A stretch of 64,000 nt of DNA. It comes from Leptotrichia hongkongensis. Its GTDB lineage: Bacteria > Fusobacteriota > Fusobacteriia > Fusobacteriales > Leptotrichiaceae. This document shows positions 1 through 64,000 of the stretch, in pieces (position 1 is the stretch's first letter; each line of letters begins with the position of its first letter). The stretch is taken from NCBI RefSeq assembly GCF_007990635.1, contig NZ_AP019846.1:1984001-2048000 (forward strand). The letters are read 5' to 3'. The notes under the pieces are model-generated. The model was not told the origin of the DNA. It was given only the letters and a program-made list of their open reading frames with translations, and ran no database searches. A program made the position numbers and the translations under genes.

Positions 1-404
1 GTAAATTTTCTAAATAACACTAATAGTATATTTATAACAAATCCTATAAGAAGTGCCATCATAACAGCCGCTGCCAAATTAGATTTAGATGAATCCTGTT
101 CAATAATATTTTTTATTGCTTCATCCACAGCCTGTAATCCAAAGTAGGGATCTATAACGGCCGCATTTAATTCAAATTTAGTCTTTAATGCCGCTAGTAT
201 TGGTCTAAACGTTGTTACTAGCCCTCCTGCACCGACATTCAATATCATGTATCCTACAGTTGCCTTAATAAACCCTCCAACTGCCTCGTATATTTTTTTA
301 CCTAAGAACAAATATCCAACAAAAACCAGTAAACCTACAAAAAATTCTGGCTTAGTTAAAATATTTTGTCCAAACCATGTTCCAATTGCCATTAATAAAT
401 TCAT
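1..404 (-). CDS. ulaA: PTS ascorbate transporter subunit IIC (UlaA), N-terminal part
   Basis: Partial gene whose 3' part lies beyond the left edge. The ATG at 404 is preceded by an AAGGAG ribosome site. The visible 134 residues are hydrophobic and follow the UlaA/SgaT pattern: a TM segment with GYLFLGKK, then a glycine-rich helix GYMILNVGAGGLVTTFRP, then an extramembrane stretch and another TM segment. UlaA is the membrane channel of the L-ascorbate phosphotransferase system, which imports vitamin C and releases L-ascorbate 6-phosphate in the cytoplasm. It follows ulaG by about 70 bases on the same strand, so the two are probably one operon driven from the ulaG promoter. The soluble IIA and IIB components would be expected further left and cannot be seen. 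Confidence 0.87.
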   Translation of the reverse strand, partial: MNLLMAIGTWFGQNILTKPEFFVGLLVFVGYLFLGKKIYEAVGGFIKATVGYMILNVGAGGLVTTFRPILAALKTKFELNAAVIDPYFGLQAVDEAIKNIIEQDSSKSNLAAAVMMALLIGFVINILLVLFRKF

Positions 405-475
405 GATTTTTCTCCTTTATATATTTTTTTAATAATTTCATTTTATCCAAATATTTTTCCATATATTTAATTTTC

Positions 476-1537
476 CTACAAGAATGATTTGAATGGCAAA
501 TCAGGTTCTATTGTAAATGCGTCTTCAAATCCTCTTCTGTACATATATTCCATATCATCTTTGTTATCAGGGAATACAAATTTCCCTCCAGGCTGCCATA
601 TATATGGCTTAAATTCATACTTCATTCTGTCTTTTCTATAATTCCACAATAATGTTATTTCTTTTGGATCTGCCATAAAGTTAGACCAAATATCGTGATG
701 AAGCGGTATAACAACTTGTGTTTTCAATTCTTCAGCTACTCTTAGCACATCTGAAGAAGTCAATTTATCTGTCATTCCTCTTGGATTGTCTCCATATCCT
801 ACAAATGCCACATCTACTTTATTTTCATCTCCATGTTTTACAAAATAGTTTGAATGGTGTGAATCTCCTGCATTGTAAATATTTCCACCTGTTGTTTCAA
901 CTAAATAGTTTACTGCCATTTCATCCATATCAGGCGGTAAATTTCCTTTTAATGTTACATCTTCAGCAACTGTTAAAAGCATAGTTCTGTCAAATGATTC
1001 CAATGCTTTTATTTTTGCATCTTTTATTGTAATTTCATCTCCTGGTTTTACTTGTACCAGTCTATCTTCAGGCACTCCCCATTTTCTCCAAATTTCAATA
1101 CATGTTTTTGGTCCTACGAATTTTGCTTCTGGACAATTTTTTACAACTGCCGCCGCAACATTTACATCTATATGGTCACTATGTGAATGTGTTGCAAGCA
1201 ATGCATCAAGACCTTCTATTGCAAAAGGATCTATTACGCACGGAGTAAGTCTCAAGTTTGGCTGTAAAGCTACACATCCGACTGCTCTTTGATGCTGATG
1301 CTTAGGTTTCATTAATTTATTTTTTTGACTTCTTTTACCTGTTGCTACCCAGATATCCATTGCAATATTTGCATTTCCTTCTGTTTTTATCCAAAGTCCC
1401 ATGTTTCCAAGCCACCACATTGCTACAGTTTTTGGTTTTACTACTGTTTCGGCTATTTCCTCATTTAACCAAGTTCCCCATTCAGGAAATGTTCCTAAAA
1501 TCCAAGATTCTCTTGTGATTTCATCTAATTTTGACAT
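476..1537 (-). CDS. ulaG: L-ascorbate-6-phosphate lactonase UlaG
   Basis: A 353-residue protein matching E. coli UlaG over its whole length, from the [16 protein letters not shown] start to the [13 protein letters not shown] end. It is a cytoplasmic metallo-beta-lactamase-fold enzyme that opens the lactone ring of L-ascorbate 6-phosphate to 3-keto-L-gulonate 6-phosphate. The metal motif is seen as [14 protein letters not shown] at about residues 112-125, with further histidines at GDSHHSNY and [11 protein letters not shown]. The start is supported by AGGAGG seven bases upstream. It is the first visible gene of the ula operon, directly behind a strong promoter, with ulaA downstream. Confidence 0.96.
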
Positions 1538-1596
1538 AATTGTCCCTCCTAAAAATGTTATTAAATTGTATATATCGTTTTCTTTTTGCTAACAAT

Positions 1597-1624
1597 AGTA
1601 TACCCCACTTTTTTTTAAAGTCAA
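1597..1624 (-). promoter_or_regulatory. Sigma-70-type promoter of the ula operon
   Basis: On the minus strand TTGACT (1619-1624) and TATACT (1597-1602) are separated by 16 bases, and the start codon of ulaG follows about 60 bases downstream. No UlaR-type operator was recognised. Confidence 0.65.
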
Positions 1625-1645
1625 TAATTTTTCAAAAAAATTTTT

Positions 1646-1676
1646 ATAAAAATAAAAGAGGCATAATCAGCCTCTT
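1646..1676 (-). terminator. Rho-independent terminator of rnr-smpB
   Basis: On the minus strand the perfect 7-bp stem AAGAGGC/GCCTCTT (1656-1676) with a 7-base loop is followed by TTTTATTTTT. It lies about 85 bases past the smpB stop codon. Confidence 0.85.
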
Positions 1677-1762
1677 CTAAAATGTTATTATTAAAACAAA
1701 TAATTTTTACTTTAATTTGTATATTATTGTCTATTTTTTATTTAAAAATATTTTATTCTCAT

Positions 1763-2212
1763 CTATCTTCCAAAATTCTTTTGAATTTTCTTCATATCCC
1801 TGTCAATGTCTTTCCTTTTCAGCGATTCCCTCTTATCATGCATCTTTTTACCTTTTGCCAGCCCTATTTCCATTTTTACAAGCCTTTGCTTTGTGTAAAC
1901 TGAAATTGGAACAATAGTGTATCCCTGTTCCTTAATTTTTTCGCTCCATTTCTTTATTTCACGTCTATTCAAAAGCAATTTTCTCACACGAGATTCTGCC
2001 ACATTATTAATATTTCCAAATTCATAAGGTGTAATATGCATGTTCATTACAAAAACTTCATCCCGTATAATTCTTATAAAACTTTCTTTTATGCTGACTT
2101 TTCCAGCCTTCACCGATTTTACTTCCGTTCCTACAAGTTCAATACCTGCTTCCAGCTTGTCTTCTATGAAATAATCGTGAAAAGCCTTTTTATTTCTAGC
2201 TAATACTGGCAT
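1763..2212 (-). CDS. smpB: SsrA-binding protein SmpB
   Basis: SmpB is the small RNA-binding protein that delivers tmRNA to stalled ribosomes in trans-translation. The 149-residue product carries the family core GTEVKSVKAGKVSIKESF, the RRE(I)KK motif and the basic C-terminal tail AKGKKMHDKRESLKRKDIDRD. The reading frame stays open five codons further upstream, but those codons contain the ribosome site itself (GGAGGG), so the ATG at 2212 (MPVLARNKK) is the true start. It directly follows rnr, separated by about 20 bases, and the two form an operon ending in the terminator at 1646-1676. RNase R and SmpB work together in degrading and rescuing non-stop messages. Confidence 0.96.
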   Translation of the reverse strand: MPVLARNKKAFHDYFIEDKLEAGIELVGTEVKSVKAGKVSIKESFIRIIRDEVFVMNMHITPYEFGNINNVAESRVRKLLLNRREIKKWSEKIKEQGYTIVPISVYTKQRLVKMEIGLAKGKKMHDKRESLKRKDIDRDMKKIQKNFGR

Positions 2213-2233
2213 TTTCCCTCCTTCCAATATTCT

Positions 2234-4510
2234 TTATTCCTCTTCAGCCTCCTCGATTTTTGCTCTTTCTTCCACATAAGGTATGACCTCAATTTCCATT
2301 TTTGTATAACTTGCACTTACAACACTTACTTTCATTGTGCTTCCCATAGTGTAGGACTCGTTATTTCTTTTATCTATGATTTTAAAGTTTTCCTCATCAT
2401 AAATAAAATTATCACGTGCTGTTGTAACATTGTAAACCACTTCTATGTGATTTTCTAGTTCCATAAATATCTTATTTTTATTCATCCCGCTAAGTCTAGC
2501 AATATAAACTTGTCCTATTTTATCTTGCATATACTCAATTAATTTTATTTTTACACTGTCTTCTTCCAGTTTATCCGCTATTCTTTCTGTTTTCGAAATA
2601 CTTGAGGCAATTGCTTCAAAATTAGACCCATATTTAGCCTTTTCCTTTTCATTCATAAATTTTTCAATTGAACGTCCAAGCATTCTGTGAACAATTAAGT
2701 CAGAATATCGACGTATCGGTGATGTAAAGTGCAAATAATATTTAGAAGCAAGACCAAAATGTCCAAGATTTTTGTTGGCATATCTTGCACGCTGCATTGC
2801 TCGTAAAATTAATTTGTGAATCAAATACCCTTCTGGCAATCCTGTCGTTCTTTCTATTATGTTCTGAAATTTGCCAGGATGTATTTCTTCCAGTCCTTTT
2901 AATGAATATCCAAATTTTATCAAAGTTTCATTTAATGCTTGAACTTTCGCCTTGTCAGGATCTTCGTGGACTCTGTAAATTGCTGGAATTTCTTCCCAGA
3001 AAAGTTTTTCCGCCACAGTTTCATTTGCAATAACCATAAAGTCTTCTATAATTCTTTCAGCTTCCCCTCTAGAACGCAATACAATGTCCTTTACGGCCTT
3101 ATTATCATCTAAGACTACCTTTATCTCAGGTAATTCAAAATCAATGCTCCCACGTCTCTTTTTGTTGTTTCTGATGATTTTAGATAATTCCAGCATATTT
3201 TTTAGCATTTCATCAATTTTTCTATATTTGTCATAAAGACCTTTATATTCTTCAGATTCTTCATTCTTTTCCAAAATTGTATTTACGTTTTCATAAGTCA
3301 TTCTGTATTTAGATTTTATAACCGATTTGTAAAAATCATTTCTTACAACTTTACCTTTTTTATCCAAATCCATTTCTACAGTAAAAGTTAGCTTATCCTC
3401 ATTCGGATTAAGTGAACATAAATTATTTGATAATTTTCTTGGCAACATAGGAATTACCCTGTCTACAAGATAAATTGAATTTCCACGCTTCAATGCTTCT
3501 GTATCAATCTCGGTATTTTCCCGTACATAGTAAGAAACATCGGCAATGCTTACAAAAAGTTTATACCCATCTTCTGTTTTTTCCACATAAACTGCATCAT
3601 CCAAATCTTTCGCATCAGAACCGTCGATTGTAATAATGTCAAGATGTCTCAAATCTTTTCGATTTTTTAGTTCTTCCGAAAAATCCTCATCAATTTTGTC
3701 CAGTTCCTGCAAGACTTCATTTGGAAATTTCTCCTCAATCCCTTCATTCAAAAGCAATGATGAAATTAGTGCCTCTGTATCCTTGGGACTTCCTAAAATA
3801 CTTATAATCTCTCCTTCAGGCTTTCTTTCCTCATCTCCCCAAAAGTCCACCTTTACAGCCACTAAATCTCCAGTTTTTGCACCTTTTATCAATTTTTTCG
3901 GAATATAAATATCCTTCGGAGAATTTCTTGGACGCACAAAGCCAAAACTTAAATTATGCTCAAAAACTCCAACTATAACATCTCGATTTCTTTTTACAAC
4001 TTTGTAAACTTCCCCTTCACGCTTCTTTCCATCTGAACTTTCCTTCAAAATACGTACCAGAACAGTATCTCCATTCATAGCCGTATTCAAATAAGCTCCA
4101 GGAATAAAGACGCTAGCCTCTCCATTAATATCAAGAAATCCGAAATTTCCATTAGAAATAGAAATTTCCCCTTTCACAAACCCTTCCTTCTCAGGCAAGG
4201 TATATCTTCCATTCCTTTTCAAATAAATATCTCCGCTTTCTTCCCATGCATTTAAAAGCTGCTTATACATTTTCCGTTTTTTCTGGCTCCATTCCAGCAG
4301 CTGTAATATTTCCTGAAAAGTAAACTCATATTCTGCTAGCACTTGTCGCAAATATTTTAATTCACGCTCTTCCTTAAGTTCCATTTTCCGAGTTTTTTCA
4401 TTTTCTTTTTTAATATTGTAATTTTTTCCACTAAATTTTTTTCCTTTATGAAAATTTTTATCGTTATTTTCAATATTTTTATGTTTTTCTTTCTTTTGTT
4501 TATTTCCCAT
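2234..4510 (-). CDS. rnr: Ribonuclease R (RNB-family 3'-5' exoribonuclease)
   Basis: A 758-residue processive 3'-5' exoribonuclease able to degrade structured RNA. The order is typical: a lysine-rich N-terminal extension (residues 1-45), a winged-helix region, cold-shock OB folds (about 110-250), the RNB catalytic domain with TIDGSDAKDLDDAVYV (about 292-307, the metal-binding aspartates), and a C-terminal S1 domain (about 660-745). The length is close to that of other RNase R proteins. It is co-transcribed with smpB, a common bacterial pairing because RNase R degrades tmRNA-tagged messages. The very basic N-terminus is longer than in many homologues and probably disordered. Confidence 0.95.
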   Translation of the reverse strand: MGNKQKKEKHKNIENNDKNFHKGKKFSGKNYNIKKENEKTRKMELKEERELKYLRQVLAEYEFTFQEILQLLEWSQKKRKMYKQLLNAWEESGDIYLKRNGRYTLPEKEGFVKGEISISNGNFGFLDINGEASVFIPGAYLNTAMNGDTVLVRILKESSDGKKREGEVYKVVKRNRDVIVGVFEHNLSFGFVRPRNSPKDIYIPKKLIKGAKTGDLVAVKVDFWGDEERKPEGEIISILGSPKDTEALISSLLLNEGIEEKFPNEVLQELDKIDEDFSEELKNRKDLRHLDIITIDGSDAKDLDDAVYVEKTEDGYKLFVSIADVSYYVRENTEIDTEALKRGNSIYLVDRVIPMLPRKLSNNLCSLNPNEDKLTFTVEMDLDKKGKVVRNDFYKSVIKSKYRMTYENVNTILEKNEESEEYKGLYDKYRKIDEMLKNMLELSKIIRNNKKRRGSIDFELPEIKVVLDDNKAVKDIVLRSRGEAERIIEDFMVIANETVAEKLFWEEIPAIYRVHEDPDKAKVQALNETLIKFGYSLKGLEEIHPGKFQNIIERTTGLPEGYLIHKLILRAMQRARYANKNLGHFGLASKYYLHFTSPIRRYSDLIVHRMLGRSIEKFMNEKEKAKYGSNFEAIASSISKTERIADKLEEDSVKIKLIEYMQDKIGQVYIARLSGMNKNKIFMELENHIEVVYNVTTARDNFIYDEENFKIIDKRNNESYTMGSTMKVSVVSASYTKMEIEVIPYVEERAKIEEAEEE

Positions 4511-4774
4511 ATTTTACCTCTATTTTATTCAATACATCAAATTATACTATTCTTCATTTAAATAACAGATACTTCATAAATTTTAAACTATATTATTTTA
4601 ACGAGTATTGAAACTTCTTATAATTAATATAATTCATATTTTTCAATGAAATTTAGTATTAGTCTAAATTATAAAATTCTAATAAAATATACTTATATAT
4701 TGAGAAAATAATAAATTTTCAGATATATTTTAAATCAATTTTTATTTTTTAGATTAAATTTGATTTTTTTAATT

Positions 4775-5350
4775 TTAGAGTTGATTTGCTATTATTGAAT
4801 TTCTAAATTTTATAATATTCGGATGAATAATTGAATCCTTTGAAAGTAAATATTTTAATTTTTCCTCAATTTCAAATTTTATTGCCTTATCTAAATCAGT
4901 TTTCGCAAGTTCTCTAGCTGTTTCTACACCTTCCCAGCTTCTCCCTTCTTCAATCGCATCTGAAAGATAGACAATCTTAGCAAGAGTACTCATATTTTCT
5001 TTCCCAATTGTATGATATTTTATTCCATCCAAAATCTCTTCATCATCAATTCCAAACAATTCGTAGTTTTGCCGTACAAACTCAGCTCCTGCAAATCCAT
5101 GAAGCACAGCTGTAGACTTCGACATCTTGTCCTCTACTTCAGGATATTTCCCCTTCGTCAAGTCAATCATAACTGACAAGTCAAAAAATTTTGCCACATC
5201 ATGAAGCCAAGCTGAAGCTGCAACTTTTTCCACATCTACATTATAAATTTTTGCAAGTTCCACAGCACATTTAGCAACTCTTTCCACATGATTGTATCTT
5301 TTTTCATCCAAATATTTTTTTACATTCTTCTTAATTACTTCTATATTCAT
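4775..5350 (-). CDS. yqeK: HD-domain Ap4A hydrolase YqeK-like
   Basis: A 191-residue HD-domain phosphohydrolase. The signature is AASAWLHDVAKFFDLS (about residues 45-60), with an upstream histidine in YNHVERVAKCA, a HGFAGAEFVR motif and a later IKYHTIGKENMS segment, all typical of YqeK. The characterised Gram-positive YqeK proteins split diadenosine tetraphosphate symmetrically to two ADP. In many bacteria yqeK sits with nadD, obgE or rsfS; here it stands alone, with AT-rich gaps on both sides. The start ATG at 5350 is preceded by GGGGAAGTGGT, a fair ribosome site. Confidence 0.88.
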   Translation of the reverse strand: MNIEVIKKNVKKYLDEKRYNHVERVAKCAVELAKIYNVDVEKVAASAWLHDVAKFFDLSVMIDLTKGKYPEVEDKMSKSTAVLHGFAGAEFVRQNYELFGIDDEEILDGIKYHTIGKENMSTLAKIVYLSDAIEEGRSWEGVETARELAKTDLDKAIKFEIEEKLKYLLSKDSIIHPNIIKFRNSIIANQL

Positions 5351-5750
5351 AATACCACTTCCCCTAATTTATAACTTCAAATATAGTAATTTCAGCTTAA
5401 ATCAAGAATAAAAGATTAGCTCATTCTACAGCCAATCTTTCACCTTTTACATATTTTTACTCTAATTTTTAAGTATAACCATAAATCAACATCTATTGAC
5501 ATTATTATACTACACTAGAAAGAAAAAAACAATAAATCTAAATAATCAAGAAAGCTTTATTATTTTTTATTAAAGCTATTCTTACTTTTTTAAAAAAAAC
5601 TATTATACTAAACTCGATAAAATAATAAATTCATAGAAAATTTTTCAAAAAAGAATAAAATCTAATATTTTAAAATGATTAAAATGTAATTTTTTTTAAT
5701 AGAAAATATACTAGTTGTATAATTTATTTCTACTATTCTTCACTAAAACT
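5351..5750. other. AT-rich intergenic stretch
   Basis: About 400 bases without a credible gene or RNA. The piece at 5603-5634 resembles the termini of the palindromic elements at 13455-13890 and 59931-60083 (TTATACTAAAC followed by an A/T-rich tail), and may be a decayed end. Nothing else is supported. Confidence 0.5.
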
Positions 5751-6545
5751 TTAAACAAGTTTTACAATATATTCTATTAATTCCTCAATTGTATGGAAAA
5801 ATATTCCATAATTTAATACTGGACGTTTTATTGCTAAAATTTTTACTCCACATTCCTGACATGCTTCAACTTTTTGAAGTTCTCCCCCAGTTTCACCGCT
5901 TTCTTTTGTTATAAGATAATCAATCTTAAAATCTTTTAACATCGCAATATTCATATTTTTAGAAAATGGTCCCTGCATTGCAATTATATTTTTAGGTAAA
6001 TATCCAAGCTCTTCAGCACTTTGTATTGAAGTTGTTGTTGGTAAAATTCTAACAAACAAATTATTCTTCTCTCTTATTTCCTTTATTTCTTCTAAAGTAT
6101 TAGATCCTAATGTACTTAATACATTTTTATTTTCCACTTTATTTAAAAACATAATTATTTCCTGTAAATTTTTGAACTTAAATACATTTTCACTTCCATA
6201 ATCAACCATTTTTCTTTCAAATCTTACATATTTTATCTCTTTTCCTTTTTCGGCTCTTTCATTCAAATAACTTACCATTGAAATAACAGTATTACTAATA
6301 TTTTGTGCATATGGATGGCTAGCATCAATAATTAAGTCAATCTTCTTTTCTAAAATCATGCTTTCAATCTGCAGTACATTCAATCTTTCTGAAAGTACAT
6401 GCACTTTTTCATTTTTAGCCACATCTTCAAGTAATTTTCCACCATACTCAGTAGCTGTACTCACAATAATTTCATCTTCCCGAACTTTCAAAACTTCATC
6501 TAAAATACTTCTGGAATCCTTTGTTCCACCAATTATCCAAATCAT
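5751..6545 (-). CDS. cobK: Precorrin-6A/cobalt-precorrin-6A reductase
   Basis: A 264-residue protein with the CobK/CbiJ pattern: N-terminal MIWIIGGTKDSRSIL nucleotide-binding start, DLIIDASHPYAQNIS (about residues 71-85), VRFERK, VLSTLGSNTLEEI, VRILPTT, and the C-terminal AMQGPFSKNMNIAML and DYLITKESGETGG motifs. It reduces precorrin-6A or cobalt-precorrin-6A with NAD(P)H in corrin-ring synthesis. It is alone here: no other cobalamin gene except possibly the divergent histidine phosphatase lies nearby, and no cobalamin riboswitch was recognised upstream. The main cob/cbi cluster, if present, must be elsewhere, so this may be an orphaned but intact pathway gene. Confidence 0.92.
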   Translation of the reverse strand: MIWIIGGTKDSRSILDEVLKVREDEIIVSTATEYGGKLLEDVAKNEKVHVLSERLNVLQIESMILEKKIDLIIDASHPYAQNISNTVISMVSYLNERAEKGKEIKYVRFERKMVDYGSENVFKFKNLQEIIMFLNKVENKNVLSTLGSNTLEEIKEIREKNNLFVRILPTTTSIQSAEELGYLPKNIIAMQGPFSKNMNIAMLKDFKIDYLITKESGETGGELQKVEACQECGVKILAIKRPVLNYGIFFHTIEELIEYIVKLV

Positions 6546-7551
6546 TTAATTTCCCTTTCCTAATCATTATAATTTTAGTATCTATCAAATACATTTGATT
6601 ATACTACTTTATTATTATACTAATAATTTTAACTTTTGCAAATATTATTTATAATTTATTCAATATATTTTTCTAATAAATTTACTAACCAAATAAAAAG
6701 TACGATGTTTTATAGCTATTTTTATCCTATTATTAAATAATATGTAATATAATTCAAAATTTATAAATCACTATTTAACATAGAAAATAATATTAAACAC
6801 TATAATACAAATCACACTATAAAATAAATAAAAAAAATAGATAAAACATTTAAAAAATAAACTTTACAATAAACAAAAAATCTGATATTCTATTCATTAT
6901 TAAGAAAAAAATTTACAATATTAATCAAATTTTTCAATAAATAAACTACTCTTAAGTTACAAAATTTGAAAATTATGATTTTCTAAAAATTCAATACTAA
7001 ACTTCACTTAAAACAAAAATAATAATAAAAAATTTTAAATCTAAACTAGATAATATACAATTGAAAATTTATAAAATAAACAAAAAATATCTTAGTTCTA
7101 TTTTAAAATAAAAATATACCTGTATAACTAATTTTATTAATTTAACATATTTTTCATTTCAAATTTCAATCAAGTTGGCATAATTACAAGAAAATCAAAA
7201 TATTTAATTAATATTATGTAATTGCAAATTCATGAAATATCTATTATTCTAAAATAAATTAGTATAAAATAAAAAATGACAGAAAGGAATACAAGGAGCT
7301 ATCTTATAAGATAAATGAAAATATCAAGTCATAAATTCTACATATTTTACTACATCTATAAAATCAATAAAATAATATCTATTGATTTTTAAAAATAAAC
7401 TTTTTTGGATAACTATATAAATTAAGAAATAAAATCAATACTATTTTCAATAGATTTCTCTACTCATAAAGAAAATATTACCAAACAAATAAGTATACAA
7501 CATTATGTTAATAAAATTTATTTTCATCTTATAAGATACCCTTATAAAAAT
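6546..7551. other. Long AT-rich intergenic region between divergent genes
   Basis: About 1 kb, extremely A/T-rich even for this genome, with stop codons in all frames. The only structure I can point to is a perfect 14-base palindrome TATCTTATAAGATA at 7300-7313, and the same 12-base core ATCTTATAAGAT at 7526-7537, 15 bases before the start codon of the downstream gene. No riboswitch, tRNA or decayed gene was recognised. Confidence 0.55.
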
Positions 7552-8178
7552 ATGGATAACAAATTAAAACTATATATTGTAAGACATGGGCAAACAGAAT
7601 GGAACGTATTAGAAAAATTTCAAGGACAATTAAATTCACCACTTACACCAGAAGGAATAAAAAAAATCGAAAAAACCGCATCAGAGCTTAAAAATATAAA
7701 ATTCGAAGCAGTTTATACTAGTGAACTAGGGAGAACAATTTCTACTGCTAAAATAATTTTACAAAATAATAATTTTGAAAAAATAAAAAATAAAAATGAA
7801 AAATTAACACTTTATAAACTGTCTGAATTAAATGAAATCAACTTTGGAGAATGGCAAGGAATGAATTTCAAAGAGATTTTTATAAAATACCCAGAAGAAG
7901 CTCATAATTACTTTTACGATGTAAAAAACTATACTGCTAAAAATATAAAAGGAGAAGAACTAAAAGATGGATTAGAACGTTTTTTAAAAGGTTTAAAAAA
8001 AATCAGTTCTAACCATGAATACGGAAATATTTTAATTGTAACACACGGAACAGTCTTAGAACTATTTTTTAATTATATTCAAAATAAAAAAGCTCATGAC
8101 TTAGACGAACGCAAGCTAATAGGTAATGGAGAATATAAAATTTTTACTTTAGAAAATGAAAAATACAAAATCCTTTAA
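7552..8178 (+). CDS. Histidine phosphatase family protein (phosphoglycerate mutase-like)
   Basis: A 208-residue member of the histidine phosphatase superfamily. The catalytic RHG motif is in LYIVRHGQTEWN (about residues 7-18), with VYTSELGRTISTAKI (second arginine), ELNEINFGEWQGM (acid and GxWxG region) and the second histidine in LIVTHGTVLELFF. These residues form the phospho-histidine pocket. The family includes phosphoglycerate mutases, broad phosphatases and the alpha-ribazole phosphatase CobC; the FGEWQG stretch and the divergent cobK are compatible with CobC, but this is weak. No Shine-Dalgarno sequence precedes the ATG; instead the palindrome at 7526-7537 lies there. Confidence 0.85.
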   Translation: MDNKLKLYIVRHGQTEWNVLEKFQGQLNSPLTPEGIKKIEKTASELKNIKFEAVYTSELGRTISTAKIILQNNNFEKIKNKNEKLTLYKLSELNEINFGEWQGMNFKEIFIKYPEEAHNYFYDVKNYTAKNIKGEELKDGLERFLKGLKKISSNHEYGNILIVTHGTVLELFFNYIQNKKAHDLDERKLIGNGEYKIFTLENEKYKIL

Positions 8179-8181
8179 TTG

Positions 8182-8284
8182 TACTCGAACCTATTTAAAA
8201 TTGAACTGATAGAAATTATATAATTTATGGTTTGAGTAAAATAGTCATAATTTTTGAGTTCTATTTTAAACTAGTTTTACTATA
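8182..8284 (+). repeat. 103-bp interspersed repeat, copy A
   Basis: One of four copies of exactly 103 bases in the window. It begins TACTCGAACC, contains GGTTTGAGTA about 50 bases in (a 10-bp inverted repeat with one wobble), then AATAGTCATA, and ends TTTTACTATA. It is almost identical to copy D at 30719-30821 and lies 3 bases after the preceding stop codon. Confidence 0.85.
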
Positions 8285-8326
8285 AATTCACTATAGTTTA
8301 CTTTTATGGAAGAGCTGTATAATGAA

Positions 8327-8358
8327 AAAAAGCAAAAAAACTTCCGAGGGAGGAAATT
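8327..8358 (-). terminator. Probable terminator of the rRNA-tRNA operon
   Basis: On the minus strand, about 25 bases past the tRNA, a short stem TTTCC/GGAAG closes a 6-base loop and is followed by TTTTTTTGCTTTTTTT. The stem is short but the T-tract is strong. Confidence 0.5.
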
Positions 8359-8382
8359 AGATGATAAGGGGTATAAAAAGAA

Positions 8383-8459
8383 TGGCGTCCCCGGTTGGAC
8401 TCGAACCAACAGTACTCTGATTAACAGTCAGATGCTCTAACCGGCTGAGCTACGGAGAC
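8383..8459 (-). tRNA. tRNA-Asn (GTT)
   Basis: Read on the minus strand it folds as a full cloverleaf of 77 bases: acceptor GTCTCCG with CGGGGAC, TA, D-arm GCTC..GAGC, anticodon arm CTGACTGTTAATCAG with anticodon GTT, T-arm GTTGG TTCGAGT CCAAC, discriminator G and an encoded CCA. It lies about 15 bases after the 5S gene and is probably co-transcribed with the rRNA operon. Confidence 0.96.
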
Positions 8460-8473
8460 GCAAAAGAAAAAAA

Positions 8474-8586
8474 GTTTGGCGGCTTCCTATTTTCCCGGGA
8501 CGAATCAAGTATCGTAGGCGCAGGCAGACTTAACTGCCGGGTTCAGAATGTGACCGGGTGTATCCCTGCCGCTATGATCGCCAAAC
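8474..8586 (-). rRNA. rrf: 5S ribosomal RNA
   Basis: The minus strand has the closing helix GTTTGGC/GCCAAAC at both ends, the loop A/B region CCGGTCACATTCTGAACCCG and the TAAGTCTGCC helix, all typical of 5S rRNA. The ends are set by the terminal helix and may be off by a few bases. Confidence 0.93.
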
Positions 8587-8639
8587 TTTTGAATATAGAT
8601 TGCATTGCCTAAGGCAATGGGAAATAAATAGCAGAAGCA

Positions 8640-11545
<2,906 letters not shown>

Positions 11546-11655
11546 CCAGAATAACTTTTTACTCCAGTTTAATTGTAATCTTTTACCTACTATTCATTTC
11601 CCATTGTCCTAGTATTGAACATAGACATAAGAAGAAGCTGTGCATGTTGCTCCTT

Positions 11656-13168
<1,513 letters not shown>

Positions 13169-13324
13169 ATATATTTCTCATATATTTTATTTCCACCTTA
13201 GTCTTGACGAGTTTCTTGCCTTCAAGGCAAGTGCTCTTGACTTTTATTTATATCTTACACATTGTTGCTTCTTCTATTCTTATCTTCTATTGTCCTGCGA
13301 TACTTTTTCGTATCGACAAGATAT

Positions 13325-13353
13325 ATATTATCATATCCCCTCCCCTTTGTCAA
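13325..13353 (-). promoter_or_regulatory. Promoter of the rRNA operon
   Basis: On the minus strand TTGACA (13348-13353) and TAATAT (13325-13330) are spaced by 17 bases, a near-consensus promoter. An AT-rich, A-tract-containing upstream stretch could act as an UP element. Just after the expected start site is the perfect hairpin CGATAC/GTATCG (13298-13315), the 5' end of the primary transcript. The palindrome CTTGCCTTCAAGGCAAG lies further down the leader (about 13215-13231). Confidence 0.85.
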
Positions 13354-13454
13354 CTACTTTTTTTCATTTTTTCAAAGTTTTTTTCATTTTTTTATTCGTA
13401 AACCATTTTTTAATCCTTAGAAAGAACCTTGGAATTACTATTTTATACTAATAC

Positions 13455-13890
13455 TAACCCTCGTTTAAAAATGGGAATAAATTTTTATAATAGTGTTGTT
13501 TAATAGCTAATTCATATCATTCGATTAAATTGTTTTTACTATATCTTGATTAATAATTATTTTTTTATATTACTATGTTTTTTCTTTTTATTTTCGTAGA
13601 ATTACTCGTTGCCATAAATCCTTATTTTGCAATAAAGGTTTATCCTAATAATTAAAATTGTAATAATATTATTACGTAATACCTATAACTTATCTACAAT
13701 ATTCTTCAGAATTGATAAAAACTTGCCATGTTTAGGTAGTTTTTCCCGTATAGAAAAACGCTCCGATGATTTATTCATAATAGACTTTATTAAAAAAACT
13801 AAAATTATATTTTAATTATTTAAAAATATTATGTTTATTCTCCTTATTTAGAAAAGTTTGTAATAATTTCGTTACTTAAAACGAGGGTTA
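13455..13890. repeat. 436-bp stretch bounded by 12-bp inverted repeats
   Basis: TAACCCTCGTTT at 13455-13466 and its exact complement AAACGAGGGTTA at 13879-13890 bracket AT-rich DNA with no reading frame. The right end (GTTACTTAAAACGAGGGTTA) resembles the inner arms of the palindrome at 59931-60083. It could be a decayed insertion sequence or a non-autonomous element upstream of the rRNA promoter. Confidence 0.5.
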
Positions 13891-13954
13891 ATATGATATG
13901 ATTTAAAATTTATAAATAACCTATTGCATATTATTACGGCTTTTATATAAAAAA

Positions 13955-14008
13955 TTGTGTATAAAAAAAGGAATTTTTCTAATCATGGTAATTAGAAAGA
14001 TCCCTTTT
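13955..14008 (-). terminator. Rho-independent terminator of apt
   Basis: On the minus strand a long imperfect stem, AAAGGGATCTTTCTAAT paired with ATTAGAAAAATTCCTTT around the loop TACCATG (13967-14007), is followed by a T-run. It begins 9 bases after the apt stop. Confidence 0.85.
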
Positions 14009-14016
14009 GAAGTTTA

Positions 14017-14547
14017 TTAATATTTTAGTTGTGAGTAGACTTCATACCCTTTAAGAAATTCTCGTCCTTTTAAATCTGATAATTCTATCATAAACGCTAA
14101 TTCATATACTTCTGCTTCTAATTTTTCTACTAATTGAACCATTGCTTTGGCGGTTCCTCCTGTAGCTAGCAAATCATCAACAATCAATATTTTCGAATTT
14201 TTTTCAAAAGCATCTTTATGGATTTCTATACTATTTTTACCATATTCCAAAGAATACTCTACACTTTCAACTTCTGCAGGTAATTTTCCAGGCTTTCTTG
14301 CAGGAACAAATCCTGCTCCAATATTATAAGCTATTGCAGCTCCGAAAATAAATCCCCTCGCATCAGCTCCTACTACATAGTCTATTCCTTTATTCTTGTA
14401 TCTGTCTGTAAAATCCTTTATGATGATTTTCAGCCCTTCTTTATCTTTTAACGCTGTTGTAATATCTCTAAAAATTACTCCTTTTTCTGGAAAATCTTCT
14501 ACTGAACGGATTAATTTTTCTATCTTTTCTTTTTCTTCTATTTTCAT
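14017..14547 (-). CDS. apt: Adenine phosphoribosyltransferase
   Basis: A 176-residue purine salvage enzyme making AMP from adenine and PRPP. Visible motifs are FPEKGVIFRDIT (about residues 18-29), VGADARGFIFG (about 59-69), VPARKPGKLP, and the PRPP-binding loop ILIVDDLLATGGTA (about 120-133). Length and order are typical. It is monocistronic with its own terminator and sits downstream of the rRNA operon promoter region. The start is supported by the conserved N-terminal spacing to the FPEKG motif. Confidence 0.96.
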   Translation of the reverse strand: MKIEEKEKIEKLIRSVEDFPEKGVIFRDITTALKDKEGLKIIIKDFTDRYKNKGIDYVVGADARGFIFGAAIAYNIGAGFVPARKPGKLPAEVESVEYSLEYGKNSIEIHKDAFEKNSKILIVDDLLATGGTAKAMVQLVEKLEAEVYELAFMIELSDLKGREFLKGYEVYSQLKY

Positions 14548-14840
14548 TTTTTTTCTTCCTCTTTTCTACAATTATATAATTAATAATAATTCTGTGTACG
14601 CTTATACTTATGAATTTTTGATTCGTATTGTTTGAATTAATTTAATTTTTAATAAATTTAAGATATAACAGTATTTCATAAATCAAAAACAATTTTACTG
14701 ATACAAATGTTATTATTTTCAAAAACCAATAGTTATCATCTTTATTGTTTTTATCAAAATATTAAATACATAAAATTTATGATTCAGTGATTTATTTAAC
14801 TTATGATACAACTAATAAACTACATATAAATATTTCTTAA

Positions 14841-15293
14841 TTAATCATTCCATAAACTTCCTAAATCAGTTCTTATTTTTTCATTATTCATTAGTTTTAA
14901 TAAATTTTCCTTAATATTTGGATAAATTATCATTGTTTCCAATTCTTCTTTTGTTACAAATTTCAAATCTGTCAAGACTGCTTCTTCTCCTAATTTTATG
15001 ATACTATCATTTTTATTATTACGGTGTATTTTATAAAACAGATTTAAAACATGACGTTTCTTATCTGGGGAAATTGTTTCTGAAAAGAACAGAAATTCAT
15101 CAACTTCTATATCCATATTTGTTTCTTCCTTATATTCACGAATTAAAGCTTCTTTTGTAGTTTCGCCCCAATCATTTCCACCGCCAGGAATAAGCCAGTA
15201 TTTTTTGTCATTTTTGTGATGTTGGATTAGCAGGATTTTATTATCTTCGATAAGAATTCCTGCCACACGTATTCGTGGTCTAACTTCTTCCAT
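14841..15293 (-). CDS. Nudix hydrolase
   Basis: A 150-residue protein with a complete Nudix box: G(GNDWG)E(TTKEALI)REYKEETN at about residues 38-61, matching Gx5Ex7REUxEExGU except for N at the last glycine-type position. Such enzymes hydrolyse nucleoside diphosphates linked to another group. The substrate cannot be predicted; RVAGILIEDNKILLIQHHKNDKKYWLIPGGG is typical of the general MutT-like/ADP-ribose pyrophosphatase group. It follows the CNNM-like gene by only 9 bases and probably shares its transcript. Confidence 0.9.
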   Translation of the reverse strand: MEEVRPRIRVAGILIEDNKILLIQHHKNDKKYWLIPGGGNDWGETTKEALIREYKEETNMDIEVDEFLFFSETISPDKKRHVLNLFYKIHRNNKNDSIIKLGEEAVLTDLKFVTKEELETMIIYPNIKENLLKLMNNEKIRTDLGSLWND

Positions 15294-15302
15294 TTTTTCT
15301 CC

Positions 15303-16592
15303 TTATTCTTCCTTTTCTTCCTCCTGATCAATAATAATCGCTCTTATTCTTTCAACACGTTTATTATCCATATCAGTCACTTTTAATATAAATTTATCAC
15401 CTTTTACCTGATCAAAAACATCAGCGACTTTTCCAAGTTTATCTTGAATGTATCCTGAGATTGTATCGTATTCTTCAGATAAAGGAATTTCTATATTCAA
15501 TTTATCGTTTACTTCCTCAATAGGGGTGTCTCCTTTTATATCAAATATTTTTTCACGAATTTGCTGAATATTTTCTTCTTCCTGATCAAATTCATCTCTT
15601 ATTTCTCCAACAATTTCTTCTAGTAAATCTTCAATTGTTACGATTCCCTGTGTTCCTCCATATTCATCAATAACTATTGCCATATGAAGCTGCTTTAACT
15701 TGAATTCTTCTAGCAATTCAATCAAAGATTTTGTGATTGGAACAAAGTAGGCTTCTTTCATAAAATCCTTTATTGGAGGATTTTCTCCAGTTTGCTTATC
15801 GTAACGGAGTAAATCTTTCATATGGACTGTTCCTACTATTTTGTCAATTGTTTCTGTATAAATTGGGATACGTGTGAACCCTTGATCTAAAATTTCATCC
15901 CATACATCGTCTATTTTGCTTTCTGCTTCCAATGCAAATACGTCTCTTCGTGGAGTAAGTATTTCCTTGACTGTTGTTTCGGAAAATTCAAAAATACTGG
16001 TAATCATTTCCTCTTCGCCTTCTTCAAATACACCGCTTTCTGTTCCAGCCTTTAAAAATGTTAAAATTTCATCTTCTGTTATTTCAAACATTTGATCTTT
16101 TACCTTTATCTTGAATATTCCAACAATAAATCTTGAAATATGTATAAATAAGCGAATTAACGGTTTTAATACAATTCGTATTGTATTTAACGGAATTATT
16201 AATGTTCTAGAAACTCCGTAGATGTTGTTTCTTGCTATCAGCCTCGGTACCATTTCAGAAAATATCAGGATAAGAACAATTAACACAAAAAATGAAATTC
16301 CTACAAAAAGATTTTCTGCATAAATTCTTTTTATTAAGTAAACTCCTGTAAAAACCATTGAAGAATAAGAAATTGTCTTCACAAACAGAAGTGTTGTAAG
16401 TAATTCATTCGGATTTTCCAGCCAAAGCTTTAAAAGTTCGCTTTCCTTTGTTTTCTCCTTTTCTTTTGAATCACTTTTTAAATGTATCTGCTTAAGCGAT
16501 GATAATGCTGACTCTGCAGCTGATAAAAACGATGTAAAAAACAATAAAACCAATAATAGAACAATATCTAACAAAATCCTCTTCTCTTCCAA
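15303..16592 (-). CDS. CNNM/CorC-HlyC family membrane protein (DUF21-CBS pair-transporter-associated domain)
   Basis: A 429-residue hemolysin-C/CorC-like protein. Residues 1-170 hold the DUF21 (CNNM) membrane domain with about four hydrophobic segments, beginning ILLDIVLLLVLLFFTSFLSAAESAL. Two CBS domains follow (about 195-325; PRRDVFALE.., MAIVIDEYGGTQGIVTIEDLLEEIVGEI), and a C-terminal CorC/HlyC domain with NIEIPLSEEYDTISGYI. The family includes magnesium/cobalt efflux proteins; older names call them hemolysins, for which there is no evidence here. It sits in a cluster def-fmt-rex-folD-accB, then this gene and the Nudix gene. Confidence 0.9.
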   Translation of the reverse strand: MEEKRILLDIVLLLVLLFFTSFLSAAESALSSLKQIHLKSDSKEKEKTKESELLKLWLENPNELLTTLLFVKTISYSSMVFTGVYLIKRIYAENLFVGISFFVLIVLILIFSEMVPRLIARNNIYGVSRTLIIPLNTIRIVLKPLIRLFIHISRFIVGIFKIKVKDQMFEITEDEILTFLKAGTESGVFEEGEEEMITSIFEFSETTVKEILTPRRDVFALEAESKIDDVWDEILDQGFTRIPIYTETIDKIVGTVHMKDLLRYDKQTGENPPIKDFMKEAYFVPITKSLIELLEEFKLKQLHMAIVIDEYGGTQGIVTIEDLLEEIVGEIRDEFDQEEENIQQIREKIFDIKGDTPIEEVNDKLNIEIPLSEEYDTISGYIQDKLGKVADVFDQVKGDKFILKVTDMDNKRVERIRAIIIDQEEEKEE

Positions 16593-16628
16593 ATTTTATC
16601 CCTTCTTTATTTTTTATTTTTATAAAAA

Positions 16629-17111
16629 TTATTCAATAATCATTAATGTCTGACCTTTTTTTATACTATCCTTGTCTTTAACAAGTATTTTTTTTACTTT
16701 TCCTGCAACTGTTGATTTTACTTCATTCATAAGTTTCATTGCCTCTACTATACAAAGTGTCTGTCCTTCTGTAACGGAATCTCCCTCTTTTACAAATGGA
16801 GACGCTGTTGGCGATGGTGATGCATAAAAAGTACCAACCATTGGGGAAGTGATTTGTGTTCCTGAAATTTCTTCAGAAGATGCTTCCTGTATTGGTGCAG
16901 GAGATGTTTCTTGCGGTTGTACTTCCTGCGGAATATTTGATGGTGCTGTAGTCATAGGTTGAGCTAACGCATTATTTACTATGACATTTCTTTCTTTCTT
17001 TTTCTTAGTCAATGAAACTTCAAAATTATTATCTTCATATTTTACTGATTCAATTTTATTTTCATTCATACTTTCGGCTAATTTTTCAATAAATTTAATT
17101 TTATCTTTCAT
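16629..17111 (-). CDS. accB: Biotin carboxyl carrier protein of acetyl-CoA carboxylase
   Basis: A 160-residue BCCP. The C-terminal biotinyl domain (about residues 80-160) has [15 protein letters not shown] and the biotinylation motif EAMKLMNE with the target lysine. The middle is a proline/glutamine/threonine-rich linker and the N-terminus is a short amphipathic helix, as in AccB. It carries carboxybiotin between AccC and AccAD in the first step of fatty acid synthesis. The frame is open four codons further from a GTG at 17123, but the ATG at 17111 (MKDKIKF) matches the usual AccB start better. The stop-to-start gap to folD is tiny, so they are likely co-transcribed. No accC is adjacent. Confidence 0.93.
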
Positions 17112-17130
17112 TAATTTTCTCACTTTCTTT

Positions 17131-17988
17131 TTATTTAGTATTATTTATTTTTTGATTATATGATTTAAATGTGTTCTTTATTAGCATTGCAATTGTCATT
17201 GGACCAACACCGCCGGGAACAGGGGTAATGAAAGAGGCTTTTTTAGAAACTTCTTCAAAATCCACATCTCCACATAACTTTCCATCCACACGGTTTATTC
17301 CAACATCAATCACAACGACGCCTTCCCTTACATCAGATGCTTTTACTAATTTTGGATAACCTGCGGCTGCTATTACTACATCGGCTTTTTGTAATTTTTC
17401 AGATAGATTTTTTGTTTTTGAATTACAAGTTTGAACCGTTGCGTGCCTTTGCATTAACAAAAGTGTCATTGGTTTTCCCACAATGTTACTTTGCCCAATC
17501 ACAAGGACATCTTTTCCTTTCAAATCAATATTATATTCTTCAAACATCTGAATCACTCCAGCTGGTGTGCAAGGCAAAAATCCTGATTCATCTCCAATCA
17601 TCATTTTACCAATGTTTGTCGTATGAAATCCATCAACATCCTTTTCAGCTAAAATTGCATTTACAATATTTAATTCATCAATATGTTCAGGAAGTGGTAA
17701 TTGTACCAAAATTCCGTCTATATTGCTATTATTATTTAATTTTTTTATTTCTGAAAGTAAATTTTCTTCTGTAATATTTTCATCAAGTCTAATTGTTTCA
17801 GAATAAAATCCAACTCTTTCACAAGCTTTTATTTTATTTCTTACATAAATTTGTGAAGCAGAATTTTCTCCTACTATAATTACCGCAAGTCCAGCTTTTC
17901 TGCCAACTTTCTTTTCCAGTTCACTATGTTCCTGTTCAATTTCTATCAAAATCTTTTCTGAAAGCGCCTTTCCATCAATTATAGTCAT
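17131..17988 (-). CDS. folD: Methylenetetrahydrofolate dehydrogenase/cyclohydrolase FolD
   Basis: A 285-residue bifunctional one-carbon enzyme that interconverts 5,10-methylene-, methenyl- and 10-formyl-tetrahydrofolate with NADP. Seen motifs: [14 protein letters not shown] with the catalytic lysine (about residue 53), [43 protein letters not shown] (Rossmann loop) and the C-terminal [18 protein letters not shown]. Its product 10-formyl-THF is the donor for Fmt, encoded nearby. The ATG at 17988 gives the standard N-terminus. Confidence 0.96.
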
Positions 17989-18031
17989 AGCTTTCCTGCT
18001 AAATTAAATTTAACAGGTTCTCCTTTCGATA

Positions 18032-18697
18032 TTATATTTTTTCGCTTATATTATTTATTCTCCAGAAATTTAATTCCTGTAACTTTGCTGAAATATCCAT
18101 ATCTACAACTTTTATGTTTTTATCTAATTCTAATTTATAAGTTGTCATGTTAAGTATTGCAGAAATTCCACTTTTTACAAGACTTTCTGCTGCAATTTGC
18201 GCCTGTTCTTTTACAACTGCTAAAATAGCCATTTCAATTCTTGTATCAGAATTATTCTTCATATTTTTTATAAATTCATCAACATTTTGTATATCCTGAA
18301 CAATTAAATTATTAGCAGCTGTTTTCCCAATCTTATTCTTATCCTTGTCAAATATCCCAACAATTTTAAATCCTTCACCTAAGACATCGAGATTTGAGGA
18401 AAGCATTTCTCCCATTTTACCGTGTCCCACAATTATCACATTGTTAATTTTATCAATTCCAAGAATTTTTGTAATAATTTCTATCAGATTATCTATATCA
18501 TAACCTTTCCCTCGTACACCAAACTCACCAAATGTTGATAAATCTTTACGTACCTGAGCAGAAGTAGTATTCATAATTTTAGCAAGTTCGATGGAATTTA
18601 TTTCGTTATACTGTTTTCGGACTTCTTTTAGAATAGACAGATATTCTGTCAATCTTTGTATAACTCTTTCAGAAATTTCCATTTTTTTTAACTTCAT
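18032..18697 (-). CDS. rex: Redox-sensing transcriptional repressor Rex
   Basis: A 221-residue NADH-sensing repressor. An N-terminal winged helix (ISERVIQRLTEYLSIL...TTSAQVRKDLSTFGEFGVRGKGY, residues about 5-65) precedes a Rossmann domain with VIIVGHGKMGEML (about 85-97). The reading frame is open to 18784, overlapping fmt, but AGGAGG lies before the ATG at 18697 (MKLKKMEIS), which is the expected Rex start. Rex releases DNA when NADH/NAD rises, regulating fermentation genes; its targets are not identifiable here. It lies between fmt and folD on the same strand. Confidence 0.95.
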   Translation of the reverse strand: MKLKKMEISERVIQRLTEYLSILKEVRKQYNEINSIELAKIMNTTSAQVRKDLSTFGEFGVRGKGYDIDNLIEIITKILGIDKINNVIIVGHGKMGEMLSSNLDVLGEGFKIVGIFDKDKNKIGKTAANNLIVQDIQNVDEFIKNMKNNSDTRIEMAILAVVKEQAQIAAESLVKSGISAILNMTTYKLELDKNIKVVDMDISAKLQELNFWRINNISEKI

Positions 18698-18743
18698 ATT
18701 TCCTCCTATGAAAATTAGAAAATTACAATCTAGCCTTCTATTC

Positions 18744-19703
18744 TTATTTTGAACTAGAATTGCTATACAATAATTTTTCTCCAATTACCATTTTACGTCC
18801 ATTAATAATATCTACTCCCTTTTGAAGTTTTTTTCCTTCAAATTTTGCCTCCAAAATCAATATTCCCCCATTTGCAACTTTTACAACAGGCCCTTTTTTA
18901 TTCATAATTTCAACAATTGTACCATTTTCTATTTCATCTTCATATTTTTTTTCAATTTTTTCACTTTTGTAAATTTTTATGTTTTCACCTTTTTCATTGA
19001 AAGTATGTGCCGCTGGAAATGGGTTTAATCCACGAATTTGATTGTAAATAACTTCTTTTGTGCTATTCCAGTCGATTTTTGCCTGCTCCTTTGTAATTGG
19101 CTTTACTAAAGTGGCTTTGCTATCATCCTGCTTTTCTGACTGAACTTCCCCGTTTTCAATCAGTTTCAACGCTTTTTCAAGTCCAGCCGCTCCCAAATCC
19201 TTCAATTTATCGTGCAGAGTTCCAAGCGTATCATCTTCTGCAATTTCACAATATTCCTTTAAAATCACATCTCCAGAATCAAGCCCTTCCTCAATATACA
19301 TTATGCTCACACCTGTTTCAGTGTCCCCATTTAAAATAGCAGAATGAATAGGCGAAGCTCCCCTATATTTCGGTAAAAGTGAAGAATGAACATTTATTAT
19401 CCCATATTTTGGAATATCAATTATTTCTTTTGGCAAAATTTTTCCATAAGCTACAACTACGATTAAATCAGGATTTATTTCCTTAATTTTGTTTATAACT
19501 TCTTCATCCTTCATTTTTTTTGGCTGAACAACTTCCACATTATTATCAATTCCAAACTGTTTTACGGGAGAAAATATAATTTTATTTCCTCTGGCATTTA
19601 CTTTATCCTCTTTTGTAAAAATAAGCTGTAAATCCGTATTTTTAAATACAACTTCCAGACTTGGTATTGCAAATTCTGGTGTTCCCATAAATATTGTCTT
19701 CAT
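18744..19703 (-). CDS. fmt: Methionyl-tRNA formyltransferase
   Basis: A 319-residue enzyme that formylates initiator Met-tRNA using 10-formyl-THF. The N-terminal domain begins MKTIFMGTPEFAIPSLEV and has the catalytic NVHSSLLPKYRGASPIHSAILNGD motif (about residues 103-126) and the MYIEEGLDSGDVI segment; the C-terminal OB-like tRNA-binding domain starts about 205 (QIRGLNPFPAAHT). It follows def by about 20 bases, the classic def-fmt pair controlling N-formylation and deformylation of new proteins. Length is typical. Confidence 0.97.
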   Translation of the reverse strand: MKTIFMGTPEFAIPSLEVVFKNTDLQLIFTKEDKVNARGNKIIFSPVKQFGIDNNVEVVQPKKMKDEEVINKIKEINPDLIVVVAYGKILPKEIIDIPKYGIINVHSSLLPKYRGASPIHSAILNGDTETGVSIMYIEEGLDSGDVILKEYCEIAEDDTLGTLHDKLKDLGAAGLEKALKLIENGEVQSEKQDDSKATLVKPITKEQAKIDWNSTKEVIYNQIRGLNPFPAAHTFNEKGENIKIYKSEKIEKKYEDEIENGTIVEIMNKKGPVVKVANGGILILEAKFEGKKLQKGVDIINGRKMVIGEKLLYSNSSSK

Positions 19704-19725
19704 TTAATTTCTCACTTTCCTGACT

Positions 19726-20244
19726 TTATTTGTCCAAGTCCCTATAAATTCTGCCTTTTGCAAAATCTTTCTTTAGAACATCTAATTTTTTAGCAACTAA
19801 TCTTTTATTCATAACCGAAAGTTTGTCTGTAAACAGGATTCCTTCTATGTGATCAAATTCGTGCTGAAATGCTCTAGCCCACATTTCATCCAATTCTTCA
19901 ATGACTTCTTCTCCATTTTCATTCAAATATTTCACTTTAATTTTTGCAGGACGGTTTACTTTCTTAAAAACTCCAGGAATGCTCAAGCATCCTTCCTCCA
20001 TATCTGCAATTTCCTCAGAAAACTCCAAAATTTCTGGATTAATAACTTTTTTTACAACTCCTTCGTGTTCCAGCACAAAAAATCTTTTGGCAATATCCAC
20101 CTGATTTGCAGCAAGTCCCACTCCATTGGCTTTTCTCATAAGAGCAACCATTTCATCTAAAATTTCTCTTATATTATCATCAACTACGTCGACTTTTTCT
20201 GATTTTTCACGTAAAGTTGGATGTCCATATAAAACTATTTTCAT
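19726..20244 (-). CDS. def: Peptide deformylase
   Basis: A 172-residue metalloenzyme that removes the formyl group from nascent peptides. All three family motifs are present: GVGLAANQ (about residue 44), EGCLSIPG with the metal-binding cysteine (about 89), and QHEFDHIEG with the two metal histidines (about 131). The frame is open ten more codons upstream, but those codons include the AAGGAGAG ribosome site, so the ATG at 20244 (MKIVLYGHPTLR) is chosen. First gene of the def-fmt-rex-folD-accB run. Confidence 0.96.
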   Translation of the reverse strand: MKIVLYGHPTLREKSEKVDVVDDNIREILDEMVALMRKANGVGLAANQVDIAKRFFVLEHEGVVKKVINPEILEFSEEIADMEEGCLSIPGVFKKVNRPAKIKVKYLNENGEEVIEELDEMWARAFQHEFDHIEGILFTDKLSVMNKRLVAKKLDVLKKDFAKGRIYRDLDK

Positions 20245-20483
20245 TTTTATTTTTTCTCTCCTTATTAAACTCATTATTACCCATTTTATTTTATCATATT
20301 ATTTGATAAATTTTAATAGAAAATAAATATTATTTTTGATTTAACAGAATAGGCATTTCTGGAATATAAATTGCAATAAATTTTTGCTTTGCTTTTGTAA
20401 AAAATTTTTTATCTCAAATACTTCTTTTTTTAATATTTTATGATATTATATTTAAAAATATCAACGAAAGGAAATTGATAAAA

Positions 20484-21021
20484 ATGAAAAAATTTTTATC
20501 AACATATTTATATTTATTATTATATCTATTATGTTTGTATTTTCCCTATATTTAAAGCACTCTTCTTATAATTTTTATTTAGCAATTTTATTTTTTATTA
20601 TTGGGGGTATTTATAATTATATTTCCAACAATGTTGAAGAAACAACTGAAATAAAAAAATCAGTATAGTTTCAATAATGTCTGGTGTTTTGTCCCTAGTT
20701 TTACTTCTAGTTCTTAAAAAAACAGAGATTAATCAAAGAAATTTTGCATTAGATTTATTCTATGAATTACGTTTAACATTTGTATTTATAATAATAATTA
20801 ATTATTTTGAATCTTTTTTCAATAATCCATCTCAAAAAAAGCGATTTTGGATGCTATTTATAATTTCTAGTTTAATTTTATTGATACCGTTATTTTTATT
20901 TCTTCAGAATAAAGATGAATTTACTATTAGCATAATAACTATAAATAAAGAAGAAATAAAGAATATAATTTTATTTATAAGTATCTCCTGTATCTCTGAA
21001 GCCAGTCTTATATATTTATAA
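20484..21021 (+). pseudogene. Small multi-pass membrane protein, broken by two frameshifts at poly-A runs
   Basis: Three consecutive reading-frame pieces make one protein. From the ATG at 20484 (after a GAAAGGAAATTGA ribosome site) the frame stops early. Adding one A to the A6 run at 20487-20492 and one to the A7 run at 20653-20659 gives a continuous product of about 179 residues with about five hydrophobic helices (IFINIFIFIIISIMFVFSLY, FYLAILFFIIGGIYNYI, ISIVSIMSGVLSLVLLLVL, LTFVFIIIINYF, FWMLFIISSLILLIPLFLFL). I do not recognise the family. The longest intact piece is 20677-21021. A terminator follows at 21037. It may be a real pseudogene, a sequencing error or a slippage-rescued gene. Confidence 0.7.
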
Positions 21022-21036
21022 TAAAAATAAATTTTT

Positions 21037-21069
21037 CTCCTCAAAAATATATTATTGAGGAGTTTTTTT
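21037..21069 (+). terminator. Terminator after the broken membrane-protein gene
   Basis: The 8-bp stem CTCCTCAA/TTGAGGAG is followed by TTTTTTT on the plus strand. It overlaps the stop codon of the convergent EamA gene, which it may also serve. Confidence 0.85.
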
Positions 21070-21954
21070 CAATCCCAATTTTGTTTCCGATACAAGTACC
21101 GCAAAAAGTACCAATCCAGCCCCAGCTGCCACTCTAAATGATAACCTCTCACTTAATATAAAAAATGCAAAAAGTGGTGCAAAAAGCGATTCTGTTGACA
21201 TTAATACTGAAGCTCTTGTGGAAGTTGTATATTTTTGGCAGAATGTCTGTAATACTGTTGGTATTGCCGTTGAGAAGATTGTTAAATAAATTATCGCAAT
21301 CAGCATCATTCCTGTAGGCTTTTGAATTTTGCTCGTATCTGAAAAGATAAAAATATTTGCCACAAACAATATTCCTGCAACAAACATCTGCATAACAACA
21401 AGTTTTAAAGGCTCAACTTTTTTGCTGAAATACCCATTCGTAGCAATCTGCCCTGCAAAAAATACTGCACTTATAATTGTCAAAATATCGCCAAAATTAA
21501 GATTTGCAATATTCATCTTCCTATCAAAACTTATCACAGCAACTCCCATTACACAAATAAACGAAGCTAGAAATGCAAAAATATCAGGACATTTTTTGTG
21601 CAAAAACCAAAAAATATAAGGCACAATTATAACGTTTATCGAAGTAAAGAAGGCATTTTTACTAGCAGTCGTGAGCATTGCCCCATAAGTTTGAAAAGCG
21701 TATCCAAAAAATTGAAAAATTCCAACTATTAATCCAGCAAGAACATCATTTTTTGTGAATTTTCCAACTCTTCTAAAGAAAATCCCATAAAGAATAAGCC
21801 CTCCCACAAGAAATCTAACCGCTGACAAATAAAATGGATCAACTCCTGTATTCAGCCCAATCTTCACAAATACAAATCCAAGTCCCCAAAATATCCCTAC
21901 AAAAAGCAGTCCAAAATCTGCTAAATACTGTTTCACAAAACTTCTCCTTATCAT
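21052..21954 (-). CDS. EamA-family (DMT superfamily) transporter
   Basis: A 300-residue integral membrane protein with ten predicted hydrophobic helices arranged as two EamA repeats (about residues 13-142 and 158-290). The first opens with LLFVGIFWGLGFVFVKIGL; the conserved SAVRFLVGG motif is near residue 44 and a matching ...STESLFAPLFAFFILSE stretch in the second repeat. Family members export metabolites or amino acids; the substrate is unknown. Monocistronic, convergent with the preceding membrane gene and separated from it by a shared terminator. Confidence 0.9.
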   Translation of the reverse strand: MIRRSFVKQYLADFGLLFVGIFWGLGFVFVKIGLNTGVDPFYLSAVRFLVGGLILYGIFFRRVGKFTKNDVLAGLIVGIFQFFGYAFQTYGAMLTTASKNAFFTSINVIIVPYIFWFLHKKCPDIFAFLASFICVMGVAVISFDRKMNIANLNFGDILTIISAVFFAGQIATNGYFSKKVEPLKLVVMQMFVAGILFVANIFIFSDTSKIQKPTGMMLIAIIYLTIFSTAIPTVLQTFCQKYTTSTRASVLMSTESLFAPLFAFFILSERLSFRVAAGAGLVLFAVLVSETKLGLKKTPQ

Positions 21955-22701
21955 TTTGAAATTTTTCCAAAAATAAATTAGTAATATTAAATAAATCTAA
22001 CTTATATTAAACACTGTTTAAAAAATAAAATTTAATTCTTAAGTATCTATATAAGGGATTTTATTTAGCTTTTGAAAAACTGTTTATTATTAATAAATGT
22101 TTTTTCATAATTTCATATTTTTTCTTTTTATAAAGCAAGGGAAATCAATCGCCATTTCCCTTGCAACCCTGGCTCGTCTAAGCATTTTTTTGAAATAAAA
22201 ACGAAACTCGCTAACGCTCAGACAGTCGTTTTCATTCAAAAAAATCACGACATTCTATATTAAATTATTAAAAATTATTATATTTAAATTTTAGGTTTTA
22301 ACATTTTGAAAATATTAAATAAGCAAAATTTCGTTAAAGAAAAAATAACTGTCTGAGCGTAGTTTTTACGAAGCGAGTTTTATTTTTTCTTTATTAAGAA
22401 AGTTTTGCGTAAAGCGGGGTAGTTCGTAGAACATTTCGCGATTATTTCTAAGTAGTACTCAGTTAAATATGTTAAAATAATTGTTATTGCGAAAGAGGGC
22501 ATGGCGTCTAATGCCCTTACGTTACAAAAAATTGAGTAAAAAAATAGAAAAAATTATTATTAATCATAATACTTATAAATAAATTATTAAAAATCTTTAA
22601 GATAGATACTTAATGATTAAATTTAATTAAAGAATATTTTACTAACTACTAAATAAATATAATAATAACCTTATTTAAAAATAATTTTACAATTCATTTC
22701 A
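21955..22701. other. Gene-free, hairpin-rich intergenic region
   Basis: About 750 bases with patches richer in G and C than the surroundings. Seen: a perfect 11-bp hairpin GCAAGGGAAAT/ATTTCCCTTGC (22135-22164), a pair of inverted arms sharing AAACTCGCT and ACGCTCAGACAGT (22204-22226 and 22347-22380, the right one with an 11-base insert), and a 7-bp hairpin AGGGCAT/ATGCCCT (22496-22517). A 40-codon frame (22381-22503, minus) has no clear ribosome site. The structures suggest an untranslated RNA or a repeat unit; I cannot name it. Confidence 0.5.
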
Positions 22702-24771
22702 TTACTTTGTTTCATCGCTAAAAAATTTCTTATAAATATCCAGTTTCAAAAATTCATTTTCTATTTTTCCATCATTCTTTTCCAGATATTCCATTACAAA
22801 ATCACGTACAAATTTGATTTCCTTCACATTTTTTACAATGTCGGTAAAAAGCATGTCAGATACTCCACTTTGCCTTGTTCCCAAGATTTCTCCTGAATTA
22901 CGTAACTTTAAGTCTTCTTCGGCAATTTTGAATCCGTCTGTTGTTTCTTCCATAACTTCCAGCCTTTTTACTGAAATTTCATTTGTTGTTTCGGATTCTA
23001 AAAAGCAGTAGGACTGGTATTTTCCACGACCAACTCTTCCACGTAGCTGATGAAGTGAAGAAAGTCCAAATCTTTGAGCATCACGGATTACCATAATTGA
23101 GGCATTTGGCACATTTACTCCAACTTCGATTACTGTTGTGGAAACTAGAATGTCAAGTTCGTGATTTTTAAACTGTTCCATAACTTTCTGCTTTTCCTTG
23201 TAAGTTTGCCGTCCGTGCATAAGCCCAATTTTTCTATTTGGAAAAATTGAAATGTATTCTTCGTATGTTTCCTGTGCTGATTTTACATTCAGGCTCTCAC
23301 TTTCCTCAATTAATGGCGAAACTATGTACACTTGCCTTCCATCTTTCATTTTCTTTTCCATAAAGTTATACATTTTTTGTCTGTCAATTTCATTTTGTAT
23401 CCATTTTGTCTTAATCGGACTTCTCCCAGCAGGCAACTCGTCAATAATTGATACATCCAAATCTCCATAAATTGTAAGTGCAAGTGAACGTGGAATCGGA
23501 GTAGCACTCATAACAATCAAATTGGCAAGATTTCCCTTGTCACGTAAAAGTTTTCGCTGTGTTACCCCAAACCTATGCTGTTCATCAATTACAATTAGCC
23601 CAAGATTTTTGAAAATTACATTGTCCTCTATTAGAGAATGTGTTCCAATTACAATGTCAACAAGTCCTTCTTTTATCTCATTTAGCAGTTTTTCCTTTTT
23701 CTTTCCCTTCACACTTCCAGTCAAAAGTTCCACTCGTATGTCAAGATTCATAAATTCATCTACAATTCCTAAATAATGCTGTGTAGCAAGAATTTCTGTT
23801 GGTGCCATAATTACCCCTTGATAATTATTTTCCACCATATAAAGAAGCATTATAAATGAAACAATCGTCTTTCCAGAACCAACATCCCCCTGAATAAGCC
23901 TATTTACAATCTTTCCAGCCTTTAATTCAGAATAAATCTCCTTTATTACACGTTTCTGAGCTTTTGTCAAATCATAATCCAGACCCTTTATAAATTTGCT
24001 CACAAGACTTTTGTTGTCTTCAAGTTTATAAATATTCTTATTTGCCTTGTCAACACTAAAACGATTTTGTAAAATTCCCATTTCCAGAAGTAAAATTTCC
24101 TCCAGCATAAATCTTTTCCGTGCTTTGCTTTGTTTTTCCTCATTTTCTGGAAAATGAATATTTAAAACCGCCTCTTTTCTTCCAAGCAGTTTCTCTTTCT
24201 GCAAAAATTCCTTTGGTAGATTTTCCTGCAACAAATATCCGTAATCCATTAAGGCATTTTCCATAACTTTTCTAATTGCCTGCTGTCTGAGCGACTCAGT
24301 AGACGGATAAATAGGTAATATCTGCTTTTGTTCCTGCATATCAAAATTAGCTTGATTGATTTTTTTATACTCAGGATTTACAAGCTGAAATTTTACAGTC
24401 TTTCTCACTTTCCCATAAACTGTAATCTCATCGCCAATGTGAATACCATTTTTCACAAACCTGTTATTAAACCACACAAGCTCAATCATTCCGCTATCAT
24501 CACTCAAAACCGCTCGAAACATAGTTCTTCCAGCCTTTATATACTGATTAACCACATTCACAACCGTTCCCTGTAAAATCACAAATTCATCTGCCAGAAT
24601 TTCCGCAATTTTCTTATGATTGCTCCTATTCTCATAAGCTCTTGGAAAGAAATAAAGCAAGTCATAAAGTGTAAAAACTCCCAATTTCCTAAATTTTGGA
24701 ATGTTTGTTTTTGTAACTCCTTTTATTTTCACCTTTTCTAAATTTTCATAAAGCAAGTTATATGTTTTCAT
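22702..24771 (-). CDS. recG: ATP-dependent DNA helicase RecG
   Basis: A 689-residue branch-migrating helicase that remodels stalled forks and Holliday junctions. The N-terminal wedge domain with an OB fold (about residues 60-140) precedes two helicase lobes: Walker A GDVGSGKT (about 295), IDEQHRFG (DEQH box, about 395), MSATPIPRSL, and lobe 2 with STTVIEVGVNVPNASIMVI and QLRGRVGRG. The frame is open to 24825, but the first 10 or so codons of that longer version lie in 103-bp repeat copy B. AAGGCGG lies 8 bases before the ATG at 24771 (MKTYNLLYENL), which I take as the start. Confidence 0.95.
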   Translation of the reverse strand: MKTYNLLYENLEKVKIKGVTKTNIPKFRKLGVFTLYDLLYFFPRAYENRSNHKKIAEILADEFVILQGTVVNVVNQYIKAGRTMFRAVLSDDSGMIELVWFNNRFVKNGIHIGDEITVYGKVRKTVKFQLVNPEYKKINQANFDMQEQKQILPIYPSTESLRQQAIRKVMENALMDYGYLLQENLPKEFLQKEKLLGRKEAVLNIHFPENEEKQSKARKRFMLEEILLLEMGILQNRFSVDKANKNIYKLEDNKSLVSKFIKGLDYDLTKAQKRVIKEIYSELKAGKIVNRLIQGDVGSGKTIVSFIMLLYMVENNYQGVIMAPTEILATQHYLGIVDEFMNLDIRVELLTGSVKGKKKEKLLNEIKEGLVDIVIGTHSLIEDNVIFKNLGLIVIDEQHRFGVTQRKLLRDKGNLANLIVMSATPIPRSLALTIYGDLDVSIIDELPAGRSPIKTKWIQNEIDRQKMYNFMEKKMKDGRQVYIVSPLIEESESLNVKSAQETYEEYISIFPNRKIGLMHGRQTYKEKQKVMEQFKNHELDILVSTTVIEVGVNVPNASIMVIRDAQRFGLSSLHQLRGRVGRGKYQSYCFLESETTNEISVKRLEVMEETTDGFKIAEEDLKLRNSGEILGTRQSGVSDMLFTDIVKNVKEIKFVRDFVMEYLEKNDGKIENEFLKLDIYKKFFSDETK

Positions 24772-24794
24772 ATCCATTTCCGCCTTATTTATAT

Positions 24795-24897
24795 TATAGT
24801 AAAACTTATTTAAAACCAAACTCAAAAGCTATGACTATTTTACTCAAACCTTAAATTTATATAATTTTAGCAGTTTAATTTAAAATAGGTTTGAGTA
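24795..24897 (-). repeat. 103-bp interspersed repeat, copy B
   Basis: Reverse-oriented copy, exactly 103 bases, lying immediately upstream of recG and running into its alternative upstream start. On the minus strand it opens TACTCAAACC, with the perfect partner GGTTTGAGTA, and closes TTTTACTATA. It shares its variant bases with copy C, not with A and D. Confidence 0.85.
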
Positions 24898-25064
24898 TAC
24901 TTTTCAAATTAAATCTTTATATATAAATCAAATTGATTTTACTATAATGATACCATAATTTGCTTAAATTTTCTATATTTTATAAAAAATAAAAATAGAA
25001 TGAGATTTTTTATAACTACTCTTAGTATTTTATATTCAAATGAATAATTATTTGTAATCCAGCA

Positions 25065-25104
25065 AAAAGAAAAATAAAACTGCCTCAATATTCTGAAGCA
25101 GTTT
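25065..25104 (-). terminator. Terminator of the amino-acid uptake operon
   Basis: On the minus strand AAACTGC...GCAGTTT (25077-25104) forms a stem and is followed by TTATTTTTCTTTTT, about 35 bases after the last gene of the operon. Confidence 0.75.
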
Positions 25105-25139
25105 ACTTTTTTTATTTTTATAAATTATGATTTATCTGT

Positions 25140-25988
25140 CTATTTATTTTCGATAATTACTGTTTTTGGATCAACTTTATTTCCGTAAACAGGCTCAAGA
25201 GTGGCTTTATATGCTTTTTCAAAGAATCCTTCCTTAGTAAGAGCATCTATTTCAGTATTTAGCCAGTCTAACAGTTCCTTGTTCCCTTTTCTTACAGCTG
25301 GAGCAATGTAGTCCTGGTCCCCTAGCTGTTTAATATCCACAACAAATCCTGGATTTTCTGTTGCCCATGCGAATACTAGAGTATTATCGTGTGCAAGTGC
25401 AGCTCCTCTTTTATCTAATAATGCGTTAAATGTCTCTGTGTTTTGGTCATATTTTAGTAATTCTATATCTGGATGATTTTTAGTAAAGTAGATTTCTGCT
25501 GTTGTTCCTTTGTTAACTATTAATTTTTTACCTTTCAGCTCCTTCACATCTTTTATTGGAGCACCTTCTGGTGAAACAATCCCTAATGATACCTTCATAT
25601 AAGGTTTTGCAAAATCAACTTTTTGTTTTCTTTCGTCTGTTACTGTAAAATTCGCTAGAATAATGTCAACTTTATTTGATAATAAATATTCTACTCTGTT
25701 TGCAGCTTCTAATGTGATAAATTCTATTTTATTTTCGTCACCTAATAAATCTTTTGCAAGCCTTTTTGCCAAATAAATATCATAACCTTGATTTTTCCCA
25801 TTTTCATCAACAAATCCAAATGGCGGCTTATCTCCAAATACTCCTATTCTTATTTTTCCTGCTTTTTTTATAGCCTCAATTGACCCTGGTTCAGCACTTC
25901 CCTTTCCACCTTTTCCACAGCTTATTGCAAATACTCCTAAAACTAAGATTGCAATAATTTTTACAAACCTTTCAAAATTCTTTTTCAT
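25140..25988 (-). CDS. Amino-acid ABC transporter substrate-binding lipoprotein
   Basis: A 282-residue periplasmic binding protein of family 3 (polar amino acids). A signal sequence ends in a lipobox, VFAISC, so it is probably a lipoprotein. The mature part has IRIGVFGDKPPFGFVDENGKNQGYDIYLAKRLA, the classical family 3 start, and ANFTVTDERKQKVDFAKPYM (ligand pocket). The open frame starts four codons earlier at TTG, but those codons are the GGAGGT ribosome site, so ATG 25988 is used. It is the last gene of the operon with two permeases, an ATPase, a DAACS symporter and an ATP-grasp protein. Ligand is probably an acidic or sulfur amino acid; this is inferred from the neighbours only. Confidence 0.92.
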   Translation of the reverse strand: MKKNFERFVKIIAILVLGVFAISCGKGGKGSAEPGSIEAIKKAGKIRIGVFGDKPPFGFVDENGKNQGYDIYLAKRLAKDLLGDENKIEFITLEAANRVEYLLSNKVDIILANFTVTDERKQKVDFAKPYMKVSLGIVSPEGAPIKDVKELKGKKLIVNKGTTAEIYFTKNHPDIELLKYDQNTETFNALLDKRGAALAHDNTLVFAWATENPGFVVDIKQLGDQDYIAPAVRKGNKELLDWLNTEIDALTKEGFFEKAYKATLEPVYGNKVDPKTVIIENK

Positions 25989-26025
25989 AATTACCTCCAA
26001 GTTTATTTAATATTTTTGTAATTTC

Positions 26026-26973
26026 TTATCCTAATTTTTTCAATTCATCTTTTAAATATTTAGCTAGTTCCAACATAGCATATTTTCCAGCTATTTTTTC
26101 AGCGTCGGCATTGTAGTTGGTATTTGTATTTATGTCATAAACAAAAACTTCGTTGTTTTCATTTATGATAAACTCTATTGCCGCCACATCTATGTGGTTT
26201 TCTTTCAAAAATTTTTCATATTTTTCAATTTGATTTTCTGGCAATCTTTCAATAATTCTAAATTTTGATTTTTCTGTGGCTTCTTCTCCTACAGGACAGA
26301 ATTTATCATTTATCTGGCACGAATCTGCTGGACATAGTTCAAATCCATCGCTTGAGTCAACTTTTACGGAATAGAGATATTTTCCACCTATAAATTCAGC
26401 TCTTATGATATGTCCGTCCACAGACTTCACATATTCCTGAATCAAACTTATTCCATCAACAGAATCTTCAAAATCATTTCCATTTACATAATTGTCAAGT
26501 TCTTCATAACTTCTTATAAGTCTTACCCCAAGACCTTTTCCAGCTCTGTTGTGCTTTATGATAAAAGGATATGTGTCAAGTTCCTTTGCAGCATTTAAAA
26601 TTTGATCTTTTCCCACAGCTCCTAATGTTTTTGGAGTATTTATCCCTGCCTTTTGCAGTAAGATGTATTGTTTCAATTTACTCACTTCAAGATTTATAGC
26701 AGATGTCCCATTAATTACACGAACTGCTTCTGTCCCTTTGTTTTCGAGCCATGTTAAGACTTGCTCCGTTAATTCTGGTGCATATCTATGCCCTCTTGTG
26801 TGTGAAGAAGCGCTCATTCTATTATAATACACGCCTTTTTCAGGCTCTTTTCCTATATTTAATATTCCTTCTGACAAATCCAGTTCTTCATAAGGAACTG
26901 ACAATTCATCCAGCCTTGCAGTTAGATGTCTTGTCCAATCCATATTTTCATGAATTATATATACTTTTGACAT
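26026..26973 (-). CDS. ATP-grasp family protein (RimK-like amino-acid ligase)
   Basis: A 315-residue ATP-grasp protein. Seen: SKLKQYILLQKAGINTPKTLGAV (start of the ATP-grasp fold, about residues 98-120), YPFIIKHNRAGKGLGVRLI (ATP-binding lysine and glycine-rich loop, about 135-153), LIQEYVKSVDGHIIRAEFIGGKYLYSVKV, and AAIEFIINENNEVFVYDINTNTNYN, which carries the metal-binding acidic and asparagine residues near the C-terminus. This pattern is closest to RimK/LysX-type carboxylate-amine ligases, which join an amino acid to another amine or acid. It is embedded between the DAACS symporter and the ABC binding protein, so its substrate may be the amino acid being imported. True substrate is unknown. 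Confidence 0.8.
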   Translation of the reverse strand: MSKVYIIHENMDWTRHLTARLDELSVPYEELDLSEGILNIGKEPEKGVYYNRMSASSHTRGHRYAPELTEQVLTWLENKGTEAVRVINGTSAINLEVSKLKQYILLQKAGINTPKTLGAVGKDQILNAAKELDTYPFIIKHNRAGKGLGVRLIRSYEELDNYVNGNDFEDSVDGISLIQEYVKSVDGHIIRAEFIGGKYLYSVKVDSSDGFELCPADSCQINDKFCPVGEEATEKSKFRIIERLPENQIEKYEKFLKENHIDVAAIEFIINENNEVFVYDINTNTNYNADAEKIAGKYAMLELAKYLKDELKKLG

Positions 26974-27005
26974 ATTTTCATCCTTTCTATTTTTATTTTT
27001 AAAGT

Positions 27006-28271
27006 TTATTCAACTACAGCCGTATTTTCTCGAAGTCCATCATACACTTCCTCTGTTTCCACAACTTCATATTCTCCAGTTTTTTCAATAATCGCAGGAA
27101 TAAGTGTGTTTCCAACTACATTTACTGCTGTACGTCCAGCATTTGCCAAAAAGTCAACTGATACAATCAGGGCAATACCCTCTGCAGGTAAATTAAGCTG
27201 TGTTGCAGTCGCAAGCAGTACAACCAATGCTCCAGATGGAACTGCTGCAATTCCTTTTGTAATTATTGTCAAAAATAATATTAACGGTATTAATTGACCC
27301 CATGTAAGCGGAGTTGAGTACAAGTTTGTTATAAATGTTACTGATAAACTTATATAAATGCAGGCTCCAATAAGATTGAATGAATATCCAAGCGGTGTAG
27401 CAAAAGCTGAAACTGATTCAGATATTCCATTTTCTTCACTACGTTCAAGAAGTGTCGGTAAAACTACTGCAGAACCTCCTGTTGTAAAAGCTATTAGTAC
27501 CAAATCCTTAATATTTGATAATAATTTTAAATAAGGAACTTTGAATATGTATGCAATAATCGGAAATACGACTAATAGAGCTGCCAAGTATCCAACATAA
27601 AGAAGCATTACAAACTGTCCTAACAGATACAAATCTCCAAGTCCAGTTTTTGCGACATTGCTTGCAATCAGCCCAAACACTCCCACAGGTGCAAATGCAA
27701 TGGCATAATCTACAATCTTATACATAGCCTTTATCCAAGATTCAAAGAATGCTATCACAGGTTTATTGTCATCTCCAACAGCAATTAAGGCAATTCCCAG
27801 AAATACCGCAAAAAATATAACCGGTAGAAGATTTCCATCTGCAAATGCTGTAAATACATTTTTAGGTACAATTGATGTTAAGAAATCGCTCAAATTAATG
27901 TTAGAAGCAACATCTTTAATAGCTTCTGTGGAAATGCTTCCAGCTTTTATATTTGCACCAATTCCTGTTACTTTCCCTAAAATAAGGCTAAGCGTGATTA
28001 CTAACGTTGTAATTGAGAAAAAGTGTAAAAATGTCTTGAATGCAAGATTTCCAAACTTTTTAGTATTTTTCATTGTAACTATTGACAGAACAACTAACGG
28101 AAATACAAGCGGTACAATAACCATCTGAACTAAACTTGTAAACAGCACTCCCAGTATTTTTAACTCTTTAGCAAACGACGGAAATAATTGTCCAACCAAA
28201 ATTCCTAATAACGCACCAATCAATATCTGTGCCAATAAATTCAATTTTCTAAATCCTAATAATTTTTTCAT
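27006..28271 (-). CDS. Dicarboxylate/amino acid:cation symporter (DAACS family)
   Basis: A 421-residue membrane symporter of the GltP/DctA family. Features: an N-terminal LLAQILIGALLGILVGQLFP segment, about eight hydrophobic helices, the serine-rich reentrant-loop region (FTTGGSAVVLPTLLERSEENGIS, about 265-287), and the NxxGT-like motif AGRTAVNVVGN near the C-terminus. Substrates in the family are glutamate, aspartate, C4-dicarboxylates, serine or cystine. Being in one operon with a complete ABC importer is unusual: two energised uptake systems for what may be the same amino acid. Confidence 0.92.
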   Translation of the reverse strand: MKKLLGFRKLNLLAQILIGALLGILVGQLFPSFAKELKILGVLFTSLVQMVIVPLVFPLVVLSIVTMKNTKKFGNLAFKTFLHFFSITTLVITLSLILGKVTGIGANIKAGSISTEAIKDVASNINLSDFLTSIVPKNVFTAFADGNLLPVIFFAVFLGIALIAVGDDNKPVIAFFESWIKAMYKIVDYAIAFAPVGVFGLIASNVAKTGLGDLYLLGQFVMLLYVGYLAALLVVFPIIAYIFKVPYLKLLSNIKDLVLIAFTTGGSAVVLPTLLERSEENGISESVSAFATPLGYSFNLIGACIYISLSVTFITNLYSTPLTWGQLIPLILFLTIITKGIAAVPSGALVVLLATATQLNLPAEGIALIVSVDFLANAGRTAVNVVGNTLIPAIIEKTGEYEVVETEEVYDGLRENTAVVE

Positions 28272-28329
28272 ACTTTCATTCTCCCTTCAACAATTAGCAT
28301 TCACTAAATTGTTTTACTAAATTTTTTAT

Positions 28330-29112
28330 TTATATCAACAAAGCTGATTCCACCTTATCTTTCTTTTCAAAATTAAATATATTTAAGAATTTCTTAGCTC
28401 TTTCAGTTTTTGGATTTCTAAAAAATTCCAGCGGATAATTTGTTTCAACGATTTCTCCAGAATCCATAAATACTATCCTATCCGCAACTGCTTTAGCAAA
28501 TTCCATTTCATGAGTAACGATTATCATTGTCATTCCTTCCTTTGCCAGTTCCAGCATTACATCCAGCACTTCTCTTACCATTTCGGGATCAAGTGCCGCT
28601 GTAACCTCATCAAACAGCATTATTTCTGGATTCATACATAGTGATCTTATAATTGCTATTCTTTGTTTTTGTCCTCCTGACAGTTCTCTTGGATATGAGT
28701 TCTTTTTATCCAGAAGCCCTACTCTTTCCAGCAATTTTTCTGCTTGTTCCGTAACTTCCTTTTTATCCCTTTTCTGTACTTTAAGCGGTCCTAACAGAAG
28801 ATTTTGCATAACTGTCATATGATCAAATAATTCGTAACTTTGAAACACCATTCCTATTCTCTGACGTATTAAATGCCATTTTGTCTTATCTTTATTAATA
28901 ACATTTCCTTGTAATTTTATTTCTCCAGACTGAATTTCTTCAAGTCCGTTTACACATCTTAAAAGTGTACTTTTCCCACATCCAGAAGGTCCTAATATTA
29001 CTACAACCTCGCTTTTATTTACTGAAAGTGAAACTCCTTTTAATGCGGGTATGCCTTTTTTGTATTCTTTTTTTATATCAGAAAGTTCCAATAAAACTTC
29101 CGAATCTGCCAT
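28330..29112 (-). CDS. Amino-acid ABC transporter ATP-binding protein
   Basis: A 260-residue ATPase with all motifs: Walker [10 protein letters not shown] (about residues 39-47), Q-loop MVFQSYELF, signature LSGGQKQR (about 143), Walker [13 protein letters not shown], and switch histidine IIVTHEM. The GlnQ/HisP-type sequence ([18 protein letters not shown]) assigns it to polar amino-acid uptake. It couples ATP hydrolysis to the two permeases encoded just upstream. Confidence 0.95.
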
Positions 29113-29139
29113 TTTGTTTACCTCCGTTTCCTTTATTTT

Positions 29140-29817
29140 TTAAATAGCCCATTTTTTCTCCATTTTTTTTGATAATAATGTAATTGGATAACAAATTATG
29201 AAATATAGAAAAAATATGAACAGATACACCCAAAATGGTGCCATCGGATTTTTCCTGCTTGAAAACTCTATAATTTGCCGTCCTATTTTTAGAACTTCTG
29301 CAACTTCTATAAAAATCGCAAGTGAAGTTGTCTTAATCATTCTTGTTATAAGGTTTACCGCTGCAGGTGCAATTCTTCTTACAGCCTGTGGAAGCAGCAC
29401 ATATCTATAAACCTGGCTTGTATCAAGTCCTAAAGCCTTTGCACTTTCCCCTTGAATTTTTGGAAGAGAAATAATTGCTCCTCTCACAATATCCATCATT
29501 TCAGCTGTTCCCCATATCACAAACACTATTATTGTCGTAGTTTCTGAGTCAATATGCAAATCAAAGCCTTTTGCAACTCCAAAATAAATTATGAACAGCC
29601 ACACAAGCAAGGGAATGATTCTCATACTTTCCAGATAAAACTTCAATATTCCATAAATAATCTTATTTTTTGAAGTCATAACTATTCCTAGAATTAATCC
29701 AAACAATATTGAAAATACTATGGAAACAAGAGCAATTTGTCCCGTTACAATAAGCCCACCCATAAGCCTTTGCAAATTGACTCCTTTAAAAATAACATCA
29801 ATTCCCGACAGTTGCAT
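29140..29817 (-). CDS. Amino-acid ABC transporter permease (second subunit)
   Basis: A 225-residue HisM/GlnP-type permease with about five hydrophobic helices. The EAA loop is ESAKALGLDTSQVYRYVLLPQAVRRIAPAAVN (about residues 130-161), which contacts the ATPase. It overlaps the end of the first permease gene by 20 bases, consistent with translational coupling and a heterodimeric channel. Confidence 0.93.
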   Translation of the reverse strand: MQLSGIDVIFKGVNLQRLMGGLIVTGQIALVSIVFSILFGLILGIVMTSKNKIIYGILKFYLESMRIIPLLVWLFIIYFGVAKGFDLHIDSETTTIIVFVIWGTAEMMDIVRGAIISLPKIQGESAKALGLDTSQVYRYVLLPQAVRRIAPAAVNLITRMIKTTSLAIFIEVAEVLKIGRQIIEFSSRKNPMAPFWVYLFIFFLYFIICYPITLLSKKMEKKWAI

Positions 29818-30457
29818 ATCTTATTCTCCTTTCAATTACTGTTAAAATAAACGAAACTGGTAAAATAATAATCAAATATGCTACAACAAGCATAAACAGA
29901 CTTTCATTCGTTTTATAATAAAGCCCTATCAAATCCCGTGTCAGATACATCAGTTCCATTAAAGCCAAAATCCCTATTACTGAAGTTTCTTTCAAAAGAA
30001 ATATTATATTTGCCGCTATCGCTGGAAATGAAACCGTAAATGCCTGTGGCAATATTACGTTAGTTATAAGCTGTGATTCTGTAAGTCCAATGCTTAACCC
30101 AGATTCCCTCTGCCCTTTCGTAACCGACTCCAATCCGCTCCGAAATGCCTCACACATGTAACTTCCGCCAAGGAAAGATAATCCAATCACAGCACAAATA
30201 TGCGAATTAAACGTAATTCCAATTTTTGGAAGCCCAAAATACAGAAAGAATAACTGTATTACAAGTGGCGTATTTCTCGAAAGTTCAATATAAATTCCCA
30301 CAATCTGCCTAACAGCTGGAACTCTATAATAAAGCACCAATGCACAAACTATTCCAATCAATATTGAAAATATAATTCCAAAAATTCCTATAATCACAGT
30401 CAATTTCATTGCTTCTAAATATTTAGGAATATTTTCTATTATAAAATTAAAGTCCAT
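29798..30457 (-). CDS. Amino-acid ABC transporter permease (first subunit)
   Basis: A 219-residue HisQ/GlnP-type permease with about five hydrophobic helices and the EAA loop ESGLSIGLTESQLITNVILPQAFTVSFPAIAAN (about residues 135-168). It is the first gene of the six-gene uptake operon. Its leader is preceded by the two tandem 103-bp repeats C and D, which may carry or disturb the promoter. Confidence 0.93.
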   Translation of the reverse strand: MDFNFIIENIPKYLEAMKLTVIIGIFGIIFSILIGIVCALVLYYRVPAVRQIVGIYIELSRNTPLVIQLFFLYFGLPKIGITFNSHICAVIGLSFLGGSYMCEAFRSGLESVTKGQRESGLSIGLTESQLITNVILPQAFTVSFPAIAANIIFLLKETSVIGILALMELMYLTRDLIGLYYKTNESLFMLVVAYLIIILPVSFILTVIERRIRYATVGN

Positions 30458-30596
30458 TTTTGTATTTCCTTTCTAAGAATGTTATTGTATATTTTACTTT
30501 TTTATCTCTTATATTTGTATGTAAAAATATTATACTATAAAAAATTTTATTTGTAAAGAATTATTTTTGTATATACACAAAAAATATTTTATACTA

Positions 30597-30699
30597 TACT
30601 CAAACCTATTTTAAATTAAACTGCTAAAATTATATAAATTTAGGGTTTGAGTAAAATAGTCATAGCTTTTGATTTTGGTTTTAAATAAGTTTTACTATA
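30597..30699 (+). repeat. 103-bp interspersed repeat, copy C
   Basis: Opens TACTCAAACC, perfect inverted partner GGTTTGAGTA about 50 bases in, closes TTTTACTATA. It shares the variant bases of copy B (GCTAAAATTATATAAATTTAG core) and lies 19 bases from copy D in direct orientation. Confidence 0.85.
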
Positions 30700-30718
30700 A
30701 TACTAAACTTTATAACTA

Positions 30719-30821
30719 TACTCGAACCCATTTAAAATTGAACTGATAGAAATTATATAATTTAGGGTTTGAGTAAAATAGTCATAATTTTTGAGTTCTG
30801 TTTTAAACTAGTTTTACTATA
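30719..30821 (+). repeat. 103-bp interspersed repeat, copy D
   Basis: Nearly identical to copy A at 8182-8284 (TACTCGAACC start, core AATTATATAATT, TTTTACTATA end). Together with C it forms a tandem direct pair upstream of the amino-acid uptake operon. Confidence 0.85.
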
Positions 30822-30825
30822 CAAC

Positions 30826-30859
30826 AAAAAAAGAAGCAGAATCTTAAAAATTCCACTTC
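30826..30859 (-). terminator. Terminator of the small lipoprotein gene
   Basis: On the minus strand GAAGTGGAAT pairs with ATTCTGCTTC (30833-30859, two G-U pairs) and is followed by TTTTTTT. It closely resembles the terminator behind priA at 31526-31559. Confidence 0.75.
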
Positions 30860-30893
30860 CACATTCATCAGTACATTCTTCCTAAATCACATA

Positions 30894-31070
30894 TCAATAA
30901 GTTCGATTTCCATATTTGTCCTTGCAGTAATAATAACCATTCTCATTCTCATAACATCTTATACCTCTTTCAGCTGCTCGCCGATCTGAATCTTTCCAGA
31001 GAGCAATATCATGTGCACTGCATCCTACAACTGTCATTCCAAGTAACACAATCAAAATCAATTTCTTCAT
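30894..31070 (-). CDS. Small putative lipoprotein
   Basis: A 58-residue protein with a signal sequence MKKLILIVLLGMTVVGCSA ending in a lipobox cysteine (residue 17), then a short polar domain with CYENENGYYYCKDKYGNRTY. The open frame begins three codons earlier at TTG, but AGGAG lies 10 bases before the ATG at 31070. It is probably anchored in the inner face of the outer membrane or the cytoplasmic membrane. The C-terminal domain with two cysteines is not recognised. It has its own terminator and lies between the tandem repeats and peptide locus 1. Confidence 0.75.
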   Translation of the reverse strand: MKKLILIVLLGMTVVGCSAHDIALWKDSDRRAAERGIRCYENENGYYYCKDKYGNRTY

Positions 31071-31189
31071 AAAAATCAACTCCTATCCCATATTCTATTT
31101 ATTATATTATAACAATTACTTATAATTTCCAAATTTTATTTTTAGGGGTTTTTGATTAGAATTTCCTTATATTTACTTTTTCACTCTAC

Positions 31190-31220
31190 AAAAACCCGCC
31201 AGCAAAGTTCAACTGGCAGG
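31190..31220 (-). terminator. Terminator of the locus 1 peptide mRNA
   Basis: On the minus strand CCTGCCAG/CTGGCGGG (31195-31220) is followed by TTTTTG. The equivalent stem in locus 2 is CCTACCAG/CTGGTAGG: the A-T pair there is a G-C pair here, a compensatory change in otherwise almost identical flanking sequence. Confidence 0.9.
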
Positions 31221-31260
31221 CAAAAGGTAGGACAACAAGACAAGAATTCAACTGCTAATC

Positions 31261-31326
31261 TTAACTGCTAAAAATCAAAAACAATATGATTATAACAGCC
31301 AAAACAGTCAAATCCCAATTTGCCAT
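31261..31326 (-). CDS. Small hydrophobic peptide, candidate type I toxin (locus 1)
   Basis: A 21-residue peptide, MANWDLTVLAVIIILFLIFSS, preceded by a GGAGGTGG ribosome site. It is a single hydrophobic helix with a short polar head, the form of membrane-active type I toxins. The peptide at 56441-56512 is a clear paralogue (NWDLTVLxVIIILFLIF is shared). Protein-level conservation and the flanking RNA arrangement show that it is a real gene. I do not recognise the family; it does not match Fst, Hok, Ldr, Ibs, TisB or TxpA as I know them. Toxicity is inference. Confidence 0.85.
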   Translation of the reverse strand: MANWDLTVLAVIIILFLIFSS

Positions 31327-31385
31327 TGCAACCACCTCCCTGCTTTTATAAATTGTAGTATCAAGGTTGCGACCCTTGACAAATA

Positions 31386-31414
31386 ATTATAACATAAAAA
31401 AAAGCCCCATTCAA
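31386..31414 (-). promoter_or_regulatory. Promoter of the locus 1 peptide mRNA
   Basis: TTGAAT (31409-31414) and TATAAT (31386-31391) on the minus strand, 17 bases apart. The -35 box lies within the 3' arm of the sRNA terminator hairpin and the T-tract of that terminator fills the spacer. Confidence 0.85.
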
Positions 31415-31472
31415 CAAGAACAGAGCTTTTTTTTCGCATTTTTACTACAACCTAAAAGCAGGTTTTTTATTC
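31393..31472 (-). ncRNA. Candidate antitoxin sRNA (locus 1)
   Basis: An RNA of about 80 bases predicted from its own promoter (31479-31507) to the terminator hairpin at 31401-31429 plus T-run. It has no ribosome site or reading frame. Bases 31443-31462 (minus strand CCTGCTTTTA, GG, TTGTAGTA) are complementary in two blocks of 10 and 8 to the leader of the adjacent peptide mRNA at 31339-31348 and 31353-31360, ending at its ribosome site. It would therefore block translation of the peptide. Ends are predicted, not measured. Confidence 0.75.
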
Positions 31473-31478
31473 AAAAGT

Positions 31479-31507
31479 ATTATATCATTTTTTCCAAAAA
31501 AATTCAA
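31479..31507 (-). promoter_or_regulatory. Promoter of the locus 1 sRNA
   Basis: TTGAAT (31502-31507) and a consensus TATAAT (31479-31484) with a 17-base spacer on the minus strand. Locus 2 has TTGAAT-17-TACAAT at the same relative place. Confidence 0.85.
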
Positions 31508-31525
31508 TCACAAAATTTTCAAAAT

Positions 31526-31559
31526 AAAAAAAGAAGCAGAATCCAAAAAATCCCACTTC
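31526..31559 (-). terminator. Terminator of priA
   Basis: GAAGTGGGAT...GATTCTGCTTC on the minus strand (31533-31559) followed by TTTTTTTATTTT, 25 bases past the priA stop. Confidence 0.75.
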
Positions 31560-31583
31560 AAAATACATTAAGTTTCAAAAAAA

Positions 31584-33866
31584 TCACATCATATTTACAG
31601 GATCTACATCAATTGTTACCCTGACTTTCTTTTCTCTTTCCCGAAATTTGCCTACACATTTTTTTATGATTTTTTTAATTTTTAAGATATTTTCTCTTTC
31701 AAATTTAAAAAATATTTGGTATCTGTATCTGCCGTTTATTTTGTAAATTGGGGATTTAAAAGCGTCTGAAATAAAATCATTTGAAGTCAAGTTCATAGCT
31801 GCGTTTACATTTCTTATAATTTCTTCACGCAAAATTTTGGCTTTTTCCATTACCAAATTTTCTTCAGTTGCCGAAATTACCAAAATTATAATTCGTCCAA
31901 AAGGCGGATAATTTAACATTTTTCGCATAATCATCTCGTTTTTGTAGTATCCTTCGTAATCACTTTTAATTGTTTTTTTTATTACATCATTTTCGCCATT
32001 AAAAGTCTGAATAATCACTTCCCCATCCTTTTCTCCACGTCCTGCACGCCCTGAAGCCTGTGTCAATAGCTGAAAAGTCTTTTCCGAGGCCCGAAAATCT
32101 GGAAAATTTAAGATTATATCAGCATTAATTACTCCGACTAATGTTACGTTTGAAAAATGCAGTCCCTTTGCAATAATCTGTGTTCCGAGCATTATGTCGT
32201 ATTTGTGATTTTTAAAGTCGTTGTAGGTTTTTTCATAATTCTGCTTTGTCTTTATGCTTTCAGAGTCTACTCTTACTATTCTTGCCGATGGAAACGCCGT
32301 CGCTAATTCCTCTTCAATTTTTTCCGTCCCAGCGCCAATTTGCCTCATTTTATGCCCACCACATTCATCACACGCGTTGTTAAAGCGTTTTTCATATCCA
32401 CAGTAATGGCATTTGAGACTATTATCATATTTGTAATAGTTTAAGGAAATACTGCAGTTCGGACAAGTTGGAATATTTCCACAATCCTTGCATTTTAGCA
32501 AATTTGAAAATGCCTTTCTGTTCAAAATCAAGATAACCTGCTCATTTTTTTGTAAAGTCTGAGAAATCCTATTTAGCAATTCTTCTGAAAAATTTTCTGT
32601 TGTTTCATTCAAATCCACAATTTTAAATTTTGGCAATTTAGCATTCTTATACCTTTTTGTGAGCTCAATTAATTCAATATCGCCCTGCTGTGCCTGATAA
32701 TAAGTTTCAAAAGATGGAGTTGCCGAACCTAAAATAACTTTTATCTTTTCACTTTTTACAATTTCAGCTTCTTCCAAATTAACATTTTTCTCTAATTCAT
32801 TATTTTTTTCAAGTTTTTCATCTTTTTTCAAATTTTCGTTTTGCAAAAATGCCCTTTTTATCGCCACATTTTTTACCTGATACCGTGGATTATTCTCCTG
32901 CTTATAGGTATTTTCATGCTCCTCATCCACAATAATATATTTCAAGTTCTGAACAGGTGCAAAAACCGCCGATCTTGCTCCAATCACAATTTTCTTTTCG
33001 CCATTTCGTATGAAAGTCCACTCTTCCCGCTTTTCCTTGTCTGTAAGTTTGCTATGAAGAATAGCCACTTCATTGTGAAATTCCTCCTCAAGCCTTTGTA
33101 TCATCTGAACTGTAAGTGAAATTTCAGGTACCAGAAAAATACTGCCAAACCCTTGTTTCAAGGCTTCCTTTATCAAATTAATATAAATTTCCGTCTTCCC
33201 TGAACCAGTTATCCCCTTTAACAGAAAAATCTGATTTTTACTATTTTTTATCGTATCCACAGCCTTTTGCTGCTCATCATTCAAAATAATTTCCTTTTCT
33301 ACAATTTCACTTTTTCCCTTTTCACTTTTTGAAATTTTAGAATTTAAAATAACTTTCTTTTCAATCGAAATAACCTTTTCATTTACAGCTCTTTCCACAA
33401 TTTCGCTAGAAAAATTCTTTTTCAAAGTTGCAACCGTAACTTCCTGACGTTTTTTCATATATTCGTTAAATTTTTTTATTTCCTCAATTTTTTCCACTTC
33501 CAAAGTTTCATTATTTTCAGAAAATTCCTTTTGAAAAATGGCTTTTTTGGAATAATTTAACTTCAATGCTCCTGGATAAACTGACTTTATTACGCTATAA
33601 TAATCACTTATATAATAATTTTTTATCCATCTTATAAGCTGCATAATATCGGATGGAATGGATAAAACTGGGGCAACATCCTTAATTTTTTTCACTTTTG
33701 AAATATCAAACTGAATCTGATTTTCATTAACAATTGCTACAATAAGCCCCATTTTATCCTTATTTATAAAATTAACAATGCACCATTGCCCAATTTCATA
33801 CTTCTCTTCCGATTTATACGTATATATTCCCTGATTATTTTCCACATAAATTTCATAATAATACAT
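31584..33866 (-). CDS. priA: Primosomal replication protein N' (helicase PriA)
   Basis: A 760-residue 3'-5' helicase that restarts stalled forks by reloading the replisome. The N-terminal DNA-binding domain (about 1-110) precedes the helicase core with Walker A GITGSGKTEIY (about 218-228), IIVDEEHENTYKQ (DEEH box), LGSATPS, and the zinc-binding cluster CKDCGNIPTCPNCSISLNYY...CHYCGYEKRFNNACDECGG (about 455-500, eight cysteines), followed by GTEKIEEEL and ASGRAGRGEKDGEV. All key motifs are present. There is a lysine/glutamate-rich insertion of about 30 residues near 355-385, unlike E. coli PriA. Upstream gene is the PBP. Confidence 0.95.
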   Translation of the reverse strand: MYYYEIYVENNQGIYTYKSEEKYEIGQWCIVNFINKDKMGLIVAIVNENQIQFDISKVKKIKDVAPVLSIPSDIMQLIRWIKNYYISDYYSVIKSVYPGALKLNYSKKAIFQKEFSENNETLEVEKIEEIKKFNEYMKKRQEVTVATLKKNFSSEIVERAVNEKVISIEKKVILNSKISKSEKGKSEIVEKEIILNDEQQKAVDTIKNSKNQIFLLKGITGSGKTEIYINLIKEALKQGFGSIFLVPEISLTVQMIQRLEEEFHNEVAILHSKLTDKEKREEWTFIRNGEKKIVIGARSAVFAPVQNLKYIIVDEEHENTYKQENNPRYQVKNVAIKRAFLQNENLKKDEKLEKNNELEKNVNLEEAEIVKSEKIKVILGSATPSFETYYQAQQGDIELIELTKRYKNAKLPKFKIVDLNETTENFSEELLNRISQTLQKNEQVILILNRKAFSNLLKCKDCGNIPTCPNCSISLNYYKYDNSLKCHYCGYEKRFNNACDECGGHKMRQIGAGTEKIEEELATAFPSARIVRVDSESIKTKQNYEKTYNDFKNHKYDIMLGTQIIAKGLHFSNVTLVGVINADIILNFPDFRASEKTFQLLTQASGRAGRGEKDGEVIIQTFNGENDVIKKTIKSDYEGYYKNEMIMRKMLNYPPFGRIIILVISATEENLVMEKAKILREEIIRNVNAAMNLTSNDFISDAFKSPIYKINGRYRYQIFFKFERENILKIKKIIKKCVGKFREREKKVRVTIDVDPVNMM

Positions 33867-33915
33867 TTTTACCCCTTAACATTTCTTCCTCAATTAATTT
33901 TTATAAAAAATACTT

Positions 33916-36030
33916 TTATTCCAACATTATCTGTATCTTCGTCTGTTTATCAAGTTTAGTTCCTTTTTCAGGAAATTGGGAAATAATCTTTCCACTTCCA
34001 GTAATCTCATATTGTGAAAATTTCCCTTGCGGATAAATTGACAAAAATTCCCTAAGACTAATTCCTGTCAAATCAGGCATAATATTTTTTTCAAAATCTT
34101 TCTTAATTTTTCCTAAATCTTTTTTTACTTCCTGCTCAACAAATCCAGTATTCTTAATAAGTGTCTTAACTTGACCATTTGGCTGGATTCTTTTATGATT
34201 AATTAATTTTTGCAATACATTTCTTGCTGACGGTAAAGCAACTTCTGAACCATAAATAAAGTTTCCTTTAGGCTCATTAATTGTTATTAATATAGCATAT
34301 TTAGGCTTGTCTACTGGAAAAAATGCAAAAAACGAGCTGACATGTAAATTTTTATATCCTCCCTTTTCTGCTTTTTGAGCAGTCCCTGTTTTTCCACCAA
34401 TACGATAACCAGCAATATATGCATCTTTACCAGTTCCTCTAGTTACACTCGCTTCCATATATCTTCGGCTTAATTTTGAAACTTCATCACTAAACACTTT
34501 TCTTATTACAACAGGTTTGTTCTGTTTGACAATATTTCCTTTACTATCTTCCACTTTATCCACCAAATAAGGTTTTAATAACTTCCCATCATTAATAACC
34601 GCATTTAATGCCATCATTATCTGAATCTGCGTCATTGAAATTCCTTGTCCATAACCCATTGTTGATCTTCCTACCTTGTTTAATTTTTTGGATTCAACAA
34701 GTTTTTTGGTTGATTCAAAATAAGTGTCTATACCTGTTTTTGTTCCTAATCCAAGATTTGAAAAATAATTAAGAACAGTATCATTGTTCAACATTAGCAT
34801 TATTCTTACCATTATTACATTTGAAGATTTTGCAATCGCATCAGCTAGGCTTAAACTACCACTCACACTATTATCATGTTCTCTAAGTGTTCTATCATCT
34901 ACTCTTATCGAGCCTCCTGTATAAAGCTGTGTATTTTCATCAATTTTTTTTGTTTCAAGACCCATTGCAACTGTTATAGGCTTAAATATAGACCCTGGTT
35001 CAAAAAAATCTGTAATAGTTCTATTTTTTATATTTGATTTATCCTCTGATTTAGGATACGAAGACATTGCAATCACTTTACCAGTTTCCACTTCTATCAA
35101 AATTCCCATTGCCGATTCTGCCTTATGGTCTACATATGCCTGTTCCAGTTCGCTATTAAGAGCATCCTGCATAAAACTGTCAATAGTAAGGACAAGATTA
35201 TTACCTTCTTCTTCTTTCCTGTCTTCTGATTTCTTCATTTTTCCAAATTTCATAATTTCCTGCAATGCCTTTGGAACTTTTCTAAGCCCCGTCGTAATAC
35301 CTGTTTTACCTGAAAGCTCTTTATCGTAATACTTTTCAATTCCGTACATACCTCTGTTTTCTTTATTAACAAATCCTACTGTCTCTTGAAAAGCATTATT
35401 TTGAACATAACTTCTTGTAAACATTGTTTCAAACGTTACACCTTTATATCTTCTTTTATATCCCTCTTTTTTTAGAGTTTTCACATTTTTAATATCATTA
35501 TCAATTTCAGCTTCAATAGCTATTTTTGTATTATAAGGAATTATATAATCAATTTTCAGATATTTTTTCTGTTCATTTTTACGTTTTAAATACTCATTTT
35601 TATATTTCTCAGTTTCCAGATTAGGAATATATGTTTTCAACATTTCTAGCACTGTATTAATATTTTTTTCTTCAATCAAGCCGGGATCAAGATTAATAAT
35701 AAACTGCTCATTGTCATAAGCTAGAACCTGTCCATCACTTGTGGATATTTTCCCTCTTTTAGCTTTAGTAAAGCTTTTTGATGAATACTGTTTTTCTCCT
35801 TCATCTCTTAATTTGTTTCCACCTTTTGTCTGAATACTGTAAACTTTTCCAAGTATTGCAATAAATCCTATAGTTGTAAACAAAACCAATAAACCAAATC
35901 TTCCTCTGAATGTATTTAAATATTTCAAAAATATCTTCAAAAATTTTTCAGTTTCCTGATCTTTTCTATTCTTTTCTATATTTGACTTTGCCCTGTCAAT
36001 AATACTACTTTTTTTATTACCCTTTTTCAT
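33916..36030 (-). CDS. Class B penicillin-binding protein (FtsI/PBP2 type) with C-terminal PASTA domain
   Basis: A 704-residue transpeptidase for septal or lateral peptidoglycan. A basic cytoplasmic N-terminus and one TM helix (FGLLVLFTTIGFIAILGKVYS, about 46-66) precede a PBP dimerisation domain and the transpeptidase domain, with SxxK at PGSIFKPIT (about 345), SSN at about 402 and KTGTA at about 553. A single PASTA-like domain (MPDLTGISLREFLSIYP...ISQFPEKGTKLDKQTKIQIMLE) ends the protein, as in SpoVD/Pbp2x-type enzymes. It is downstream of gatB by about 20 bases. FtsI-type is likelier than RodA-linked PBP2, but this is inference. Confidence 0.9.
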   Translation of the reverse strand: MKKGNKKSSIIDRAKSNIEKNRKDQETEKFLKIFLKYLNTFRGRFGLLVLFTTIGFIAILGKVYSIQTKGGNKLRDEGEKQYSSKSFTKAKRGKISTSDGQVLAYDNEQFIINLDPGLIEEKNINTVLEMLKTYIPNLETEKYKNEYLKRKNEQKKYLKIDYIIPYNTKIAIEAEIDNDIKNVKTLKKEGYKRRYKGVTFETMFTRSYVQNNAFQETVGFVNKENRGMYGIEKYYDKELSGKTGITTGLRKVPKALQEIMKFGKMKKSEDRKEEEGNNLVLTIDSFMQDALNSELEQAYVDHKAESAMGILIEVETGKVIAMSSYPKSEDKSNIKNRTITDFFEPGSIFKPITVAMGLETKKIDENTQLYTGGSIRVDDRTLREHDNSVSGSLSLADAIAKSSNVIMVRIMLMLNNDTVLNYFSNLGLGTKTGIDTYFESTKKLVESKKLNKVGRSTMGYGQGISMTQIQIMMALNAVINDGKLLKPYLVDKVEDSKGNIVKQNKPVVIRKVFSDEVSKLSRRYMEASVTRGTGKDAYIAGYRIGGKTGTAQKAEKGGYKNLHVSSFFAFFPVDKPKYAILITINEPKGNFIYGSEVALPSARNVLQKLINHKRIQPNGQVKTLIKNTGFVEQEVKKDLGKIKKDFEKNIMPDLTGISLREFLSIYPQGKFSQYEITGSGKIISQFPEKGTKLDKQTKIQIMLE

Positions 36031-36052
36031 TTTTCTCCTAATTTAACCAATA

Positions 36053-37489
36053 TTAACCTTCAAGTCTTGCTAAAATCATTTCATTAATCATTTGCGGATT
36101 GGCTTTACCTTTAGAAAGCCTCATTGACTGTCCCACAAGATATTTTAATGCGTTACTCTTTCCAGCCTTATAATCTTCCACAGATTGAGGATTTTCAGCC
36201 AGCACCTGCTCTACAATCTTTTCAATTTCGCTGTTGTCTGTAATTTGCACAAGCCCTTTTTCCTTTACGATAATTTCAGGATCTTTATTTTCTGAAAGTA
36301 ATATTTCAAATACATCTTTTGCAATTTTTGAACTAATCGTATTAGCTTTTATCAATTTAATTAATTTTCCAATATTTTCAGACTCAATAGAAAATTCCTC
36401 AATAGAAATATTTTTTTCTTTTAGCACACGTAAAATTTCTGTCAATACCCAGTTTGCCGCAAGTCTTGAATCATCCGAAACTTTTACAACTTCTTCATAA
36501 TATTCAGCCAGTTCCTGCTCTGACGAAAGAGTAGCCGCTTCCATTTCATTCAATTTATACTCATTAATAAATCTTTTTGCCTTCTCATCTGCAAATTCTG
36601 GCATTTCATCCTTTACATTTGAAAGTCTTGATTCAGTAATGATAATCGCTGGTAAGTCAGGCTCTGGAAAATATCTATAGTCCATCGCTTCCTCTTTGCT
36701 TCTCATCGGCTTTGTAACTGCATTTTCCTCATCCCAAAGTCTTGTTTCCTGAACTACACGCCCTCCACTTTCAAGCACTTCAATTTGTCTGTTTGTTTCA
36801 TACTCAATCGCCTTCACAACCGCCTTAAATGAGTTCAAGTTCTTAGTTTCCGTTCTAGTTCCAAGTTTTGTTTCACCTTTTTTTCTAACAGAAACATTAG
36901 CATCGCATCTAAGTGATCCAAGTTCCATACTTACATCACTGACTTTTGTATATTTCAGCCTATCCTTCAATGTATTCAAATAGGCATACGCTTCCTCAGC
37001 ATTTTTTATCTCAGGCTTTGAAATAATCTCAATTAACGGTACAGAGGCCCTGTTATAATTTAGCAAAGTTTCAGAAGCCGTATGAATACTTTTCGCCGTA
37101 TCTTCCTCAATCTGTATTCTTTCAATCCCGACACTTGCTTCCTTCCCACTATTCGTCGTAATTTTCAAAACTCCATTTTCAGCATAAGGCTTAAAAAACT
37201 GTGTAATTTGATAATTTTTTGGCGAATCAGGATAAAAATAATTTTTTCTATCAAAATAACTCTCCCTGTTTATTTCACACCCAAGTGCAAGTGCGGCCTT
37301 TATCGCATAATCCAACACCTTTTCATTCAACTTCGGCAAAGCCCCAGGCTGCCCTGTACAAATAGGACATACCGCAGTATTAGGCTCTTTATTATCATAA
37401 TCCGCATCACAAGAACACCATACTTTCGTATTCGTTTTCAATTGACAATGCACTTCTAGTCCGATGACTGTTTCATATTCCATACTCAT
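36053..37489 (-). CDS. gatB: Asp/Glu-tRNA(Asn/Gln) amidotransferase subunit GatB
   Basis: A 478-residue subunit that binds the mischarged Glu-tRNA(Gln) or Asp-tRNA(Asn). Typical motifs: YETVIGLEVHCQLKTNTKVWCSC (N-terminus), CPICTGQPGALP, YFYPDSPKNYQITQF, EEDTAKSIH, DYRYFPEPDLP (about 266-276), and the C-terminal GatB/YqeY helical domain ending GKANPQMINEMILARLEG. The gatC, gatA and gatB genes are in order on this strand, but a broken lipoprotein gene lies between gatA and gatB. The GatCAB complex generates Gln-tRNA and/or Asn-tRNA by transamidation. Confidence 0.97.
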   Translation of the reverse strand: MSMEYETVIGLEVHCQLKTNTKVWCSCDADYDNKEPNTAVCPICTGQPGALPKLNEKVLDYAIKAALALGCEINRESYFDRKNYFYPDSPKNYQITQFFKPYAENGVLKITTNSGKEASVGIERIQIEEDTAKSIHTASETLLNYNRASVPLIEIISKPEIKNAEEAYAYLNTLKDRLKYTKVSDVSMELGSLRCDANVSVRKKGETKLGTRTETKNLNSFKAVVKAIEYETNRQIEVLESGGRVVQETRLWDEENAVTKPMRSKEEAMDYRYFPEPDLPAIIITESRLSNVKDEMPEFADEKAKRFINEYKLNEMEAATLSSEQELAEYYEEVVKVSDDSRLAANWVLTEILRVLKEKNISIEEFSIESENIGKLIKLIKANTISSKIAKDVFEILLSENKDPEIIVKEKGLVQITDNSEIEKIVEQVLAENPQSVEDYKAGKSNALKYLVGQSMRLSKGKANPQMINEMILARLEG

Positions 37490-37509
37490 TTTTTTAATTT
37501 TTCCCTTTC

Positions 37510-38615
37510 TTATTTTAAATTTTTAGATAAATTTAACATTTCCTGTCTTCTTTTAAAATATTCAATAATCATCTCATTTATTTCTTCATTTCTTTGATTT
37601 TGAATTTTATCAATTATTTTTTCTGTTAAAGCAGAAATTTCTTTTATTTTATTAACAAATTCGTTATACTTGTCTAAATTAATATTATTTGCCACAATTT
37701 TATCTTTATTAACTTTTTCTATATCTGATATTACAATTTTTAAAGTTTTCTCTATGCTTTTCAGATTATTTATATAACCAAACTTATCTTCTTTAGGTAT
37801 TTTATATATAAGTGCTGGAGATATATCTACTAATTTAGAACCATTTCCTGCAAATTCATCCATTAACATATCCGTTAATATTACAGTTTTTATTATATTT
37901 TCTGAAACTTTATTACCCTTCACTTCTTCTAAATTATGTTTCATCAAGATATAAACATATTCTTTAAATTTTTTATAAAAATTGTTATATTTTATTTCTG
38001 TTTCTTCATAACTTGCAATATATTGCTCAGATAATTTTTTCCCTTTTCATAATTATCTTTTTGATATTCTTTCTCATTATAATACTTTACTATATCTTTC
38101 ATAACAGCCACTTTTTTATCTAAAGAATCAATAAAATCTTGAGCACTATTATCCAAATCTTTATAATTATTTTCAGAATCTTTTTTTATCATTTTTTTTA
38201 CTTCAGGAACAATTGTTTTATAAAAGTTTTCATAATAATCCTTACCAGATTCTACCATAATAAACTCATTTAATTTTTTTTCCATTGGTTTTGAGAATTT
38301 ATTATTTTTATCTAAAAAAGTTGACGTATAAAATGTATAAAAACCATCTGGATTTATTTCTGACGTATATACTAGCACCATATTATTATAAATATCTATT
38401 TTATTAGGGTTTTGAGCAATATTTTCTATTACCTTTTTAGCAAGATTTTTGTCTTTAATTGAAAAATCAATTTCAGGAACTTCTTCATAACTTTTAGCCT
38501 TAATAACACCTTGATTTTCCTTATTTTCATAGTTATTTTCATAGTTATTTTTCCCGCAGCTTGATAAAATACAGACACTCAACATCAAAAATAGTATTAC
38601 TTTTATCTTCTTCAT
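37510..38615 (-). pseudogene. DUF3829-like lipoprotein, broken by one frameshift
   Basis: Two frames, 38615-37992 and the region down to 37510, form one protein. The first has a signal peptide and lipobox (MKKIKVILFLMLSVCILSSCG) and ends shortly after DNYEKGKN. Adding one A to the A6 run at 38035-38040 (minus strand) joins DNYEKGKKLSEQYIASYEE to the second frame and gives about 368 residues without a stop. The YYNEKEYQKDNYEKGK...Y..YEE..IKYNNF pattern resembles DUF3829 lipoproteins. The second frame alone has no ribosome site at its first start codon. The slip site is A_AAA_AAT in frame, so slippage is possible; error or decay are the alternatives. It interrupts gatA-gatB. Confidence 0.75.
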
Positions 38616-38630
38616 ATTTCCTCCACTTTT

Positions 38631-40094
38631 TTAAAGTTCTGGATATTCTATCTCTCCACGTTCTTTCTCAAATTTATTTGCCACATTAAACAATAAGTCT
38701 TCCCTAAAATAATTTCCAATCAGCTGTATTCCCACAGGAAGTCCATTTACGAAGCCACCTGGCACTGATATTGCAGGCAATCCTGCCATATTTACTGAAA
38801 CTGTGTAGATATCAGCTAAATACATTTGAACAGGATCTGTATTTTTTTCACCTTTTTTAAATGCTGTTGTCGGAGAAACTGGTGTCAAAATCAAGTCGAC
38901 TTCTGAAAGAACTCGTGAAAAATCATCTCTTATTAATCTTCTAACTTGTGAAGCCTTTTTATAATAAGCATCATAAAATCCAGAACTTAACACATAATTT
39001 CCAATCATAATTCTACGCTTAACTTCATCTCCAAAACCTTCTGTTCGTGATTTTACATACATTTCCTCAATATTTTCATCACTTTTTCTAACCCCATATC
39101 TCACTCCGTCATATCTTGACAAGTTTGAAGCGGCCTCAGCCGATGAAATTATATAATAAGTGGAAATTGCGTATTTTGTGTAAGGCAACGATACTTCCTT
39201 CACTTCCGCTCCAAGTTTTTTCAATGTTTCCACAGTTTTATCCACAACTTCCTTTATTGATTTATCCAGTTCATCTGAAAAATATTCTTTTGGAAGCCCA
39301 ATTTTTAATCCTGTTATATCATTTTCAAGCAAAGATAAATAATCTGGCACTTCCACATCTGCAGTTGTCGGATCATTTTCATCGTATCCTGAAATTATCT
39401 GCATAACTCTTGCCAAATCTTGTGAACTTTTTGCCAAAGCCCCAATCTGATCCAGCGAAGAACCGAATGCCATAAGCCCATATCTCGAAACTCTTCCGTA
39501 AGTTGGCTTTATCCCCACAGTTCCAGTCAAGCTCGCAGGCTGTCTAATACTTCCACCAGTATCTGTTCCCAAAGCAACAGGTATTTCACTAGCCGCAACC
39601 GCAGCTGCCGATCCCCCACTGCTTCCTCCTGGCACTCTTTCCAAATCCCAAGGGTTAGATGCTGACTTTATTGACGAATTTTCATTTGAGGACCCCATCG
39701 CAAATTCATCCATATTAGCCTTTCCAACTAGTACTGCTCCAGCTTCCTTCAACTTTTTCACAACAGTCGCATCATAAACTCCCACATAATTTTTCAAAAT
39801 TTGCGAAGCCGCTGTTGTCAAATCCCCTTTTGAAACAATATTATCCTTCAACGCCACAGGCACTCCAAAAAGTCCTGTATTTCCATAATTTTTTCTTCCT
39901 TCTTCGTTATTTTCTTCATCAATTTTTCGAGCCTGTTCCAATGCCTTCTCCTCAAAAATATTAGAAAAAGCCCCAACCTTATCTTCAACCGATTTTATTC
40001 TATCTAAAAAATTTCTTGTAACTTCTTCTGAAGTAATCTCTTTATTCTTTATCATTTCAGCCAGTTCGCTAGCTGCTTTTTTGTATAAATTCAT
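38631..40094 (-). CDS. gatA: Asp/Glu-tRNA(Asn/Gln) amidotransferase subunit GatA
   Basis: A 487-residue amidase-family subunit that releases ammonia from glutamine. The catalytic Ser-cisSer-Lys triad lies in the expected places: lysine in VALKDNIVSKG (about 79), the amidase signature GGSSGGSAAAVAA and GTDTGGSIRQPASLTG (about 153-190). Length and order match GatA. It follows gatC by about 20 bases and is the middle subunit of the amidotransferase encoded with gatC and gatB. Confidence 0.97.
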   Translation of the reverse strand: MNLYKKAASELAEMIKNKEITSEEVTRNFLDRIKSVEDKVGAFSNIFEEKALEQARKIDEENNEEGRKNYGNTGLFGVPVALKDNIVSKGDLTTAASQILKNYVGVYDATVVKKLKEAGAVLVGKANMDEFAMGSSNENSSIKSASNPWDLERVPGGSSGGSAAAVAASEIPVALGTDTGGSIRQPASLTGTVGIKPTYGRVSRYGLMAFGSSLDQIGALAKSSQDLARVMQIISGYDENDPTTADVEVPDYLSLLENDITGLKIGLPKEYFSDELDKSIKEVVDKTVETLKKLGAEVKEVSLPYTKYAISTYYIISSAEAASNLSRYDGVRYGVRKSDENIEEMYVKSRTEGFGDEVKRRIMIGNYVLSSGFYDAYYKKASQVRRLIRDDFSRVLSEVDLILTPVSPTTAFKKGEKNTDPVQMYLADIYTVSVNMAGLPAISVPGGFVNGLPVGIQLIGNYFREDLLFNVANKFEKERGEIEYPEL

Positions 40095-40115
40095 TTTTCC
40101 ACCTTTCCAATTTTT

Positions 40116-40415
40116 CTAATTATCCGCATTTTCTCCAACAACTTTTGGTACAATTATAAATTCCTCATCCTTATTAGGCGAATTTTCTAAAATTTCCTTC
40201 TTAATTCCAGCATCCCTAACTTTATCTTCTCTCAATTTATCTTTTAAGTCCAGCACATTAAAAAGCGGCTCTACATCAGTCGTATCAACCCCATTCAACT
40301 CTTCCATATGCTCAAATATTTTATTCAAATCCACCCTAAATTTCTCAATTTCACTTTCTGAAAATTCCAATTTAGAAAGTGTCGCTATTTTTAAAACATC
40401 TTCTTTGCTTAACAT
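40116..40415 (-). CDS. gatC: Asp/Glu-tRNA(Asn/Gln) amidotransferase subunit GatC
   Basis: A 99-residue small subunit that wraps around GatA and GatB and stabilises the complex. The N-terminal MLSKEDVLKIATLSKLEFSESEIEKF and the VDTTDVEPLFNVLDLKDKLREDKV region, with the final EEFIIVPKVV, are typical. It lies 25 bases after the end of the cytosine methyltransferase gene and starts the gatC-gatA-(lipoprotein)-gatB-pbp run. Confidence 0.96.
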   Translation of the reverse strand: MLSKEDVLKIATLSKLEFSESEIEKFRVDLNKIFEHMEELNGVDTTDVEPLFNVLDLKDKLREDKVRDAGIKKEILENSPNKDEEFIIVPKVVGENADN

Positions 40416-40439
40416 TTAATTTTTTCCTCCTTACACTTT

Positions 40440-41672
40440 TTATTCATTCTCAATTATTTTTTTCAAAGTCGGTTCCAATCGTGAAATTATACCTGTCACT
40501 AAAGCATTTCCCATCATAAAATATCTATTTCTTTTTGGCATTGTATCTGTCCAGTTTGGCGGAAACATTTGTATTATTTCACATTCTATTTCAGTTAAAG
40601 TACGGTATTTTTTTTGCTTATTATCATAAATAATATGCGAAGATCTATTTGTTGTTCCTTCACTTGTAAGCAGTGTCCTAGCCGGTTCTTCCATATTTTC
40701 TGGAAAAGCAATATTTCCTTCACTATAAATATACGAATGTCCTTCCTTTGTTTTTCTTTCTATTCTTTTTCCTCCCTTTAAATATTTCCATTTTTCCAGT
40801 TTTTCATCTGTTACTAAATATTCCTTCAAATCAAAGTCATTGTAACTTTTTGCCTTTTCTATAACTTCCTTTAAAGAAAAAATATCTTCTTTAATTGAAT
40901 CTACATTATAATGAAAAACGGTTCCTTCCATCATTATTCCGCTTTCAAAAAATTTTCCTTCTGAATATTCATCACTTATTTTTAAAATATTTTCATATTT
41001 ATTCAGATTTATTTCTTTTTCAGAATCTATCATTACTGGAAATACTTTATTAAAAATATTTTCCTTATTTTTTCTAAATTCCTTAGCATACTTCAAATTT
41101 TTCTTAAAAGCAAATATGAACACTCTTTTTCTTTTTTGTGGCATTGAATAATCTCCTGCATTTATAACTCTCCATTGCACATAATATCCTAATTCATCAA
41201 ATGTCTTTAGCATTATTGCAAAGTCTCTTCCTCTTCTGCTTGCTGGCGATTTTAAAAGTCTATCCACATTTTCTAGAAGTACAAAAGGAGATTTTTTTTC
41301 AATCAAAACATCTTTTATATCCCAGAATAAAACTCCCTTTTTACCCTCAATACCCTTTTCCCCGCTAAGACTTCTCGCTACAGAATAATCTTGACAAGGA
41401 AAACCTCCAACCAATAAATTATGTTCAGGTATCGATTTTTTATTAACTTTATTTATATCTTCATTCGAATTATTTTCTATTCCAAATCTTTTCACATAGC
41501 AATTATACGCATGTTGTACTTTTGTTGAAGGCTCAAACTGATTTCCCCAGACAAAATCCCATATTTTATTTTCTTTTGCTAATCCTGTTTTTTTGTCAAA
41601 ATCCTTTATTTTATTCAAACCAACTCTGAAACCTCCAACACCTGCAAATAACTCTGCAACTGTTAACTCCAT
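40440..41672 (-). CDS. DNA (cytosine-5)-methyltransferase of a Sau3AI-type R-M system
   Basis: A 410-residue type II m5C methyltransferase. Motif I AELFAGVGGFRVGL (about residues 6-19), motif IV GGFPCQDYSVA with the catalytic cysteine (about 95), motif VI LLENVDRLL (about 135), motif VIII-like region VQWRVINAGDYSMPQKRKRVF, a variable target-recognition stretch, and motifs IX-X (EPARTLLTSEGTTNRSSHI; MGNALVTGIISRL). Its start overlaps the stop of the nuclease gene by one base (TAATG). The partner resembles Sau3AI, so GATC with methylation of the cytosine is the likely target; this is an inference. Confidence 0.93.
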   Translation of the reverse strand: MELTVAELFAGVGGFRVGLNKIKDFDKKTGLAKENKIWDFVWGNQFEPSTKVQHAYNCYVKRFGIENNSNEDINKVNKKSIPEHNLLVGGFPCQDYSVARSLSGEKGIEGKKGVLFWDIKDVLIEKKSPFVLLENVDRLLKSPASRRGRDFAIMLKTFDELGYYVQWRVINAGDYSMPQKRKRVFIFAFKKNLKYAKEFRKNKENIFNKVFPVMIDSEKEINLNKYENILKISDEYSEGKFFESGIMMEGTVFHYNVDSIKEDIFSLKEVIEKAKSYNDFDLKEYLVTDEKLEKWKYLKGGKRIERKTKEGHSYIYSEGNIAFPENMEEPARTLLTSEGTTNRSSHIIYDNKQKKYRTLTEIECEIIQMFPPNWTDTMPKRNRYFMMGNALVTGIISRLEPTLKKIIENE

Positions 41673-43143
41673 TATTTTTCCTCCACTTTTTTTATTGTAT
41701 TTTCAATAATTTTAATAATGTAGCTATTATTTAGCCAAAAACTCTGTTTTGTCATTTTATCTCCATTTGGTAATTCATCAGCATCTTTGCAATTTCCATT
41801 TCCATATTCTCTGCCATTAATAACATATTTTGACTTTCTTGCATGTGGTCTCAAATGAAAAATTTTAGTTTCACTTTTTTTGGGTAAGTCGTTCCTTACT
41901 ATTATTTTCCCATCTTTTTGTTTTTCTATTTTAAAATTTACACCTTTTTTAAATTTATTCCTGTATAAATTCCACTCCATCATTCCAACAGTTTCCAGTT
42001 CATCTATTGGCATATTCCAAAACTTAGCTCCTGTAAGTTGATATTCATCTGTCTCATTTTTTTTAAACACAACAAATAAAAATTTCTTTTCTGAAAAAAA
42101 ATTATAAATTTCTGAATTTTCAAAATTCTCATTTACAAATTTTTTTATTTTTATTGCTGGAAATGACATGCTTTCTTTCGTGCGATTATTCTTTTCAACT
42201 CTTATTGTTTTAATCTCTATATTTGCCTTTTCAAATTCCTCAGCATTTTCACTCTTTACTCCTAACATTCTGTAAATCAAGATACTATTTACATGTTTCG
42301 GTTTATTTTCTATATTATATTTTTTACATAATTCTTCTATTGTTAAGCCTGTATTTTCATATATCTTTTTCAAAACTACATCTTCAAAATGTTCAGCTTC
42401 GTCTTCTTTAACAATAGAGTCATAAGTTGATATATTTCCAACAATATAAGTGTTTAAAACATAAGACATATATGACTGTTTCAAAGAGAAAGCTCTTCTT
42501 TTTGCAGGAATCTTTCCATAATATTGCTTTCGCAAACTTTTTTTTGCTGTACTTCCTTTAGTGCAGGCACCCAAATAATTAGTATCTCCTTCAGACAATT
42601 TATGAGCATTTCCAGAAATTATTTTATCAACTATTATTTGATAGTCTTTTTTATTATTTCTAAATCTTTTTTACAGCTTTCTCCCAAAATTGAAAATAAT
42701 TTAACAAAATCAATGCTGTAATCCAATTTATCTTTATTTTTATCATGAAAATACAGTATTAATAAAATTAATTGTAATTTTTCTAAGACATGAGATTTTT
42801 CAAAATCAGTTTCTATCGGATTATCATTAGGAATCATACCTATTACAAGTCTTTCTTTTGCCTTCAATTCTCCATTTTTATTTTTTATATATGGGGTCAC
42901 TTTCAATTCTGTATTAGCCTTTAGAAAATCTGGATTAGGATTGCTGTTAGGTTTATAATAAAAATAATACTCCTCTATTAAGTTTCCCAGTTTACCTTTA
43001 TTTTTATTTTTATTAAACGTTTTTTCTAATTCCAATTCATTGTCTTTAAAATATTCTCTTAATATATCATAAAAGGTTTTCCCTATCAATTTTTTTGCAT
43101 AATTTTCAATATCTTGCGGGTCTGTTTCATCGTATGGCAACAT
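41672..43143 (-). pseudogene. Sau3AI/MutH-family restriction endonuclease, split by one frameshift
   Basis: Two frames make one Sau3AI-like nuclease. The first (from 43143, MLPYDETDPQ, AGGAG ribosome site; the TTG at 43158 is inside that site) ends DLEIIKKTIK. The second starts MSEGDTNYLGACTKGS. One extra A in the A6 run at 42647-42652 (minus strand) joins them as EIIKKDYQII...GNAHKLSEGDTNYLGACTKG, giving about 490 residues, close to Sau3AI. Both MutH-like halves are visible (LEKTF..GKLGNLIEEYYF, PDFLKANTELKVTPY.KNKNGELKAKERLVI in the catalytic N-terminal part; RAFSLKQSYM, FPAIKIKKF and HLRPHARKSKY, MTKQSFWLN in the C-terminal part). In frame the slip site is exactly A_AAA_AAG. It precedes its methyltransferase. 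Confidence 0.85.
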
Positions 43144-43211
43144 ATTTTCTCCTATCAAAATTCAAATCATTCTGCATTTTTTCATATCAATTGTTCTTTC
43201 AGATATTAAAT

Positions 43212-43874
43212 TTATAACTGCTTTATTTTTTTATATTCCAAAATCTCGTCAAAATCCCCAAACTCAAAAAATTCAATTCCATTTTCTTCACAAAACTTAA
43301 CCGCCCTAGTCCCTTTTCTCACAAAAGCAAAATCAGCCACTTCCAATGCCTTGTAATCAGACGGACCATCGCCTACGAAATAAGTTGTGTAGCCCTGTTT
43401 TTTATAATTTTCTACAGCTTCCTTCTTGTCAACGCCGTAATAGCCTTCCTTGTCCAAAAATGGATTTTCCACAGTAATTTGGTTTTTATCAGTTCCACTA
43501 AATTTTAAATCATTTGATATAACTTCGCTATCTGGCAAGTTTATACCATATTTTGAAAGTGTTCCCTGTACGTTTAGCCTTGTACCTGCACTAACAATTT
43601 TAAATTCTGCTCCGCTTTTTACAAAATCTATAAAAGTTTCATCAATTGTCACATTTTCCTGTAAAGTCTGGATATACTGCTCTTTTGTGATATTTAGAGA
43701 GCCTAGTCCATATTTTATAAACTCTCTTATAGAATATTCTCCAGCTCTGTATCTTTTTCGCAGTTCCTGTTTAAATTCAGGCTGATGTGTTTCAAGCAAA
43801 ACATCTGTCGAATCTTTTTTACTGATTGTTATATCAAAATCTATTAAAAAGATTGATTTTTTATTATTTCCCAA
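43212..43874 (-). CDS. HAD-superfamily phosphatase (MtnX-like)
   Basis: A 220-residue HAD-IB type phosphatase. Motif I is FLIDFDITISKKDST with nucleophile and acid aspartates (about residues 10-24), motif II the IVSAGTRLNV serine region (about 93), and motif IV YFVGDGPSDYKALEVADFAFVRKG (about 165-188). The length and the DFDxT pattern resemble MtnX, 2-hydroxy-3-keto-5-methylthiopentenyl-1-phosphate phosphatase of the methionine salvage pathway, and phosphoserine phosphatase relatives. No other methionine-salvage gene is near, so the substrate is open. It is followed by the R-M genes and preceded by the RluB-like gene on the same strand. Confidence 0.85.
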   Translation of the reverse strand: MGNNKKSIFLIDFDITISKKDSTDVLLETHQPEFKQELRKRYRAGEYSIREFIKYGLGSLNITKEQYIQTLQENVTIDETFIDFVKSGAEFKIVSAGTRLNVQGTLSKYGINLPDSEVISNDLKFSGTDKNQITVENPFLDKEGYYGVDKKEAVENYKKQGYTTYFVGDGPSDYKALEVADFAFVRKGTRAVKFCEENGIEFFEFGDFDEILEYKKIKQL

Positions 43875-43896
43875 TTTTTTCCTCCTGCCAGAAAAT

Positions 43897-44583
43897 TTAT
43901 AAACTTTTTAGATATTTAATTTCATCTTCATTCAAAGCACGATATTCTCCCACTTGCAAATTACCAAGCGTAAGTTCTCCCACTTTAATACGTTTTAATG
44001 AATTAACATTATATCCCAATGTTTCCAGCATTTTTCTTATCTGCCTGTTTCTTCCTTCAAAAATTGCAATTCTAAGTTCCTTTTTGTCAATTTTCTTAAC
44101 TTTTGCTGGTGCAGTCCTTTTCCCGTCAATTACAACTCCATGCTGCAGTGCCTCAATATCCTTGTCTTCAATTTCACGGCTAACTTTCGCAATGTAGCTT
44201 TTATACAATTTTTTTCGTGGATGCATTACATGATTGTAAACTTCTCCATCATTACTGATTATAATTAACCCTTCTGTCATAAAGTCTAATCTTCCATAAG
44301 TAAAAAGTCTGGCACGTGATTTTATAAAATCTACTGCAAGTCTACGCCCAAACTTGTCTTCATTTGAGCAAATCACTCTTTTTGGCTTATTTAAAATGTA
44401 ATATTCATATCTTGTATTAAGTTTTACTCTTTCTCCATCAATTTTAACCACATCTTCAGGCTTCACATCCATTCCGATAATCGCCTCGTGCTTATTTACT
44501 GTAACTCTTCCTTCGTTTATCAGTTCATCAGCCTTCCTACGTGAACAAAATCCCGTTTCAGCTATAAATTTATTTAATCTCAT
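43897..44583 (-). CDS. rluB: rRNA pseudouridine synthase, RluB/RsuA family
   Basis: A 228-residue enzyme with an N-terminal S4 RNA-binding domain (MRLNKFIAETGFCSRRKADELINEGRVTVN, residues 1-30) and a catalytic domain with the family motif GRLDFMTEGLIIISNDG (about 96-112; the aspartate is the nucleophile) and EGRNRQIRKMLETLGY near the C-terminus. Such enzymes convert a uridine in 23S (RluB) or 16S (RsuA) rRNA to pseudouridine. It follows scpB by 20 bases, the common scpB-rluB arrangement, which favours RluB. The exact target is inferred. Confidence 0.9.
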   Translation of the reverse strand: MRLNKFIAETGFCSRRKADELINEGRVTVNKHEAIIGMDVKPEDVVKIDGERVKLNTRYEYYILNKPKRVICSNEDKFGRRLAVDFIKSRARLFTYGRLDFMTEGLIIISNDGEVYNHVMHPRKKLYKSYIAKVSREIEDKDIEALQHGVVIDGKRTAPAKVKKIDKKELRIAIFEGRNRQIRKMLETLGYNVNSLKRIKVGELTLGNLQVGEYRALNEDEIKYLKSL

Positions 44584-44603
44584 TTTATTTACCTCTTTAT
44601 TTT

Positions 44604-45284
44604 CTACTCTTTTATTTTTTCAATTTCTTCTTTCGCTTTTAGTTCCGAATCTTCTTCTGAATTTAATTTTTCTCCCTCTTTTGAGTCTTCATTTTCTGCC
44701 TTCTCATCTTCTTTGTAAAGCATCTCAATTTTTTGAAACTGCTCACTTCCTGGTAATTCTTGCTTCCCACGAATATTCAGATAATTATAAAAATCATCTG
44801 TTACTTCGTACAAATTCGGTGTTCCAGCCGTTTTTTTCCGTCCAGAAATATAAATTAGTTTTCTTTCCAATAGATTTGACATAGTCTTATCCACACCAAC
44901 ACTTCTAATCTGCTCTATTTCTGCTTTAGTTATAGGCCCTTTATATGCGATGATTGCTAATGTTTCCATTGCTGAACGAGATAATTTCTTTAATTTCATT
45001 TCTGGATTAAAAAATCGTTTTACATCAGAGCCAAAAAGTGGATTTGATACAAGATATACGATTCCATTTTCAATTTTTACATTTATTCCTGTATCTTTCC
45101 GTTTTTCCTTTAAATTACGCAATATTTCCTCTATCTCAAAATATTCCATTCCATAAAACTGTGCTAACTCTTTTATAGTAATCATTTCTTTTGACAAAAA
45201 AATAATTGCCTCAATTTTTTCTTCAATATCATTAATTTTATTTTTTATAGTTTCTTCTATATCTTTATTTTCAAAATTTTCCAT
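44604..45284 (-). CDS. scpB: Segregation and condensation protein B
   Basis: A 226-residue subunit of the SMC-ScpAB condensin-like complex for chromosome segregation. Two winged-helix domains are visible: IEEKIEAIIFLSKEMITIKELAQFYGM and SRSAMETLAIIAYKGPITKAEIEQIRSVGVDKTMSNLLERKLIY (about 98-142), with the terminal GRKKTAGTPNLYEVTDDFY. A long acidic tail of about 55 residues after 175, rich in glutamate, serine and lysine, is extra to the usual family length. scpA is not adjacent, which is unusual. Confidence 0.93.
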   Translation of the reverse strand: MENFENKDIEETIKNKINDIEEKIEAIIFLSKEMITIKELAQFYGMEYFEIEEILRNLKEKRKDTGINVKIENGIVYLVSNPLFGSDVKRFFNPEMKLKKLSRSAMETLAIIAYKGPITKAEIEQIRSVGVDKTMSNLLERKLIYISGRKKTAGTPNLYEVTDDFYNYLNIRGKQELPGSEQFQKIEMLYKEDEKAENEDSKEGEKLNSEEDSELKAKEEIEKIKE

Positions 45285-45342
45285 ATTCTACCATTTTATC
45301 TTTTTATTTGTTTTTAAGTTAATAATTCAATATTGGATTAAT

Positions 45343-45381
45343 AGGGGAATTCTCTTTTTTGTTTCTCCAGAAAATTCCCCT
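45343..45381. other. Hairpin between mreB and scpB
   Basis: A perfect 9-bp inverted repeat AGGGGAATT/AATTCCCCT with a 21-base loop. No T-run follows on either strand, so it is not a standard terminator; it may process or attenuate the mreB message. Confidence 0.5.
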
Positions 45382-45398
45382 AATTCTATATTATTAAA

Positions 45399-46445
45399 TT
45401 AATATTCATGCATCGGTGAAATAATAACATTTTTATACTTTTTAAAATCTGTCAATACTTCTGCAATTCCTGTTACTACAGCATGAATTGAATCTTCTCC
45501 CACCGTTACTTTCAATGATAATTCCTCTTCGATTCTCTCTTTCAAGATTCTTATGCCTGCTCCACCACCAGATAAGAAAATTCCTGTTTCATAAATATCT
45601 GCCGCTACTTCAGGTTCGATTTCCTCAATCGTAAGCCTTACTTCGTCAATAATAGCATCAATATGTTTTCTAATTGCCCCATCAATTTGAGATGCTTTTA
45701 TTTTCATGCTTTTTGGCAATCCAACTCCTAATTCCCGTCCTCTAATTTCATATTCAAAATTAGGATCTTCTTGACTTATTGTATTCACTTTTAGTTCTTC
45801 TGCTGTTCTTTCTCCAATCAACAAATTAAATTCATCTTTTACAAATTCCATAATATCTTCATTTAAGTGGTCTCCAGCAATTTTAACTGATTTTGATAAC
45901 GCTGCTCCACCTGATACAATAAACGCAATTTCTGTAGTTCCTCCACCTATATCAACAATCAAATGCCCTTTTGGCTCAAACAAGTCAATTCCTACACCAA
46001 TTGCAGCCGCTATTGGTTCTTCAATCAAGTAAACCTCTTTGGCTCCTGCATCTTTTACAACTTCTATTACAGCTCTTCTTTCAACTTGTGTAACTCCGCT
46101 CGGAACACAAATTATAACTCTCGAACTTTGAAATTTATCTTTTTTGATTCTATGTAAAAATTCTTCAAGCATTCTTTCAGTAATTTCATAATTTGAAATT
46201 ACTCCATTTTTTAATGGACGAATAATTTCAGTATGTTTAGCTGTTCTTCCAATAATTTCTTTTGCTTTTTCCCCGATATGTTCCAATTCTTCCGTTTTTT
46301 TATTAACTGCTACATAAGTAGGCTCATCTACTTGAATTCCTTCTCCTTTTACATATACAACTGTATTCGCTGTTCCCAAATCAATAGCTATATCACGTGT
46401 ACCTCTTGGCGTTATATTTGTCTTAAATAAGTCAAAAAATTTCAT
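45399..46445 (-). CDS. mreB: Rod shape-determining protein MreB
   Basis: A 348-residue actin homologue that guides lateral wall synthesis. It carries the actin-fold nucleotide motifs IAIDLGTANTVVYVKG (phosphate 1, about 19-34), VDIGGGTTEIAFI (phosphate 2, about 164-176), ICVPSGVTQVERRAV and the adenosine-binding IFLSGGGAGIRIL (about 292). A short N-terminal helix MKFFDLFK is the probable membrane anchor. It is the downstream gene of ftsK. A second paralogue is at 62959-63990, with about half the residues shared by eye; this one, adjacent to ftsK and scpB, looks the more canonical. Confidence 0.95.
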   Translation of the reverse strand: MKFFDLFKTNITPRGTRDIAIDLGTANTVVYVKGEGIQVDEPTYVAVNKKTEELEHIGEKAKEIIGRTAKHTEIIRPLKNGVISNYEITERMLEEFLHRIKKDKFQSSRVIICVPSGVTQVERRAVIEVVKDAGAKEVYLIEEPIAAAIGVGIDLFEPKGHLIVDIGGGTTEIAFIVSGGAALSKSVKIAGDHLNEDIMEFVKDEFNLLIGERTAEELKVNTISQEDPNFEYEIRGRELGVGLPKSMKIKASQIDGAIRKHIDAIIDEVRLTIEEIEPEVAADIYETGIFLSGGGAGIRILKERIEEELSLKVTVGEDSIHAVVTGIAEVLTDFKKYKNVIISPMHEY

Positions 46446-46675
46446 TTATTCTATCTCCTTTATTTTTTGTTTTTTATTGTATAATAATTTAATTTCAATA
46501 TTTCATAGTACAACCTTTTTAAAAGTTACAGTCACTTCACTTAAATTTGAGCATATATTGTAAAAATTATTATATTTTATTCTTATAAGGTATTTTACCA
46601 TTTTTTTGAATATACTCAAGCAACTTTAAGAATGATTTGCTATAAATATTATTTAATATTGCAAAATTTATTTTT

Positions 46676-49314
46676 TTAATTTATTTCATCAATATTATCA
46701 GTTATTATTTGATCATCATAGCTTACAACCCCATGCTCTTTTAACTGCTCATAAATTCTTGAAGCTCTATTAAACCCTACTTTTAATTTACGCTGTAGTA
46801 ATGAAATAGAAACTTTATTTTCTTGTTTTATAATATTTACTGCATTTTCAAAAAATGGATCAATGTCAATTGTTTCTTCTTGAATTTCCTCTAAGATTTC
46901 ATTTCTATATTTTACTTTTTTAGAAGATTTTAGCGTATCTGTTAAATTTTTAACTTCTTCATCTGAAATATATGCTCCCTGAATTCTTTCCAGCTTTGAA
47001 GAACCATTTGCAAGTAGCAGCATATCTCCCTGACCTAATAACTTTTCTGCTCCAGCTGTATCAAGTATTGTTCTTGAATCAATCTGCGATCTTAGTGCGA
47101 AAGAAATTCTGCTTGGTAAGTTTGCCTTTATCATTCCAGTTATAACATCTGTTGATGGACGCTGTGTTGCTACAACTAAATGGATTCCAACTGCTCTTGC
47201 CTTCTGTGCAATTCTTGCAATTGACTCCTCAACACTTCCAGAGGCTACCATCATAAGATCTGCCAGCTCATCAATTATTATAACAATATAAGGCATTTTT
47301 TCTACAAAACTTAATCCATTGTAAGTTTTTATATTTCTTACACCATTTTCCATAAGCTGCTTGTATCTATTTTCCATTTCATTAACTGCCCATCTCAATG
47401 CTATTGCAGCTTGTTGCGGATCTATAATTACTGGAACAAGTAAATGCGGAATATCATTATACGGCATAAGCTCTACCATTTTAGGATCAACCATTATAAA
47501 TTTTACTTCATTTTCAGATTTTTTAGAAATCAATGTTGAAATTAATGTATTTACAGCAACAGATTTTCCTGAACCTGTCTGTCCCGCAATCAGTAAGTGA
47601 GGCATTTTAGCAATATCTATAAATTTATCTCTTCCAACAATATCTTTTCCTAAAATTACCCTTAATTCCCCTTTATCGAGTTCTTTATTTTTTATGATGT
47701 TTGAAAAATGAACTGGCTCCTTAATTTTATTAGGAGTCTCAATTCCAATGGTATTTTTTCCTGGAATTGGCGCTTCTATACGAATACTTTCAGCTGCCAA
47801 ATTCATTGCAATATCATCTGAAAGACCAGTAACTTTGCTCACTTTTATACCTTTTGGAATGACTATTTCATATCTTGTAATAGTTGGACCGTATTCATAA
47901 TTTACAACTTTGGCCTCAACTCCAAACTCTTTTAGCACATTTTCAAGGTGTCTTACATTTTCTCTTATGCTTTTTTCAATTTCCTGTTTTCTTTTAAGAT
48001 CCATTGGTTTTGACTTAAAAATTTCTTCAATAGATTTTTTTACCACATCATCATAGCCTTGATTATTATCAAACATTGCATTAACTTTTTTTAATTCATC
48101 TTCCAGTTCCTTTTCCTTCACTTCTTTATTTTCAAATGCTTCCAGTTTTGGAAATTGCTGAAAATTCGGATCTATGTTTTCAGAATTGTATCTTTTAGAT
48201 ATTTCCTCTCTTCTTAAAGGTGTTACTATCTCTAATTTAGGTCCTCTTTTATCAACTTCTTTCTCAACCTGACTATCGTTTTCTTTTTTATTTTCAGTTT
48301 CAACTGATACTTCTTCTTTTGAGTCGGATAAGCTATCTGAAGTTTCCTTTTCAGAGTCTAATTCCTCTTCTCCCTCTTTAATTTCAGGCTTTTCTGAAAC
48401 TTCTTCTTGCTTTATACCTTCTGTTGGTTCTGTAATTTTTTTCAACTCATTTTCTTTTATTTTGTCTGTTGACTCATTTTCATTCTTTTTCAAATTTTCA
48501 GAATTTTTATATTTTTCTTTCTCTTCAAAAATTTCAATCCATTCTTTTTCTTTTTCGGCTAATTCTTCTTTTGAATAAACTTCTGTTTTCTGTAAAAAGT
48601 TATCCTTTGGCTTTTTCGCAATTTCAAAACTTAATTTTTCTCTTCTAGATTCTACAATTTTGGCTTTTAACATTTCCCTTTGGTAACGCTTATAGTCTGT
48701 TTTTTTCAAATTTTCTGCATATTTTTTTGCAGCTAATTTTCTTTTTTCTCTTTATAGTCATCACTTTTGTAATATTTTATTATCTCTTTAAAAACTTCAT
48801 ATCCAAGTTCAATCAAGTCCTTAATTAACCATATTCCAAAAATTATTACTAAAATTATCAAAACTATAAACATCCCTTGAGAATATAACACTTTATAAAA
48901 CGGCATTGAAAGCAATGCTCCAAGAATCCCACCACTTTCACGGCTAAATCCTATTTCTAAAAGTTGTCTTCCTGCCTCAGTAAAATTATCTGCCAAAGGT
49001 TTTCCCTTAACAACTGAACTCCTTACTAAAACCATTCCCCAGCTTAGAAATAATCCAATAAGAGCTGCAATTTTCCCCTGTGTTATATCAATACCAATTT
49101 TTTCATAAAAAAATAAAATTATTCCATACAAAATAGCCATTACAGCTATAAACCATGTCATTTTTCCAAAAAATAATGTAATACCGCTCAATATAAGAGA
49201 AAAAATATTCTCTCCAGCATTATCACTAAGCATACTTGATTTATTCCCTAATAGCAATACTAATATAAGCCCCGCAGCAAACCAAATTGCACCTTCGATT
49301 TTTCTTTTATTCAT
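46676..49314 (-). pseudogene. ftsK: DNA translocase FtsK, split by one frameshift
   Basis: Two frames that form one gene. The first (49314-48733, MNKRKIEGAIWFAAG..) holds four TM helices; the second (48709-46676) holds the linker and motor. One added A at the A6 run 48742-48747 (minus strand) continues DDYKEKKRKLAAKKYAENLKKTDYKRYQ into the motor, for about 879 residues in all. Motor motifs: Walker A AGQTGSGKSVAVN, Walker B VIIIDELADLMM, and the C-terminal DNA-reading gamma domain (SISLLQRKLKVGFNRASRIYEQLKEHGVV). FtsK anchors at the septum and pumps the terminus for dimer resolution. Because the protein is usually needed, a sequencing error or slippage is likelier than gene loss. Confidence 0.85.
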
Positions 49315-49757
49315 CTTACATCCTTTCTAAAAAATTTCTATCTACTAAATTGTTAATTTTAAATTCTACCAGATTTAACCAAAATTAAATTGGATGTGTA
49401 AAACAATCCCTACTTTGAAATGGATTTATAATAATATCATACATTATACTATATTTTTTCAATTTTGTCATTTTTTTATTATGTAATTCTTCTAATTTTC
49501 TTTATTTTTATAACGAAATTTGGTTTGATTTTAGTTATTAAAGACTGTAAAGTAAAAAAATAATAAGTTATTTGCCAAGCTATAGCTTTTTTTACAACTA
49601 AAAAACATAGTTTAGCCATAGATACAATATTTTCAGCAATAAGCAATCCAACAAAATAAATAAAAAAACCCTCATCTACTTTTAATATACGTATGTTATA
49701 CTTATACAAAAGATAGGAATTTTTAAAAAATAATAAATTAGAATTATGGAGGTAAAT
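49315..49757. other. Intergenic region between divergent ftsK and SIMPL genes
   Basis: About 440 bases holding the promoters of both divergent genes. A reading frame of 76 codons (49479-49709, minus) lacks a ribosome site and recognisable similarity, so I do not call it a gene. Nothing else is supported. Confidence 0.5.
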
Positions 49758-50885
49758 ATGAAAAAGATAGCAATTGCACTTTTTTCGCTTATGAGTATTC
49801 TTTCGTTTGGGGCGAATGAGAATATTGTGAGAAAAATTAGTGTTACTGGAAACGCAGAAAGAGAAGTTATGCCAGATTTAGCAAAGATTAATTTTAAGGT
49901 TGAGGTTAAAGGAAATAGCTTAAATCAGCCAACAAGTGATGTAAATAAGAAAGTTGAGAAATTTAAAAATGAATTGAGAGCTAGAAAAATATCACTTGAA
50001 AATCTGGAAACAAAGGCATTTTATAATAGGAAGGGCACAGAATACGATGATGAAGATATTTTGGATGTAAAAACTGTTCCAAATAAAACTGTCAAAAATA
50101 CTGATAAAAAGCCTACTTCTTATGACGTAAATATGTCAATGCTGGTAAAAAATACTGATTTTAATAAGATTTCAGCATTGATTGACTTGGAAGATGGAAA
50201 CAATTTACAAAGTATTCAGAAAAATTTTGACGAAAATACATTTGCATTTAATATAAATGAAAATGGAACGACAGTTGACCAGGCTTTAAATAAAGTATTT
50301 AATAAACTTAATACTTCAAGAAGAAAACTGATTTCAGCTGGAATCCCTGAAAGTGATATTATTTTGAGCGATTATCAAATAAAAGAAAATTATACAGAAA
50401 ATAAAGGTACAAAAAAAGATATTTACTATGTTATAGATGAATTCGTGCTTACGACAAAAAATATAAAGGAACTTAATACAATAATTTCAATTGCTGATGA
50501 TAATGGAATAAATATAAACGGCTCAATTAACTTTGACTTGTCAGACAAAGACAGAATTGAGTCAGAAATGTACAAAGATGCCTATAATCAGACAAAACAG
50601 AAGGCAGAAAGCATTTTGCGTTCCAGTAAAATGAAATTAGGAACACCGATTATTGTAAGTGAAGATGTGGAATTTCAGCAAAAAATGATTGACAGAATTG
50701 ATCAGGCCTGGGAAGTAAAGTATGAAGCGGCGGCAGCACCGATGGCAGAATATTCAAATGCTAAACTCTCAGCTTATTCAGGGACAACATCTTTACGAAA
50801 GGATAGCAGAAGCTCAAGAGTTGACTATACTCCAAAACCATTAAAACTTGTGCAAAATATATCAGTTATGTATGAAATGAAATAA
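49758..50885 (+). CDS. SIMPL-domain (DUF541) secreted protein, first paralogue
   Basis: A 375-residue secreted or periplasmic protein. A cleavable signal sequence (MKKIAIALFSLMSILSFGAN) precedes a SIMPL/DUF541 domain: ISVTGNAEREVMPDLAKINFKVEVKGNSL is the typical start, with the ending YEMK. The open frame starts four codons earlier but those codons carry the GGAGGT ribosome site; ATG 49758 is used. Family members (for example E. coli YggE) are linked to stress, but the molecular function is unknown. The next gene is a tandem paralogue. Confidence 0.85.
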   Translation: MKKIAIALFSLMSILSFGANENIVRKISVTGNAEREVMPDLAKINFKVEVKGNSLNQPTSDVNKKVEKFKNELRARKISLENLETKAFYNRKGTEYDDEDILDVKTVPNKTVKNTDKKPTSYDVNMSMLVKNTDFNKISALIDLEDGNNLQSIQKNFDENTFAFNINENGTTVDQALNKVFNKLNTSRRKLISAGIPESDIILSDYQIKENYTENKGTKKDIYYVIDEFVLTTKNIKELNTIISIADDNGININGSINFDLSDKDRIESEMYKDAYNQTKQKAESILRSSKMKLGTPIIVSEDVEFQQKMIDRIDQAWEVKYEAAAAPMAEYSNAKLSAYSGTTSLRKDSRSSRVDYTPKPLKLVQNISVMYEMK

Positions 50886-50982
50886 CAAAAATAGTATAAC
50901 TTTATATTTAGATAATTATAAATACACTAAAGGTGACATCTTAATTTTTAGAGAAAATTAAATTTTAGAAAGGAATTTTAAA

Positions 50983-52044
50983 ATGAAAAAAATAATAACA
51001 TTACTTATGATAATTTTTTCGGTATTATCATTTGCAGATGGCGAAGTTACTGGAAAAAGAATACAGGTTAGAGGTGTTTCAAAAAAGGAAATTTCACCAA
51101 ATTCAGCAAAAATTAGACTTACAATTCAGACTGAAAATGAAAATTTGGATAAGGCAAGTGCTGAAAATTCACAAATTCTTGAAAGATACAAGAGACTGCT
51201 TGCCCAGACTGGTACAAAATATAATAAGATTAATTCGACAGGATACTCCACTTATGAATCATATAACTGGGATACTGTAGTTGAAAACAAAGGAAAGAAG
51301 GAATATCAGACAAAACTTTCAATAGAAGTTGACAGACTCTCTCTTGATACATTGAAAAACTTTATGAATGTCCTTGCCACAGAAAAAATTTATTCTTTAA
51401 ACAGAAGCAAAAATGGTACCTATATTTTCACTGTCACATCACAAAATGCAACAAACAAAGAGGCATACCAAAATGCAATGTCCAAATTTAATGAAATACA
51501 GCAAAAATTAAATAAAGCTGGAATTCCAGCAGGAATAATAAAAATTGCAGGTTACGACAATAAGGAAATCAATCTTGAAAAACGAACAAATAATAGAAAA
51601 AATATTCAGATAGTTTCACATGAAATTGAAGTTGAAACAAGAGATTTAAAAAATTTAGGAAATATCATAAATGTAGCAAATACATTGGGAATTGGTACAA
51701 CAGGACAAATCGAATACGACATCGACAACAAGCAGCAATTAGAAAATGAACTTTATGAAAACGCCTACAAGGAAGCCTTGAAAAAAGCACAAGTTATTCT
51801 TGGAAAAACAGACTTGAACTTAAAAAATCCCGTTACAATAACAGATAAGTCATATGGAGTTATTCAGCCGTATATAGATTACAACTACAGTTACTACAGC
51901 CACGCAAATTACGAAACTAACTTAGTCCAGCTGAAAAAAAGCGACAAGGAACTTTTGGATGAATCAGCAAGAAGAAATATCGTAATTTCTCCAAAAAAAT
52001 TAAATATTTTAAAAACTGTCTACATCGAATTTGAAATGGACTAA
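50983..52044 (+). CDS. SIMPL-domain (DUF541) secreted protein, second paralogue
   Basis: A 353-residue paralogue of the preceding gene with its own signal sequence (MKKIITLLMIIFSVLSFADG) and SIMPL start (IQVRGVSKKEISPNSAKIRLTIQTENENLDKASAEN), then YENAYKEALKKAQVIL shared in pattern with the first copy (YKDAYNQTKQKAESIL). A GAAAGGAA ribosome site precedes ATG 50983. A strong terminator follows at 52064, separating it from the PTS gene. Confidence 0.85.
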   Translation: MKKIITLLMIIFSVLSFADGEVTGKRIQVRGVSKKEISPNSAKIRLTIQTENENLDKASAENSQILERYKRLLAQTGTKYNKINSTGYSTYESYNWDTVVENKGKKEYQTKLSIEVDRLSLDTLKNFMNVLATEKIYSLNRSKNGTYIFTVTSQNATNKEAYQNAMSKFNEIQQKLNKAGIPAGIIKIAGYDNKEINLEKRTNNRKNIQIVSHEIEVETRDLKNLGNIINVANTLGIGTTGQIEYDIDNKQQLENELYENAYKEALKKAQVILGKTDLNLKNPVTITDKSYGVIQPYIDYNYSYYSHANYETNLVQLKKSDKELLDESARRNIVISPKKLNILKTVYIEFEMD

Positions 52045-52063
52045 AAATCTAATTTTTTTAAAG

Positions 52064-52096
52064 ACTACTATATTTATTAGCAATATAGTAGTTTTT
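52064..52096 (+). terminator. Terminator after the SIMPL genes
   Basis: Perfect 11-bp stem ACTACTATATT/AATATAGTAGT with a 7-base loop, followed by TTTTATTTTC. Confidence 0.9.
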
Positions 52097-52132
52097 ATTT
52101 TCTTAAAAATAAACAAAAAAGTAAAAGGAACA

Positions 52133-53374
52133 ATGTTTAATTCAGGACAGTTTCAGGTAATATTTGGAACAGGGACCGTAAATAAAGTTTATGAAGCTGT
52201 TCAAGGACTTGGAGGAGTAAGTGAATCTTCAGTATCCGATATGAAAAAAGAAGCAGCTAAACAAGGAAGCGTTATTCAAAGAATTTCAAGAACATTTGGA
52301 GATATTTTTGTTCCAATTATACCAGTATTGGTAGCAACTGGTTTATTTATGGGTCTTCGTGGATTATTAACAAATGAAAATTTATTAAAATTGATGGGAA
52401 CAACACCAGAAAGTATAAATCCTAATTTCTTAATGTATACTCAAGTATTAACAGATACAGCATTTATTATTTTACCAGCATTAGTTGCATGGTCTGCATT
52501 TAAAGTATTTGGTGGATTACCTGTATTGGGAATTGTATTAGGAGCAATGTTAATTAGTGGTGAATTACCGAATGCTTACGTAGTAGCTGCTGGTGGAGCA
52601 AAACCATTAACATTCTTTGGTTTTTTACCAGTAGTTGGATATCAAGGTTCAGTATTGCCTGCATTATTTGTAGGTTTGATTGGTGCAAAATTAGAACAAA
52701 GATTAAGAAAAATTGTACCAGATGTACTAGATTTATTAGTAACGCCGTTTTTAGTATTTGTAATAATGAGTGTGTTGGGACTATTTGTAATTGGTCCAGT
52801 ATTCCATTCAGTAGAAACTATTATATTGGGTGTAACTAGATGGATTTTAGGATTACCGTTTGGAATAGCAGGAATTGTTATTGGTGGAGTTCATCAAATA
52901 ATAGTTGTAACAGGAGTTCACCATATATTTAATTTCTTAGAATCACAACTTTTAAATACTCCAGATCCAATTACTGGAGAAAAATTAAATGCATTTAATC
53001 CATTAATTACAGCAGCAATGTCAGGACAATTAGGAGCAACTTTAGCAGTAGGATTAAAAACAAAGGATCTTAAATTAAAAGCATTAGCATTCCCTTCAGC
53101 TTTATCAGCAGCATTGGGAATTACTGAGCCAGCAATTTACGGAGTAAATCTAGTAAAAGGTAAAGGTAAACCTTTTGTTATGGGGCTTATTGGTGGAGCA
53201 ATAGGAGGTTTCTTTGCTTCAGTATTTAAACTTAAAGCAACAGGAATGGCTGTAACAATTGTACCAGGAATGTTATTATTCTTAAACAGCTTGCCACTTT
53301 ATATTTTAATGGTAGCAATTTCAATTGGAGCAGGATTTGCATTAACATATACAATGGTAAAACTTGAAAAATAA
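52133..53374 (+). CDS. Truncated PTS EIIBC component (Glc family: sucrose/trehalose/beta-glucoside type)
   Basis: A 413-residue protein. The first about 25 residues (MFNSGQFQVIFGTGTVNKVYEAVQ) are only the last strand and helix of an EIIB domain; the usual N-terminal part with the phosphorylated cysteine (HCxTRLR motif) is missing. The rest is a complete EIIC membrane channel (ISRTFGDIFVPIIPVLVATGLFMGL, TDTAFIILPALVAWSAFKVFGG, HHIFNFLESQLL, GITEPAIYGVNL). Upstream in-frame codons run into the terminator stem at 52064 and hold no EIIB sequence. The first 34 codons of the longer open frame (from 52031) overlap the SIMPL gene end, so ATG 52133 with its weak AAGGA site is chosen. No EIIA or regulator is adjacent. 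The sugar specificity is not certain. Confidence 0.8.
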   Translation: MFNSGQFQVIFGTGTVNKVYEAVQGLGGVSESSVSDMKKEAAKQGSVIQRISRTFGDIFVPIIPVLVATGLFMGLRGLLTNENLLKLMGTTPESINPNFLMYTQVLTDTAFIILPALVAWSAFKVFGGLPVLGIVLGAMLISGELPNAYVVAAGGAKPLTFFGFLPVVGYQGSVLPALFVGLIGAKLEQRLRKIVPDVLDLLVTPFLVFVIMSVLGLFVIGPVFHSVETIILGVTRWILGLPFGIAGIVIGGVHQIIVVTGVHHIFNFLESQLLNTPDPITGEKLNAFNPLITAAMSGQLGATLAVGLKTKDLKLKALAFPSALSAALGITEPAIYGVNLVKGKGKPFVMGLIGGAIGGFFASVFKLKATGMAVTIVPGMLLFLNSLPLYILMVAISIGAGFALTYTMVKLEK

Positions 53375-53383
53375 TAAAATTTT

Positions 53384-53412
53384 AGCGGGAGTTTTTAGCT
53401 CCTGCTTTTTTT
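53384..53412 (+). terminator. Terminator of the PTS gene
   Basis: AGCGGGAG/CTCCTGCT stem with a 7-base loop followed by TTTTTTTG. Confidence 0.9.
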
Positions 53413-53436
53413 GAAAAAATACCAAAAATAAGGAGA

Positions 53437-53553
53437 ATGGTTGTTTATGAAAAAAGTTTAGCAATGATTTTGTTTATTATGCTAATTGCTGGAAAAGGCG
53501 GGAATGAAAAGGCTAATATAAACAGAAAAACATTTGGAAATATATTTGAGTAG
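53437..53553 (+). CDS. Short ORF or remnant of a small lipoprotein gene
   Basis: A 38-codon open frame (MVVYEKSLAMILFIMLIAG...). The ribosome site AAGGAG is too close to its ATG but correctly spaced for the ATG at 53447, from which the frame (MKKV) stops after four codons. One extra A in the A6 run 53450-53455 would give MKKSLAMILFIMLIAGKGGNEKA, a lipoprotein-like signal with lysine where the cysteine should be. Probably a decayed lipoprotein gene; weak evidence. Confidence 0.4.
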   Translation: MVVYEKSLAMILFIMLIAGKGGNEKANINRKTFGNIFE

Positions 53554-53757
53554 ATGAATTTTCAGAAAAAAAGTAATGGAGATAAAGTTTTTTAATGTTT
53601 ATTTTGTATAGTAAAAAGTAAATTTTTGAAACTTTTCGATATTAAAAATAACAAATATTCGAAATAAATGAAAAATATATGAAAAAAGGTATATTAATTA
53701 TGTAAAATATGTGGTAAAATTATAAAGTATACAAAATTGGAATAAGGAGGTATTTTG

Positions 53758-55176
53758 ATGAATTATCAAAATTTAGTGAACGGAGAATGGAAAGACTCTA
53801 AAAATACAATAACTATTTATTCGCCAATAAATGGGGAAGAACTTGGAACTGTACCAGCTATGTCAAGAGAAGAAGTTGACTTTGCTATGGAATCTGCCAG
53901 AAAGGCTTTACCTGCTTGGAGAACATTGTCAGCTGTAGAAAGAGCGGCTTATTTGAATAAGGCTGCAGATATTCTTGAAAGAGATAAAGATAAAATTGGG
54001 GAGAACTTAGCAAAAGAAGTTGCAAAAGGAATTAAGGCCGCTATTTCAGAAGTAGTAAGAACGGCGGATTTGATTAGATATGCTGCAGAAGAAGGACTTA
54101 GAATCACAGGTGAATTTGTAAACGGTGGAGGATTTGAAGCTGGAAGCAAGAGAAAATACGGAGCAGTAAAAAGAGAGCCAGTTGGGATTGTACTTGCAAT
54201 CGCACCATTTAACTATCCAGTAAACTTATCAGCATCTAAAATTGCACCTGCATTAATTGGAGGAAATGTAGTAATTTTTAAACCTCCTACACAAGGTTCA
54301 ATTAGCGGATTGTTATTAATTAAAGCATTTGAAGAAGCTGGAATTCCAGCAGGAGTACTAAACTCTGTAACTGGAAAAGGTTCTGAAATTGGAGATTATT
54401 TAATCGAACATAAAGAAGTGAACTTTATAAACTTTACAGGAAGTACACCGATTGGGGAAAAAATTGGAAAACTTGCAGGAATGAGACCAATTATGCTTGA
54501 ATTAGGTGGAAAAGACGCTGGAATCGTATTGGAAGACGCTAATTTAGAAAAAGCTGCAAAAGATATCGTATCAGGAGCATTCAGCTATTCTGGACAAAGA
54601 TGTACTGCTATCAAAAGAGTGCTTGTAATGGACTCTGTTGCTGATAAATTAGCTAGCTTGATAAAAGCAGAAGTTGAAAAACTAACTGTAGGAGATCCTT
54701 TTGACAATGCTGATATTACAACAGTAATTGATACTCCATCAGCAGACTTTATTGAAGGATTGATAAAAGATGCACAAGAAAAAGGGGCAAAAGCATTGAC
54801 AACAGTAAAAAGAGAAAAAAACTTAATATGGCCCGTAGTTTTTGACAATGTAACAACTGATATGAGAATTGCATGGGAAGAGCCATTTGGACCAGTATTG
54901 CCAATTATCAGAATAAAATCTGTAAATGAAGCAGTAGAAATTGCAAACAAATCAGAATACGGACTTCAATCAGCAGTATTCACAAAAAATTTCCCATTGG
55001 CATTTGAAATCGCTGAAAAACTGGAAGTAGGAACAGTTCACATAAATAACAAGACTCAAAGAGGGCCTGACAGTTTCCCATTCTTAGGAATCAAAGGTTC
55101 AGGAGCAGGAGTTCAAGGAATAAAATACAGCATAGAAAGCATGACAAGAGTTAAATCTATTGTATTTGATATATAG
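53758..55176 (+). CDS. gapN: NADP-dependent non-phosphorylating glyceraldehyde-3-phosphate dehydrogenase GapN
   Basis: A 472-residue aldehyde dehydrogenase closely following Streptococcus GapN along its length. It oxidises glyceraldehyde 3-phosphate to 3-phosphoglycerate with NADP, giving NADPH but bypassing ATP formation. Catalytic residues: glutamate in MLELGGKDAGIVLED (about 249) and cysteine in FSYSGQRCTAIKR (about 283); NADP site IAPFNYPVNLSASKIAPAL, GSTPIGEKIG. The C-terminus is conserved. AAGGAGG lies 7 bases before ATG 53758 (the TTG just before is not needed). Followed by a terminator; monocistronic. Confidence 0.95.
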   Translation: MNYQNLVNGEWKDSKNTITIYSPINGEELGTVPAMSREEVDFAMESARKALPAWRTLSAVERAAYLNKAADILERDKDKIGENLAKEVAKGIKAAISEVVRTADLIRYAAEEGLRITGEFVNGGGFEAGSKRKYGAVKREPVGIVLAIAPFNYPVNLSASKIAPALIGGNVVIFKPPTQGSISGLLLIKAFEEAGIPAGVLNSVTGKGSEIGDYLIEHKEVNFINFTGSTPIGEKIGKLAGMRPIMLELGGKDAGIVLEDANLEKAAKDIVSGAFSYSGQRCTAIKRVLVMDSVADKLASLIKAEVEKLTVGDPFDNADITTVIDTPSADFIEGLIKDAQEKGAKALTTVKREKNLIWPVVFDNVTTDMRIAWEEPFGPVLPIIRIKSVNEAVEIANKSEYGLQSAVFTKNFPLAFEIAEKLEVGTVHINNKTQRGPDSFPFLGIKGSGAGVQGIKYSIESMTRVKSIVFDI

Positions 55177-55185
55177 GAATTTGAG

Positions 55186-55217
55186 AGATGTTTTCTTTTA
55201 AGAGAACATCTTTTTTT
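55186..55217 (+). terminator. Terminator of gapN
   Basis: AGATGTTTTC/GAGAACATCT stem followed by TTTTTTT, ten bases past the gapN stop. Confidence 0.88.
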
Positions 55218-55258
55218 GAAAAATTTATATAAAAAACTATTTTACAGGAGGTTTTCCT

Positions 55259-55417
55259 ATGAAAAAGGTAAAAATGTTTTTAGTATTGGTTCTATCTGCA
55301 TTAACAGCTGTAAGTTGCTCTTATTTTAAAATTCCTAAAAAAACAGGAAAAAAAACAGGAAATATATGCACTTATACAGCAAAGGGAGAATTTATAGATT
55401 GCGAGCCTTTAAGATAG
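55259..55417 (+). CDS. Small putative lipoprotein
   Basis: A 52-residue protein with a strong AGGAGG ribosome site. Signal sequence MKKVKMFLVLVLSALTAVSC has a lipobox cysteine at residue 20, then a short basic region (KIPKKTGKKTG) and NICTYTAKGEFIDCEPLR with two cysteines. It is similar in plan, not clearly in sequence, to the lipoprotein at 30894-31070 (lipid anchor, then a two-cysteine mini-domain). It lies 45 bases before aphA. Function unknown. Confidence 0.75.
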   Translation: MKKVKMFLVLVLSALTAVSCSYFKIPKKTGKKTGNICTYTAKGEFIDCEPLR

Positions 55418-55462
55418 CAAGATTTTGTTAGTAAAATAAAAAAATATATAGGAGGAAATGTT

Positions 55463-56185
55463 ATGAAAAAAGCATTATTATTTTTATTTGCTGCATCTGT
55501 AGTATTTGCGGCAGGACCAAAGGTTCCTTATACTCATGAGGGATTTTATTCAACAGATAAAGTTCAGAAGGCTGTTCATTTTGTGTCTGTTGACGACATT
55601 AAGAAGAGTCTGGAGGGAAAAGGACCAATTAATGTAAGTTTTGATATTGATGATACATTGCTTCATTCAAGCGGATACTTTATCTATGGGCAACATTATT
55701 TCCAAATTCCAGGAGATAAAAGAGGAGCTGTAAGTTACCTGTATAATCAGAAATTCTGGGATTATGTAGCTGAAAATGGAGATGAACATTCAATTCCAAA
55801 ACAATCTGCAAAAGACTTGATAAAAATGCACTTGGAAAGAGGAGACAATGTATTTTTCATCACAGGAAGAACAAAACATTCAAAAGACAAAAACTACACT
55901 TCTACAAAACTTTCTAAAACATTGCAAAGATACTTTGAACTACCAAAAGAAATTTACGTAGAATATACATCTGACACACCAACAGGTGGCTACAAATATG
56001 ATAAATCATTCTACATCAAAAAACACAACGTCTCAATCCACTACGGTGACAGTGATGACGATATCCTAGCTGCAAGAGAATTAGGAATAAGAGGAATAAG
56101 AGTTCAAAGAGCTTACAACTCTACAAATCCACAAAAAATGAACGGTGGCTATGGAGAAGAAGTTCTAATAAACTCTGCATGGTAA
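55463..56185 (+). CDS. aphA: Class B acid phosphatase AphA
   Basis: A 240-residue secreted non-specific acid phosphatase of the DDDD superfamily. The signal peptide MKKALLFLFAASVVFAAG is cleaved. Motif 1 VSFDIDDTLLHSS (about residues 60-72) carries the nucleophile aspartate; FFITGRTKHS is motif 2; IHYGDSDDDILAARELGIRGIRV the metal motif near the C-terminus; the ending FGEEV-type GYGEEVLINSAW matches E. coli AphA. It scavenges phosphate from nucleotides in the periplasm. A ribosome site AGGAGG precedes it. A terminator follows. Confidence 0.94.
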   Translation: MKKALLFLFAASVVFAAGPKVPYTHEGFYSTDKVQKAVHFVSVDDIKKSLEGKGPINVSFDIDDTLLHSSGYFIYGQHYFQIPGDKRGAVSYLYNQKFWDYVAENGDEHSIPKQSAKDLIKMHLERGDNVFFITGRTKHSKDKNYTSTKLSKTLQRYFELPKEIYVEYTSDTPTGGYKYDKSFYIKKHNVSIHYGDSDDDILAARELGIRGIRVQRAYNSTNPQKMNGGYGEEVLINSAW

Positions 56186-56212
56186 AAATAAAAAAATTAT
56201 AACATATATTTT

Positions 56213-56240
56213 CAGAAGTATTTTTTATACTTCTGATTTT
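56213..56240 (+). terminator. Terminator of aphA
   Basis: CAGAAGTA/TACTTCTG stem (56213-56235) with a 7-base loop followed by ATTTTTGGTTTT. Confidence 0.85.
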
Positions 56241-56261
56241 TGGTTTTATAAAAACTAGTGG

Positions 56262-56290
56262 TTGAATTTTTTAGAGAAAAATGATACAAT
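56262..56290 (+). promoter_or_regulatory. Promoter of the locus 2 sRNA
   Basis: TTGAAT (56262-56267), 17-base spacer, TACAAT (56285-56290). Same position and near-identical boxes as in locus 1. Confidence 0.8.
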
Positions 56291-56296
56291 AGCATT

Positions 56297-56371
56297 AAAT
56301 AAAAACCCAACGGTTAAAATATGGCAAATTGTGGAAAAAAGGCTTCATTCATTATTGAATGAGGCTTTTTT
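56297..56371 (+). ncRNA. Candidate antitoxin sRNA (locus 2)
   Basis: An RNA of about 75 bases predicted from its promoter to the terminator hairpin GGCTTCATTCA/TGAATGAGGC (56341-56365) with a T7 run. No coding potential. CAACG (56308-56312) and AATATGGCA (56318-56326) are complementary to CGTTG (56423-56427) and TGCCATATT (56410-56418) in the leader of the peptide mRNA just downstream, ending directly before its ribosome site. The two blocks differ entirely from those of locus 1, yet match their own target. Ends are predicted. Confidence 0.75.
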
Positions 56372-56382
56372 TATGTTATAAT
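56355..56382 (+). promoter_or_regulatory. Promoter of the locus 2 peptide mRNA
   Basis: TTGAAT (56355-56360), 16-base spacer, TATAAT (56377-56382). As in locus 1 the -35 box is part of the 3' arm of the sRNA terminator. Confidence 0.85.
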
Positions 56383-56440
56383 TATCCGTCAAGACTTCAC
56401 AAACCTTGATGCCATATTGAAACGTTGTGAGGTGGTCTCA

Positions 56441-56512
56441 ATGATGAACTGGGATTTGACTGTTTTGACAGTTATAATCATTTTGTTTTTGATTTTTAAC
56501 AGTCAAAAATAG
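56441..56512 (+). CDS. Small hydrophobic peptide, candidate type I toxin (locus 2)
   Basis: A 23-residue single-helix peptide, MMNWDLTVLTVIIILFLIF then NSQK. The ribosome site GAGGTGG is 5 bases upstream of the first ATG, which also fits the alignment with locus 1. The leader opens with the hairpin TCAAG...CTTGA, shared with locus 1. No named family recognised. Membrane insertion and toxicity are inferred from form and arrangement. Confidence 0.85.
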   Translation: MMNWDLTVLTVIIILFLIFNSQK

Positions 56513-56546
56513 CAGTTGAATTCTTGTCTTATTGTCCTACTTTTTG

Positions 56547-56578
56547 CCTACCAGTTGAATTTTACTGGTAGGTTTTTT
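56547..56578 (+). terminator. Terminator of the locus 2 peptide mRNA
   Basis: CCTACCAG/CTGGTAGG stem with a 10-base loop, followed by TTTTTT. The 36 bases before it are almost identical in locus 1. Confidence 0.92.
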
Positions 56579-56830
56579 AAAATTCTTTCTTTTTTTGTTT
56601 TAGTAGTTTTAATTTGAAGGAGTTTAAGCAGATTTTGAGAATTATAAAAAAGTTAAGCAAAATTTTGTTAAAGAAAAAATATTTTTTAACCAAAATAACT
56701 GAAATACAAATCAAGATAAACATTATTTAATGGAGATACTTAAAAAAACAATAAAACTTTCCTCCAAAGGTTGAAATATTAACAAATATGTTTTAAAATA
56801 TAGTAAATAAAATTTTAAGGAGGCAGAAAA

Positions 56831-57424
56831 ATGAAAAGTTTAAAAGAGGATTTTTCTTTAATGTCAAGTTTGTTGATACCAGTAGCGGTGGCTATTAATT
56901 TTACAGGATTTACTATTGCAAAAATGTTAAATGTTCCATTATTTCTTGATTCGATAGGAACAGTTTTTATAAGTCTTCTGGCTGGTCCTTGGGTTGGATC
57001 GGTTGCTGCAATTATTACAAGTATAGTTACTGGTGGACTTGCACCTGAAAATTTGGCATTTATACCAGTTGGAATTTTGATTGCTGTTGTAATGGGAACA
57101 TTGACTAGGTTTAAAATGAAAAATTATGTTGTAAAAATAGTAGTTTGTACATTAATATTGGCGATAGTTAGTATTAGTTCATCTACTCTAATAACAATTT
57201 TAATGTATGGTGGAATTACACCGAATGCAACTGGAGTTTTAACTTCATTTTTTGTAAAACAAGGGATAAGCTTAAAAGTTGCTGCAACTTTATCTAATTT
57301 TATTTCAGAAATTGGTGATAAAGTAATAACAGTTGTTATTGCGATGTTAATTGTTAAAAGTATGTCTGATAGATATTTGATTAAATTTAAGCATGGAGAA
57401 AACTATATTCATGGAACAAAATAG
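56831..57424 (+). CDS. ECF transporter substrate-binding (S) component
   Basis: A 197-residue integral membrane protein with about six hydrophobic helices, beginning SLLIPVAVAINFTGFTIAKMLN and including FLDSIGTVFISLLAGPWVGSVAAIITSIVTGG, a pattern typical of ECF S components. It binds a vitamin or related micronutrient with high affinity. AAGGAGG lies before the start. It opens the S-T-A-A operon (56831-59819), so it is a dedicated group I-type system. The vitamin cannot be assigned from sequence; no riboswitch was seen in the 250-base leader. Confidence 0.85.
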   Translation: MKSLKEDFSLMSSLLIPVAVAINFTGFTIAKMLNVPLFLDSIGTVFISLLAGPWVGSVAAIITSIVTGGLAPENLAFIPVGILIAVVMGTLTRFKMKNYVVKIVVCTLILAIVSISSSTLITILMYGGITPNATGVLTSFFVKQGISLKVAATLSNFISEIGDKVITVVIAMLIVKSMSDRYLIKFKHGENYIHGTK

Positions 57425-57439
57425 AAGTGGAGAAATAAA

Positions 57440-58195
57440 ATGATAAAAAAATTTTTAGAAGGGCTGTATCCGCTTACAAAGTTATATTTTGCAATATCAC
57501 TTATAATTTCAGCATTTTTAATCCCAAATGACTTTTATGGCTATGTGCTTGTTATAGTTTGTGGAATTTTAGCAAGTTTTTATGGAAAAGGCAGCGCTTA
57601 TTTCAAAAGAGTTTTTATAAGTTTATTTTTACTGACTTTAGTTATATTTGCTGCACAAAGTACGTTATTTGCTTCAAATGAAATTGTAGCAAAAATTGGG
57701 ATTTTTACAATTTATAAAGCTGGATTACTAAAAGCTGTAAAAATCACATCAAAATTATGGGCAATCGTGGCTTCAGTTACATTGCTGACTCTTATAACTT
57801 CAATAAAGGATTTTACAGTAGCTCTTGAAAAAAAAGGAATAAATCCTAAATTTGCATTTATCCTGCTTTTAACTTTTCAAATAATTCCTGAAATGGGAAA
57901 ACAGGCTGGCGTAATCTTGGATTCACAGCGTTCAAGAGGTGTGGAAACAGAAGGAAATATTTTTGTGAGAACGAGAGCTTTACTACCAGTATTTGTGCCA
58001 TTAGTGCTATCTTCTATTTTAAATACTGAAGAAAGAGCGATTACGCTGGAGGCACGTGGGTTTTCGATTGGAGAAAAGCGGACAATATTGAATGATATAG
58101 AAGAAACAAAAAATGATAAAATTATGAAAATTATGCTGGCTATTTTTATAGTGCTATGTATTGTGTGGAGGGTTTTATGGGTTATTTCAAAATAG
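57440..58195 (+). CDS. ecfT: ECF transporter transmembrane (T) component
   Basis: A 251-residue EcfT/CbiQ-type protein with about four to five helices (LYFAISLIISAFLIP, VFISLFLLTLVIFAAQ, LWAIVASVTLLTLITS, IMKIMLAIFIVLCIVWRVLWV). The coupling region has the two short Ala-Arg-Gly-like motifs, here SQRSRGVETEG (about 157-167) and LEARGFSIG (about 203-211), which contact the two ATPases. It overlaps the first ATPase gene by 19 bases. Confidence 0.9.
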   Translation: MIKKFLEGLYPLTKLYFAISLIISAFLIPNDFYGYVLVIVCGILASFYGKGSAYFKRVFISLFLLTLVIFAAQSTLFASNEIVAKIGIFTIYKAGLLKAVKITSKLWAIVASVTLLTLITSIKDFTVALEKKGINPKFAFILLLTFQIIPEMGKQAGVILDSQRSRGVETEGNIFVRTRALLPVFVPLVLSSILNTEERAITLEARGFSIGEKRTILNDIEETKNDKIMKIMLAIFIVLCIVWRVLWVISK

Positions 58196-59019
58196 AAAAT
58201 GTGAACTATAAATATCCGCTTGAAGATAAGCAAGCCTTGAAAAATATTAATATCGAGATAAAAAAAGGCGAATTTTGGGCTGTAATCGGAAAAAATGGGA
58301 GCGGGAAAACGACGTTTTGTAATATGTTAAGGAGGTTTGTACCTGATTTTTATAAAGGGGAACTGACAGGGAAAATAATGCTGGAAGATAAAGAACTGAA
58401 GGATTATTCTCAAAAGGAACTTGTGCAGAAGATTGGGTTTGTTTTTCAGAATCCGTTTACGCAAATTAGTGGAGTAAAAGATACTGTTTTTGATGAAATT
58501 GCTTATGGACTTGAAAATTTAGGTTTATACAAAGAAGAAATAATTTCTAGAGTTGAAAAAATATTGAAACTGCTTGAAATTGAAAAGCTACGTGATAGAA
58601 ATCCGTACGATTTATCTGGCGGACAAAAGCAGAGAGTGGCACTTGCCTCAATTATCGCAATGGATCCTGATATTCTGGTTATTGACGAGCCAACTTCACA
58701 GCTTGATCCAAAAGGAACAGAAGATATTTTCAAAATTATAAATTTAATGGCAAATGAAGGAAAAACAATAATCTTGGTTGAACATAAACTTGAACTTATT
58801 GCAGAATATGCCCAAAATATCATTGTTCTTGATGAAGGGGAGATAATTTTAAGTGGAAAAGCGGAAGAAGTTTTAAATAATAAAATCTTGCTAGAAAAGG
58901 AAATTGGAATGACACAGTATTCTATACTTGCCTATGAACTTGAAAAAGCAGGAAAAGTTGAGTTTGAAGAAATTCCTATAACTAAAGAGAAAACTATAGA
59001 ATTGTTAAAGGAGCTATAA
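58177..59019 (+). CDS. ecfA1: ECF transporter ATPase A1
   Basis: A 280-residue ABC ATPase. Walker A GKNGSGKTT (about residues 34-42), Q-loop FVFQNPFTQI, signature [12 protein letters not shown], Walker B ILVIDEPTSQLD, and switch histidine ILVEHKLE are all intact. The frame is open 7 codons upstream within ecfT, but GGAGGG precedes ATG 58177 (MGYFKIENVNYKYP), so that start is used. It pairs with A2 to form the energising dimer. Confidence 0.92.
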   Translation: MGYFKIENVNYKYPLEDKQALKNINIEIKKGEFWAVIGKNGSGKTTFCNMLRRFVPDFYKGELTGKIMLEDKELKDYSQKELVQKIGFVFQNPFTQISGVKDTVFDEIAYGLENLGLYKEEIISRVEKILKLLEIEKLRDRNPYDLSGGQKQRVALASIIAMDPDILVIDEPTSQLDPKGTEDIFKIINLMANEGKTIILVEHKLELIAEYAQNIIVLDEGEIILSGKAEEVLNNKILLEKEIGMTQYSILAYELEKAGKVEFEEIPITKEKTIELLKEL

Positions 59020-59021
59020 TT

Positions 59022-59819
59022 ATGAGTTTTATTACTGTAAAAAATTTGAGTTTTAAATATCCGAATGGAACTGAAAATGTGCTTAATGATGTTTCTCTTG
59101 AAGTTAAAAAAGGGGAGAAAGTTGCGATTATCGGGCAAAATGGTGCTGGGAAGACAACGATGGTAAAAATGTTGAATGGACTTTTAAAGCCAGTAAGCGG
59201 AGATGTTGTTGTAGATGACTGGAATACAAAGAAATATACTGTTGCTAAAATGAGCCAAAAAGTCGGATATGTCTTTCAAAATCCAATGGATCAGATATTT
59301 CATAACAATGTTTACGATGAAATAGCCTTTGGAGCAAAAAAATTAAAATATTCTCCTGATGAAACAAAAAAAATGGTGGAAAATGCCATAAAATTAACGG
59401 AACTTGAAAAATATCAAAAGGAAAATCCATACAATTTACCGTATTCCATGAGAAAATTTGTTACAATTGCCGCAGTAATTGCAATGGGTTCAGACGTTAT
59501 TGTAATGGATGAGCCGACAGCAGGGCAGGATTTTAGAGGAATGAGAGTTTTACATAACCTGATTGATGAACTTCAAAAGCAAGGAAAAACTATAATTACA
59601 ATAACTCATGATATGGAATTTGTAGTAAAAAATTTTGATAGAGTAATTGTAATGACAAATGGAAAAGTTATCGCTGATGGAGATAAACGTGATATTTTCT
59701 GGCAATTTGACACATTGGAGCAAAGCATGGTAAAACAGCCATATATCAGTGATTTGGCTAAGGAAATGGAAATGGATGGAAAGGTTTTGTCTGTGAAGGA
59801 ATTTGTGGAAAATTATTAA
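59022..59819 (+). CDS. ecfA2: ECF transporter ATPase A2 with degenerate signature
   Basis: A 265-residue ABC ATPase starting two bases after A1 stops. Walker A GQNGAGKTT (about 37-45), FVFQNPMDQIF Q-loop, Walker B VIVMDEPTAGQD and switch histidine ITITHDME are present, but the signature position reads LPYSMRKFVTIA in place of LSGGQ-type residues. A heterodimer with one canonical and one degenerate site is plausible. Otherwise complete. Confidence 0.9.
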   Translation: MSFITVKNLSFKYPNGTENVLNDVSLEVKKGEKVAIIGQNGAGKTTMVKMLNGLLKPVSGDVVVDDWNTKKYTVAKMSQKVGYVFQNPMDQIFHNNVYDEIAFGAKKLKYSPDETKKMVENAIKLTELEKYQKENPYNLPYSMRKFVTIAAVIAMGSDVIVMDEPTAGQDFRGMRVLHNLIDELQKQGKTIITITHDMEFVVKNFDRVIVMTNGKVIADGDKRDIFWQFDTLEQSMVKQPYISDLAKEMEMDGKVLSVKEFVENY

Positions 59820-59930
59820 AATATATATTGGTTGTCTTTAGTAAAATGAAAAATTATGCAAATTAAAATAATTAAGATTTTGATTTTAAAAATAAATAGA
59901 GCAATAAAATAGAATTAAGTAGAAAACAAT

Positions 59931-60083
59931 CTCAAATTTCTTGTATTAATACAATTATCCTTTTAAATAACGAAATTTTATTATTTAGAAATATCGAATT
60001 TTATATTTCTTGTTGAAAAAATATTTTAATAAATTTGTTATTTAAATGGGGTTTAGTATAACATAATCTATAAGAAATTTGAG
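59931..60083. repeat. 153-bp palindromic element
   Basis: Outer arms CTCAAATTTCTT (59931-59942) and AAGAAATTTGAG (60072-60083) are perfect over 12 bases. Inner arms TTTAAATAAC(G)AAATTT (59962-59978) and AAATTTGTTATTTAAA (60031-60046) match over 16 of 17. The whole is an imperfect inverted repeat without an ORF, suggestive of a small non-autonomous transposable element. The inner arm resembles the ends of the 13455-13890 stretch. It fills most of the gap downstream of the ECF operon. Confidence 0.6.
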
Positions 60084-60151
60084 TTGCTCCCTAATGTTTA
60101 TTTTATCAATTTATAAGCTTTATTACTTTATAAGATACTGATTAAAAATTT

Positions 60152-61025
60152 TTATAATTCAATTTCCCTGTTTCTATCAATCTTTCTAAAAATATCTGTA
60201 TTTTTGAGCTTTTCTACATTTCTTTTCTTTTGGCTTTTGTTTTCAATATTATTATTTATTGTAGTTATCATCATAAACAAAAATTTTTCCTGTCCAAAAT
60301 TATAGTTTTTTACTTCATTACTTGCAGAAAGTGTTGCAATATTATTTAAATAATAATCAATTCCCTTTTGAAATTCATTTTTTCAACAAAATTCCGAATA
60401 TTTAAAAATGTAAACTTAACTTGTAGGAATAGATTTCTTCATCTGACATTGTAAATTTATCAGTTTCACTTTTATTGCTCAAAAGTTTTAGAGTTTCATC
60501 TATTTCAGGCTTTAAGTTTTTCACACCATTATCATTGGCTTCTTCCTGTAATTTTATAAGTTTTAAAAATAAAGAATTTGGATATTTTTTGTTTATTTGA
60601 TTAATAATTTTATTTTTCTCATCTAAATCTTCAATATTTCCATAATAAGTGACTTTCATGCTCCAAATTTCATAATCTGTTGGATTAGCCTTTTCAAAAA
60701 TATCCATATATTTTTTTCCATTTTTTATATTTTTCAAGTAAAGACTTGACAAATAAGTTTCAGCGATTTTTCCTGCTACGATATAATTATTTCTATCCTT
60801 TTCAAGCAAATTTTCCAGTTTTTCCAAATATTCTGCTCCATCAATACCCGCAGTTTCAAAAAGCATTCCATCGCCAATTTCTTCATCAAGTTTAATAGTT
60901 TCTTCAATAATTTCATGTTTAATCCCTTTTGCACTCAGTTTCTTATAGATAATACTGCTTACACTTTCTGCATTCCCAAAAATTCCAAACGCTAAAAATA
61001 ATAAAAGAGTCGTTAAATTTTTCAT
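60152..61025 (-). pseudogene. Secreted protein of unknown function, broken by two frameshifts
   Basis: The first frame (61025-60402) starts with a signal sequence, MKNLTTLLLFLAFGIFGNAE, followed by helical, tetratricopeptide-like segments (about 207 residues). It stops at ...EEIYSYKLSLHF. Adding one T at the T5 run (60404-60408) and one A at the A6 run (60378-60383) continues LNIRNFVEKNEFQKGIDYYLNNIATL..., open to a stop at 60152, for about 291 residues. Composition of the extension matches the rest. Tetratricopeptide similarity is by eye only; a gene of similar orientation follows upstream at 61059. Confidence 0.65.
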
Positions 61026-61058
61026 TTTATTTATATCCTTTCTTTTTGTTTAAAATAT

Positions 61059-61769
61059 CTAATTTTGAGGAATAAGTCCCAAAGACTTCTCTATTTCAAT
61101 TGTTCTGTCAACATCTTTTTTGTAAGTAATGTCTAACTTGTAGTAATGATTTTCTTTCATTTTCAAAAAACTCCATCCGTAGTCTTTTTTCTCAATTACC
61201 AGATACTGTCCTTTCTCATTAGATAAAGTTGTCTTTATTTTAGGTTCTTCTACTTTATCTGCCCTCTTGTAATCCCACAAAATCTCAAAATAATTTGTAG
61301 AATCCAAAATCCATTTTTTTACATCTCCTGTATTTTCAAGCTTTTTCCCATTTACATAAAGTTCCTTGCTATTTGAAATAATTTTCCTAATTTCTTTCAA
61401 ATCCCTAACATAACTTGGCAACTGAAATATATTTATATTAATTAGAGTTATTACAATTAGACAAACTGATACGCAGCCCATCTTTAAATAAAAAATTTTC
61501 TTTTTTAACTTCTCTTTTCGTAAAATTTCCTCAAAATCTCGGGTTTCTTCATATTCTTTTTCATACTCATTTACAAAATCCTTTTTTGTTTCCAAATAAA
61601 ACTTTAAAATTCCAAAAATAACTATTAACCAAATAGATATAATATTTTTATTAATTTTTAAAAATCCTATTATAACCGGAATAACTACATACATTAAACT
61701 ATTCATCAAAGTAAACAGATATCTTTTTATCTTTTCCCTTTTAATTTGATACTCATCATAAACATACAT
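61059..61769 (-). CDS. Membrane protein of unknown function
   Basis: A 236-residue protein I do not recognise. Three hydrophobic stretches in the N-terminal half (LMNSLMYVVIPVIIGFLKI, ISIWLIVIFGILKFYL, MGCVSVCLIVITLININIF) surround a charged linker (EYEKEYEETRDFEEILRKEKLKKK), and the C-terminal 120 residues form a polar domain with LYVNGKKLENTGDVKKWI and KENHYYKLDITYKK. It sits upstream of the broken secreted-protein gene on the same strand, 33 bases apart, so they may be one transcript and act together. Confidence 0.7.
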   Translation of the reverse strand: MYVYDEYQIKREKIKRYLFTLMNSLMYVVIPVIIGFLKINKNIISIWLIVIFGILKFYLETKKDFVNEYEKEYEETRDFEEILRKEKLKKKIFYLKMGCVSVCLIVITLININIFQLPSYVRDLKEIRKIISNSKELYVNGKKLENTGDVKKWILDSTNYFEILWDYKRADKVEEPKIKTTLSNEKGQYLVIEKKDYGWSFLKMKENHYYKLDITYKKDVDRTIEIEKSLGLIPQN

Positions 61770-61875
61770 ATTTTTAATCTCCTAATATTAAAAATCGTTT
61801 TTTAAATATTTTACAATATTAACAAAAATTTTTCAAATTAATTTACAAAAAAGGAGATAACACAAAAATTTGTAA

Positions 61876-61904
61876 TTGCAAAAAAAATAATATTATATTA
61901 TAAT
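61876..61904 (+). promoter_or_regulatory. Promoter of the alpha/beta hydrolase gene
   Basis: TTGCAA (61876-61881), 17-base spacer, consensus TATAAT (61899-61904), about 70 bases before the ATG. Confidence 0.7.
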
Positions 61905-61972
61905 GAATATATACTTATTTAAAATTACTGAAAAACTAAGTATTTGATAATATTTTTTCAGAAAGGAACATA

Positions 61973-62863
61973 ATGGAAAAGCAGTATTTTGAGAGTTTTG
62001 ATAATAAAAAAATTCCTTATTTATTTTTTGAGTCAAAAAGAGAAAGATATAAAAACAATATTGTAATATTTCATGGAATGATAGAGCCTATTGACAGATA
62101 TGCTGAATTTGCAGAATTTTTGGCTTCTAATGGATATAATGTGTTTGTTATGGAAATTCGTGGCCATGGCGAGTTAAAGGACGGTGAAATTGGAGATTTT
62201 GGAAAAGGCGGTATAAAGTCTGTCTTCAAAGATATTGACAACTTTTTTACAAAAATTCTAAGTAAAGTTGGAGCAACTCCAAGCAATACAACGATTCTCG
62301 GACATAGCATGGGAGCTCTTATTGGAATACAATGGGGAATAAAAAATAAATACAAATACTTTATTTTGTCAGCTTTCCCTCTAAAAACTCAATTAGAAGT
62401 TATCGGTGGAAAAATTGCTACTCTTTTGGAAAGAATTATTTTCAGAAAAGTTTCTGCATTTAACAAAATTTTTGAAAAATGGAATACATCCTTCGAGCCA
62501 AATGCAACAAAATTTGATTGGCTGACAAGAGATGAAATTGAAAATAAAAAATATGAAGACAATGAACTTTGTGGCTATTCTGTAACACCAAAGTTTTTTT
62601 CTGGAATTTTTTCCACAATGGCATTTATCAACAAAAATTACAAAAAATTAGATGAACATACAAAAATATTAGCTATTTACGGAACTGATGACAAAGCGAT
62701 TGATATTCCATATATCAGTAAAATTTTTAATATATTAAGAAAGAAAAAAAGAAGAATAAATATTCTTGAAAATAAGAATGGACGGCATGAATCTCTTAAT
62801 GAAACAAATAAACACGAAATTTATGATGAAATTTTAAAATGGTTAAATGCAAAAGATTTTTAA
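61973..62863 (+). CDS. Alpha/beta hydrolase (serine aminopeptidase S33/monoacylglycerol lipase-like)
   Basis: A 296-residue alpha/beta hydrolase. The oxyanion region is FHGMIEPIDRYAEFAEFLASNGYNVFVMEIRGHGEL (about residues 31-66); the nucleophile elbow is GHSMGALIG (about 105-113), and the late acid and histidine are ILAIYGTDDKAID and NGRHESLNE. The DHxGHG-like R-G-H-G motif places it among lysophospholipases and monoacylglycerol lipases. It has a GAAAGGAA ribosome site and a good promoter. It precedes the second mreB but has its own transcript. Confidence 0.88.
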   Translation: MEKQYFESFDNKKIPYLFFESKRERYKNNIVIFHGMIEPIDRYAEFAEFLASNGYNVFVMEIRGHGELKDGEIGDFGKGGIKSVFKDIDNFFTKILSKVGATPSNTTILGHSMGALIGIQWGIKNKYKYFILSAFPLKTQLEVIGGKIATLLERIIFRKVSAFNKIFEKWNTSFEPNATKFDWLTRDEIENKKYEDNELCGYSVTPKFFSGIFSTMAFINKNYKKLDEHTKILAIYGTDDKAIDIPYISKIFNILRKKKRRINILENKNGRHESLNETNKHEIYDEILKWLNAKDF

Positions 62864-62920
62864 TTTATAACAAAAAATTTAAAAAAATTGCAAAAAATAA
62901 TAAATTTTTATCGAAAAATA

Positions 62921-62929
62921 TGATATAAT
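62921..62929 (+). promoter_or_regulatory. Extended -10 promoter of the second mreB
   Basis: TGATATAAT (TG at 62921-62922, TATAAT at 62924-62929) is a consensus extended -10 element, 30 bases before the start codon; no good -35 was found. Confidence 0.6.
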
Positions 62930-62958
62930 TAAGGAAGTTAATTTTAATAGGAGGAAAA

Positions 62959-63990
62959 ATGGGCGTATTTGATTTTGTAAAAATATTTAGAGTAAACAAA
63001 AGTATCTCAATAGACTTGGGAACTGCAAATATATTAATTTACGATAAGCAAAAGAAAAAAATAGTATTGAATGAACCATCTGTGGTTGCAAAAGATAGAA
63101 AAACTGGAAAATTAATTGCAGTTGGAAGAGAAGCTAGAGAAATGTTAGGAAAAACTCCTGACAGCATCGAAGCTATCAAACCTTTACAAGACGGAGTTAT
63201 TGCAGATATTGACTCAACAAAGGAAATGATTACATATTTTATTCATAAGATTTATGGAAATTCATTGTTCAAGCCAGAAGTAATGATTTGTGTACCAATT
63301 GAAGTTACAAGTGTAGAAAGAAAAGCCTTGTTTGATGCAGTAAAAGGTGCTAAAAAAATATATATTATTGAAGAGGGAAGAGCCGCTATCATTGGTTCAG
63401 GCGTAAATATTTCACAACCTGAAGGAAGCATGGTAATTGATATAGGTGGAGGTTCTACTGATATTGCAATTCTTTCACTTGATGAAATTATCGCAAGTAA
63501 ATCAATTAGAATCGCTGGAAACAGATTTGATGAAGATATCGTGAGATATGTAAAAAGAAAATACAACTTACTAATTGGAGACAGAACTGCTGAAAAAATT
63601 AAAAAAGAAATGGCTACAGCATTAAAAGTTCAGTCGCCTGAAGTTATGGAAATAAAAGGTAGAGATTTAGAATCTGGTATTCCTAACACTGTAGAAATCA
63701 ACGCAAATGAAATTTACGAAGCTATTGAAGATTCTTTATTCCAAATTGTAAACTCTACAAAAGAAGTTCTTGAAAAATGTCCTCCTGAATTGGCAGCAGA
63801 CATTTTAGATAATGGAATTGTAATGACTGGTGGAGGTTCATTAATCAAAAACTTTATTGATATGATGGAAAAAGAAGTTGGAATCAAAGTATTCTTATCT
63901 CCAAATCCACTAGATTCAGTGGTTTTAGGTGGAGGAGCCGCATTTGACAACAAAAAATTATTAAGAACTCTTCAAATGAGAGAAAATTAA
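62959..63990 (+). CDS. MreB/Mbl-like actin homologue, second copy
   Basis: A 343-residue MreB-family protein with AGGAGG upstream. Nucleotide motifs are intact: ISIDLGTANILIYDK (about 15-29), VIDIGGGSTDIAIL (about 159-172), ICVPIEVTSVERKAL and GIVMTGGGSLIKNF (about 290). It begins with a different anchor, MGVFDFVKIFRV, and differs in many positions from the copy at 45399-46445. Having two suggests a specialised role, such as Mbl or MreBH have in Bacillus, or division of labour in these long rods; this is inference. It is the last complete gene in the window. Confidence 0.92.
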   Translation: MGVFDFVKIFRVNKSISIDLGTANILIYDKQKKKIVLNEPSVVAKDRKTGKLIAVGREAREMLGKTPDSIEAIKPLQDGVIADIDSTKEMITYFIHKIYGNSLFKPEVMICVPIEVTSVERKALFDAVKGAKKIYIIEEGRAAIIGSGVNISQPEGSMVIDIGGGSTDIAILSLDEIIASKSIRIAGNRFDEDIVRYVKRKYNLLIGDRTAEKIKKEMATALKVQSPEVMEIKGRDLESGIPNTVEINANEIYEAIEDSLFQIVNSTKEVLEKCPPELAADILDNGIVMTGGGSLIKNFIDMMEKEVGIKVFLSPNPLDSVVLGGGAAFDNKKLLRTLQMREN

Positions 63991-64000
63991 TATTTGCTGT

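What the first reader, a model, noticed from the sequence alone, without database searches (positions are those of the whole stretch)
31190..31507. Candidate new type I toxin-antitoxin family, locus 1: tandem sRNA and peptide gene
On the minus strand between priA and a small lipoprotein gene there are, in order: a sigma-70 promoter (TTGAAT-17-TATAAT), an sRNA of about 80 bases ending in a terminator, a second promoter (TTGAAT-17-TATAAT), a leader with a 5' hairpin, a strong ribosome site, a 21-residue hydrophobic peptide, and a terminator. Two blocks of the sRNA (10 and 8 bases) are perfectly complementary to the leader right up to the ribosome site. The known type I toxins I recall have antisense or divergent antitoxins; here the sRNA lies upstream on the same strand, so it must act in trans despite adjacency. 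The whole architecture recurs at 56.3 kb.
Basis: partly seen in the sequence, partly recalled or inferred. Interest (0 to 1): 0.95.

Follow-up and report, generated by a model that had tools for sequence, protein, structure and literature searches.

The report
Tandem RNA-controlled tiny membrane toxin cassettes
Leptotrichia and its relatives carry many copies of a roughly 320-base cassette in which a small RNA made from just upstream is built to block the message for a 19–24-residue membrane peptide, which looks like a type I toxin–antitoxin system of a new layout in a bacterial phylum where none was reported in the literature I could search.

Summary
sRNA and leader share perfect 10-bp and 8-bp blocks.

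It is not chance. I parsed 58 cassettes across Leptotrichiaceae: 1–9 copies in most Leptotrichia genomes, related forms in other genera. The sRNA–leader match is locus-specific: cognate duplexes average -17.5 kcal/mol against -6.1 for mismatched pairs (0 of 100,000 permutations as good); 24 of 26 sRNAs prefer their own leader. I found two further layers: the sRNA tail is complementary to the leader-hairpin loop, and the mRNA 3'UTR carries an anti-Shine-Dalgarno element predicted to lock the full-length message. A second subtype, in two other genera, aims the tandem sRNA at the start codon.

Cassettes sit on plasmids and a prophage, come and go at orthologous sites, and some ORFs are decayed: typical of type I toxin–antitoxin. 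No Pfam, NCBIfam, PADLOC or Rfam family matches. Published trans-acting type I antitoxins are divergent; this one is tandem, its terminator fused to the toxin promoter. Toxicity and transcription are untested.

The parts
31479..31507 (-). Promoter P1 of the sRNA: TTGAAT-17-TATAAT with TG before the -10
   Evidence: the same promoter is found at most other cassettes
31396..31472 (-). Antisense sRNA, about 77 nt, ending in a terminator hairpin and T-tract (start inferred from the -10)
   Evidence: sequence; fold z -4.5
31453..31462 (-). sRNA block 1 (CCUGCUUUUA), complementary to 31339-31348 next to the SD
   Evidence: covariation
31443..31450 (-). sRNA block 2 (UUGUAGUA), complementary to 31353-31360
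   Evidence: covariation
31434..31438 (-). sRNA block 3 (UGCGA), complementary to the apical loop 31368-31372 of the leader hairpin
   Evidence: loop-tail permutation 0 of 100,000
31386..31414 (-). Promoter P2 of the toxin mRNA: the -35 lies in the loop of the sRNA terminator and the -10 follows its T-tract
31190..31379 (-). Toxin mRNA, about 190 nt, predicted closed rod with SD paired to the 3'UTR
   Evidence: fold z -5.9; P(SD paired with 3'UTR) 0.89
31361..31379 (-). 5' hairpin of the leader (TCAAGG - GTCGCAA loop - CCTTGA)
31335..31340 (-). Shine-Dalgarno sequence GGGAGG, abutting pairing block 1
31261..31326 (-). ORF of the 21-residue hydrophobic peptide MANWDLTVLAVIIILFLIFSS, with stop
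   Evidence: hydropathy 2.02; homologues
31224..31232 (-). 3'UTR anti-SD element (UCCUACCUU)
31190..31221 (-). Terminator of the toxin mRNA
   Evidence: compensatory changes in the stem
56262..56290 (+). Locus 2: promoter P1 (TTGAAT-17-TACAAT)
56297..56372 (+). Locus 2: sRNA with terminator
56355..56382 (+). Locus 2: promoter P2 (TTGAAT-16-TATAAT)
56441..56512 (+). Locus 2: peptide MMNWDLTVLTVIIILFLIFNSQK, with stop
56546..56578 (+). Locus 2: terminator of the toxin mRNA

Best explanation
This is a type I toxin-antitoxin-like cassette with the antitoxin in tandem. P1 makes an unstructured antisense sRNA of about 80 nt; P2, whose -35 lies in the sRNA's terminator loop, makes a ~190-nt mRNA for a single-pass hydrophobic peptide. 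The new mRNA is predicted to fold so that its SD pairs with an anti-SD in its 3'UTR. The sRNA, acting in trans, probably first touches the loop of the leader hairpin with its tail block and then zips up along the leader to the SD, keeping the 30S subunit off and probably exposing the duplex to RNase III. When sRNA synthesis stops (loss of plasmid or prophage, transcription arrest, stress), the longer-lived mRNA would be translated after 3' trimming and the peptide would depolarise the cell's own membrane. Because the genes are in tandem, transcription from P1 should also run into and occlude P2, and read-through RNA would fold on itself and stay silent. Shown here by sequence: the parts, the locus-specific complementarity, its conservation by covariation, the predicted lock, the coding constraint, the mobile-element context. 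Inferred: separate transcripts, duplex formation in cells, toxicity, order of binding, occlusion, release.
For: 58 cassettes in 26 target classes: cognate sRNA-leader energy -17.5 against -6.05 kcal/mol for non-cognate, 0 of 100,000 permutations as good; cognate ranks first for 24/26 sRNAs and 25/26 leaders (narrower set). Loop-tail complementarity also 0 of 100,000. Promoter hexamers, promoter spacing and P2-to-ATG distance nearly constant. ORF pN/pS 0.34-0.39 within subfamilies. Strong mRNA folding z -5.9; SD paired with 3'UTR at P>0.5 in 18 of 23. Plasmid copies and a prophage copy beside terminase and portal genes. Present or absent at orthologous sites. Inactivated ORFs next to intact sRNAs. 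Subtype with start-codon-directed tandem sRNA, 9-13 bp and locus-specific.
Against: No expression or toxicity data. One orphan copy (L290, G014) keeps an intact ORF and P2 -10 although an insertion has replaced its sRNA and no exact sRNA match exists elsewhere in that draft genome; its P2 -35 is also weakened. One locus (L292) shows no cognate preference. The 3'UTR-SD pairing covaries only weakly in its flanks (489 of 100,000 permutations as good) and shuffled 3'UTRs also pair often (0.46 against 0.67). RNAalifold does not recover the long-range lock in its consensus.
Confidence: 0.8

Rival explanations
1. An sRNA-regulated small membrane protein that is not a toxin (a stress or transporter-modulating peptide), with the same antisense control.
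For: The peptide is conserved under purifying selection and toxicity was not tested; an intact orphan copy without its sRNA is tolerated in G014.
Against: High copy number of near-redundant copies with different RNA specificities, presence/absence at orthologous sites, plasmid and prophage carriage, double-layered translational silencing and frequent ORF decay are expected for a toxin module, not for a housekeeping peptide.
Confidence: 0.14
2. A cis-acting attenuator: one transcript from P1 whose upstream half pairs with the leader (a long inverted repeat) and whose terminator or antiterminator controls the peptide gene; no free sRNA.
For: sRNA region and leader are collinear inverted complements on one strand, so a read-through RNA would fold this way (inference).
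Against: A near-consensus sigma-70 promoter sits after the terminator at fixed distance in nearly all cassettes; no alternative antiterminator was evident; the third block pairs with an apical loop, as in loop-initiated antisense recognition. In L306 the sRNA is about 80 nt further from P2, with complementarity apparently kept (seen by eye in the sequence, not scored).
Confidence: 0.04
3. Chance: promoter-like and terminator-like strings in an AT-rich genome plus a non-coding ORF.
For: Promoter-like hits are only mildly above shuffles (6 against 3.5).
Against: Dozens of homologous copies with covarying complementarity, terminators 2 against 0.2 expected, coding constraint.
Confidence: 0.01

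Closest known systems
tisB/istR-1, shoB/ohsC, zorO/orzO, dinQ/agrB (E. coli type I loci with non-overlapping sRNA genes)
   Same: Small hydrophobic peptide; sRNA gene adjacent but not overlapping, acting in trans on a structured 5' leader; zorO is also duplicated and has a leader structure that hides its RBS (PMC8309996).
   Different: Those antitoxins are transcribed divergently and pair with a long 5'UTR away from the translation start (PMC4147584). Here the sRNA is upstream on the same strand, its terminator is fused to the toxin promoter, and the duplex runs up to the SD or, in subtype B, over the start codon. No sequence similarity was found.
hok/sok and aapA/isoA type toxin mRNAs
   Same: Compact mRNA predicted to be translationally locked by long-range pairing between the translation-start region and the end of the mRNA; loop-directed antisense recognition; many paralogous copies, plasmid carriage and decayed copies (partly from general knowledge).
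   Different: There the antitoxin is cis-encoded on the opposite strand; here it is tandem and in trans. No Rfam match.
bsrG/SR4 and txpA/ratA (Bacillus)
   Same: Small membrane peptide; in BsrG the 3'UTR is involved in hiding the RBS (PMC12390103).
   Different: Those antitoxins overlap the 3' end from the opposite strand; different peptides.
Type III TA (toxIN, cptIN, tenpIN)
   Same: RNA antitoxin gene upstream of the toxin on the same strand with a terminator between; reported in Fusobacteria (PMC4147584).
   Different: There the RNA is a tandem-repeat pseudoknot that binds an endoribonuclease protein; here the RNA has no repeats and is antisense to the mRNA of a 21-aa peptide.
msoT1/msoA1 (Microcystis)
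   Same: A recent type I-like locus outside the three classical phyla (PMC12390103).
   Different: Cyanobacterial, found with a search for overlapping antisense antitoxins.

Membership tests
Type I toxin-antitoxin | Toxin is a short hydrophobic peptide with one membrane-spanning stretch | tested here: met
   18-24 aa, best 15-aa hydropathy up to 3.3; single hydrophobic stretch in all intact copies
Type I toxin-antitoxin | RNA complementary to the toxin mRNA, specific for its own toxin | tested here: met
   Cognate against non-cognate duplexes, 0 of 100,000 permutations; start-codon subtype
Type I toxin-antitoxin | RNA antitoxin transcribed from its own promoter | tested here: inconclusive
   Promoter P1 and terminator conserved; no transcript data available
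Type I toxin-antitoxin | Antitoxin encoded on the opposite strand, overlapping or divergent (as worded in PMC12390103) | tested here: not met
   Same strand, upstream, in all cassettes parsed; note that the search patterns assumed this order
Type I toxin-antitoxin | Peptide is toxic to its own cell and the RNA neutralises it | not testable with these tools
   Needs induction in a laboratory strain
Known type I toxin protein families | Match to a curated protein-family model | tested here: not met
   No significant match in Pfam, NCBIfam or PADLOC; profiles have little power at about 20 residues, and 18-19-aa peptides could not be scanned
Known Rfam RNA families (including RNA antitoxins) | Match at the Rfam gathering score | tested here: not met
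   Window: only rRNA and tRNA; 11 homologous loci: none
Type III toxin-antitoxin | Tandem-repeat RNA followed by an endoribonuclease gene | tested here: not met
   No repeats in the sRNA and a 21-aa ORF

The most novel reading that the evidence does not exclude
An unreported, family-wide class of RNA-controlled toxin cassette in Fusobacteriota in which the trans-acting antitoxin is encoded in tandem. Its terminator doubles as the toxin promoter's -35 region, so sRNA synthesis and toxin transcription are coupled. Toxin expression is triple-locked: loop-initiated antisense to the SD, a 3'UTR anti-SD, and promoter occlusion. The sRNA target has switched at least once to the start codon, with the peptide's first residues changing to follow the RNA pairing.
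Probability: 0.6. Interest if true: 0.85.

Novelty: new variant of a known kind. Interest (0 to 1): 0.8.

Why it matters
A 2025 paper states that type I toxin-antitoxin systems were known only from Proteobacteria, Firmicutes and Tenericutes, adding a cyanobacterial case (PMC12390103). It also notes that search tools look for overlapping antisense genes. A tandem layout escapes such searches, so there may be many more. About ten locus-specific sRNA-mRNA pairs in one genome would be a natural set for studying how antisense specificity diverges after duplication. The fused terminator-promoter makes a testable prediction of transcriptional coupling. If the peptides are toxic, they would also be a plasmid and prophage maintenance system for a poorly studied oral genus.

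Tried and rejected
Same pattern in viral contigs: no member; the TT-type pattern gave one, L416. Relaxed pattern in Fusobacteriaceae and other families of the phylum: hits without leader hairpin or complementarity, judged chance. Weak peptide-HMM hits outside Leptotrichiaceae: no cassette around those checked. First clustering by single linkage was too coarse and was replaced (then). RNAalifold on mRNAs supports the terminator but not the long-range lock. Campylobacter plasmid hits to the promoter region are a 30-bp AT-rich match only. Weak Pfam and NCBIfam scores (ATP-synt_8, STEVOR) are far below cut-off and rejected. AlphaFold not used: the peptide is below the 30-aa minimum.

Full report
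WHAT IS THERE. On the minus strand between priA (31584-33866) and a small lipoprotein gene (about 30894-31079), the sequence reads exactly as reported: P1 TTGAAT-17-TATAAT, a ~77-nt RNA with a terminator, P2 TTGAAT-17-TATAAT, a leader with a 5' hairpin, GGGAGG, and a 21-codon ORF MANWDLTVLAVIIILFLIFSS, then a terminator. The two complementary blocks are exact (10 and 8 bp). The -35 of P2 lies in the loop of the sRNA terminator and its -10 directly follows the T-tract. Locus 2 (56.26-56.58 kb, + strand) has the same anatomy and encodes MMNWDLTVLTVIIILFLIFNSQK.

HOW MANY. A DNA search of the window's own genome finds two more full cassettes: at 557.1 kb, where the ORF is broken (start ATA plus indels), and at 2249.5 kb, encoding MINQDWAILLVIIVLFLIFSHQR. 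Across the family, DNA, peptide-HMM and promoter-pattern searches find the cassette in 12 of 13 genomes of the genus and in one sister genus, at up to 9 places per genome, once as two cassettes in direct tandem (G012). Named records identify the genus as Leptotrichia. A relaxed pattern finds the same anatomy with quite different peptides (for example MRTLAIVTILFIVITKVLY, METLITTIVLMYIVYRLTK) in further genera of the family, one of them Sebaldella termitidis.

WHY IT IS NOT CHANCE. The target sequences differ between loci, yet each sRNA matches its own leader. For 26 target classes from 58 cassettes the cognate duplex averages -17.5 kcal/mol and non-cognate -6.05; none of 100,000 permutations is as good; the cognate ranks first for 24 of 26 sRNAs and 25 of 26 leaders (a narrower set of 16 classes gives 16 of 16). 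Locus 2 of the window is one of the two sRNAs that do not rank first (third, with its binding region trimmed), and L292 shows no preference at all. The classes are related, so the permutation figure is a guide, not an exact probability. Examples: CCUGCUUUUA/UAAAAGCAGG (locus 1), AUAUGGCA/UGCCAUAU (locus 2), CAAUCUGUGUG/CACACAGAUUG (2249 kb).

A THIRD BLOCK. The sRNA segment just before its terminator is complementary to the apical loop of the leader hairpin, and this too varies together: UGCGA/UCGCA, UUGUGAA/UUCACAA, UAGCGAA/UUCGCUA, UGGUGAAA/UUUCACCA, UUUGCAGA/UCUGCAAA (0 of 100,000 permutations, 32 loop types). The three blocks are collinear and antiparallel, so the interaction could start at the loop and zip towards the SD. 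That order is inference.

THE mRNA. The 190-nt message folds far better than dinucleotide shuffles (z -5.9). The SD is predicted to pair with an anti-SD element just before the 3' terminator (P>0.5 in 18 of 23 classes; mean 0.67 against 0.46 with shuffled 3'UTR). The element is found in almost every intact copy, but flank covariation is weak (489 of 100,000 permutations as good) and RNAalifold does not recover the pairing, so I hold the lock as likely rather than shown.

CODING. Within subfamilies pN/pS is 0.34-0.39; part of the constraint on silent sites may come from RNA structure. Decayed ORFs occur beside intact sRNAs and leaders (L011, L063, L080, L052), as expected if the toxin is lost first.

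A SECOND SUBTYPE. In two other genera (G029, four copies; G001, one) a tandem upstream RNA is antisense to the start codon and first codons instead (UAAACGAACCAUA, ACGAAUGAACAUA, CGAUAUAACAUAU; 13 bp; 9 bp plus more in G001), and the N-terminal residues change with it (MVRLV, MFIRV, MLYRI). The tandem layout is thus more general than the SD-directed form. Whether the two subtypes share ancestry is not settled.

CONTEXT. Copies lie on plasmids: L. trevisanii pJMUB3870-2 and L. wadei, S. termitidis NC_013518, and small contigs with Rep_1, Rep3, Rep_OBD and Mob_Pre proteins. One lies near terminase and portal genes in a viral contig. The locus-1 site carries the cassette only in the window's genome and G006 among 13 genomes. 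The locus-2 site is empty, with the same flanking genes, in G005. Peptides are unannotated in the plasmid records.

MECHANISM. I think a type I-like module with a tandem, trans-acting antitoxin is most likely (0.8 overall). Shown from sequence: parts, specific and covarying complementarity, coding constraint, mobile context. Inferred: two transcripts, duplex formation, RNase III, toxicity, release by loss of sRNA, and occlusion of P2 by transcription from P1. Against it: no experimental data; an orphan toxin copy in G014 whose sRNA region was replaced by what looks like an insertion element near a contig end, with no exact sRNA match elsewhere in that draft genome; its P2 -35 is weaker, so it may be silent.

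COMPARISON WITH THE KNOWN. [quoted passage not shown] A 2025 paper describes type I antitoxins as encoded on the opposite strand and known only from three phyla before its cyanobacterial case (PMC12390103). The F. nucleatum transcriptome paper has no occurrence of 'toxin-antitoxin' (PMC11005410). Searches of the held open-access library found no description of this cassette; subscription journals and T1TAdb itself were not available. No Pfam, NCBIfam, PADLOC or Rfam match. It works like a type I system; it fails one stated defining feature (opposite strand), and toxicity is untested, so I file it as a new variant of a known kind.

Noticed in passing
L041/L262 (G000:C1:831565-831658) and equivalents in G005, G007, G008, G012, G014: Fused terminator-promoter modules (the -35 in the terminator loop, T-tract followed by TGnTATAAT) also precede ordinary genes in Leptotrichia, so this fusion is not unique to the cassettes.
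   Followed up: partly
L290 (G014:C12, near contig end): Intact toxin ORF and SD with the sRNA region replaced by what looks like the end of an insertion element; no exact copy of the cognate sRNA block elsewhere in that draft genome.
   Followed up: partly
L288 (G012:C1:1650728-1651431): Two cassettes in direct tandem with different sRNA specificities, a possible recent duplication.
   Followed up: no
L464, L466, L467, L468 (G029) and L465 (G001): Tandem sRNA antisense to the start codon; the first residues of the peptide change with the RNA pairing.
   Followed up: partly
L432 / NC_013518 29399-29899: The Sebaldella plasmid cassette lies next to a PemK/MazF-type type II toxin gene.
   Followed up: no
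L135, L143, L144 (Streptococcus) and L137 (Paenibacillus): The promoter-plus-SD pattern also picked up small hydrophobic ORFs that resemble known Fst-like and TxpA-like toxins of Firmicutes (resemblance from memory).
   Followed up: no
window 8386-13168 (-): Complete rRNA operon (16S, 23S, 5S) with a tRNA.
   Followed up: no
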